Shown here: positions 1 to 33,808 of the stretch, piece by piece | How positions within the stretch are numbered: the first letter of the stretch is position 1 | How the letters are laid out: each line of letters starts with the position of its first letter | Source of the DNA: an archaeon | GTDB lineage: Archaea; Hydrothermarchaeota; Hydrothermarchaeia; Hydrothermarchaeales; BMS3B | Assembly (NCBI GenBank): GCA_026989875.1 | Contig: JALSIP010000010.1 | Location: forward strand, 1-33,808 | Direction of reading: 5' to 3' | Length of the DNA: 33,808 bases | The notes under the pieces: model-generated | What the model was told of the DNA's origin: nothing | The model's input: only the letters and a program-made list of their open reading frames with translations | Databases searched by the model: none | Made by a program: the position numbers and the translations under genes

Positions 1-480
1 CCTCTCAGCCAAGTAGGCAGCTACGGTTAGGCCAGCGGGACCCGAGCCCACAACGGCGGCGCTTTTGCCGGTAGGCTGCGCCTTTGCAGGCATCCTCACA
101 CCCTTAGCTCTCTCCCAGTCTGCTGCAAAGCGCTCCAAGGCACCTATGGCGAGGGGCTCAAAGCGCTTCCCCAGCCTGCACCTGGCTTCGCACTGCCTCT
201 CCTGCGGGCACACCCTGCCGGTGATGCCCGGCAGGTAGTTGCTCTCCCTTATAACCGCTATCGCTCTCTCAAACTCTCCATCGCGTATCGCCCGCACAAA
301 GGCTGGGATGTCTATGCCCACGGGGCAGCCGGCAACGCAGGGCTTATCCTTGCACTGCAGGCAGCGGCTCGCCTCCTGCACCGCCTCCTCCTCGGTGTAG
401 CCCAGAGCAACCTCCGCAAAGCTCTTCACCCTCTCCTCCGGCGGAAGTTCCCTCATCCGCACTCGCTTCTCCCTGCTCAT
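1..480 (-). CDS. SudA/GltD-like NAD(P)-binding flavoprotein subunit (N-terminal part; runs off the window)
   Basis: Reverse-strand translation from the ATG at 480 gives MSREKRVRMRELPPEERVKSFAEVALGYTEEEAVQEASRCLQCKDKPCVAGCPVGIDIPAFVRAIRDGEF...GRVCPQERQCEARC...GKSAAVVGSGPAGLTVAAYLAE. It has N-terminal Fe-S Cys motifs and a GxGxxG FAD motif. ATGA overlap with the upstream gene. Confidence 0.88.
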   Translation of the reverse strand, partial: MSREKRVRMRELPPEERVKSFAEVALGYTEEEAVQEASRCLQCKDKPCVAGCPVGIDIPAFVRAIRDGEFERAIAVIRESNYLPGITGRVCPQERQCEARCRLGKRFEPLAIGALERFAADWERAKGVRMPAKAQPTGKSAAVVGSGPAGLTVAAYLAER

Positions 481-1304
481 GTTCCCTCCTCGTAGAGCTC
501 AAAGGCTAAGCGCTCCTCCTCTCTGAAAAACTCCTGCCTGCGCTGCAGCTCGTCAAAGTCCACCTCCGTGGCGTCAAACTCTGGCCCATCAACGCAGGCG
601 AACTTTGTGCTCCCCGCAACAGTAACCCTGCAGGCGCCGCACATGCCAGTGCCGTCCAGCATTATCGCCCCGAGGCTCGCGGTGGCTCTGATTCCATGCT
701 CCTTCGCAATCTTTGCCACCGTCTTCATCATCTTCGTCGGACCTATCGCGAGGATGTAGTCAACGCTGTTTTTCTTCAGGTACTCCCGCAGCGCAGCCAC
801 GGCATAGCCACGCATGCCCGCGCTGCCGTCGTCAGTTGCTATCACCACCTCGTCGCACAGCCTGCGCATGCGCTCCTCAAAAATCAGATACTCCCTGCTC
901 TTTGCGCCCATAATCACCGTAACCCTGTTGCCCGCACGCTTTAGCGCCCTCACTATGGAGTACAGCGCCCCCGCGGTGCCCTGCCTGCAGACAGCGACAA
1001 CGCTGCCGTATTTTTTAATCTCGCTGGGCTTTCCCAGAGGACCCAGAAGGTCGGGTATGGTGTCGCCCTCCCTTAAGCTTGCCAGCATCCTGCTGGTTTT
1101 GCCGACCTCATGCACCACCATTGTTATTGTGCCAGCCTCGCGGTCAAAGTCAGAGACGGTCATGGGTATGCGCTCGCCCTTCTCGTGCACCCTCACCATG
1201 ACAAACTGCCCCGGCTGAATTTTCCTGGCAATCACCGGCGAGCGAATCACCAGCAGCCTGTAACCTGGAGCAAGCTCTTCCCTGTGGACAATCACGTGAC
1301 GCAT
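477..1304 (-). CDS. Sulfide dehydrogenase / ferredoxin-NADP reductase FAD/NAD subunit (SudB / NfnA-like)
   Basis: 275 aa with PGQFVMVRV...RIPMTVSDFD FAD-binding segment and a C-terminal DGTGMCGACRV [2Fe-2S] motif. Directly coupled to the SudA-like gene. Confidence 0.9.
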   Translation of the reverse strand: MRHVIVHREELAPGYRLLVIRSPVIARKIQPGQFVMVRVHEKGERIPMTVSDFDREAGTITMVVHEVGKTSRMLASLREGDTIPDLLGPLGKPSEIKKYGSVVAVCRQGTAGALYSIVRALKRAGNRVTVIMGAKSREYLIFEERMRRLCDEVVIATDDGSAGMRGYAVAALREYLKKNSVDYILAIGPTKMMKTVAKIAKEHGIRATASLGAIMLDGTGMCGACRVTVAGSTKFACVDGPEFDATEVDFDELQRRQEFFREEERLAFELYEEGT

Positions 1305-1360
1305 GTCAGCAACCTCTGGCAGAAGCTAAGAGCAGGGGCAATGCCTAACAAGGTTAAACA

Positions 1361-1612
1361 CTAATCGCCGCGAAGAGCCTTAAGCTTTTCGCTGCCCACG
1401 CACTTCTCGGCGTACTCACACCAGTTTATGCACAGGTTCTCCCGGGTTTTCCTCACCACGGTGCCGCACTCCTCGCACTCAGCCTCGGTCTCATCACTCC
1501 AGATCTCAACCTCGGCTTTGCACTTCGGGCAGCGCACGTACTCCGGCTTGGGCCGCTTTATCTCGGCACTTCCAGGGCAGCTCGCCCTTATCCTCTCAAT
1601 ATCCTCCACCAT
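1361..1612 (-). CDS. Small zinc-ribbon protein
   Basis: 83 aa with YVRCPKCKAEVEIWSDETEAECEECG (CxxC...CxxC), then CINWCEYAEKC. Starts immediately after the stop of the 46-aa ORF (TGAATG). Confidence 0.75.
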   Translation of the reverse strand: MVEDIERIRASCPGSAEIKRPKPEYVRCPKCKAEVEIWSDETEAECEECGTVVRKTRENLCINWCEYAEKCVGSEKLKALRGD

Positions 1613-1753
1613 TCACTCAACCTCCTGTCTCTTACCTGAGAGGCATGCAGAGCATGCCCCCCTGGTAAAGTGGCTGCTGCACACCGCTCTTCCGCAAAGT
1701 GTGCACGTGTGCACCGCCGGTTTGCCGCATATCGCACACACCCCGGCGAGCAT
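1613..1753 (-). CDS. 46-aa Cys/His zinc-finger (B-box/HIT-like) protein, absent from the ORF track
   Basis: Manual translation: MLAGVCAICGKPAVHTCTLCGRAVCSSHFTRGACSACLSGKRQEVE. CxxC-HxCxxC-CxxH-CxxC spacing. Stop and start codons abut both neighbours (TGAATG at each junction). Confidence 0.75.
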   Translation of the reverse strand: MLAGVCAICGKPAVHTCTLCGRAVCSSHFTRGACSACLSGKRQEVE

Positions 1754-2083
1754 TCACCTCTCCCCCAGATGGCTCTCCAGCTTCTCTGCCAGCTCCTCCA
1801 GCATCTCCACAGCCATGAACTCTGTTTTCTCCGTCGCTCTGAGCTTTGCCTCAAGCACCCTCCTGCCATAGCTCTCCAGCACCATTCTGCGCTCCTCCAC
1901 CGCCTCTTTCAGCTCCCTGAGCCAGTACTCCAGTTCCGACAGAAGGGATGCGCACTCCTCGCACTCCTCATGTGCCCCCCTTCTGAGCTCCTGCAGGCGT
2001 TGCTCAAACTCCCGCAGCAGCCCCGGGCTCTCTTCCGTACCTTCTCCTGAGCGCACTCCTTCGCAGCACCTGCCAGGTGTCAC
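1754..2083 (-). CDS. Predicted coiled-coil protein of unknown function
   Basis: Up to 109 aa, Glu/Leu/Arg-rich (EFEQRLQELRRGAHEECEECASLLSELEYWLRELKEAVEERR). The first ~26 codons overlap the rSAM ORF, so the true start is probably downstream of 2083. Confidence 0.6.
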   Translation of the reverse strand: MTPGRCCEGVRSGEGTEESPGLLREFEQRLQELRRGAHEECEECASLLSELEYWLRELKEAVEERRMVLESYGRRVLEAKLRATEKTEFMAVEMLEELAEKLESHLGER

Positions 2084-3290
2084 CTCTCACAATCACCTCA
2101 AAGGCATGCCTTATAATCCTCACATAATACTCGCAGTAGTGACTTCTGACATCCATTCTGCCATGCATCGCCTGCAGCTCTGCCGGGCATGGGTTGCCGC
2201 AGATGTTCCTCAGGGTGCAGGTGCTGCACCCCTCAATCTCCTCCACCCTCCTGGCTCTCACTGCCCTGAAGGGCTCCGACGCCAGCACTCCCTCCAGCCC
2301 GTGCTCAAGCAGGTTTCCGCCAGCAAACTCACCCAGGCCTATGAACTCGCCGCAGGGGTATGCGGTGCCGTCTGCCGTAACTGCAAGAAACCGCCTACCC
2401 GCGCCGCAGGGTGATATATCGCACATAAGAACCCTCGCCGAGGGTGCGAGGATGCCCAGCATTATGTTCGCAAAGTCCCCGACCACGAGTCTCTTTCCAG
2501 TCTGCTTAGTGAGCTCTATTGCACGCTCAACAGCCTCTATGAAGCTGGCAGCCATGCGCTCCGGGGAGGGCATGAGCACCCTGCCCCCCTCGCTGGTTCC
2601 GCGCACGGGGTTCATGAGGCACCTGCTCACACCCATGGAGTGCAGGAACTCCACCATCTCCGGCAGCTGGCTGCAGTTCCGTGAGGTTATGGTGGTTATA
2701 ACGCACAGTCTCGGGTAGCCGGCGAACCACTCCAGTGCCTGTGAGACTCTCTCAAAATGCCCCTTACCCCTCAGGGAGTCGTTCACCCGCTCATCCGGCG
2801 AGTCCAGAGACAGCCCAACGCTTACACCCCTCTCCACCAGGTAGCTCACGTCCTCCTCTTCAAGCAGGGTGCCATTGGTCTGGATTCCGAAGCTGAGCTC
2901 GTGGCGGTAGTCGTCCATGACCTCCATAAGCGTGCCCTTCTGCAGCATGGGCTCACTGCCGTGAAACACCACCGCCCTCAGCCTATCTGCAGCGGCGTCA
3001 AGCACATCCCTGAGCTCTTCTTCCTTCATGTTTCTGCCCCTTTCTCTGTGCTCTCTGGGCAGGTAGCAGTAACTGCACGAGCGGTTGCATGCGTCGGTGG
3101 GGTTCAGGTAGAGAAGCACCGGCTCAAGCCCGAACCTGAGCCTTTCCATCTCCCTCTCAAGCGCCTCCCGCACCCGCTCATGAAACTTCTCCAGCTCCTC
3201 AAGCTCGCCCCAGCCCCAGAATACAGTCCCGGGCTCTATCCAGAGCCTCCTATCACCTGCTCTGAGCTCCTGCATTATAACCTGCTCCAC
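2004..3290 (-). CDS. Radical SAM / SPASM-domain protein, putative peptide-modifying enzyme
   Basis: CNRSCSYCYLP (CxxxCxxC) radical SAM motif. C-terminal SPASM-like Cys pattern (PCGAGRRF...AYPCGEF...GCSTCTLRNICGNPCPAE...HYC). The track start is GTG at 3290; ATG at 3275 with upstream GGAG is an alternative. Confidence 0.87.
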   Translation of the reverse strand: MEQVIMQELRAGDRRLWIEPGTVFWGWGELEELEKFHERVREALEREMERLRFGLEPVLLYLNPTDACNRSCSYCYLPREHRERGRNMKEEELRDVLDAAADRLRAVVFHGSEPMLQKGTLMEVMDDYRHELSFGIQTNGTLLEEEDVSYLVERGVSVGLSLDSPDERVNDSLRGKGHFERVSQALEWFAGYPRLCVITTITSRNCSQLPEMVEFLHSMGVSRCLMNPVRGTSEGGRVLMPSPERMAASFIEAVERAIELTKQTGKRLVVGDFANIMLGILAPSARVLMCDISPCGAGRRFLAVTADGTAYPCGEFIGLGEFAGGNLLEHGLEGVLASEPFRAVRARRVEEIEGCSTCTLRNICGNPCPAELQAMHGRMDVRSHYCEYYVRIIRHAFEVIVRGDTWQVLRRSALRRRYGREPGAAAGV

Positions 3291-3302
3291 GCCGCCGGGG
3301 AC

Positions 3303-3395
3303 TCAGAAGGGTGACTCTTCATCATTCATGGAGTAGTGGGTCAGTCCTGCACCTGCATATCTGCACTCAAACCTGACACTGCACACCTCATCCAT
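3303..3395 (-). CDS. 30-aa small peptide, candidate radical SAM substrate/precursor, absent from the ORF track
   Basis: Manual translation: MDEVCSVRFECRYAGAGLTHYSMNDEESPF. SD GAGGTGG (3402-3408) 6 nt upstream of the ATG; TATA-like CTTTTAAA (plus strand 3428-3435). It is the first ORF of the rSAM transcript. Confidence 0.68.
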   Translation of the reverse strand: MDEVCSVRFECRYAGAGLTHYSMNDEESPF

Positions 3396-3401
3396 CTCCA
3401 A

Positions 3402-3435
3402 CCACCTCAGTATATCTCACGCGGCGACTTTTAAA
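3402..3435 (-). promoter_or_regulatory. Promoter and Shine-Dalgarno of the peptide/rSAM operon
   Basis: Minus-strand TTTAAAAG TATA-like box (3428-3435) followed by GAGGTGG SD (3402-3408). Confidence 0.6.
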
Positions 3436-3450
3436 GCTTTTTCCCACACC

Positions 3451-4257
3451 GTGGAGCTAATTAATACTGCTATGCCAAAAAAGTATTACTACGTTATTAC
3501 GTGTGCTGGGGGTATGAGTGGCGAGCTGCTGTCTCTTGTGGCGCTCTCTGCGGGGCTCAGGCACGGCATAGACTGGGACCACATAGCGGCGATAATGGAC
3601 ATAACCGCGGTGCAGAGGAGCAGGTGGCGGGGGGTGATGCTCAGCTTTGTTTACGCACTGGGGCACGCCACCGTGGTTGCGGTTCTTGCGATAGCTGGCG
3701 TAACCTTGGGGCTGGCGCTCCCGGAGGGCTTGGATGGGGTGATGGAGAAGCTTGTGGGACTTACGCTGCTCGTGCTGGGGGGTTATGTGGTGTATGCTCT
3801 GCGCACCAGCAGGAGCTTCAGGCTGATGCCTCGCTGGCAGATAATTGCTGCGGCAGGCTGTGGGGTTGTCAGGCGACTTACAGGGCGCAGCCTGCATGTG
3901 GCTCAGGGTGTGCGTGGCTATGGTGGTGTCTCAGCCTACGCCATAGGCATGATTCATGGCATAGGCGCGGAGACTCCGACCCAGATAATGCTGTTCAGCA
4001 TAGCCCTGAGTGCAGGCGCAGCGGGTGGCAGGGAGGCTGCGGTGCCTCTCATCCTCTTCTTCATATCTGGGCTGGTTTTGATGAACACCTTCATGGGGGT
4101 GCTCGGCTCCCTGGTCTCCGCAACCCGCAGAGAGAGGGTGTACAGAGCTCTTGCCCTCATAACCGCCACGGGCAGCATAGCTCTGGGGCTGATTTTCATA
4201 GCGGGTGGAAGCGCGTACCTGCCTGACCTGCAGGCAATGGTGGAGAGTACCTTATGA
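3451..4257 (+). CDS. NiCoT-like nickel/cobalt transporter
   Basis: Hydrophobic, with the signature LRHGIDWDHIAAIMDITA (H-x4-DH-x2-A-x-D). Internal ATG at 3514 (MSGELLSLVALSAG) is a likely alternative start. Confidence 0.78.
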   Translation: MELINTAMPKKYYYVITCAGGMSGELLSLVALSAGLRHGIDWDHIAAIMDITAVQRSRWRGVMLSFVYALGHATVVAVLAIAGVTLGLALPEGLDGVMEKLVGLTLLVLGGYVVYALRTSRSFRLMPRWQIIAAAGCGVVRRLTGRSLHVAQGVRGYGGVSAYAIGMIHGIGAETPTQIMLFSIALSAGAAGGREAAVPLILFFISGLVLMNTFMGVLGSLVSATRRERVYRALALITATGSIALGLIFIAGGSAYLPDLQAMVESTL

Positions 4258-4350
4258 AAAGCTTATCCGCTCACATACCAAAAATCTGCCGGGGATACTG
4301 GCGTAATTCCCACCTGGATACGGTATCAGGTTTAAACGGTTGCTGAGGAG

Positions 4351-4424
4351 AGCCTCGGGCGGGGTTTGAACCCGCGGCCTCTTCCTTACCAAGGAAGCGC
4401 TCCACCTGGCTGAGCTACCGAGGC
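4351..4424 (-). tRNA. tRNA-Thr (anticodon GGT)
   Basis: Minus-strand GCCTCGG-TA-GCTC-AGCCAGGTG-GAGC-G-CTTCC-TTGGTAA-GGAAG-AGGCC-GCGGG-TTCAAAC-CCCGC-CCGAGGC-T. Acceptor, D, anticodon and T stems all pair. No intron, no encoded CCA. Confidence 0.93.
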
Positions 4425-4550
4425 TGTGTGAAATTGCGTGAAGTGGCACTACATAAAAGTATATTGAACTCCGGCGGCATGTGCGGGCTTTCATTCTGAC
4501 GCAAACTTTAAATATCTTTTCACCTAACCTCTCTAAGGGTGTGTTAGGAA

Positions 4551-4769
4551 ATGGCGCAGAGACCGCTGGACGTGCTTCACAAGAGTTTGGAGATGCCTGT
4601 GCTGGTGGGCTTGAAGAGTGGCAGGGAGTATCGGGGCACTCTGAAGGGATACGACATGCACATGAACGTGGTTCTTCAGAACGCCGACGAAATCAAGGAT
4701 GGCACTCCCGTTCGCAGGCTGGGTCTCGTCATTATCCGGGGAGACAGCGTTGTGTTCATCTCCCCCTGA
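4551..4769 (+). CDS. LSm (Sm-like archaeal) RNA-binding protein
   Basis: 72 aa: [44 protein letters not shown]...[18 protein letters not shown]. Sm1 and Sm2 motifs (IIRGDSV). Confidence 0.95.
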
Positions 4770-4782
4770 ATAGCTAAAGCTT

Positions 4783-6093
4783 ATGCAGACCTGGGTTGAG
4801 AAGTATCGCCCCCGTACCCTGAAGGAGGTTGCAGGCAACACCTCTGCTGTTTCTGAGGTGGCACGCTGGGCAGAGGAGTGGAGGCGTCACCTGCCGGAGA
4901 AGCGGGCGCTTCTGCTCTACGGACCGCCCGGCAGCGGCAAGACCTCCACAGCCTATGCGCTTGCGGCGGAGCTGGGTTGCGAGTGCATAGAGCTCAACGC
5001 CAGCGACTGGCGCACCCGCGAGGTTATAGAGCGCATAGTGGGCACCGCCAGCCGCACCGGCAGCCTCAAGCCTGGACGAAAAAAGCTAATAATAATAGAC
5101 GAGGTTGATGGCATTCACGGCCGTGCCGAGTACGGTGGTCTGGCTGCGCTCAGGAAGCTCATCACCCAGAGCAGTCATCCCATAGTGATGATAGCCAACA
5201 ACCCCTGGAAGCTTCCTGCAGACTTCAGAAAGCTCACCAGGATGGTGGAGTTCAGGCGAATAAACCAGCGCACCGTGCTCAAGGTTCTGAAAAAAATCTG
5301 TCAGGCAGAGGGCATTCAGGCGGATGAGAAGGTGCTCCGCATAATCGCTTCCGCCTCTTCAGGCGACCTGCGCTCTGCCATCAACGACCTTCAGGCATTA
5401 GCCGAGGGCAGGAAGAAGCTTGAGGTAAGGGATGCAGAGGTTGTCAGCATACGTGACACCGAGGTCAAGATCTTTGAAACCATCCAGCGCGTGCTCAAGA
5501 CCGGCAGCATAGACAGGGCAGTAGATGCGGTGTCCTCTTCAGATGAAGACCCCTCCACCATCCTGAGCTGGCTTGCCGAAAACCTGCCCTTAGAGTACCG
5601 CAGCGCTGACGACCTCGCCCTTGCCTACAGCTACCTCTCACGTGCCGACGTCTTCTACGGCAGGATACTCAGGAGACAGGACTGGGGGCTGCTCAGGTAC
5701 ATGATTGAGCTCATGAGCGCTGGTGTTGCGGTTGCAAAGAAGCAGAAGTACAGGGGCTATACAAAGTACCGCTACCCCGAGGTTTTCGTGCTCATGGCAG
5801 GCAGGAAGGGTGAGAAGCAGAAGTTCAAAGCACTGGCTGAGAAGCTGAAGGAGAGCAGAATTCTTCACGCCTCCTCCAGGGAGATAGAGCAGGAGTACAT
5901 CCCCCTGCTGATGCACATTGCCAGCAACCCCGCGCATCTGGCAGCGGCGATAAAAGAGTTCGGGCTTGAGCGCAGTCACATTGAGCTGCTCACAGGCAGC
6001 AAGAGCAGTGCCGAAAAAGCCTACAAAAGTGCGATGAAGGCAGAAAAAACTTCAAAAAGCAGTGGCAGACAGGTATCGCTGGGCGAATTTTAG
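4783..6093 (+). CDS. rfcL: Replication factor C large subunit
   Basis: WVEKYRPRTLKEVAGN, Walker A LYGPPGSGKTSTAYALA, Walker B IIIDEVDG. C-terminal PIP-box-like QVSLGEF. Confidence 0.95.
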   Translation: MQTWVEKYRPRTLKEVAGNTSAVSEVARWAEEWRRHLPEKRALLLYGPPGSGKTSTAYALAAELGCECIELNASDWRTREVIERIVGTASRTGSLKPGRKKLIIIDEVDGIHGRAEYGGLAALRKLITQSSHPIVMIANNPWKLPADFRKLTRMVEFRRINQRTVLKVLKKICQAEGIQADEKVLRIIASASSGDLRSAINDLQALAEGRKKLEVRDAEVVSIRDTEVKIFETIQRVLKTGSIDRAVDAVSSSDEDPSTILSWLAENLPLEYRSADDLALAYSYLSRADVFYGRILRRQDWGLLRYMIELMSAGVAVAKKQKYRGYTKYRYPEVFVLMAGRKGEKQKFKALAEKLKESRILHASSREIEQEYIPLLMHIASNPAHLAAAIKEFGLERSHIELLTGSKSSAEKAYKSAMKAEKTSKSSGRQVSLGEF

Positions 6094-6094
6094 C

Positions 6095-6541
6095 TCATCC
6101 ACGGTGTTCATGCTGCCTGCTGCCGCGGATGGCGAGTATTGACTTTCTGCGCAGGGCATTCATCACGGTTCTGGCGCTCACCATCCCCACGATTTTCCCC
6201 TCATCATCCACCACCGGCATGTGGCGCACATACCTGCCCATCATCCGCTCCGCAGCCTCCTCAACCGGGGCATCCTGATGCACCGTGGTTATAACCCTGC
6301 ACATCACATGCTTCAGCTCGGTGCCGCACATTATGTCAACCAGCGAGGTCTTCTCGGTGTCCAGGTTCTTCACCACCACCTCCCGCAGCATGTCGCGCTC
6401 CGTGAACATCCCTATGGGGTCGGTGGGAGTGCCCACTATAACGCTGCTGATGTTCTTTCTCACCATTATCTTGGCAGCCTCGGCTATGGTGGTGTCGGGA
6501 GACACAAAGGTTGCGCTGTGCATTATGTCCTTGACCTTCAT
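6095..6541 (-). CDS. CBS-domain pair protein
   Basis: Two CBS repeats (MKVKDIMHSATFVSPDTTIAEAAKIM...; MCRVITTVHQDAPVEEAAERMMGRYVRHMPVVDDEGKIVGMVSARTV). Start set at 6541 because the track start (6565) overlaps a TATA box (TTTAAATA). Confidence 0.9.
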   Translation of the reverse strand: MKVKDIMHSATFVSPDTTIAEAAKIMVRKNISSVIVGTPTDPIGMFTERDMLREVVVKNLDTEKTSLVDIMCGTELKHVMCRVITTVHQDAPVEEAAERMMGRYVRHMPVVDDEGKIVGMVSARTVMNALRRKSILAIRGSRQHEHRG

Positions 6542-6600
6542 GTATAGAGCATTGCTCGCACACATATTTAAACCTTAGTGAAGATATTCCCGGTGAGGCG

Positions 6601-7380
6601 ATGCATCTCAGAAAGCTGCTTGAGGAGCTGCTTGAGGGCAGGCTGAGCATAGAGGAAGCAGAGCGCCGGCTGAGGCTTCTCAGCTACGAGGAGCTCCGCC
6701 ACACTCTGCTGGATGTCAGCCGTGAGGAGCGGGCAGGTGCGCCTGAAGCGGTGCTGGCGGAGCACAAGAGCACCTCAGCGCTTGTTGAGATAGCCGAGAG
6801 GCTCCTTGAGAGCAGGGGGAGGTGCATTCTCACACGTCTGCGTGAGGAGCAGCTTGAGGTGCTTGAGAAGCGTTTCAGCCCTCACGTCAGGGTGGAGGCA
6901 CATCCTGAAGCTAAGATGATGATTCTCAGAAAGCCGGGCTTTGTTCTGCATGAGACCGGGGGCAGGGTGGCGGTGCTCTGCGCCGGCACCTCTGACATAC
7001 CCGTGGCAAAGGAGGCGGAGCTGATAGCCAGGGAGATGGGCTGCAGGGTCTGGTTCTTCCCGGACGTCGGCATAGCGGGGCTCCACAGGCTCATGCCTGT
7101 CATGGAGAAGCTTGCCGAGGCAGATGTTGACGTGGTGGTGGTGGCTGCTGGCATGGAGGGTGCGCTTCCAGGGGTGGTCGCGGGGCTGGTTGATGTGCCC
7201 GTGGTGGGGCTTCCTGTTTCAACGGGCTACGGCATGCATGGCAGGGGCGAGACCGCACTTTTTGCCATGCTCCAGAGCTGCTCACCCGGGATAGCGGTGG
7301 TCAACATAGACAACGGCTTCGGTGCTGGCGTGCTTGCAGGGTTAATTGCCAACAGGGCGGCAAAGTTCAGAAAAGCTTAG
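6601..7380 (+). CDS. larB: LarB-like nickel pincer cofactor biosynthesis protein (AIR carboxylase-like)
   Basis: CAGTSDIPVAKEAE...DVGIAGLHRLMP...VVVVAAGMEGALPGVVAGLVDVPVVGLPVSTGYG...NIDNGFGAG. SD GGTGAGG upstream. Confidence 0.92.
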   Translation: MHLRKLLEELLEGRLSIEEAERRLRLLSYEELRHTLLDVSREERAGAPEAVLAEHKSTSALVEIAERLLESRGRCILTRLREEQLEVLEKRFSPHVRVEAHPEAKMMILRKPGFVLHETGGRVAVLCAGTSDIPVAKEAELIAREMGCRVWFFPDVGIAGLHRLMPVMEKLAEADVDVVVVAAGMEGALPGVVAGLVDVPVVGLPVSTGYGMHGRGETALFAMLQSCSPGIAVVNIDNGFGAGVLAGLIANRAAKFRKA

Positions 7381-8581
7381 CAAGCTCCGCACTAACCAGC
7401 CTCTGCACCTGTCTGAGGGGCAGGGAAAGCGCCTCAGCGAGCCGCCTGAGCTCCTCGTACTCCGGCTTGGCACTCACCACCTCACCTGCTGCATTTCTTG
7501 CAACCTTCACCCTCAGGGAGAACCTTCTCCCCAGAAGCTCCAGCTCCACGGTCTCCATCCTGCGCTCCAGCACGAAGCGCATGCTCATCCTGCAGCACCT
7601 CACCCCCAGCGTGCCCAGCTCCCGCATCATCAGCTCAGCAAGCTCATCCTCCCTCCCGGGTTTGCACACCACCTGAACCAGCATGGAGGGGCGGTTCTTC
7701 TTAGTCAGCCCCTGAAACACCTGAACATCAAGAGCCCCCGCTTCCATGAGCTTCCCCACAGCATGCCCCACGAGCTCACCGCTTACGTCGTCAACGCTGG
7801 TCTCAAGCAGCGCAATCTGCTCCTTTTCCAGGCTGCAGGAGGTGCAGAGGTGTAGCTGCAGCATGTTGGGGGCTGCCTCAAGCTCCCTGCTCCCCGCACC
7901 CCTGCCGGTGCTCTCAACCCGCATCACCGGCAGCTCCTCCACGAACTCGTCAGCTAAGCAGGCGAGCAGCGCTATGCCCGTGGGTGTGGTCAGCTCGCCC
8001 CCGTGTGTGCTCAGGAAGGGTATGCTGAACATCCTGAGCACCTCCTGCACCACAGGCACAGGCACAGAGAGCTCTCCGTGAGAGGTTTCAATCCTGCCCC
8101 TGCCGGTGTTCACAGGCGCTGAAAGCACGGTGCAGCCGAAGAGCTCCAGCGAGTCAAGCAGCGCTGCTGTGCCCAGAATGTCCAGCAGGGTGTCGGCGCT
8201 GCCCAGCTCATGGGGCTCTGCCGAGCCGTGCACCGCCCTCTCCGCCTTTATGAGCAGCTCAAGCACATCCTCCGCAAACTCCACCGCAGGGTTGCTCAGG
8301 CTCAGCCTGGCAGCAGCCGAGCCCAGCACCTCCTGCATCTCATCCCAGCTCTCAAGCCTGGCGGCGGTGTAGGTGGCAACGCCGGTGCATGCGATGCCCT
8401 TCCTGGTGCATCTCTCCACCTCAACCCTCAGCTCCCCCCCTGCAAGCTCTGAAATCACACCAGCGCACATCTGGAGCCTCTCCTCCGGTGCTCCGAGCTC
8501 CAGCAGTGCACCTAAGAGCATGTCCCCGCTTATGCCGGAGACGCTCGGGTCAGCCACGAGAATCCTGCCCATGAGGGGCAT
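7367..8581 (-). CDS. larC: LarC-like nickel insertion protein
   Basis: GISGDMLLGALLELGAPEE, TPTGIALLACLADEF, LLETSVDDVSGELVGHAVGKLMEAGALDVQVFQGLTKKNRPSMLVQVVCKP. Single uninterrupted ORF. Confidence 0.9.
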   Translation of the reverse strand: MPLMGRILVADPSVSGISGDMLLGALLELGAPEERLQMCAGVISELAGGELRVEVERCTRKGIACTGVATYTAARLESWDEMQEVLGSAAARLSLSNPAVEFAEDVLELLIKAERAVHGSAEPHELGSADTLLDILGTAALLDSLELFGCTVLSAPVNTGRGRIETSHGELSVPVPVVQEVLRMFSIPFLSTHGGELTTPTGIALLACLADEFVEELPVMRVESTGRGAGSRELEAAPNMLQLHLCTSCSLEKEQIALLETSVDDVSGELVGHAVGKLMEAGALDVQVFQGLTKKNRPSMLVQVVCKPGREDELAELMMRELGTLGVRCCRMSMRFVLERRMETVELELLGRRFSLRVKVARNAAGEVVSAKPEYEELRRLAEALSLPLRQVQRLVSAELAKLF

Positions 8582-8647
8582 GTGGAGGACATAAAAGAAA
8601 AATTTTGCCCCAAGTTATTTAGTGGCGTTACTCCGCAGGTGTGCGGG

Positions 8648-9706
8648 ATGCGCGTTTACTTCGTGAGCAACGGCTTTGGCTACGGTCATGTGAGCAGGGA
8701 TGTGGAGCTTGCAAAGGCTTTGAGGGAGCGTGGGCACGAGGTGGTCTTCTCCACCTATGGCGACGGTATGGAGTTTCTGCGTGCCTATGACTTTGAGGTT
8801 ATAGAGGTGGAGGAGTTTGGAGACATAAGCTTCAACTCCACCGAGATAGAGGTTTTCGGCACCGTGCTGAGCACCCTTCGCAGCCTCAAGCCTGAGATGC
8901 TGCTTGAAACCCGGCGCATACTGCGGGAAATTTCTCCAGATGCGATGGTGGTTGACGGCTACATACCCGCGATGTTCTCAAGTATACTCCGCTCATGGCG
9001 TCGCATGCGGCTTTTTCTCATAACCAACGAAACCATCCAGTGGAAGCAGATTCAGGGCAAGCTTCTGAGTCTGCCCATAAAGAAGCTGGGCGAGGCAGCA
9101 GAGGCGCTTCTGGTTTACTTGGCGGATGAGATAATAGTGCCGGACTTCCCGCCGCCCTACACCGTCTGCATGGACAACCTTGCCTTTCACGACCAGAAGC
9201 ACAAGTTTCACTTTGTGGGGCCGCTGCTTCCTGAGCTTGAGAGCCGTGGTGAAGAGAAGGTGGTGGTGAACTTCGGTGGCTCGGAGGTCAATCCCGACGT
9301 GGGGGAGGCACTGGAAGAAGCGCAGCAGATTCTGGGCGAAAGGTTTGTGAGGGTGAGCCGTGTATCCAGGGAGCGTTACTTAGAGCACCTCTCCAGAGCC
9401 AGAGTGCTGATCACCCACGGCGGGCACACCAGCATCATGGAATCCATAGCCTGCGCCAAGCCGGTGGTGGGGGTGCCGATAAAGAACTACCCTGAGCGTG
9501 AGGGGAACCTGCGCGGTGCAGAGAGGCTTAAAGCCGGCAGGATGCTGGATGTGGAGTGGCTCTGCGGTGAGGTGCTCTGCACGGCGCTTCAGGAGGTGCG
9601 CACCCTTGCATTCAGGCAGAGTCTTGAGGTTCTGAGCAGGCTGGCGGGAAGGCTGAGGGGTGTGGAGAGAGCCGTAGAAATAATTGAGAACGGATACAGG
9701 GCTTAG
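8648..9706 (+). CDS. Glycosyltransferase-like protein (MurG / MJ1255-type fold)
   Basis: MRVYFVSNGFGYGHVSRDVELAKALRERGHEVVFSTYGD...ARVLITHGGHTSIMESIACAKPVVGVPIKNYPEREGNLRGAERL. ATG at 8648 preferred over the track start 8582. Confidence 0.78.
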   Translation: MRVYFVSNGFGYGHVSRDVELAKALRERGHEVVFSTYGDGMEFLRAYDFEVIEVEEFGDISFNSTEIEVFGTVLSTLRSLKPEMLLETRRILREISPDAMVVDGYIPAMFSSILRSWRRMRLFLITNETIQWKQIQGKLLSLPIKKLGEAAEALLVYLADEIIVPDFPPPYTVCMDNLAFHDQKHKFHFVGPLLPELESRGEEKVVVNFGGSEVNPDVGEALEEAQQILGERFVRVSRVSRERYLEHLSRARVLITHGGHTSIMESIACAKPVVGVPIKNYPEREGNLRGAERLKAGRMLDVEWLCGEVLCTALQEVRTLAFRQSLEVLSRLAGRLRGVERAVEIIENGYRA

Positions 9707-9708
9707 CT

Positions 9709-11394
9709 CTACTTCCTCCCCAGCCTCCTGTAGAGCAGTGCCAGCCCTGCAACAGTCACAAGAATTATCAGGGCACCCGCCAGGGCAGCGCCTCCCCTCT
9801 CCCTCACCACCATCCTGAGCTCAGCCTCTGCGCTGCTCTGCTCAGCCTCTGCCCGCAGCTTCACCATGTACTCAGAGGGCAGCGCGTCCGCAGGCAGGGT
9901 GAGCCTGAACACCACAGGTATCGCCTCCCCGGGTCTGAGCGAGGGCACCTCCTCAGGCACAGCCTCTGCATGCCAGCCTTCAGGAACCTCCGCCCGAAGC
10001 CTGACCGAGGTGAGCGTCCCTCCCCTGCCGGTGTTCCTGAGCACCGCCCTGAGCTCTGCAGCTTCGCCCGGGGATGCAAAGCTCAGGTATCCACCCGCAG
10101 GCTCAATGGCTAAGCGGTACTCACCCCGGAGCCTGAGCGTCAGGTTCTCCTCAGCCCGCCACCTGCCGCTTGCGATGGCGGTAAACCTGTACTCCCCGGG
10201 CTCGGCAGAAACTGGGGGCACCACCTCTAAGTACAGCGTCCTCTCCTCCCCACCTCTCAGGTAAAGGACGCTGAGACCCTCCTCAGCCCCCTGCTCCTCC
10301 TTGAAGCGGTAGTAGAAGCTGGGAGGCAGTCCGGCAACCCTCAGGGAGTACTCGTCATCCAGGTACCCCATGTTCTTCAGCCGGAGTCTGAACAGGGGCT
10401 TTGCGCCCAGACTTCTGGATACCACCGGGCTCTCGGCGGTGAGTTCCACATAGTAGGCTCGCCTCTTCAGCACCACCTCCTCCTGCACCCTCTTACCAGC
10501 CCTCACCTCCACCACGAGGTTGCGCGCCTGGTAGCCGGGTTTGCTCACCCGCAGCGTGTACCTGCCGGGAGGGAGCTCAATTACCGTCTCCCCCTCCTGC
10601 CCTGTGTGGTAAACCTCCCCGCTCTCCTCCACCAGCACCTCCGCTGACGGCACGGGCAGCGCCTCCCGGTCCAAGAGCTTCAGCACAACGCTTCCATTCT
10701 CCCCCCTGTGGGTTCTGGAAATTCTCACGCCCACAGGCATGCTGCTCCTCCCGAAGCTGCTGGCGAGCACGAGCTCCACCCCGTATTCCCCCACATCAGC
10801 CTCCGGACTGCTCTCTATCACCAGCCTGAGTTTTTTGCCCGCTCCCTGCCTGAGAACCAGGGCATAGACCTCAGACTCTCCGTAGAAGCTGCTGCACCTC
10901 CATCCCGGTGGGGTGGTGCAGGACACCTCAAGCTCAAGGGGTGTGCTCACCAGGCTCCTGAGCTCAACCTCCAGCTCCACCTTATCGCCAGCCTCCATCA
11001 CCACACCCCTGAGCTCTGGCAGAGCCACAACAAACTCCTCAGGCTCAGCCACCCTCAGCTCAATCCATCTGCTTCCAAAAGCACGGAGGCTGATGCGGTA
11101 CCTGCCAGGCTCTGCCCCCTCAGGCACCTTCAGGTGGAAAACGAGCTGTGCGCTTTCTCCGGGGGGCAGGGTCAGAGAGTTCACCCTGAGTCCAGAATAC
11201 TCAAACCAGCCCGTGAATCCTGCGGGTGCCGAGTACTGCAGGGGCATGGTCAGGGAAAAGGTGTAGGGATTGGATACTGTCAGGGGTATGCTGAGCTCCT
11301 CCCCTGCTATAGCCGATATGCCGCTGGTGCTCAGCTCCAGGCTGCCCGTAAGCGCTGCCAGCACCAGTGCGAGCAGAAGCAGAAGAGACCTCAA
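9709..11394 (-). CDS. Membrane-anchored NEW3/CARDB-like beta-sandwich protein
   Basis: Signal peptide, repeated Ig-like segments (SIPLTVSNPYTF...; PGRYTLRVSKPGYQARNLVVEV; LRLKNMGYLDDEYSLRVAGLP), C-terminal TM plus basic tail (LAGALIILVTVAGLALLYRRLGRK). ATGA overlap with the permease gene. Confidence 0.75.
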   Translation of the reverse strand: MRSLLLLLALVLAALTGSLELSTSGISAIAGEELSIPLTVSNPYTFSLTMPLQYSAPAGFTGWFEYSGLRVNSLTLPPGESAQLVFHLKVPEGAEPGRYRISLRAFGSRWIELRVAEPEEFVVALPELRGVVMEAGDKVELEVELRSLVSTPLELEVSCTTPPGWRCSSFYGESEVYALVLRQGAGKKLRLVIESSPEADVGEYGVELVLASSFGRSSMPVGVRISRTHRGENGSVVLKLLDREALPVPSAEVLVEESGEVYHTGQEGETVIELPPGRYTLRVSKPGYQARNLVVEVRAGKRVQEEVVLKRRAYYVELTAESPVVSRSLGAKPLFRLRLKNMGYLDDEYSLRVAGLPPSFYYRFKEEQGAEEGLSVLYLRGGEERTLYLEVVPPVSAEPGEYRFTAIASGRWRAEENLTLRLRGEYRLAIEPAGGYLSFASPGEAAELRAVLRNTGRGGTLTSVRLRAEVPEGWHAEAVPEEVPSLRPGEAIPVVFRLTLPADALPSEYMVKLRAEAEQSSAEAELRMVVRERGGAALAGALIILVTVAGLALLYRRLGRK

Positions 11395-12320
11395 ACCACA
11401 TCCTCCCTGACAAACCTCACGTACCCCAGGGTGAAGAACACCGCCGGCATCGCCACAAATCCCGCCAGCCTGTTCAGCACCTCTGCATGACTACCGTAGG
11501 TTCGCTCTGCCATGAGATAGCGTACAAGTTCCTTGTAGTTGTAAACAGGAGAGAATAGACCGAAAATCGCAGAAATTCTGCGTTTGCGTTCCATGTACTC
11601 TGCCATTTTCTGCTCGTAAGCACGCATAGCCTGCGAATCAGGCTCTGCCACAACCTCCAGGGCAGCGCTCCCGTCCTCATGCACCCTGTGCTCGTAAACC
11701 GGCGGTGCCGGTGGCTCTCCTGCGAGTCTGCTGCTCACGAGCTCTCCGGCTACCGGCACAGCGGCGGAGAAGAACACCAGCAGCAGTGCGCTGATAGTAA
11801 GCGCTGTGCCGGAGCTTTTGGCAACAGCCGAGGCAAAGATGCCGAAGGAGAAGTAGGTGAAGATGTAAATCACGGTGACTCCTCCGAAGGCGGCGACATC
11901 TGCCAGCTCCTCTATGCTGAGGGGCATCCCGTAAATCAGCACAGCCCCCGTAGCTACCGCAAGCACGCACGCCACAGCCAGCGAAATTGCCGCAAAGGCT
12001 CCGGCAGCCTTGCCCAGGATTATGGCATCCCTGGGCACCGGATGGGAGAGCAGCACCTTCAGTGTGCCCTGCTCCCGCTCCCGGGTGATCAGATCAAACC
12101 CTGCAAGCAGCCCGAGCCCGGCTCCGAACAGTGCAAAAACCGCATTTCCCGTGCCAATGAATAGCTGCAGCACCTCTGCCCTCATGCTCTGGTGCGCAAT
12201 TCTCAGCCCCATGTGCAGCGCATAAGCCACCACCAGCATGGTCAGAAGGGTCAGCACAATGAACCTCCTGCTCCCCACCTGCTCTGCAAACTCCTTCTTT
12301 GCAACCACCAGCAGGCTCAT
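11391..12320 (-). CDS. ABC-2 type transporter permease
   Basis: MSLLVVAKKEFAEQVGSRRFIVLTLL...DLITREREQGTLKVLLSHPVPRDAIILGKAAGAF. 4-nt overlaps with both neighbours. Confidence 0.88.
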   Translation of the reverse strand: MSLLVVAKKEFAEQVGSRRFIVLTLLTMLVVAYALHMGLRIAHQSMRAEVLQLFIGTGNAVFALFGAGLGLLAGFDLITREREQGTLKVLLSHPVPRDAIILGKAAGAFAAISLAVACVLAVATGAVLIYGMPLSIEELADVAAFGGVTVIYIFTYFSFGIFASAVAKSSGTALTISALLLVFFSAAVPVAGELVSSRLAGEPPAPPVYEHRVHEDGSAALEVVAEPDSQAMRAYEQKMAEYMERKRRISAIFGLFSPVYNYKELVRYLMAERTYGSHAEVLNRLAGFVAMPAVFFTLGYVRFVREDVV

Positions 12321-13216
12321 TCGGACCCCCTCACCACCTCTAAGTAGAGCTCCTCAAGGCTCGGAGATTCGGCATGAATCTCGGTCACGGCATATCCATG
12401 CCTGAATAGCTCTCGTGAGATTGAAGCTCTGGTATCTTCCGGGCAATCCAGCACGTAGCTCCCGTCTCTGCGCTCAATCCTGCGGGCAAACCTTCCCAGG
12501 AGGCGCTCTGCATCCTCCTGCGGCAGCGGAGGCTGGGTTTCAACCACCACCCTGAAGCCACGCATCTTGGAGAGCTTCTTCAGCTCTCCCTGCACCACCA
12601 GTCTGCCCCTGTGGATTATCCCCACACTCCGGCACACCTCCGTGACCTCTGGCAGTATGTGGGAGGAGAAGAGTATGGTTCTGCCCTCACGGCTGAGCCT
12701 CCTCACAAGCTCCCTGAATTCAGCCGCACCCTCGGGGTCAAGCCCGGAGGTGGGCTCATCCAGCAGCAGCACTTCCGGGTCGTTCAGCAGCGCCTGGGCG
12801 AGAGCTAACCTCTGGCGCATGCCCTTGGAGAGCTCTCCCGCCTTCCTGTGGCTGTGCCCTGCCATGCCCACCAGCTCAAGAAGCTCCTCAGCCTCGGCTC
12901 TGCCGAGCCCGTAGAAGTCTGCAAAGTACAGCATGTTCTGCAGGACGCTCATCCAGGGATAAAACCCCGGGTTCTCCGGCAGGTAGCCGGCAACCCTGCG
13001 CACCTCCAGGGGGTGCTCAACCACCTCCACACCTGCAACCGTTATTCTGCCGGAGTCGGGCACTACCAGCCCCATGAGCATGTTGAGGGTTGTGGTCTTG
13101 CCGGCACCGTTTGGACCGAGAAATCCAAACACCTCCCCCTCTTTCACGCTGAAACTCAGATTACTGACAGCCTTCAGACTGCCGTAGCTTTTGCACAGCT
13201 CCTCTACCTCAATCAC
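12317..13216 (-). CDS. ABC transporter ATP-binding protein
   Basis: Walker A GPNGAGKTT, signature LSKGMRQRLALAQALL, Walker B VLLLDEPTSGLDP. GTG at 13216 (VIEVEELCKSYG) is the likely start; the track start is 13273. Confidence 0.93.
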   Translation of the reverse strand: MIEVEELCKSYGSLKAVSNLSFSVKEGEVFGFLGPNGAGKTTTLNMLMGLVVPDSGRITVAGVEVVEHPLEVRRVAGYLPENPGFYPWMSVLQNMLYFADFYGLGRAEAEELLELVGMAGHSHRKAGELSKGMRQRLALAQALLNDPEVLLLDEPTSGLDPEGAAEFRELVRRLSREGRTILFSSHILPEVTEVCRSVGIIHRGRLVVQGELKKLSKMRGFRVVVETQPPLPQEDAERLLGRFARRIERRDGSYVLDCPEDTRASISRELFRHGYAVTEIHAESPSLEELYLEVVRGSE

Positions 13217-13409
13217 ACGGTATGCTTTGAAACTGCAATACTTAAAACTTTCGCGCGTGATTAACAGGAACACACAATGAAGACCATTGCATTTAATTCG
13301 TTAAAATTATGGTAATGGCATGATCCGTGGCTTTTCAGTAAATAGACGCTCAGACATGGGGATTCAGCAGCCGCACACCTCCGGACAACTGCCTTCTCTG
13401 CCCGAAGCC

Positions 13410-13955
13410 TCACTCCACTTGCTCTGCCCTCGCATACCTCTCCGCCAGCTCTACATTTGTGCGCCTCACGGAGCGTCTGAATTCCTCCAGCTCAGGAGGC
13501 ACTGGCTCCAGCCCTTCCACAGCTTCCTGCGAGTCCACCAGCGCGCCCGCTGGCACCAGCCTGCCGGGTGGCACCTCAACCCCCAGCACTAAGGCACCGT
13601 GCATCACCATGCTCCCCCTGCCCAGCACCGATTTGAAGACCGTAGCCCTGAAGCCGATGAAGCAGTCCTCGCCTATGGTGCATGGGCCATGAACGATGCA
13701 GCCATGTGCTAAGGAAGAGCCCCTGCGCACCTCCACCCTTGTGCCTGCGAGGGCGTGCACTATGGCGCCGTCCTGCACATTGCACTCATCCTCTATCACT
13801 ATCGCCGAACCCTCCTCATCAGCCCTCACCACCGCCATGGGAGCCACAAAGACCCTGCCGCCTATCCTAACGTTCCCGATTACTACAGCACCCGCTGCTA
13901 TGCAGGTACCCTCTCCAACTTCGGGACCACCTGTGCCCGGAAGACCCAGCAGCAT
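13410..13955 (-). CDS. Gamma-carbonic anhydrase-like left-handed beta-helix protein
   Basis: Hexapeptide repeats with the three-His pattern IVHAL...SLAHGCIVHGP expected for the zinc site of gamma-CA family proteins. Confidence 0.85.
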   Translation of the reverse strand: MLLGLPGTGGPEVGEGTCIAAGAVVIGNVRIGGRVFVAPMAVVRADEEGSAIVIEDECNVQDGAIVHALAGTRVEVRRGSSLAHGCIVHGPCTIGEDCFIGFRATVFKSVLGRGSMVMHGALVLGVEVPPGRLVPAGALVDSQEAVEGLEPVPPELEEFRRSVRRTNVELAERYARAEQVE

Positions 13956-14120
13956 GGCTTAGGGTTGCGATTTCTGGTATTTATAGTATGCGGGGCATCA
14001 CATAGCCGATGTGTTATCTGCGTCGCCATTCAGCATTGGTAATGCCGGCAGTGGCGTGCCGTCATGCCTGCCATCGCAGCATGGGCAAGATATTTAAGTG
14101 ATGGAGTAAAGTAGGAGGAC

Positions 14121-14369
14121 ATGACGGGCTCGGAGGAGACGCTGAAGCTTTCGGCAGGCAGACGTGTCAGAATCACGGTGCGCGGCGGGGAGGAGTTCAC
14201 TGGCATACTGGTCTCCTATGATGAGCACTCCAACCTTTATCTTGAGGATGTGAGCTCCGCAAATGGCAGCGTGCGCCTGCGCAGGGCGGTTTTCAAAGGC
14301 GGAAACATAAACTCCATAACCGACGACTCATCTCCCCCTGAGCAGTCCTCCGACGGCGCCGCCGATTAA
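14121..14369 (+). CDS. Divergent LSm-like protein
   Basis: 82 aa: LKLSAGRRVRITVRGGEEFTGILVSYDEHSNLYLEDVSS...RRAVFKGGNINSI. Upstream TATA (ATATTTAAG) and AGGAGG SD. Confidence 0.82.
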   Translation: MTGSEETLKLSAGRRVRITVRGGEEFTGILVSYDEHSNLYLEDVSSANGSVRLRRAVFKGGNINSITDDSSPPEQSSDGAAD

Positions 14370-14666
14370 TCCGAGCACCGCGTAGTAGAGGGACACCAGA
14401 AAGAATCCGAAACCTATCAGCGAGCCTATCATCCAGCCCATCATTCCGCCCATGAGTCCACCTGCCGTGCCGAGCAGCAGGAAGACCATGAGCCCGCCCG
14501 CAATTCCCGACAGGAAACCTGCCAGGGCACCCCTCTCCACGCCCCCGCCTGCCAGCAGCCCGGCTCCAAAACCTGCTACGAGGGGTCCAAAAAAGGGGAA
14601 GGGTGAGAGCACGACCATCGCGGCGAAGCCTGCCGCCACGCCCAGCAGAAGCCCCATGCTGCTCAC
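14328..14666 (-). CDS. Gly-rich multi-pass membrane protein (DUF5518-like)
   Basis: 112 aa, repeated hydrophobic Gly-rich segments (GLVAGFGAGLLAGGG...MGGMMGWMIGSLIGF-type pattern). 4-nt overlap with the PRC-barrel gene. Confidence 0.7.
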   Translation of the reverse strand: MSSMGLLLGVAAGFAAMVVLSPFPFFGPLVAGFGAGLLAGGGVERGALAGFLSGIAGGLMVFLLLGTAGGLMGGMMGWMIGSLIGFGFFLVSLYYAVLGLIGGAVGGLLRGR

Positions 14667-14956
14667 TCTGAGGAGGATTTTGCCGAGTACACGGCATCCC
14701 TGAGAATCACTATGTCGCTCACCGCCTTTACAGCACGGTAGGGCACGTTCACGCCTCTGGCTCTCTCAAGCTTGACTCTCTCCAGGAAGCTCTCTGACAC
14801 GTTGCCTATCAGCAGCCCCTGCACCTTGCCCGTCTCCGGGTCTATCACCACGTCCTCAAGACTGCCCACTCTTGAGCCATCCTCAGTAAAGACATCCTTG
14901 CTGGTCAGCTCACTAAGCCTGGATACCAAGATAACCACCTCACCGGGGGGTAACAT
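14663..14956 (-). CDS. PRC-barrel domain protein
   Basis: SRLSELTSKDVFTEDGSRVGSLEDVVIDPETGKVQGLLI...VNVPYRAVKAVSDIVIL. Start chosen at ATG 14956. Confidence 0.87.
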   Translation of the reverse strand: MLPPGEVVILVSRLSELTSKDVFTEDGSRVGSLEDVVIDPETGKVQGLLIGNVSESFLERVKLERARGVNVPYRAVKAVSDIVILRDAVYSAKSSSE

Positions 14957-15001
14957 ATTAAATGTGCCCCTGCCAATATATAAACCTTGAGGGTGAGGTG
15001 A

Positions 15002-16087
15002 ATGCGGGACAGTTACAGAATAGGCAGAATACTCGGCATACCAGTGGAGCTGCACGTGTCCTTCCTGCTGCTTCTTCTGCTGGTGTTCATTTACAGCATA
15101 GCTGTAAACTTCCAGGCGTTCATATACCTGGTGCTGCTCTTTACCGTTGTAACGCTGCACGAGCTCAGCCACTCCGTTGTAGCCAGGAGGTACGGGATAG
15201 CGATAAACCGCATAACCCTGCTGCCCTTCGGCGGCATTGCCTCAATGGAGGAGCTGCCCAAGAATCCCGTGCAGGAGCTGAAGATAGCGGTGGCCGGTCC
15301 GGGCTTTAACTTCATAATGAGTGCTGTAACTCTGGGGGTGCTTTACGTCTTTGACAGTCTCAGCCTGATTTTTCCGCTGTTTGACTTCAGCATCTCAAGC
15401 CCCATGACGCTGCTGGCGGTCTTCTTCAAGGTCAACCTGCTGCTGGGTGTTTTCAACCTGTTCGTGCCCGCTCTGCCCATGGACGGCGGCAGGGTCTTCC
15501 GCTCGCTGCTTGCCCTGAGGCTGGGCTTCAACACCGCCACCGAAATTGCCACCGGCATTGCCAAGATGATAGCGGTGCTCTTCGCGCTCCTGGGTGTCCT
15601 GCTCCCCAACCTCTGGCTGGTTTTCATAGCCTTCTTTGTTTACCTGGGGGCTGTGCAGGAGAGCGAGATGCTCAGGGTGAATTTTCTGCTCTCCGGAATG
15701 AAGGTGAGGGACCTCATGACCCACGGGGTGGTGTCGGTAAGCCCGGATATCACCTTAGAGGAGCTCGCAGAGCTCATGCTTGAGAGGAAGCACATGGGGT
15801 ATCCTGTGCTGAGCGACGGGGGGAGGCTTGAGGGTATAGTGACCTTTACAGACCTGTCTAAGGTGCCCAGGGGTGAGTGGGGCAGAACCAGGGTTGCGGA
15901 TGTGATGAGCAGAGAGGTGCTCACAGTCACCAGCGATACTGATGCAAGTGAAGCCTTCCTGACCCTTGCAAGGGCGGGAGTTGGCAGGCTGCCGGTGGTT
16001 GACGACGGCGTGCTTACCGGGATACTCTCAAGAACAGACCTGCTCAGGGCTCTTGAGGTCATGCGTCTGAAGAGGCTGGGGCAATGA
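15002..16087 (+). CDS. Site-2 protease (M50) with C-terminal CBS domains
   Basis: HELSHSVVARRYG (HExxH), NLFVPALPMDGGRVFRSLLA, two CBS domains. SD GAGGTG. Confidence 0.93.
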   Translation: MRDSYRIGRILGIPVELHVSFLLLLLLVFIYSIAVNFQAFIYLVLLFTVVTLHELSHSVVARRYGIAINRITLLPFGGIASMEELPKNPVQELKIAVAGPGFNFIMSAVTLGVLYVFDSLSLIFPLFDFSISSPMTLLAVFFKVNLLLGVFNLFVPALPMDGGRVFRSLLALRLGFNTATEIATGIAKMIAVLFALLGVLLPNLWLVFIAFFVYLGAVQESEMLRVNFLLSGMKVRDLMTHGVVSVSPDITLEELAELMLERKHMGYPVLSDGGRLEGIVTFTDLSKVPRGEWGRTRVADVMSREVLTVTSDTDASEAFLTLARAGVGRLPVVDDGVLTGILSRTDLLRALEVMRLKRLGQ

Positions 16088-17514
16088 TTCTCAGCCAGGA
16101 TGAGATGAGAGCGCTGGACATCAACGCCAGGTACTTAGGCGTGGCAGAGGAGACGCTGATGGAGAATGCCGGCAGGGCTGTAGCCGAGGAGGTGCTGAGG
16201 AGGTTCGGTACAGAAGCTAAGGCGGTGGTGCTGTGCGGGCACGGCAACAACGGCGGCGACGGGCTGGTGGCTGCCAGGTACCTGGCGGAGGCTGGCATGG
16301 AGGTGAGGGTGTACCTGGTGAGAGAGCCTGCCTCAGAGCTCACCGCGAGAATGCTGGCAGAGCTCAGGAGCACTGGCATGGTGAAGGTGCTGAAGTACAG
16401 GGGGCGGCTGAGCGAGGCGGATGTGCTGGTGGATGCGCTGCTGGGCACGGGAGTGAGGGGTGAGGTGAGGGAGCCCTACAGAAGCGTCATAGCCGAGGTG
16501 AACCGCTTTGCCGGCTACGTGGTTAGTGTTGACCTGCCCTCTGGCATGAACGAGAGCGGTGGCGGATACAGGGTTGAGCCTGACCTGGTGGTAACGCTGC
16601 ACGCCATGAAGCGCGGGCTGGAGAATCTGCCCTGCGTTGTCAGGGACATCGGAATCCCGGAGGAGGCTGGGAGGTACGTTGGACCTGGAGATGTGGCGGT
16701 TAGCGTGTGGAAGAGGAGCAGGGACTCCCACAAGGGCGAGAATGGCAGAGTTCTCATCGTGGGCGGCAGCACGGAATACCACGGTGCCCCGGTGCTTGCG
16801 GCTCTTGGAGCTATGAGGGCTGGTGCCGACCTGGTGCTGGTGGCAGTGCCTGAGGCGATTGAGGTGCCGGTGAGAGCAGCCTCCCCCGAGATTATACTGC
16901 GCCCGTATTCGGGGCAGAGGCTGGAGGCTGGGGCGGTGGATGCGCTGCTGGAGCTGGCTGAGAGCGCCGACTGCGTGCTCCTCGGTCCGGGGCTGGGGGA
17001 GCATGAGAAGACCCTTGATGCCGTGAGGCACATGCTAAGGGAGCTTGAGGTCCCCTGCGTGCTTGATGCCTCTGCACTTGCGGCTGCTCGGGGTGCAGCG
17101 CTGCCGGAGGGCAGCGTGCTAACACCGCATGCCGGGGAGTTCAGGAAAATCACCGGCACGAGTCTGCCGCGTGAGGTAGGGCTGCGGGCTGAAGCGGTGC
17201 AGCGGCTCGCCCGCAGGCGCAGAGCGGTGGTGCTGCTGAAGGGCAGAGTGGATGTCATCGCCTCACCCGGGAGGGTGAAGCTGAACCGCACCGGCAGCCC
17301 GGGGATGACGAAGGGCGGCACAGGGGATGTGCTGGCGGGAGTGGTGGCAAGCTTTATAGCTCAGGGATGCGGAAGTTTTGAGGCGGCATGCTGCGCAGCC
17401 TTCCTGTGCGGTCTTGCGGGAGAGACCCTTGAGCGGCGGCGGGGCTACGGATTCTCGGCAGCAGAGCTTGCGGAGGCGCTGCCGGAGGCGGTGCTGAGCT
17501 CGCTGGAGTTCTGA
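16084..17514 (+). CDS. nnr: Bifunctional NAD(P)H-hydrate epimerase / dehydratase
   Basis: N-terminal GHGNNGGDGLVAARYL and VDLPSGM; C-terminal LTPHAGEF and GSPGMTKGGTGDVLAGVVA. ATGA overlap with the S2P gene. Confidence 0.95.
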   Translation: MILSQDEMRALDINARYLGVAEETLMENAGRAVAEEVLRRFGTEAKAVVLCGHGNNGGDGLVAARYLAEAGMEVRVYLVREPASELTARMLAELRSTGMVKVLKYRGRLSEADVLVDALLGTGVRGEVREPYRSVIAEVNRFAGYVVSVDLPSGMNESGGGYRVEPDLVVTLHAMKRGLENLPCVVRDIGIPEEAGRYVGPGDVAVSVWKRSRDSHKGENGRVLIVGGSTEYHGAPVLAALGAMRAGADLVLVAVPEAIEVPVRAASPEIILRPYSGQRLEAGAVDALLELAESADCVLLGPGLGEHEKTLDAVRHMLRELEVPCVLDASALAAARGAALPEGSVLTPHAGEFRKITGTSLPREVGLRAEAVQRLARRRRAVVLLKGRVDVIASPGRVKLNRTGSPGMTKGGTGDVLAGVVASFIAQGCGSFEAACCAAFLCGLAGETLERRRGYGFSAAELAEALPEAVLSSLEF

Positions 17515-17984
17515 TGGTACCTCTGAAACACCTGCTTAGCGTAGCTCAGGAAGTCATCCTTGGGCACGTAGCCCATCACCCTCTCAAGCACCTCCTCCCG
17601 GGGGGTTATGAATATCATCGCCGGCGGATACTGCACCCCGTATTTTGAGCTCACGCGCTTGTCGGTGTCAACGTTCACAGCCACCAGCACAAAGTTCTGC
17701 CTGAGCAGCGCATTTACCTGCGGGTCAGGGAAAACCTCGCTCTCCAGCTTCCTGCAGAACTTGCACCAGGTAGCCCAGAAGTAGAGCATCACCGGCTTGT
17801 TCTGCTCCTCCGCAAGCCTGAGCCCTCTGTCGTAGGAGTTGTACCACACTAAGCTGCCAACGTAGGTGTGCTCCTCATCGCTTATTATCGGAGCGCTCTT
17901 GGAGGATAGGTAGGCGAAAACTGCCAGAGCAACTATCGCCCCTAAGGTAATGGCGCTCTTTGTCCTCACTCGCTCACCATGCAT
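17445..17984 (-). CDS. Membrane-anchored thioredoxin-fold protein
   Basis: N-terminal TM, then NKPVMLYFWATWCKFCRKLESEVFPDPQV (CxxC), YPPAMIFITPREEVLERVMGYV. Confidence 0.88.
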   Translation of the reverse strand: MHGERVRTKSAITLGAIVALAVFAYLSSKSAPIISDEEHTYVGSLVWYNSYDRGLRLAEEQNKPVMLYFWATWCKFCRKLESEVFPDPQVNALLRQNFVLVAVNVDTDKRVSSKYGVQYPPAMIFITPREEVLERVMGYVPKDDFLSYAKQVFQRYHQNSSELSTASGSASASSAAENP

Positions 17985-18009
17985 TCAGACCTGAGTAACC
18001 ACATAAAAT

Positions 18010-18249
18010 TTAACGCAGCACCGCCTCGCCCCTGTAGCCCCTTTCCCTGAGCTCACGGATGTACATGAGCTCCTCATAAAACTCTACGGTCTGCCTGGCA
18101 AGGGCAACCTTCTTCAGGGCTCTGCTGAGCAGCGCAGATACCCGGGGCTGGGTTATGCCCATGGCTTCTGCTATCTCCACCTGAGAGTAGCCCAGCAGGT
18201 GATAGCGCAGCACCTGCGCCTGCCTGCCGGTGAGCACACCCACGCTCAT
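18010..18249 (-). CDS. Tfx-like HTH DNA-binding protein (short)
   Basis: 79 aa: LTGRQAQVLRYHLLGYSQVEIAEAMGITQPRVSALLSRALKKV, a Tfx-type HTH. TATA TTTAAAAG ~27 nt before the ATG suggests a leaderless mRNA. Confidence 0.85.
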   Translation of the reverse strand: MSVGVLTGRQAQVLRYHLLGYSQVEIAEAMGITQPRVSALLSRALKKVALARQTVEFYEELMYIRELRERGYRGEAVLR

Positions 18250-18266
18250 AATATGCAGGTGTTATG
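18247..18266. promoter_or_regulatory. Operator-like dyad, copy 1: CATAATATGCAGGTGTTATG
   Basis: CATAA-N10-TTATG inverted repeat spanning the start codon/TSS of the Tfx-like gene. 18/20 identical to copy 2. Confidence 0.6.
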
Positions 18267-18293
18267 TGGGGCTTTTAAAGGTTTCGCAAAAAC

Positions 18294-18301
18294 TTTATAT
18301 A
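18294..18301 (+). promoter_or_regulatory. TATA box for the 120-aa gene
   Basis: TTTATATA preceded by an A-rich BRE-like tract (GCAAAAAC). Confidence 0.6.
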
Positions 18302-18344
18302 CAGGGACGTGATAGGTAGGTGTGGCGGACAGGTAAATCCGCCG

Positions 18345-18364
18345 CATAATATAAAGGTGTTATG
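18345..18364. promoter_or_regulatory. Operator-like dyad, copy 2: CATAATATAAAGGTGTTATG
   Basis: Same CATAA-N10-TTATG dyad as 18247-18266, in the leader of the 120-aa gene. Confidence 0.6.
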
Positions 18365-18376
18365 AGGTGAGAGAGA

Positions 18377-18739
18377 ATGGCAAATCCGCTTGAGGCACCG
18401 TGGCTCAGTTCCAGAAAATTCCCCGGAAAGTACGAGGAGGAGCTGACCGACGATGACATACGCGAGTGGGAGGAGAAGGAGAGGCAGGGCTTAATCGTGG
18501 ACGACGTCCCGGGCGGCACTGACGTGAGCATACCCATAAGAGTGGACTACATGAACGGCGACTACCACAAAGCCTACGAGATTCTGCAGAAGAACAAGAT
18601 ACCCATAAAGTACAAGACCGTCATGACGGTTCCGCCCTTCCACGCGACGATTCACGTGTTCCCGCCTGACGGCGTCAAGGCGATGAAGCTCCTCAGGGAA
18701 GCGGGCATTACGATGTACAAGGTGAAGCCGGTGTTCTGA
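18377..18739 (+). CDS. Uncharacterised 120-aa protein
   Basis: MANPLEAPWLSSRKFPGKYEEELTDDDIREWEEKERQ...ITMYKVKPVF. Own TATA box, GAGGTGAGAG SD, and a terminator. Confidence 0.85.
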   Translation: MANPLEAPWLSSRKFPGKYEEELTDDDIREWEEKERQGLIVDDVPGGTDVSIPIRVDYMNGDYHKAYEILQKNKIPIKYKTVMTVPPFHATIHVFPPDGVKAMKLLREAGITMYKVKPVF

Positions 18740-18769
18740 GCCCGCCGGGGCTCTTCTTCTGTTTTTTTC
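18738..18769 (+). terminator. Stem-loop plus poly-T terminator-like element
   Basis: GAGCCC-GCCG-GGGCTC perfect 6-bp stem followed by TTCTTCTGTTTTTTT. Confidence 0.65.
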
Positions 18770-18814
18770 ACAACCTTTATCTTGCGGCAGGGAGAGTAGT
18801 TACCGGGTGATGTT

Positions 18815-19852
18815 ATGGAGCTGCTGAGAAAGCTCAGCGAAGCCCACGGTGTGCCGGGTTATGAGGATGAGGTGCGCAGCCTGCTGCTCAGGGAGTTTGA
18901 GGCTTTCTGCGACTCGGTTGAGGTGGATGCTCTGGGCAACCTGATAGCGAGAAAGGGCTCGGGAGAGGCAAGGGTGATGCTGGCAGCCCACATGGACGAG
19001 ATAGGGCTGATGGTGAAGCACGTAGACAGCAAGGGCTACCTGCGCTTCATGCCTCTCGGCGGAGTGGTGGAGCAGTGCCTGCTCAACCAGAGGGTGCTGG
19101 TGCACACCTCAGAAGGGGTGGTCAGGGGGGTTATCGGCTCAAAACCACCCCACCTGATGAAGGATGAGGAGAGGAAAAAGCCTGTGAAAACCGAGGACAT
19201 GTTCATAGATGTTGGTGCCGGCAGCGCGGAAGATGCCGAAAAGATGGGTGTCAGGGTGGGGGACTTCGTGACCTTTGAGAGGAGCTTTGCTGAGCTGGGT
19301 GGCGAGCTGGTTACGGGAAAAGCCTTTGATGACCGCATCGGATGCTGGGCTATGGTGGAGGTGATGAGAAGGCTGGAGGTGGATGCCGAGGTTTATGCCG
19401 TTGCCACGGTGCAGGAGGAGGTGGGTCTGAAGGGCGCACGCACCTCCGCCTACGGGATTGCGCCAGACATGGCGCTGGTGCTTGAAACCACCTCCGCCGG
19501 CGACTTCCCGGGGGTGAAGGAGGAGGAGTGCAGGGTGAAGCTTGGCGCGGGGGTGGTGGTCACGGTGGCTGATGCAGGTGGCAGGGGGCTGATAACACAC
19601 CCGCGCATCAGGGAGCTGCTGGTGAGCACCGCAAGGGAGGAGAAGATAGAGCACCAGCTTGAGGTGGTTGAGAGGGGCACCACCGACGCCACCAGCATCC
19701 ACCTCACCAGAACGGGAGTACCAACAGGCGTACTCTCGGTGCCCGCAAGGTACCTCCACTCTCCCGTGGAGGTGGCTGACCGCAGGGATATGAAACGGGC
19801 GGTGGAGCTGTGCTGCTCTGCCGTGAGAAGGTGGTGCGAGGAGCGTAAGTGA
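18815..19852 (+). CDS. M42 family aminopeptidase/glutamyl aminopeptidase-like metalloprotein
   Basis: SEAHGVPGYEDEVRSLL, AAHMDEIGLMV, GKAFDDRIGCWAMVEVM, TVQEEVGLKGARTSAYGI. Confidence 0.92.
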   Translation: MELLRKLSEAHGVPGYEDEVRSLLLREFEAFCDSVEVDALGNLIARKGSGEARVMLAAHMDEIGLMVKHVDSKGYLRFMPLGGVVEQCLLNQRVLVHTSEGVVRGVIGSKPPHLMKDEERKKPVKTEDMFIDVGAGSAEDAEKMGVRVGDFVTFERSFAELGGELVTGKAFDDRIGCWAMVEVMRRLEVDAEVYAVATVQEEVGLKGARTSAYGIAPDMALVLETTSAGDFPGVKEEECRVKLGAGVVVTVADAGGRGLITHPRIRELLVSTAREEKIEHQLEVVERGTTDATSIHLTRTGVPTGVLSVPARYLHSPVEVADRRDMKRAVELCCSAVRRWCEERK

Positions 19853-19868
19853 GCTCCACCCTTTTCCA

Positions 19869-20615
19869 ATGTTACTGTTTGCAGGGGAACTTATGGACTT
19901 CATGCAGCAGACCCTGCTGTTCTACCTGGTGGTTTTCTGTGTTATTGTTGTGGCTTTTACCTCTCACGGGAGAAACGCTGTAAGAGGTGCTGTATGGGGC
20001 ATTTTCAGCGCCATGATGCGCCTGAGAAGGAGAAGGATGGTTGCAGAGAGGGCAAACGCCATGCTTGATAGGCAGGAGAAGCCAAGCCTTCAGGGCACCT
20101 TCTTGGTGCTGCTCCTGTACCTGCTGACCGGCTACCTCATCCTCTCAAAGGTCTTCTTCTTTGCTGTGGTGCTGGGCAACAGCATGTATCCGGTGCTTCA
20201 GAAGGGTGACCTGGTGCTGATTCAGACGCTCTCAAGGGAGCCGGAGGTGGGGGACATCATACTCTTCTCAGGCTTTGTTGAGAGGGATGTGGAGAGGAGG
20301 CAGTACGTGCTGCACAGGGTGTACGGGGTAACGCCAGAGGGGTTCCTGACGAAGGGAGATGCCATGCCTGCCCCCGACCCCTGGGTGGTGCCGCGTGAGA
20401 GGGTGCTGGGAAAGGTGGTGACCATAGCGGGAGAGCCAATCGCAATCCCGGGAGCGGGGGAGGCGCTGATTGTTGAGCCGGGGAAGGAGCCATCAAGGGC
20501 AAGCGTGGTTTACCTGCTCGGCATAGCGCAGCGCGCGGGTATGGCGATGTTCATCGCCTTCATGCTGGTCTATCTGCTCAGCAGCCTGCGCAGAGCAAGA
20601 GCTGCTGCGGGTTAG
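19869..20615 (+). CDS. Archaeal signal peptidase I (S26B)
   Basis: VVLGNSMYPVLQKGDLVLIQ, VLHRVYGVTPEGFLTKGDAMPAPDPWVV. N- and C-terminal TM segments. Start may be the ATG at ~19893. Confidence 0.88.
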   Translation: MLLFAGELMDFMQQTLLFYLVVFCVIVVAFTSHGRNAVRGAVWGIFSAMMRLRRRRMVAERANAMLDRQEKPSLQGTFLVLLLYLLTGYLILSKVFFFAVVLGNSMYPVLQKGDLVLIQTLSREPEVGDIILFSGFVERDVERRQYVLHRVYGVTPEGFLTKGDAMPAPDPWVVPRERVLGKVVTIAGEPIAIPGAGEALIVEPGKEPSRASVVYLLGIAQRAGMAMFIAFMLVYLLSSLRRARAAAG

Positions 20616-20836
20616 CTCAGGGGATAGAGCATGAGCATGAGCAGAGTTACACCCACGCCGATGGCGTAGCCGATGAGGGATTCACGCAGGCTGCTGCTTC
20701 TCGCAAGGCTCCCGGCAATGAGAAGCGCAGCACCTGAGGCTGTGCTGAAGGCTGCCGCGGCATTCTGCGAGGCTGCCAGCCTCAGCAGCCCCTGAGCCAG
20801 CAGAAAGGCGCCGGGGAAGGAGAGCAGGCACCTCAA
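20612..20836 (-). CDS. Small hydrophobic membrane protein
   Basis: 74 aa, two or more hydrophobic stretches. 4-nt overlap with the phosphoesterase gene. Confidence 0.6.
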   Translation of the reverse strand: MRCLLSFPGAFLLAQGLLRLAASQNAAAAFSTASGAALLIAGSLARSSSLRESLIGYAIGVGVTLLMLMLYPLS

Positions 20837-21312
20837 AGCTCAACCACCTCCACCTGCATGCCTTCAAGCTCCACCAGCGCGAGGGTGCACCTGCCGGTGA
20901 GGTAGCCGCAGAGCTCCCCGGGGTTGAGCCAGAGGGTGCTGCCCCGGCGCTCCTCGTGCACCCTGTGGGTGTGCCCCGTGACCACAAGCCCGTAGCTGCC
21001 GCTATCCACCAGCGCTCTGACGAGCTCCGGGGAGGTGCCGTGGTAGAGGGCCACTTTGGTACCTCCCAGGGTGAGCTCGGCAAATTCGGCGATGCCCGGA
21101 AGCTTCTCTGCCAAGAGCCGCCGCTCGCCATCGTTGTTGCCGAAAACTGCTGTGACAGGTGCTTTTAGTCTGCCGAGCTCCGCCGCGGCAAAGGGAGAGA
21201 CCACGTCACCTGCATGAAGCACGTGCTCGGCACCCCTGCGGTTCAGCAGCTCCACGGCTCTGCGGAGCACGTCCAGCCTGTCGTGAGAGTCTGACATGAC
21301 GCCTAAGAGCAT
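20833..21312 (-). CDS. YfcE/MJ0936-type metallophosphoesterase
   Basis: MLLGVMSDSHDRLDVLRRAVELLN...VLHAGDVV...VFGNNDGERR...LYHGTSPE...VVTGHTHRV...LNPGELCG. Confidence 0.93.
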   Translation of the reverse strand: MLLGVMSDSHDRLDVLRRAVELLNRRGAEHVLHAGDVVSPFAAAELGRLKAPVTAVFGNNDGERRLLAEKLPGIAEFAELTLGGTKVALYHGTSPELVRALVDSGSYGLVVTGHTHRVHEERRGSTLWLNPGELCGYLTGRCTLALVELEGMQVEVVEL

Positions 21313-21361
21313 GGGATTATCTTGAGGGCATGAGAATAAAAAGGTTTTTTGGCTGGAAGGA

Positions 21362-21523
21362 TTGAATCACCTGTTAGAGATACCCCGGCTCTCAAAGGCG
21401 GAGGTCGTGAGGAGGCTCATTATCACAGGGTTAAAGCAGGTTAAAAAGCCTGAAGACCTGATAGGGGTGCAGGCGCATCTGACACCGGGCTACCAAAAGT
21501 TTTTTATACCGGCACTGGGATAA
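21362..21523 (+). CDS. Possible small ORF with RHH-like character (start codon uncertain)
   Basis: From TTG: (L)NHLLEIPRLSKAEVVRRLIITGLKQVKKPEDLIGVQAHLTPGYQKFFIPALG. Protein-like composition, but no good start or SD, and its 3' end overlaps the TATA box of the next gene. Confidence 0.3.
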   Translation: MNHLLEIPRLSKAEVVRRLIITGLKQVKKPEDLIGVQAHLTPGYQKFFIPALG

Positions 21524-21545
21524 AACTTCTACGGAGGTTGCGGGA

Positions 21546-21794
21546 ATGTATTACGTGAACGGGCTTGAGTACTTAGGGAGAGAGGTAGTTATCCGGGGAA
21601 AACCGATGAAAAACGTTGAGGCAAAGCGCTTTGTCACCATAAAGAAGACGGACAGGATGCCCACCAAGGAGGAGGTGCTTGCCTGGGCGCGGGAGTGGAA
21701 GCCAAAGGACAACGCCAAGCTCAAGAAGGTCTGGGTAATGCAGATGGAGGGCAACAAGTGGCGTAAAGTGATGGACGTTATCAACTTAGAATAA
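21546..21794 (+). CDS. Uncharacterised 82-aa basic protein
   Basis: MYYVNGLEYLGREVVIRGKPMKNVEAKRFVTIKKTDRMPTKEEV...; TATA TTTTTTATA and SD GGAGGTTG upstream. Confidence 0.8.
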   Translation: MYYVNGLEYLGREVVIRGKPMKNVEAKRFVTIKKTDRMPTKEEVLAWAREWKPKDNAKLKKVWVMQMEGNKWRKVMDVINLE

Positions 21795-22547
21795 CTTGCC
21801 CGTTATTTTCTCTATTTTTTCTGACAGCGAAAAAATACGCTGCAGTGCCTCTGACTCCTCCTGCAAATCTGCCAGGGGTACGCCCTGTCTTTCGGCTTTT
21901 CTCACCATCTCATCCTCCGGGATGTTCTCCAGCACCTCTGCTATCAGGTTATCCCGCAGGAAGTCCTCATCATCAAGGGAGCTCACCCTGTTTGCCACGC
22001 AGTAAACCTCCGGTATTCCCGCGCTTCTTGAGAGCTCAATCAGCCTGTTTGCCACGTCCACTGCCTTTCTTGATGGCTCCGCCACCACCAGCATCAGGTC
22101 AAAACCCTCGGCGATGTTCCTCGCCATGTGCTCCACGCCAGCCTCGCTGTCCAGTATAACCATCTCCCCCCTCTTGAGTATCAGGTGTCTGAGCAGTGCT
22201 CTCAGGAAGGCATTCTCCGGGCACATGCATCCCTGGCTCACACCCTCCACCGTGCCCATGACAATCAGGCGTATGTTGTCCCTGACCGCGCAGTACTTCT
22301 CAACCACGTCATCCACCCTCGGATTCAGGTTGTATATTCCGGGGGTTATTACCGTTCGCTCTCCTATGAGCTGCTTGAGCTTTGAAATCGGCACAGGATT
22401 TTCAACACCTATCATGGTGTGCAGGTTCATGCTCGGGTCTGCATCCACGGCGATGACGCTGTAGCCCCTGTCAGCAAAAAGCCTCACCAGCGTTCCGGCA
22501 ATTGTGGTTTTCCCCACGCCCCCCTTTCCGGAAATCGCAATCTTCAC
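21786..22547 (-). CDS. CooC-like CODH/nickel-insertion maturation ATPase
   Basis: MKIAISGKGGVGKTTIAGTLVRLFADRGYSVIAVDADPSMNL, the CooC CxC motif in GCMCPENAFLRALL, DSEAGVEHMARNI. Confidence 0.92.
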   Translation of the reverse strand: MKIAISGKGGVGKTTIAGTLVRLFADRGYSVIAVDADPSMNLHTMIGVENPVPISKLKQLIGERTVITPGIYNLNPRVDDVVEKYCAVRDNIRLIVMGTVEGVSQGCMCPENAFLRALLRHLILKRGEMVILDSEAGVEHMARNIAEGFDLMLVVAEPSRKAVDVANRLIELSRSAGIPEVYCVANRVSSLDDEDFLRDNLIAEVLENIPEDEMVRKAERQGVPLADLQEESEALQRIFSLSEKIEKITGKLF

Positions 22548-22912
22548 CTGACCACTTCCTCTGCAGCTTCAATCTTCCTTATCAGCCTGCGGTACTCCTC
22601 CTCTCCGATGCGCCCGCTGGCGTATGCTCCCTCCACCTGCTGCCTCCTCTTCTCCAGCGTCTCCTTAGTGTCAGGTGCATAGGGGTCTGTGCCTATCTCC
22701 TTCTCCAGGTAGTCAGGTATGCCATCAAGGTCGGAGTCTGCAGAAGTCACCACCTTCCCGGCTTCCCTCTTCCCGCCCCCGCCGCCGAAGGGATTGTAGA
22801 GTATGGCATAGGCTAAGCTTGATAAAACCATTATCCCTATTCCAAAAAGTGCTCCAAGCTGCACTGCTGTGAGCTTGCCCCTGCTACCCCTCGCCTGACG
22901 CCTTCCCGGCAT
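22544..22912 (-). CDS. Membrane protein with Ca-binding TSP3/EF-hand-like loop and SHOCT-like C-terminus
   Basis: TM (LGALFGIGIMVLSSLAYAILY), DSDLDGIPDYLEKEIGTDPYAPD, EGAYASGRIGEEEYRRLIRKIE. Start chosen at ATG 22912 (MPGRRQ). Confidence 0.78.
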   Translation of the reverse strand: MPGRRQARGSRGKLTAVQLGALFGIGIMVLSSLAYAILYNPFGGGGGKREAGKVVTSADSDLDGIPDYLEKEIGTDPYAPDTKETLEKRRQQVEGAYASGRIGEEEYRRLIRKIEAAEEVVR

Positions 22913-22971
22913 GGTTAAAAACCTATGTGCTAACGACAATTAAATTTTTGCACCGGAGAAGGCGCACATTT

Positions 22972-24084
22972 TCAGTTCCTGAAGACCATCACCTTTGCCG
23001 GGAGGGTGCCGAGGGTGACTCTGAGCATCTCATCCGGCTCGGCAGGATACAGCTCGGGTCTGGCGGTCAGCAGCACTGCGGTGCGCCAGCTCCCTGAAGC
23101 CAGAGCACGCTCAAAGCCAGCATAGAGCTTGGCCACCTTGCGGGGGCTGCCCATTCTCAGCCCGTAGGGCAGGTTCGCGATAACCACATCCTCGGAATAG
23201 CGCAGCTCTCTGGCATCTCCCGTGAAGAACTCCACCGCCCCGGCTATGCCCGCGCATCTGGCATTCACCCTCGCCCCCTGCAGGTGCTTTGGTGAGATGT
23301 CGCACCCCCTCACCTTCAGCTCTCTCCTGCGCATCCCCGCCTCTGCCTCCTCAGCCACTCTGGAGAGCTGCTCCACGGGCAGAAAGCGCAGCCTCCAGAG
23401 CAGGAAGGAGCTCTTCCTGAGCATGTTTGGCATGCGCCACGCCCACCTCACAGCCTCTATGCACACCGTGCCCGAGCCGCAGAAGGGGTCAATCAGTGCC
23501 TCGCTGTGCCTCCATTCAGCCAGCCTCAGCAGAGCATGGGCGGCTGTGGGCTTCAGCGGTGCCGGGTGCAGGTAGGCTCTGTAGCCCCTGCGGTGCAGGC
23601 TCCTGCCGGTGGTATCCACTCCCAGCCACAGCAGTCTTCCCGAGAGCTCCGCCCTTATCACCACCCCGGGCTCCTTGAGGTTGACCCTGAGCCTGTGTCC
23701 CCTCTCCCTCCGGTACCTGTCAATCACCGCCTGACCTATGCGTGCTGCTATTTCAGGGGAGGTGAACTCATGCTCACCTATGCGCTCTGCCCTCACCGCA
23801 AAGCTCTGCTCCGGCGCAATCAGCTCCTCAAAGGGCACGCTCAGGGCTGAGGAGTAAACCTCCTCAAGCGTCTCCACCTCCTCCCTCAGGAGCAGCAGCA
23901 CCACCCGGTGCAGGGTGTTTGAGCAGTAGTTGAGGAGCAGCACATCCTTAGCTGAGCCTTTCAGGAGCAGCCTTCCCTCACCCACCGCTTCGGGTTTTCT
24001 GCCAGTAAGCTCCTCAACCTCATCTGCCGCAACTGCTTCAAAGCCCCGTTCCGTGGTCATGAAGAGCTCCAGCCTCTCAGCCAT
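22972..24084 (-). CDS. THUMP-domain RNA methyltransferase (Trm14/RlmL-like)
   Basis: [65 protein letters not shown] at 24084 preferred. Confidence 0.9.
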
Positions 24085-24174
24085 GGCAGCCTTCGCCTCC
24101 AGCACCCGTGGCATGGCAGGGGAAAACGTTTAAATACCTCTACCACCCATGAATGGATAGCAGGAGGAATCACG

Positions 24175-25305
24175 TTGGACAGCATCATTGAGGAAGCACT
24201 GAAGAGAGGTGGTGGAGCTTCTTACGGGGGCATGTCTGTCATGCAGGAGCCTGGAGTGGACCAGGAGCTTGAGGAAATTCTCTCTCACACCAGGGCGAGA
24301 ATCGTGGTGATAGGCACGGGCGGGGCTGGGAACAACACCATGACGCGTCTCATGGAGGTGGGCATAGAAGGCGCCGAAACCATAGCCATAAACACCGATG
24401 CCCAGGACCTGCTCCAGACCAGGGCGCACAAGAAGCTCATCATAGGCAAGGAGCTCACCGGCGGTCTCGGTGCCGGCTCCGTGCCCCAGATTGGCGAGGA
24501 GGCTGCAAAGGAAAGCGAGCAGGAAATCAAGGAGCTGCTTGAGGGTGCCGACATCGTGTTTATAACCTGCGGGCTCGGGGGTGGCACTGGCACCGGGAGT
24601 TCGCCGGTGATAGCCAACATCTCCCAGAAGCTCGGCGCCTTAACCGTGGCGGTGGTGACCTTCCCCTTCACCATGGAGGGCATGCGCAGGCGCAGCAACG
24701 CCGAGATGGGTCTGGAGAAGCTTCGCAGGGAGACGGACACGGTTATAGTGATTCCCAACGACCGTCTGCTTGAGATAGCACCCACCCTGCCGCTGCCTGC
24801 TGCCTTCAAGGTGGCTGACGAGATACTGGTCAGAGCTGTGAAGGGCATAACCGAGCTCATAACCAAGCCCGGTCTGATAAACCTTGACTTTGCGGACGTG
24901 CGTGCGGTAATGGAGGGCGGCGGAGTTGCCATGATAGGCATGGGCGAGAGCGACACCGAGAACCGTGCGGTTGAGGCTATAGAGAAGGCGATAAACAGCC
25001 CGCTGCTCAACGTTGACATCACCGGTGCGAGAGGTGCGCTCATCAACGTGGTGGGTGGCGAGGACCTGACCTTAGCGGAGGCGCAGCAGGTGGTGCAGGT
25101 GGTTTCGGAGAGGCTTGATCCCAGGGCGAACATAATATGGGGTGCCCAGATAGAGGAGAACCTGAAGGGCATGCTCAGGGTGATGCTGGTGGTCACGGGC
25201 GTGCGCTCCAAGCAGATTCTCGGGGCAGATGATGAGAGCTTTCTTGAGAAGGAGACGGGGGAGGAGGACCTCAGGTCAAAGCTCGGAATAGAGTTCCTGG
25301 ACTGA
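24175..25305 (+). CDS. ftsZ: Cell division protein FtsZ
   Basis: [36 protein letters not shown], tubulin signature [16 protein letters not shown] start with AGGAGG SD. Confidence 0.97.
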
Positions 25306-25309
25306 GAGC

Positions 25310-25513
25310 ATGTCGGTGGCGATTCTGAAGGACAGAGCCCAGCTTGTGGAGAGGCTTAAAGAGTGGCAGAGGGTTGTCAAGCTCTCCCGCAAGCCCAGGC
25401 GCAGCGAGTACCTGATGGTTGCCAAGGTCACCGGGGCGGGGATAATCATCATTGGCCTCCTGGCTTTCGTGATACGCATGCTCCTCCACCTGGGCACGCT
25501 GCTCAAGGGCTAA
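25310..25513 (+). CDS. secE: Preprotein translocase SecE / Sec61-gamma
   Basis: 67 aa: [48 protein letters not shown]. 4-nt gap after ftsZ. Confidence 0.93.
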
Positions 25514-26238
25514 CACTTCCTGCCGAAGGCCAGGTAGCCCGTGTGCCCCACCATCCTGGTTCTCGGGCGCGTGCCCACGCTCCTGACCTCAATCTCCCGC
25601 TCAAGCAGCTCAACCACCCTCAGGAACCTGAAGCCAGCCTCGCGCATGGCTTCGTAGGCTCTGCGAATCTGCTCAATGTACGGGTTGTAAACCGCTATGA
25701 AGCCGCCGCGCTTCAGTGCGGAGAAGGCATGCTCCACCGCCAGCCAGGGGTCAGGCATGTCAAACACCACCGCATCCACCTCTTCTGCTTCTATGCCCTC
25801 CCTCACATCCCTGAGCTCAGCCACTATCCTGTGCTCCACGCCAGCCGCTGCGAAGTTGCGCCTTGCTATCTCAAGGTGCTTCTCGTTGAGCTCGTAGGTG
25901 TACACCCTTCCGGTGTCTCCCACGATGTGGGCTAAGTATATAGCCAGCGAGCCCGTGCCGGTGCCTGCCTCAACCACCTTAGAGCCGGAGCCGATGCCGG
26001 TGTTCGCCACTATCAGCCCCACCTCCTTCCTCACCACCACGCTCCCCGCCCTGGGCAGCTTCTCGTGCAGGTCAACCACGCTCGGCTCAAGCATCACAAA
26101 CCTGTGCCCCAAGTGGCTCCGCAGCTCGGCTGGCGGCTCAGCGCCTGCAAGCCTGATAACGCCCAGGTCGGTGTGGAGCACCTCTCTCTCCTCCTCCACC
26201 AGGAACTTCCTCCCCCTCTCATCAATGAGGAGCCTCAT
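25510..26238 (-). CDS. trmI: tRNA (adenine-N1) methyltransferase TrmI-like
   Basis: VGLIVANTGIGSGSKVVEAGTGTGSLAIYLAHIVGDTGRVYTYELNEKHLEIARRNF, VVFDMPDPWLAVEHA. Confidence 0.93.
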   Translation of the reverse strand: MRLLIDERGRKFLVEEEREVLHTDLGVIRLAGAEPPAELRSHLGHRFVMLEPSVVDLHEKLPRAGSVVVRKEVGLIVANTGIGSGSKVVEAGTGTGSLAIYLAHIVGDTGRVYTYELNEKHLEIARRNFAAAGVEHRIVAELRDVREGIEAEEVDAVVFDMPDPWLAVEHAFSALKRGGFIAVYNPYIEQIRRAYEAMREAGFRFLRVVELLEREIEVRSVGTRPRTRMVGHTGYLAFGRKC

Positions 26239-26495
26239 CGCACCCAGCCCCTGTAGAACAGCAGGTAAACCACCAGTATAAGCAGCAGCGTAAGAATCAG
26301 CAGGGTTCTCACGCTCTGGGCATCGGTGCCGAAAACTACAGGCAGGGGACCTATCAGAACCACTCCTCCTCCACGCACCTCGGCGCCCTGCTTGCCCGCC
26401 TGAGCCAGCATGCCTGCAGCCACCAGAAGCATGCCCAGCAGCAGCATCACAAAACCTGCGAGCACCAGCTCGTCGCCTCTCATGCCGCCCACCAA
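26235..26495 (-). CDS. TIGR00304/DUF131-like small membrane protein
   Basis: Two TM segments flanking GGGVVLIGPLPVVFGTDAQS. ATGA overlap with trmI. Confidence 0.8.
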   Translation of the reverse strand: MVGGMRGDELVLAGFVMLLLGMLLVAAGMLAQAGKQGAEVRGGGVVLIGPLPVVFGTDAQSVRTLLILTLLLILVVYLLFYRGWVR

Positions 26496-26549
26496 AGATT
26501 TTTATTGAAGCAGTGCCTTAATCACTATGCCTAAGACCGGAGGCTTAAC

Positions 26550-27428
26550 ATGTCAAAGCTTGATGAACTCCTCTCAGAACTCCTCGCGGCAGACGTGAAG
26601 AAGCTCCTCCTGCTTCCGATGCTGATGCTGGCTGCTGGGCTCGTGGTGGTGGTTGCCTCCTACACCACCGGCACCATGCCCATGAGCATAGACTTCAAGG
26701 GGGGCACGCTGATAGTTGCCCCCTACCAGGAGGGCGCGGAGGGTGCGGGAGAGGCACTGGCTGAGGCTCTGGGTTATCCCGTGAAGGTGCGAATAGTCAG
26801 CGACGCCTTGGGCAACCGTGAGATTGAGCTCTTCATCGCCCACGCTCTGAGCACAGAGGAGATGAAAGAGGTAAGAGCCGTGCTTTCTGCCGGGGGCATC
26901 CCCGGGGATGCAATCGCCATAGACATAATCTCGCCCTCCCTCGGCGAAGCCTTCTTCCGGCAGGCTATCTACGCCCTGCTCTTCGCCTTCACCCTCATGG
27001 CGATTACCATCTTCCTGAGGTTCAGGACCTTCGTGCCCAGCATAGCGGTGGTGCTTTCAGCCTTCTCTGACATGGTGGTCACCCTGGGGGTGATGAGCCT
27101 GCTGGGCATAGAGCTTTCCAAGGGCTCCCTTCTGGCACTTCTCCTGCTCATAGGTTATTCCGTGGACACCGACATCCTGCTCACCACCAGAGTGCTGATG
27201 CACCGCCACGGCAGCATAGCCGAGAGGATAAGAAGAGCCATGCTCACGGGCATGACCATGAGCATGACCACCTTCGCCGCGATGCTGGTGCTCTTCATAG
27301 TCTCCTCATCCAAGGTGCTTGATGATGTAGCGCTGGTGATAATGATAGGCATGGTGGTGGACATGATAAACACCTGGCTGCAGAACGTTGCGATACTCCG
27401 CTGGTATGTGGAGAGGAGGAGCGCATGA
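26550..27428 (+). CDS. secF: Protein-export membrane protein SecF
   Basis: SIDFKGGTLI, RFRTFVPSIAVVLSAFSDMVVTLGVMSLLGIELSKGSLLALLLLIGYSVDTDILLTTRVL. Confidence 0.95.
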   Translation: MSKLDELLSELLAADVKKLLLLPMLMLAAGLVVVVASYTTGTMPMSIDFKGGTLIVAPYQEGAEGAGEALAEALGYPVKVRIVSDALGNREIELFIAHALSTEEMKEVRAVLSAGGIPGDAIAIDIISPSLGEAFFRQAIYALLFAFTLMAITIFLRFRTFVPSIAVVLSAFSDMVVTLGVMSLLGIELSKGSLLALLLLIGYSVDTDILLTTRVLMHRHGSIAERIRRAMLTGMTMSMTTFAAMLVLFIVSSSKVLDDVALVIMIGMVVDMINTWLQNVAILRWYVERRSA

Positions 27429-28780
27429 GGGCTCTGGAGATTCTTTCGCTGAGAAGGGTGCAGATTCTGATGCTGGCAGTCTCACTCTCCATGCTTATAA
27501 TGGCAGCCAACAACCCGCCGATTTCGCTGGGCTGGGACTTGGCAGGCGGAAGCGAGCTCAGGGTGAAAATTGAGCATCCGCTGCCCTACACCGCCCCGGA
27601 TGGCAGTGAGGTTACCATGGACCTGGTGGTTGACATCCTCACCAAGCGCCTGAACGGTCTCGGAGTTAAGGACTTCTCGGTCTCGCCCTGGGGCAACCAG
27701 TACCTGATAATAGACTTCGCTGGCATGGAGCCCGAGAGGGCAAGAGAGCTGGTGGAGAGGCAGGGCAAGCTGGTGGTGAAGCTGGGCAACATCACGGTGT
27801 TCACCGGCAAGGACCTGGAGAAGGTCTCCCCCTACACCAAGAGCATGGAGGGAAGCTGGGAGGTGCCCTTCACCATAACCCCTGAAGCTGCCGAGCGCTT
27901 CCGTCAGGCAGCGCTTCAGGTGCTGCAGGAGGCGGGGATTGAGCCGGATAGCGTTACAGACTTTGACGCCTTGGAGAGAGACCCGCGCATACCCCAGGTG
28001 GAGATGTACTTGGACGACAGGCTGATGCACTCCGCCCCCATAGGCGGCAGCCTGTGGCAGGAGTTCATAGTTGCAGGTAAGGCGCCGCGCTCCCTGGTGC
28101 TCACCACCGGCTCAAGACCCGAGGACGAGGAGGAGGCAAAGAGCGTGGAGGTGGTGCTGCGCTCAGGTGCGCTGCCGCTGAAGCTGCAGGTGCTCTCCAC
28201 CTCCACCGTGCCGCCGGAGCTGGGGATGAAGTTTGCGAAGAATGCGGTGATTGCAGGTTTTGCGGCTATACTCACGGTTGCCCTGGTAATCTTCCTGCGC
28301 TACCGTGCTCCCATGGTGGTTCTGCCAATAATCGCCACCGGCGTGAGCGAGGTTATAATAATTCTGGGGATAGCCTCGCTCATACGCTGGGACCTGGACC
28401 TTGCTGCAATCGCCGGCATAATCGCAGCCGTGGGCACGGGTGTGGATGACCAGATAGTGATAACCGACGAGGTGCTGTTCCAGCGCACCTACTCCATGCG
28501 CTCACGCATAAAGCGAGCCTTCTTCATCATCTTCTCCGCCTGGTTCACCACCGTGGCGGCGATGTTCCCGCTGTTCATAATCGGCATGGCTGCCCTGAGG
28601 GGCTTTGCGCTGACCACCATCCTGGGCGTCACCATCGGCGTCCTCATCACCCGTCCTGCCTACGCGAGCGTCATTGAGTACCTCTTCAGCCGCGGCTCCG
28701 CAGGAGGCAGAGGAGCCGCAGCAAAGCCAAAGCCTGGCAGAGCCAAGAAAAAGAAGAAGGGCGCGCGCAGAGGGAGATAG
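27425..28780 (+). CDS. secD: Preprotein translocase subunit SecD
   Basis: LGWDLAGGSELRVKIE, LTKRLNGLGVKDF, MVVLPIIATGVSEVIIILGIASLIRWDLDLAAIAGIIAAVGTGVDDQIVITDEVL. Confidence 0.95.
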   Translation: MRALEILSLRRVQILMLAVSLSMLIMAANNPPISLGWDLAGGSELRVKIEHPLPYTAPDGSEVTMDLVVDILTKRLNGLGVKDFSVSPWGNQYLIIDFAGMEPERARELVERQGKLVVKLGNITVFTGKDLEKVSPYTKSMEGSWEVPFTITPEAAERFRQAALQVLQEAGIEPDSVTDFDALERDPRIPQVEMYLDDRLMHSAPIGGSLWQEFIVAGKAPRSLVLTTGSRPEDEEEAKSVEVVLRSGALPLKLQVLSTSTVPPELGMKFAKNAVIAGFAAILTVALVIFLRYRAPMVVLPIIATGVSEVIIILGIASLIRWDLDLAAIAGIIAAVGTGVDDQIVITDEVLFQRTYSMRSRIKRAFFIIFSAWFTTVAAMFPLFIIGMAALRGFALTTILGVTIGVLITRPAYASVIEYLFSRGSAGGRGAAAKPKPGRAKKKKKGARRGR

Positions 28781-28781
28781 G

Positions 28782-29438
28782 ATGTACGTGATAATTGTGG
28801 GTGCCTCAAAGATAGGTGCAACCCTCGCTGAAATCCTCTCAAAGGAGAAGTGCAACGTTGTTGTGGTTGACAGGCAGAAGGAGAAGCTCAACCGCCTTAC
28901 AGAAGAGCTGGACGTTCAGGTGATACACGGCAGCGGCACCGAGGTTAACACCCTGAGGGAGGCGGGTGCCGAGAAGGCTGATGTGGTGGTCAGTGCCACC
29001 AGCGATGATGCCGTAAACCTCATGGTATGCGAGCTTGCCAAGATGCTCGGCATACAGCGCAGAATCACCCTCTCCCACAACCAGGCGCACAGGGCGATAT
29101 TTGAGGAGGTGGGCGTGGAGGAGGTCATATACCCCAGCAGCATAATCGCAAACTACATACGCAACCTCATCCTCCGCCCCGGAATCAGGAGCGTGCTCAC
29201 CACCCTTCAGGACGCGGACATAATAGAGATTAAAATTCCCGACGGCTCCGCGGTTACGGGCAAGCAGATCAGGGACATCGGCATGCCTGAAGGCTCAACC
29301 ATAGCAGCCATTCACCGGGACGGCGAGCTCATAATTCCCCGGGGCAAAACCGTGCTCATGGCTGGAGACCAGCTAACCATCCTGGCAAAGAAGGATGTTA
29401 TAAAGAAGGTGATAAACCTGATAAGGGCGAGGGAGTAG
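28782..29438 (+). CDS. trkA: TrkA-N/TrkA-C potassium uptake regulatory protein
   Basis: MYVIIVGASKIGATLAEILSKEKCNVVVVDRQKEKLN (Rossmann). C-terminal TrkA-C segment (GSAVTGKQIRDIGMPEGSTIAAIHRDGELIIPRGKTVLMAGDQLTIL). Confidence 0.93.
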   Translation: MYVIIVGASKIGATLAEILSKEKCNVVVVDRQKEKLNRLTEELDVQVIHGSGTEVNTLREAGAEKADVVVSATSDDAVNLMVCELAKMLGIQRRITLSHNQAHRAIFEEVGVEEVIYPSSIIANYIRNLILRPGIRSVLTTLQDADIIEIKIPDGSAVTGKQIRDIGMPEGSTIAAIHRDGELIIPRGKTVLMAGDQLTILAKKDVIKKVINLIRARE

Positions 29439-30791
29439 CTACGAGAGCCTTTCCTGCAGCATCTCAAGCGCCTTTTCAGCATCTGCCCTGCCGCGGGTGA
29501 TGCGCATCACCTGCCCGACCAGGTAGTTGATTGCCTCTCGCCTGCCGCTGCGGTAGTCCTGCACCGCCCCCGGGTTCTCACGTATCGCCTGCTCCACGGC
29601 GCTGGCGAGGCTCTGCTCGTCCAGCTTGCTCAGCCGCTGTATGAGCTCCTCCGCCTCTGCACCGCGCTCCACAACCTCCCTGAGCACCAGCTCTGCAGCC
29701 TGCTGGGATAGCCTGCCTGAAGATATGGCGCCGAGCACGGCGAGAATGTCCCGCACCGTGAGTCCGCTCTCTGCAAAGCTCATCCCGTGGTAGTTCAGGG
29801 TCTTCTTGATTATGTGCCTGAAGAAGGCAGCCGCTCTTCCAGGCTCCACCTGCCCGCACACCTGCTCAAAGGCGTCAGCCATCTCGGGCTCGGAGGTAAT
29901 CGCCCAGGCATCATCTCTGGAGATGCGGTACTGCTGCATGAACCTCTGAAGCTTCTGATGGGGTGCCTCCGGCAGCTCCGAGCGCACCCTCTCAACCAGC
30001 TCTTCGGTTATCCTGAGGGGCGGGAGGTCAGGGTCCGGGATGTAGCGGTAGTCCTCGGCAGTCTCCTTGGTGCGCATGCTCTTGGTTATCATCTGCTCCT
30101 CTATGTAGGCACGGGTCTCCCGCTTCACCGCCTTCCCCCTGCGCCTCAGGTTCTTCTGACGGGTTATCTCAAACTTCAGCGCCCTGTAGAGCCCCTTAAT
30201 GCTGTTTATGTTCTTTATCTCAACCCTCGCCCCATCCTCTATGCTCACGTTCACGTCTACACGCATGGTGCCCCCTTCCCTGCGAACCCTGCCCGAGTAG
30301 TGTAGCACCTTTACCAGCTCGCGCATGAAGTTTCTTGCCTCCTCAGGCGAGGTTATATCGGGAGCGGTTACTATCTCCACTAAGGGCACACCCGAGCGGT
30401 TGTAGTCCACCCTCCCGGTGACCGGGTCGTACTTTCCGGGGTCCTCCTCCAGGTGAACCTCCCAGATTCCAACGCCCGCGAGCTCGCCGTTTTTGCCTAT
30501 GGGCATGGAGGTGCGCTGGTAGCCGGAGGGCAGGTCGGGATAATCGTAGTGCTTCCTGAGGATGTAAACAGGCTCACGCACGAGCTCGCAGTTCAGCATA
30601 AGAGCTATGGCGATAACTCCCTCAACCGCCTCTGCATTCACGCCCATGGGCTTGGCACCGGGCATGCCTAAGCACACCTCGCACACGTTGGTGTTGGGCT
30701 CTGCATCACGGTAGTCGGCTGGCGACCTGCAGAAGAGCTTCGTCCTGGTTGCAAGCTGCTCGTGAATCTCAAACCCTATCCTGACCTTCAT
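29439..30791 (-). CDS. gatB: Asp/Glu-tRNA amidotransferase subunit B
   Basis: RIGFEIHEQLATRTKLFCRSP, CLGMPGAKP, DYPDLPSGYQRTSMPIG, RSGVPLVEIVTAPDITSPEEA. Confidence 0.97.
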   Translation of the reverse strand: MKVRIGFEIHEQLATRTKLFCRSPADYRDAEPNTNVCEVCLGMPGAKPMGVNAEAVEGVIAIALMLNCELVREPVYILRKHYDYPDLPSGYQRTSMPIGKNGELAGVGIWEVHLEEDPGKYDPVTGRVDYNRSGVPLVEIVTAPDITSPEEARNFMRELVKVLHYSGRVRREGGTMRVDVNVSIEDGARVEIKNINSIKGLYRALKFEITRQKNLRRRGKAVKRETRAYIEEQMITKSMRTKETAEDYRYIPDPDLPPLRITEELVERVRSELPEAPHQKLQRFMQQYRISRDDAWAITSEPEMADAFEQVCGQVEPGRAAAFFRHIIKKTLNYHGMSFAESGLTVRDILAVLGAISSGRLSQQAAELVLREVVERGAEAEELIQRLSKLDEQSLASAVEQAIRENPGAVQDYRSGRREAINYLVGQVMRITRGRADAEKALEMLQERLS

Positions 30792-32107
30792 GCTCTCCCC
30801 TCTGCTGCCAGCATCACGTTCAGCATCACCTGCTCCTGAAGCGGCTTTGCCTGCACCTGCAGCCCCACGGGTATGCCGTTAACCCTGCCGGCAGGCACCA
30901 CACCCGCGGGTATCCCTGCCAGGTTGGCAGGCACGGTTAGCAGGTCGTAGGCGTACATCTCTAAGGGCGTGAGCCTCTCGCCGAGCCTGTGGGGCAGTTT
31001 GGGGGTTGTTGGTCCCGCGAGCACGTCAACCTCCTCAAGCGCCTGAAGCAGCTCACGTCTTATAAGGGAGCGGAACTGAAGCGCACGCCTGTAGTACCTG
31101 CCCGCATACTCCTTCTGGCTGATGTAGCTGCCGAGCATTATCCTGCGCAGCACCTCCTCCCCACACACCTCCTCTATGCGGTAGCCGTAGCGCCTGCCGT
31201 CGTATCGCCTGGTGGCTGAGAAGAACTCCACGAAGACTATGAGGTAGTAGGTGGGAAGTGCCTTCTCCAGATTCGGAAGCTCAACCTCCACCAGCTCAGC
31301 CCCCTGCGCTTCAAGGCGGCGCAGGGCACGCTTCACCACGCCGAGTATCTCCGGCGAGGTTACCTCCTCGTACTCCTTGGCGAAGCCCACCTTTATGCCG
31401 GACAGGTCGGCACTGAGGCGCTGCGAATAGGGCTGGGGCTCCACATCCAGCATGCTCGCCTCTCTGCTGCTGCCTGCTATCACCTCCAGAAGCAGCGCAG
31501 CGGTTCGCACATCCCTTGCAATTGGTCCTATCTGATCAAGACTCATCGCCAGGTCTATCAGCCCGTGCCTGGGCACAAGCCCGTAGGTGGGCTTTACGCC
31601 AACAACGCCGCAGTGCGACGCCGGGTTGCGTATGCTCCCGCCAGTATCGCTGCCCAGAGCGGCGTCTGCAAAGCCCGCTGCCACTGCTGCCGCGCTGCCG
31701 GAGGAGGAGCCTCCGGGAATCCGCCCCTTAGCGCTGGGGTTTTCTGTGGGTCCGAAGTAACTGCTCTCGCCGCTGCTGCCGCAGGCGAATTCGTCCATGT
31801 TGGTCATGCCCAGTATCACCGCACCCTCCCTGCGCAGCCTCTCAACCACCACCGCATCGTAGGGTGCAACATAGTTCTCTAAGGTTTTTGAGGCGCAGGT
31901 TGCCCTGAGCCCCCTGACATTTATGTTTGACTTCACCGCAACCGTCATGCCCGCCAGTCTTCCGCCCAGCTTCTCAGCACGCCTTGCCTCCTCTTGCGCA
32001 TGCGGATTCAGCTCTATGAAGGAGTTTATCTCCCTGTCGCGCCTTTCAATCTCCTCAAAACGCCTCGCCAGGTTCTCCTCTGCCTCTCCCAGTGCCTGCC
32101 TGCTCAT
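30788..32107 (-). CDS. gatA: Asp/Glu-tRNA amidotransferase subunit A
   Basis: Amidase signature GGSSSGSAAAVAAGFADAALGSDTGGSIRNPASHCGVVGVKPTYG. Confidence 0.97.
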   Translation of the reverse strand: MSRQALGEAEENLARRFEEIERRDREINSFIELNPHAQEEARRAEKLGGRLAGMTVAVKSNINVRGLRATCASKTLENYVAPYDAVVVERLRREGAVILGMTNMDEFACGSSGESSYFGPTENPSAKGRIPGGSSSGSAAAVAAGFADAALGSDTGGSIRNPASHCGVVGVKPTYGLVPRHGLIDLAMSLDQIGPIARDVRTAALLLEVIAGSSREASMLDVEPQPYSQRLSADLSGIKVGFAKEYEEVTSPEILGVVKRALRRLEAQGAELVEVELPNLEKALPTYYLIVFVEFFSATRRYDGRRYGYRIEEVCGEEVLRRIMLGSYISQKEYAGRYYRRALQFRSLIRRELLQALEEVDVLAGPTTPKLPHRLGERLTPLEMYAYDLLTVPANLAGIPAGVVPAGRVNGIPVGLQVQAKPLQEQVMLNVMLAAEGRA

Positions 32108-32110
32108 TAC

Positions 32111-32338
32111 CTACACCCAGGTGCCGGCTTCTGCAACGTAGTGGGCGCCGTCCCTGCGGGGCGCTATGCTAAGCGCCGCCTCCCGGAACCCCCGGCGCAG
32201 CTCTGGCGAGCTGTCAGCCCTCAGGCTTTCGGCATCTATCACGTGGTAGGTCTCCTCCAGCTCTATCTCCTCCAGGTGCTTGGAAAGCTCGCGCAGCACG
32301 TGCTCCGCCTCTCTCTCAATCTCCCGCCTGTTGCTCAT
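32111..32338 (-). CDS. gatC: Asp/Glu-tRNA amidotransferase subunit C-like
   Basis: 75 aa immediately upstream of gatA; REIEREAEHVLRELSKHLEEIELEETYHVID resembles archaeal GatC N-termini. Confidence 0.75.
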   Translation of the reverse strand: MSNRREIEREAEHVLRELSKHLEEIELEETYHVIDAESLRADSSPELRRGFREAALSIAPRRDGAHYVAEAGTWV

Positions 32339-32811
32339 ACTCTCACCAGAATTATCTCGTCGCTGCTCTCTATCTGCTCGGCGGTGAAGCTGAAGCTCCT
32401 GTCAGAGCGCCTGGTCTTGAAGCTCTTCACCTCCCCGGCAGCGTCAACCTCGGCATCAATAACCCTGCCGTAGTACCTGCCCCTGCGGTCGTAAACTTCT
32501 TTGCCCAGTATCTCATGGCGGGTTCTCACGTACGGGGGTGCCTCTGGTGGTGGATTTCCTACAGCGGATGCTCTGCCGGTGGCATCTGAGACGCGGGAGG
32601 AGAGCACGAGAAGCGCCCCACCGTTGAGCAGCAGCACAACCCCCGGCAGGGCGAGCACTAAGGTGGTGTAAATCACCGCCTCCATGCTGAAGGGTGGCGA
32701 CACATCCGGGGTGAAGAGCTTCATGGCAAAGCCATAAAACTTAACGGGTATGATGAAGGACAGCAGACCCAGCACCACCTCAGCCAGCCCCACCGCTCGC
32801 ACCACGTTCAT
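32335..32811 (-). CDS. Membrane protein with PRC-barrel-like C-terminal domain
   Basis: Two or three TMs, then DRRGRYYGRVIDAEVDAAGEVKSFKTRRSDRSFSFTAEQIESSDEIILV. ATGA overlap with gatC. Confidence 0.72.
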   Translation of the reverse strand: MNVVRAVGLAEVVLGLLSFIIPVKFYGFAMKLFTPDVSPPFSMEAVIYTTLVLALPGVVLLLNGGALLVLSSRVSDATGRASAVGNPPPEAPPYVRTRHEILGKEVYDRRGRYYGRVIDAEVDAAGEVKSFKTRRSDRSFSFTAEQIESSDEIILVRV

Positions 32812-32834
32812 CTCTGACCCTCACCACAAATTGG

Positions 32835-32919
32835 GCGCCTGAGAATATAAATCTTATGCGGGGATGCCGCCAATCCAGGGGCGGAGATAATGCAGCACCT
32901 GTAGTATATTCTCAGGTGC
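32835..32919. repeat. Imperfect 15-bp inverted repeat pair
   Basis: GCGCCTGAGAATATA (32835-32849) versus TATATTCTCAGGTGC (32905-32919), 14/15 matched as inverted copies. Confidence 0.65.
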
Positions 32920-33015
32920 AACTTAAGCAAGCCAGGTGCGTTTCTCCTGAGCATCTGCCTGAACATAGCTCACGTCCGGGGCATCTCATCAGCGGATATC
33001 TAAACCACCCGCACC

Positions 33016-33195
33016 CTATCCGCACAGTCTGCCCGCTATCGCCCAGTTGCTCTTTTCCACGTCCTCAAATATTATGTGAACCTGCTCCGCCTCTGTTCCG
33101 GCAATCTCCACCAGCGCCCTTGTTATTGCCTCAGCAAGCTTCTCCTTCTGCTCTCTCGTCCTGCCCCTCCACATGCTTATCCTAACCACCGGCAT
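33016..33195 (-). CDS. 4-oxalocrotonate tautomerase family protein, absent from the ORF track
   Basis: Manual translation: MPVVRISMWRGRTREQKEKLAEAITRALVEIAGTEAEQVHIIFEDVEKSNWAIAGRLCG (59 aa), with the catalytic Pro after the initiator Met. Confidence 0.92.
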   Translation of the reverse strand: MPVVRISMWRGRTREQKEKLAEAITRALVEIAGTEAEQVHIIFEDVEKSNWAIAGRLCG

Positions 33196-33423
33196 GCCAT
33201 CACCGCACCCTTCTGGAGCTACAGGATATAAATAGGTAACCCCGGGTGGGTGAGTGGCACCGCAATGTTATTATATGCAACCACTCCGGATATTATGGTG
33301 ACAGCAGCCGGGGTGAGACGCGCCTGAATTGAGGTGACGATGACAGGAGGGCGCGTCCTGTTAGCTGGGACTGCCGGTGATGGTGGCAGCTCGTGAGGCA
33401 AGTTTAAATAGGGGGCTGAAGGT

Positions 33424-33808
33424 TTGGATGATGGTGAGAAAATTCTTGAGATAAGGCAGAGAGGGTATGAAATCATACCTGAAGCCATTCTGCATGTGAT
33501 GATAATTGCAAACTCTTTTATTATTATTGGAGTGATTTATTCTATGCTAAAAGGAAAATTTTATCTTATTTCTTTGCTGGGTGTTGTGGTATCAAACGTC
33601 ATACTCTTTGCCGGCATAAGAACTATTGAAATTCACAAAAAAGGTATTAAATATGGGGTAATATTTATATACTGGGACGATATCAGCAAAATATGGTGGG
33701 AAAATGGTATTTTAAAGATAAAAACTGAGAAGATTGTCGCTAATGTTATCCGGATTAAGGACAGGAATGGTAAAATTGTGAGTCTCATTGAATCGCTGAA
33801 AAGACCCC
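33424..33808 (+). CDS. AT-rich membrane protein of unknown function (partial, runs off the window)
   Basis: From TTG at 33424: (L)DDGEKILEIRQRGYEIIPEAILHVMIIANSFIIIGVIYSMLKGKFYLISLLGVVVSNVILFAGIRTIEIHKKGIKYGVIFIYWDDISKIWWENGILKIKTEKIVANVIRIKDRNGKIVSLIESLKRP. TATA TTTAAATA ~20 nt upstream; no stop before the window edge. Confidence 0.75.
   Translation, partial: MDDGEKILEIRQRGYEIIPEAILHVMIIANSFIIIGVIYSMLKGKFYLISLLGVVVSNVILFAGIRTIEIHKKGIKYGVIFIYWDDISKIWWENGILKIKTEKIVANVIRIKDRNGKIVSLIESLKRP

Follow-up and report, generated by a model that had tools for sequence, protein, structure and literature searches.

A putative archaeal CbpA/CbpB peptide and maturase pair and its predicted link to vitamin B12

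Does a 30-aa open reading frame lying directly upstream of a SPASM radical SAM enzyme gene in an archaeal genome encode the substrate of that enzyme, and if so, in which pathway would the modified peptide act? The question arises from a 33,808-nucleotide stretch of the genome of a hydrothermal-vent archaeon (Hydrothermarchaeota), a stretch referred to here in its entirety as the window, in which the original prediction had proposed such a precursor and maturase pair. The features concerned are as follows.

3303-3395, minus strand: cbpA, 30-aa precursor peptide (TIGR04164 match, conservation upstream of cbpB, third-position bias)
3396-3435, minus strand: 5' region of cbpA (TATA-like GCTTTAAAAG and GAGGTG Shine-Dalgarno)
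2004-3290, minus strand: cbpB, radical SAM/SPASM peptide maturase (TIGR04163, PF04055, PF13186, AlphaFold model)
3451-4257, plus strand: NicO-type nickel/cobalt transporter gene, divergent to cbpA (PF03824, 37.5 bits)

The peptide gene and its enzyme

The product of cbpA is MDEVCSVRFECRYAGAGLTHYSMNDEESPF, and the signals first described for its gene were all recovered: a Shine-Dalgarno sequence (GAGGTGG) spaced 6 nt from the ATG and, farther upstream, the TATA-like box, with a comparable layout in a congener (G001). An alternative TTG start is located two codons ahead of the ATG. Comparison with two same-genus homologues showed 1/0/10 and 1/1/10 changes at codon positions 1/2/3, such that 10 of 11 and 10 of 12 changes fall on the third position, and each comparison comprised 9 synonymous and 2 non-synonymous codons. 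As variation within the genus is almost wholly confined to third codon positions, the codon pattern indicates that the open reading frame at 3303-3395 is a real gene; the synonymous/nonsynonymous check proposed with the original prediction therefore favours coding.

For cbpB, comparison with relatives makes an ATG at 3275 the more likely start in place of the GTG at 3290. Profile searching of its product gave 494.1 bits against NCBIfam TIGR04163 (cut-off 375; profile positions 14-426 of 428), with PapB as the next best NCBIfam family at 117 bits, and the enzymes of seven diverse relatives also exceeded the TIGR04163 cut-off. Pfam matches were obtained to PF04055 and PF13186. The radical SAM and SPASM cysteine motifs that had been read from the neighbouring gene are both present, as CxxxCxxC at C72/C76/C79 and as a full SPASM set (C294, C299, C317, C359, C362, C368, C372 and C390), and these residues are invariant in the 12 sequences of the phylum and in 56 relatives. 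The AlphaFold model (mean pLDDT 92) has CteB (5why/5wgg), a thioether-forming maturase, and anSME as its nearest PDB folds; identity to the CteB structures is about 20%, and the profile search agrees with a CteB-like placement. A Pfam search of CbpB found no PqqD/RRE match, and its N-terminus consists only of a small beta segment and a helix. Together with the nearly leaderless nature of the peptides, this suggests that CbpB recognises the peptide core directly.

The system with the nearest solved structures, SCIFF/CteB of the ranthipeptides, likewise couples a SPASM radical SAM enzyme to a short Cys-containing peptide encoded next to it. In contrast to SCIFF and most sactipeptides, where several donor Cys residues mark the sactipeptide/ranthipeptide class, CbpA has one conserved Cys, and the cbpAB genes occur in a B12 context.

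Membership and conservation of the peptide family

The 30-aa peptide matched a single NCBIfam family, TIGR04164 (CbpA), at 16.9 bits (E 0.003), a score that falls under the cut-off of 35 and explains why the archaeal peptide was missed by annotation. Only two (L096, L042) of ten natural CbpB-adjacent peptides exceed this cut-off; the ten include peptides from cob operons and from loci with a B12 riboswitch upstream. The TIGR04164 model therefore appears narrow, and a score below its cut-off is compatible with membership. At L096, the peptide preceding CbpB was recognised as CbpA at 55.6 bits, which links both families. Since enzyme and peptide each point to the CbpA/CbpB families, the assignment is unlikely to be accidental, and we identify the locus, on these profile matches, as a cbpA-cbpB pair of the TIGR04164/TIGR04163 type (rSAM_cobopep / cobo_pep); a search of the NCBIfam precursor and maturase families, proposed at the outset, thus recovered a named pair. 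The archaeal locus resembles that pair in its above-threshold enzyme and in peptide core, position and gene order; it differs in the low peptide score, in the GAGLTHY and C-terminal SPF segments and in not lying beside cob genes.

A GTDB-wide scan for CbpB yielded 466 relatives, and locus analysis covered the best 80. The original prediction had been staked in advance on conservation of the peptide upstream of orthologous radical SAM genes, and the core C-x(n)-G-L-[ST]-H-[YF] was found there in 75 of these best 80 loci, drawn from archaea and many bacterial phyla; away from cbpB it occurred once in 2.3 million strand-bases of the 80 loci. Three of the five loci without an intact core (L061, L066, L093) are short contig ends, and at L035 an apparent frameshift splits the motif. 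The fifth, from a Thermodesulfobacteriaceae MAG, encodes a CbpB of 646 bits (L048:10001-11326) and has no recognisable cbpA in the locus DNA examined. That Cys, Gly, Leu and His never vary in the collected peptides is partly imposed by the search pattern; a looser pattern without the Cys requirement recovered identical peptides. In the phylum, cbpA was placed just upstream of cbpB at all 12 CbpB loci. When 23 genomes of the phylum were scanned independently with a DNA pattern, 11 matches were obtained in 10 genomes, each adjoining cbpB and none in a CbpB-negative genome; in the eleventh CbpB genome (G012) the motif takes the form NGLSHY.

Counterparts of the peptide also occur in bacteria, so the family is wider than the archaeal one originally envisaged. 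Archaeal peptides, the shortest having 27 residues, typically read SYR-x-EC-...-GAGLTHYVM-...-SPF, while SYHLKCAKTANGLTHFVMYGDVPKKKMPL exemplifies those of Nitrospirota and Omnitrophota and AYRRRCRQIGTGLSHYILL those of Desulfobacterota. The core is almost invariant across Hydrothermarchaeota, Nitrospirota and Desulfobacterota, with Phe as its aromatic residue in 32 of 76 peptides. The proposed substrate core CSVRFEC...Y..GAGLTHYSM was upheld in part: Cys11, Gly and the GL[ST]H[YF] segment are conserved, whereas Cys5 is Arg in both congeners, and a Cys5-Cys11 core was accordingly rejected. In MDEVCSVRFECRYAGAGLTHYSMNDEESPF the conserved parts are C11...GAGLTHY and the C-terminal SPF of the archaeal type. 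An explanation in which the 30-aa open reading frame arose by chance and CbpB acts on something else could draw on the sub-threshold family score in this genome, yet the conserved core upstream of cbpB and the codon pattern rule it out for practical purposes, and we rejected it as having a negligible probability. The central interpretation, that the peptide is the substrate of the adjacent radical SAM enzyme, is supported by these comparisons of sequence.

Two cbpAB copies with near-identical peptides were observed in one genome (G010; L016 and L019 on contigs C65 and C278), reflecting either duplication or mixed strains. In Hydrothermarchaeum, another radical SAM gene related to cbpB lies near cbpAB (L047, about 7088-8580, minus strand).

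Cobalamin riboswitches and gene neighbourhoods

In bacterial genomes, cbpAB is physically linked both to cobalamin genes and to cobalamin riboswitches. Of 18 stand-alone bacterial cbpAB loci tested, 16 (L054, L055, L057, L064, L065, L068, L077, L080, L081, L084, L087, L092, L095, L096, L097 and L099) have an upstream cobalamin riboswitch matching Rfam RF00174 at 52-102 bits, its 3' end lying about 90-210 nt ahead of the cbpA start; none was found at the other two (L058, L062). Locus L084 belongs to a cultured bacterium, Desulfacinum hydrothermale. Where cbpAB lies within a cob operon, the riboswitch stands at the operon head. We regard the riboswitches as the strongest functional evidence, as they are independent of gene neighbours. 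Cobalamin riboswitches also govern transporters and B12-independent isozymes, so that this control leaves the exact step unfixed.

Neighbouring genes of the 80 loci were clustered and the clusters then named (CobD, CbiP, CobS, CbiB and BtuFC from sequence, without a profile search). A CbiO-type ATPase was found near cbpAB in 28 loci, in a cluster that includes some BtuD-type ATPases, followed by CbiQ (21), CbiA (18) and CobT (15). Further clusters comprised CbiM, corrin methyltransferases, CbiP, CobD, CobA/BtuR, CobU, CobS, CobC and BtuF/BtuC-type proteins. The cobalamin context is clear in bacteria and in some archaea, with CobT directly 3' of cbpB in seven archaeal loci (Methanoliparum, Methanolliviera, Methanophagales and relatives).

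Two other neighbours were recorded. Six archaeal loci with CobT behind cbpB (L033:8903-9820, L028, L030, L032, L034 and L037) encode, divergently to cbpA, a protein of some 305 aa that is encoded downstream in L052; it has a ribbon-helix-helix domain at its N-terminus and an unassigned C-terminal part, AIR-synthase-like by eye, and is possibly a B12 regulator. At L072:11269-11919, in a salvage-type operon, cbpB and a BtuF-type gene flank the gene of a diphthamide-synthase-like ATP pyrophosphatase (PF01902).

In the window, no cobalamin riboswitch was found and no cob genes lie next to cbpAB; CbiC and CobT are located elsewhere in the genome. The B12 link for this archaeon is therefore carried over from relatives. 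The NicO gene is beside cbpA only in this genome and elsewhere in relatives, so that the adjacency was rejected as a conserved feature and is suggestive only as a functional hint. A downstream 109-aa gene was likewise rejected as an operon partner, being absent behind cbpB in both congeners. Downstream of cbpB, 1361-1753 (minus strand) encodes two small putative zinc-finger proteins, one of 46 aa (zf-HIT-like) and one of 83 aa (zinc-ribbon-like), both from weak matches.

Predicted function in cobamide assembly and salvage

As the bacterial pair sits in B12 operons or directly behind B12 riboswitches, the predicted modified peptide very probably helps cells to make or recover vitamin B12. Genome-wide B12 gene content bears on which step is involved. 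CbiC was present in 43 of 50 CbpB genomes, and within the phylum in 11 of 11 CbpB-positive versus 5 of 12 CbpB-negative genomes (Fisher p 0.005, ignoring phylogeny). A CobT-family match was obtained in 59 of 61 CbpB genomes, those of Archaeoglobi being weak (19-56 bits); the remaining two have CbiC, and all 61 genomes checked thus possess CbiC or a CobT-family gene. Seven CbpB genomes were devoid of CbiC and CbiD, one of which (G087) was dropped as a salvage-only genome because it has full CbiF. The other six, also without full CbiF, all have CobT, and salvage-type neighbours (BtuFC and CobT/U/S/C types) surround cbpAB in four of them (L046, L051, L072, L078); most of these six are metagenome assemblies whose completeness is not stated, and some of the absences could be due to sequence missing from the MAGs. 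With moderate confidence, this pattern argues against a role limited to cobalt supply for ring synthesis. Since CobT is kept where CbiC, CbiD and CbiF are absent, we consider, again at moderate strength, that what CbpB genomes have in common may be the assembly and salvage of cobamides rather than just ring synthesis or cobalt insertion.

We think it probable that CbpA, once cross-linked by CbpB, serves inside the cell as a small peptide that handles cobalt or corrinoid while cobamides are assembled and salvaged; both the chemistry and the exact step are what we infer. After binding the nearly leaderless CbpA, CbpB would draw on the 5'-deoxyadenosyl radical and its auxiliary Fe-S clusters to form a cross-link, either a thioether or a C-C bond, that includes the invariant Cys, the GL[ST]H[YF] segment or both. 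The mature peptide would remain intracellular, as leader, export and protease genes are not conserved, and would handle metal or corrinoid through the invariant His and modified Cys as likely cobalt ligands, acting in cobamide assembly and salvage. In riboswitch-bearing bacteria, CbpA would be made under cobalamin scarcity.

Alternatively, the modified peptide could be a cobaltophore that captures Co(II) and delivers it to CbiMNQO/NicO transporters or to cobaltochelatase for corrin ring synthesis. This would suit the frequent position of cbpA directly behind CbiM-CbiQ-CbiO, the divergent NicO gene in the window, ring synthesis by most CbpB carriers themselves and the quality of Cys and His as cobalt ligands; however, the six CobT-retaining genomes described above, four with salvage neighbours and subject to the same reservation on MAG completeness, and the lack of a conserved export gene or peptide transporter make it rather unlikely.

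A precursor of a PQQ- or mycofactocin-like redox cofactor, supplying electrons for the reduction of corrinoid Co(II) to Co(I) before adenosylation, seems more doubtful still. PqqA/PqqE and mycofactocin share with CbpA/CbpB a SPASM enzyme and a near-invariant short peptide kept across phyla, a property foreign to antibiotics that suggests a cofactor-like role, and in 9 loci the next gene encodes the corrinoid adenosyltransferase CobA/BtuR. In contrast to those systems, CbpB has no PqqD-like RRE match, the peptide has no conserved Glu-Tyr or Val-Tyr pair, and the neighbourhood clusters of the 80 loci include no conserved protease or dehydrogenase partner; with Phe so frequent at the aromatic position, a Tyr-derived quinone is not general. 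SPASM enzymes often make bacteriocin- or signal-type products, but a secreted product of this kind, B12-regulated for ecological reasons, is highly improbable given a core that hardly varies between Hydrothermarchaeota, Nitrospirota and Desulfobacterota, the absence of immunity, export and protease genes around cbpAB and the embedding of cbpAB in housekeeping B12 operons.

The NCBIfam label 'cobo' suggests that curators had noticed a cobalt or cobalamin link; our literature search, limited to papers available without subscription, found no publications on CbpA/CbpB. The locus can be regarded as a new, unannotated member of a named but uncharacterised family, for which the B12 assignment is the valuable part. 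The riboswitch and operon evidence assigns CbpA/CbpB a pathway, and with the archaeal members the family comes to include peptides missed by current models. More tentatively, the modified peptide may be a dedicated corrinoid or cobalt ligand or carrier, an unrecognised and riboswitch-controlled component of B12 biosynthesis and salvage in archaea and bacteria. B12 synthesis is usually regarded as fully catalogued; if the proposed role is true, a widespread modified peptide co-regulated with it would indicate that the handling of cobalt or corrinoids involves a factor so far overlooked.

Follow-up and report, generated by a model that had tools for sequence, protein, structure and literature searches.

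In the intergenic region between two divergent genes of a heat-loving hydrothermarchaeon, one encoding a 79-aa Tfx-like regulator and the other a 120-aa protein, we identified two copies of a palindrome that is conserved throughout the class and probably serves as the operator of the small regulator. Based on comparative sequence analysis, the 79-aa protein would be a two-site dimeric autorepressor that also represses the 120-aa gene, whose product would be an accessory protein of a molybdenum or tungsten (Mo/W) enzyme; we give this reading a probability of about 0.75. The window, i.e., the whole analysed stretch of 33,808 nt, belongs to the 'Candidatus Pyrohabitans' family of the Hydrothermarchaeota, according to the names on the contigs of its nearest relatives. 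Its genome is referred to here as G000. As far as their titles show, the genomes of the class are metagenome assemblies, so that every absence call depends on their completeness.

Two dyads between the divergent genes

The original prediction had described two 20-bp dyads of the form CATAA-N10-TTATG, and both were found in place, identical at 18 of 20 positions, in the same orientation and 98 bp apart from start to start (Table 1). Based on 100 dinucleotide shuffles, 0 dyad matches are expected in the window. A genome-wide scan, which had been proposed as a check, returned just these two copies in the 1.44-Mb genome with up to 3 mismatches allowed, and the reversed control pattern gave none.

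Table 1. Features of the divergent 79-aa/120-aa region (positions refer to the window)
Feature	Position	Strand	Description
79-aa Tfx-like regulator	18010..18249	-	sigma70-region-4-like HTH and long stem helix, no TFX_C domain
Operator 1 (putative)	18247..18266	none	CATAATATGCAGGTGTTATG; outer half-site holds the start codon of the 79-aa gene
Probable TATA box, 79-aa gene	18272..18279	-	TTTAAAAG on the - strand; 26 bp from ATG
TATA box, 120-aa gene	18294..18301	+	TTTATATA; 47 bp upstream of operator 2; aligns among members of the family
Operator 2 (putative)	18345..18364	none	CATAATATAAAGGTGTTATG; 12 nt ahead of the start codon of the 120-aa gene, directly 5' of its Shine-Dalgarno
Shine-Dalgarno AGGTGA, 120-aa gene	18365..18370	+	GAGGTGA is the same in most relatives
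120-aa target protein	18377..18739	+	predicted ACT-like b-a-b-b-a-b core with N-terminal extension; no Pfam/NCBIfam family

Some details of the prediction had to be adjusted. The dyad is present as described, but the conserved element is wider, consisting of 7-bp half-sites (YATAAYA and TRTTATR) around a free 6-bp core. Copy 1, said to lie between the TATA box and the start codon of the 79-aa gene, is indeed near the start, but the ATG itself falls inside the half-site, as the CAT at 18247–18249 is its reverse complement; a start codon inside the half-site was also seen in G002, G003, G005, G009, and G016. The second TATA-like sequence reported within copy 2, AATATAAAG, is probably incidental, since part of it falls in the variable core and relatives do not retain it (G002, e.g., has CATAATAAGAAGG); the conserved TATA box sits 47 bp upstream of operator 2.

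Conservation of the sites across Hydrothermarchaeia

The divergent 79-aa/120-aa pair was detected in 11 genomes from several families (G000, G002–G007, G009, G010, G012, and G016). Loss of the motif from orthologous intergenic regions had been set beforehand as refuting the operator prediction; the motif is kept in all 11 pairs. Dyad 1 overlaps the 79-aa start codon or lies within about 20 bp of it in every case, and dyad 2 ends 11–13 nt before the 120-aa start in ten of the pairs, the distance in G010 being 5 or 11 nt depending on the choice of start. The 22 sites resulted in the consensus YATAAYA-N6-TRTTATR, with ATAAY invariant in 44 of 44 half-sites. Using leave-one-genus-out matrices, the two sites ranked first and second in every one of these intergenic regions, and two sites as good appeared in none of 2000 shuffles. 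A family-wide alignment revealed 22 invariant columns out of 41 in the sites versus 19 out of 135 outside, where conservation is poor except for the TATA boxes. Within genera the contrast is weak (32/40 versus 67/97 in G000/G002), conservation at this distance reflecting in part recent ancestry, so that the argument rests on the distant comparisons, in which the intergenic regions measure between 133 and 628 bp.

In most genomes the strict motif occurs twice or less often, almost only at the two sites flanking the pair. Relaxing it to 2 mismatches in the window's own genome yielded 11 further sites, equal to the 11 of the reversed control and thus no excess that would point to a wider regulon, and no strict site was found at the MopB (molybdopterin oxidoreductase) operons. 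Since the strict motif is nearly confined to the pair and the relaxed one does not exceed its control, the regulon visible through the motif consists of the 79-aa and 120-aa genes. Extra strict sites beside a tRNA-like gene in G012, upstream of metG in G005 (absent from its sister genome G003), and near contig ends in G020 were treated as chance occurrences. One strict match was also seen in G017 (62% complete, without a 120-aa gene), directly upstream of a gene for a permease-like membrane protein (L091 1185–1204, G017:C161).

In G020 and G021, the two genes are unlinked, the regulator gene being located elsewhere, inside or against other genes; the 120-aa promoter still has a strict upstream site together with a degenerate one before the Shine-Dalgarno. 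Both sites at the 120-aa promoter are degenerate in G022. In G020–G022 no operator accompanies the unlinked regulator gene, so that the putative autoregulation is not universal and comes with linkage. Since G020 and G021 keep the strict site of the 120-aa gene, the latter appears to be the primary, conserved target.

Genomes lacking the short regulator also lack the 120-aa gene and, with the single exception of G017, the strict motif. Regulator and target are both present in 14 genomes and both absent from seven, with two discordant genomes (Fisher p 2.5e-4, the lineages not being independent); the discordant ones are 57% and 82% complete, and G008 has a contig end at the expected place of the target. 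This co-occurrence, seen even where the genes are unlinked, supports the proposal that the dyads would be operators of the Tfx-like gene.

The 79-aa Tfx-like regulator

The assignment of the 79-aa protein to the Tfx type stood with respect to its HTH, which is of the Tfx/EnfR type, but not in the strict sense, as the C-terminal domain is absent. PF04545 matched with 37.4 bits (cut-off 24.1), and EnfR with an E value of 8.7e-07 over residues 4–62. A match to PF14601 (TFX_C) was not obtained for the 79-aa protein, nor did it rank among the 25 families that the 15 orthologs matched most, and TIGR00721 (tfx) scored 35.9 bits, below its cut-off of 60.25. Since both of these signatures define the Tfx family, the protein is on this basis classed as Tfx-like and not as Tfx proper. 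By comparison, the three full-length Tfx paralogs in the same genome matched PF14601 with 57.4–75.2 bits.

The 15 short proteins form one clade, which an unrooted tree built on a short region places opposite full-length Tfx across a single branch (100/100), and among 394 archaeal genomes only short Hydrothermarchaeia proteins scored above 122 bits, the next best hit being a full-length Tfx with 59 bits. The AF2 monomer (pLDDT 92) displays helices at residues 8–18, 23–30, and 34–69, followed by a short tail, and the protein has no sensor or ligand-binding domain.

Promoter architecture and putative mode of action

Regulators of archaea that bind downstream of the TATA box, at or after the start point, generally repress. 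Both operators lie downstream of the TATA boxes, which at either promoter would be the position of a repressor. From the TATA centre to operator 2 the distance is 30–50 bp in most genomes, and operator 2 would be located roughly 5–25 bp downstream of the expected 120-aa transcription start. At the 79-aa gene, the arrangement is consistent with a leaderless transcript that would start inside operator 1. The small headless repressor of the Tfx/EnfR type, probably a homodimer, would bind YATAAYA-N6-TRTTATR twice in the intergenic region; at operator 1 it would cover its own transcription start and start codon, leading to self-repression, and at operator 2, shortly after the point where the 120-aa transcript is expected to begin, it would block RNA polymerase. 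We infer in this model the binding by the 79-aa protein, its dimerisation, repression and not activation, and the start points.

The original prediction had also suggested that the two sites act together through a DNA loop between bound dimers. Two sites per region are indeed present in every genome, and the 120-aa promoter of G020–G022, flanked by two sites without an adjoining regulator gene, would be compatible with a weak cooperative version. However, the spacing takes values of 98, 101, 106, 119, 120, 229, 434, and 588 bp and follows no helical phase (Rayleigh p 0.07–0.17 for all 11 regions, 0.29–0.68 with one per genus), so that looping is not supported, nor does the model need it; in addition, the predicted dimer shows no tetramerisation domain and each site has its own promoter to serve, all of which makes a loop improbable. 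We judge it similarly improbable that another regulator, e.g., a full-length Tfx paralog as found in G000, binds the sites and that the 79-aa gene is just one of the targets. HTH-only proteins often need partners, but many archaea encode a full-length Tfx, including genomes that lack the motif; it is the short regulator whose distribution coincides with that of motif and target, and a site at the start of a regulator's own gene is the usual signature of autoregulation.

Since the HTH is closest to sigma70 region 4, the short protein could instead activate, for instance by recruiting TFB or RNA polymerase in the manner of this sigma region; the sites, however, follow the TATA boxes and coincide with or lie beyond the expected start point, and EnfR is a repressor (PMC10570040), which makes this very unlikely. 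We attach hardly any weight to the idea that the repeat, as an RNA hairpin in the 5' leader of the 120-aa transcript, controls translation. Pairing of the half-sites is possible, and they are located just before the Shine-Dalgarno, but transcription of the leaderless 79-aa gene would start within the element and truncate it, a search against Rfam gave no match, and the occurrence of the same palindrome on both promoters points to DNA.

The 120-aa protein and its putative role

For the 120-aa protein, neither a Pfam ACT match nor a significant match to PDB at the sequence level was obtained. The AF2 model (pLDDT 84) predicts a b-a-b-b-a-b core, and most of the top PDB matches in a fold search were ACT-domain proteins (best E 4e-3, query-normalised TM below 0.5), which we interpret with moderate confidence as an ACT-like fold with an N-terminal extension. 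Shorter relatives were identified in Altiarchaeales, Nitrospirae, another bacterium, and an Anaerolineales bin, in clusters with genes for a molybdopterin oxidoreductase, 4Fe-4S proteins, and a TorD-type chaperone, one of them also with an FdhD-like protein (by eye); the gene combinations vary, as several of the contigs are short.

A hydrothermarchaeal ortholog of the oxidoreductase, encoded in a MopB-FeS-small-FeS-TorD operon, is present in 12 of the 15 genomes with the 120-aa gene (p 0.017 for the co-occurrence, shared ancestry being ignored). Between G000 and G004, the 120-aa protein and MopB are 96% and 97% identical, whereas TorD reaches 59% and the regulator 68%. Because of the location of its relatives in oxidoreductase clusters, the co-occurrence with MopB, and this equal and unusual conservation, the 120-aa protein is likely an accessory protein of a molybdopterin (Mo/W) oxidoreductase of the DMSO-reductase superfamily. 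Among characterised enzymes, MopB is closest to formate dehydrogenases, thiosulfate reductase, and acetylene hydratase.

The two genes might also form a closed sensor loop, in which the headless Tfx binds DNA and the 120-aa protein is a ligand-sensing partner or antirepressor reporting the state of the Mo/W enzyme. We regard this as possible but unlikely; if true, this branch would provide an answer to the question of what lifts repression by a Tfx-type protein, which the authors of the EnfR study left open.

Neighbouring genes

The MopB operon (MopB of about 830 aa, FeS protein, small protein of 77–105 aa, FeS protein, TorD) was seen at L126 7116–12632 (G000:C9) and at L127, L130, L132, and L133; MobA- and MoeA-like genes (by eye) often lie divergent to it, and its MopB is 97% identical between genera in which TorD reaches 59%. 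An in-frame TGA in the MopB match of G012 was considered as a selenocysteine codon and dismissed, the frame being open through the conserved protein to a normal end.

A gene for a conserved protein of ~230 aa without Pfam family lies convergent beside the short Tfx-like gene at L078 9330–10016, L082 9172–9870, and L084 9075–9764; most relatives have this neighbour, and the window has a thioredoxin-like gene there (17445–17984). G010 and G012 carry a small stand-alone ATP-cone gene between regulator and 120-aa gene (L087 1623–1898; L084 10091–10375), and a nearby gene in G003 and G005 encodes an N-terminus that looks like ribonucleotide reductase (by eye). Genes for a CbbQ/NorQ-type ATPase and a VWA protein are located near the pair in Hydrothermarchaeum (L084 5698–8895), and a protein similar to these neighbours adjoins the 120-aa relative on the Nitrospirae contig L059.

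Comparison with known systems

To our knowledge, an operator is known for few Tfx-type regulators, that of EnfR having reportedly been published in 2023, and we know of no cultivated member of the class Hydrothermarchaeia. For this class, comparative genomics provides an exact predicted operator, a regulon of one or two genes, and, with 79 aa, a minimal protein, a system small enough for tests in vitro or in a surrogate host. The 120-aa family, undescribed and very strongly conserved, goes with an uncharacterised molybdopterin oxidoreductase from Hydrothermarchaeota to bacteria.

The divergent layout with a palindrome at each promoter is shared with divergent autorepressor pairs of the TetR/Lrp type, but those regulators belong to a different HTH family and the 79-aa protein has no ligand-binding domain. 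Tfx of Methanothermobacter thermautotrophicus (MTH0916) binds downstream of the promoter of fmdECB, an operon for a Mo enzyme (PMC3087415). Like the 79-aa protein, it is a small regulator with a sigma-region-4-like HTH encoded next to the bound genes; however, it is a full-length Tfx whose gene directly precedes the target operon, whereas the 79-aa gene is divergent and the targets differ. In G016, genes similar to formylmethanofuran dehydrogenase subunits (by eye) are convergent to the 120-aa gene (L054 1200–3239), a likeness to the formylmethanofuran dehydrogenase operon near which MTH0916 binds that is possibly a coincidence.

Among solved structures, EnfR (TON_1525) of Thermococcus onnurineus, a member of the Tfx family (PDB 8hno), came closest to the 79-aa protein in both sequence and fold (38% identity over 61 aligned columns), and the HTH-flag and the long stem helix are shared. 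EnfR forms dimers, mainly via its flag and stem helices (residues 1–62), recognises a pseudo-palindrome, and in reporters acts as a repressor by roadblock or occlusion (PMC10570040). In all 15 short regulators, its dimer-core residues Ala52 and Thr55 have invariant counterparts, A51 and T54, and hydrophobic positions are mostly kept as well. In contrast, the DNA-contacting residues Arg35, Arg43, and Arg44 are not kept (position 34 is always Gln, 42 is Ser, Lys, or Arg, and 43 varies), so that the specificity of EnfR is not transferable to the short regulator; EnfR also has another target (codh cluster), another site (minimal AATCTTTTTGTTTACATT), and a C-terminal note-head domain that is missing from the 79-aa protein. 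By analogy, the 79-aa protein would work like EnfR without its head.
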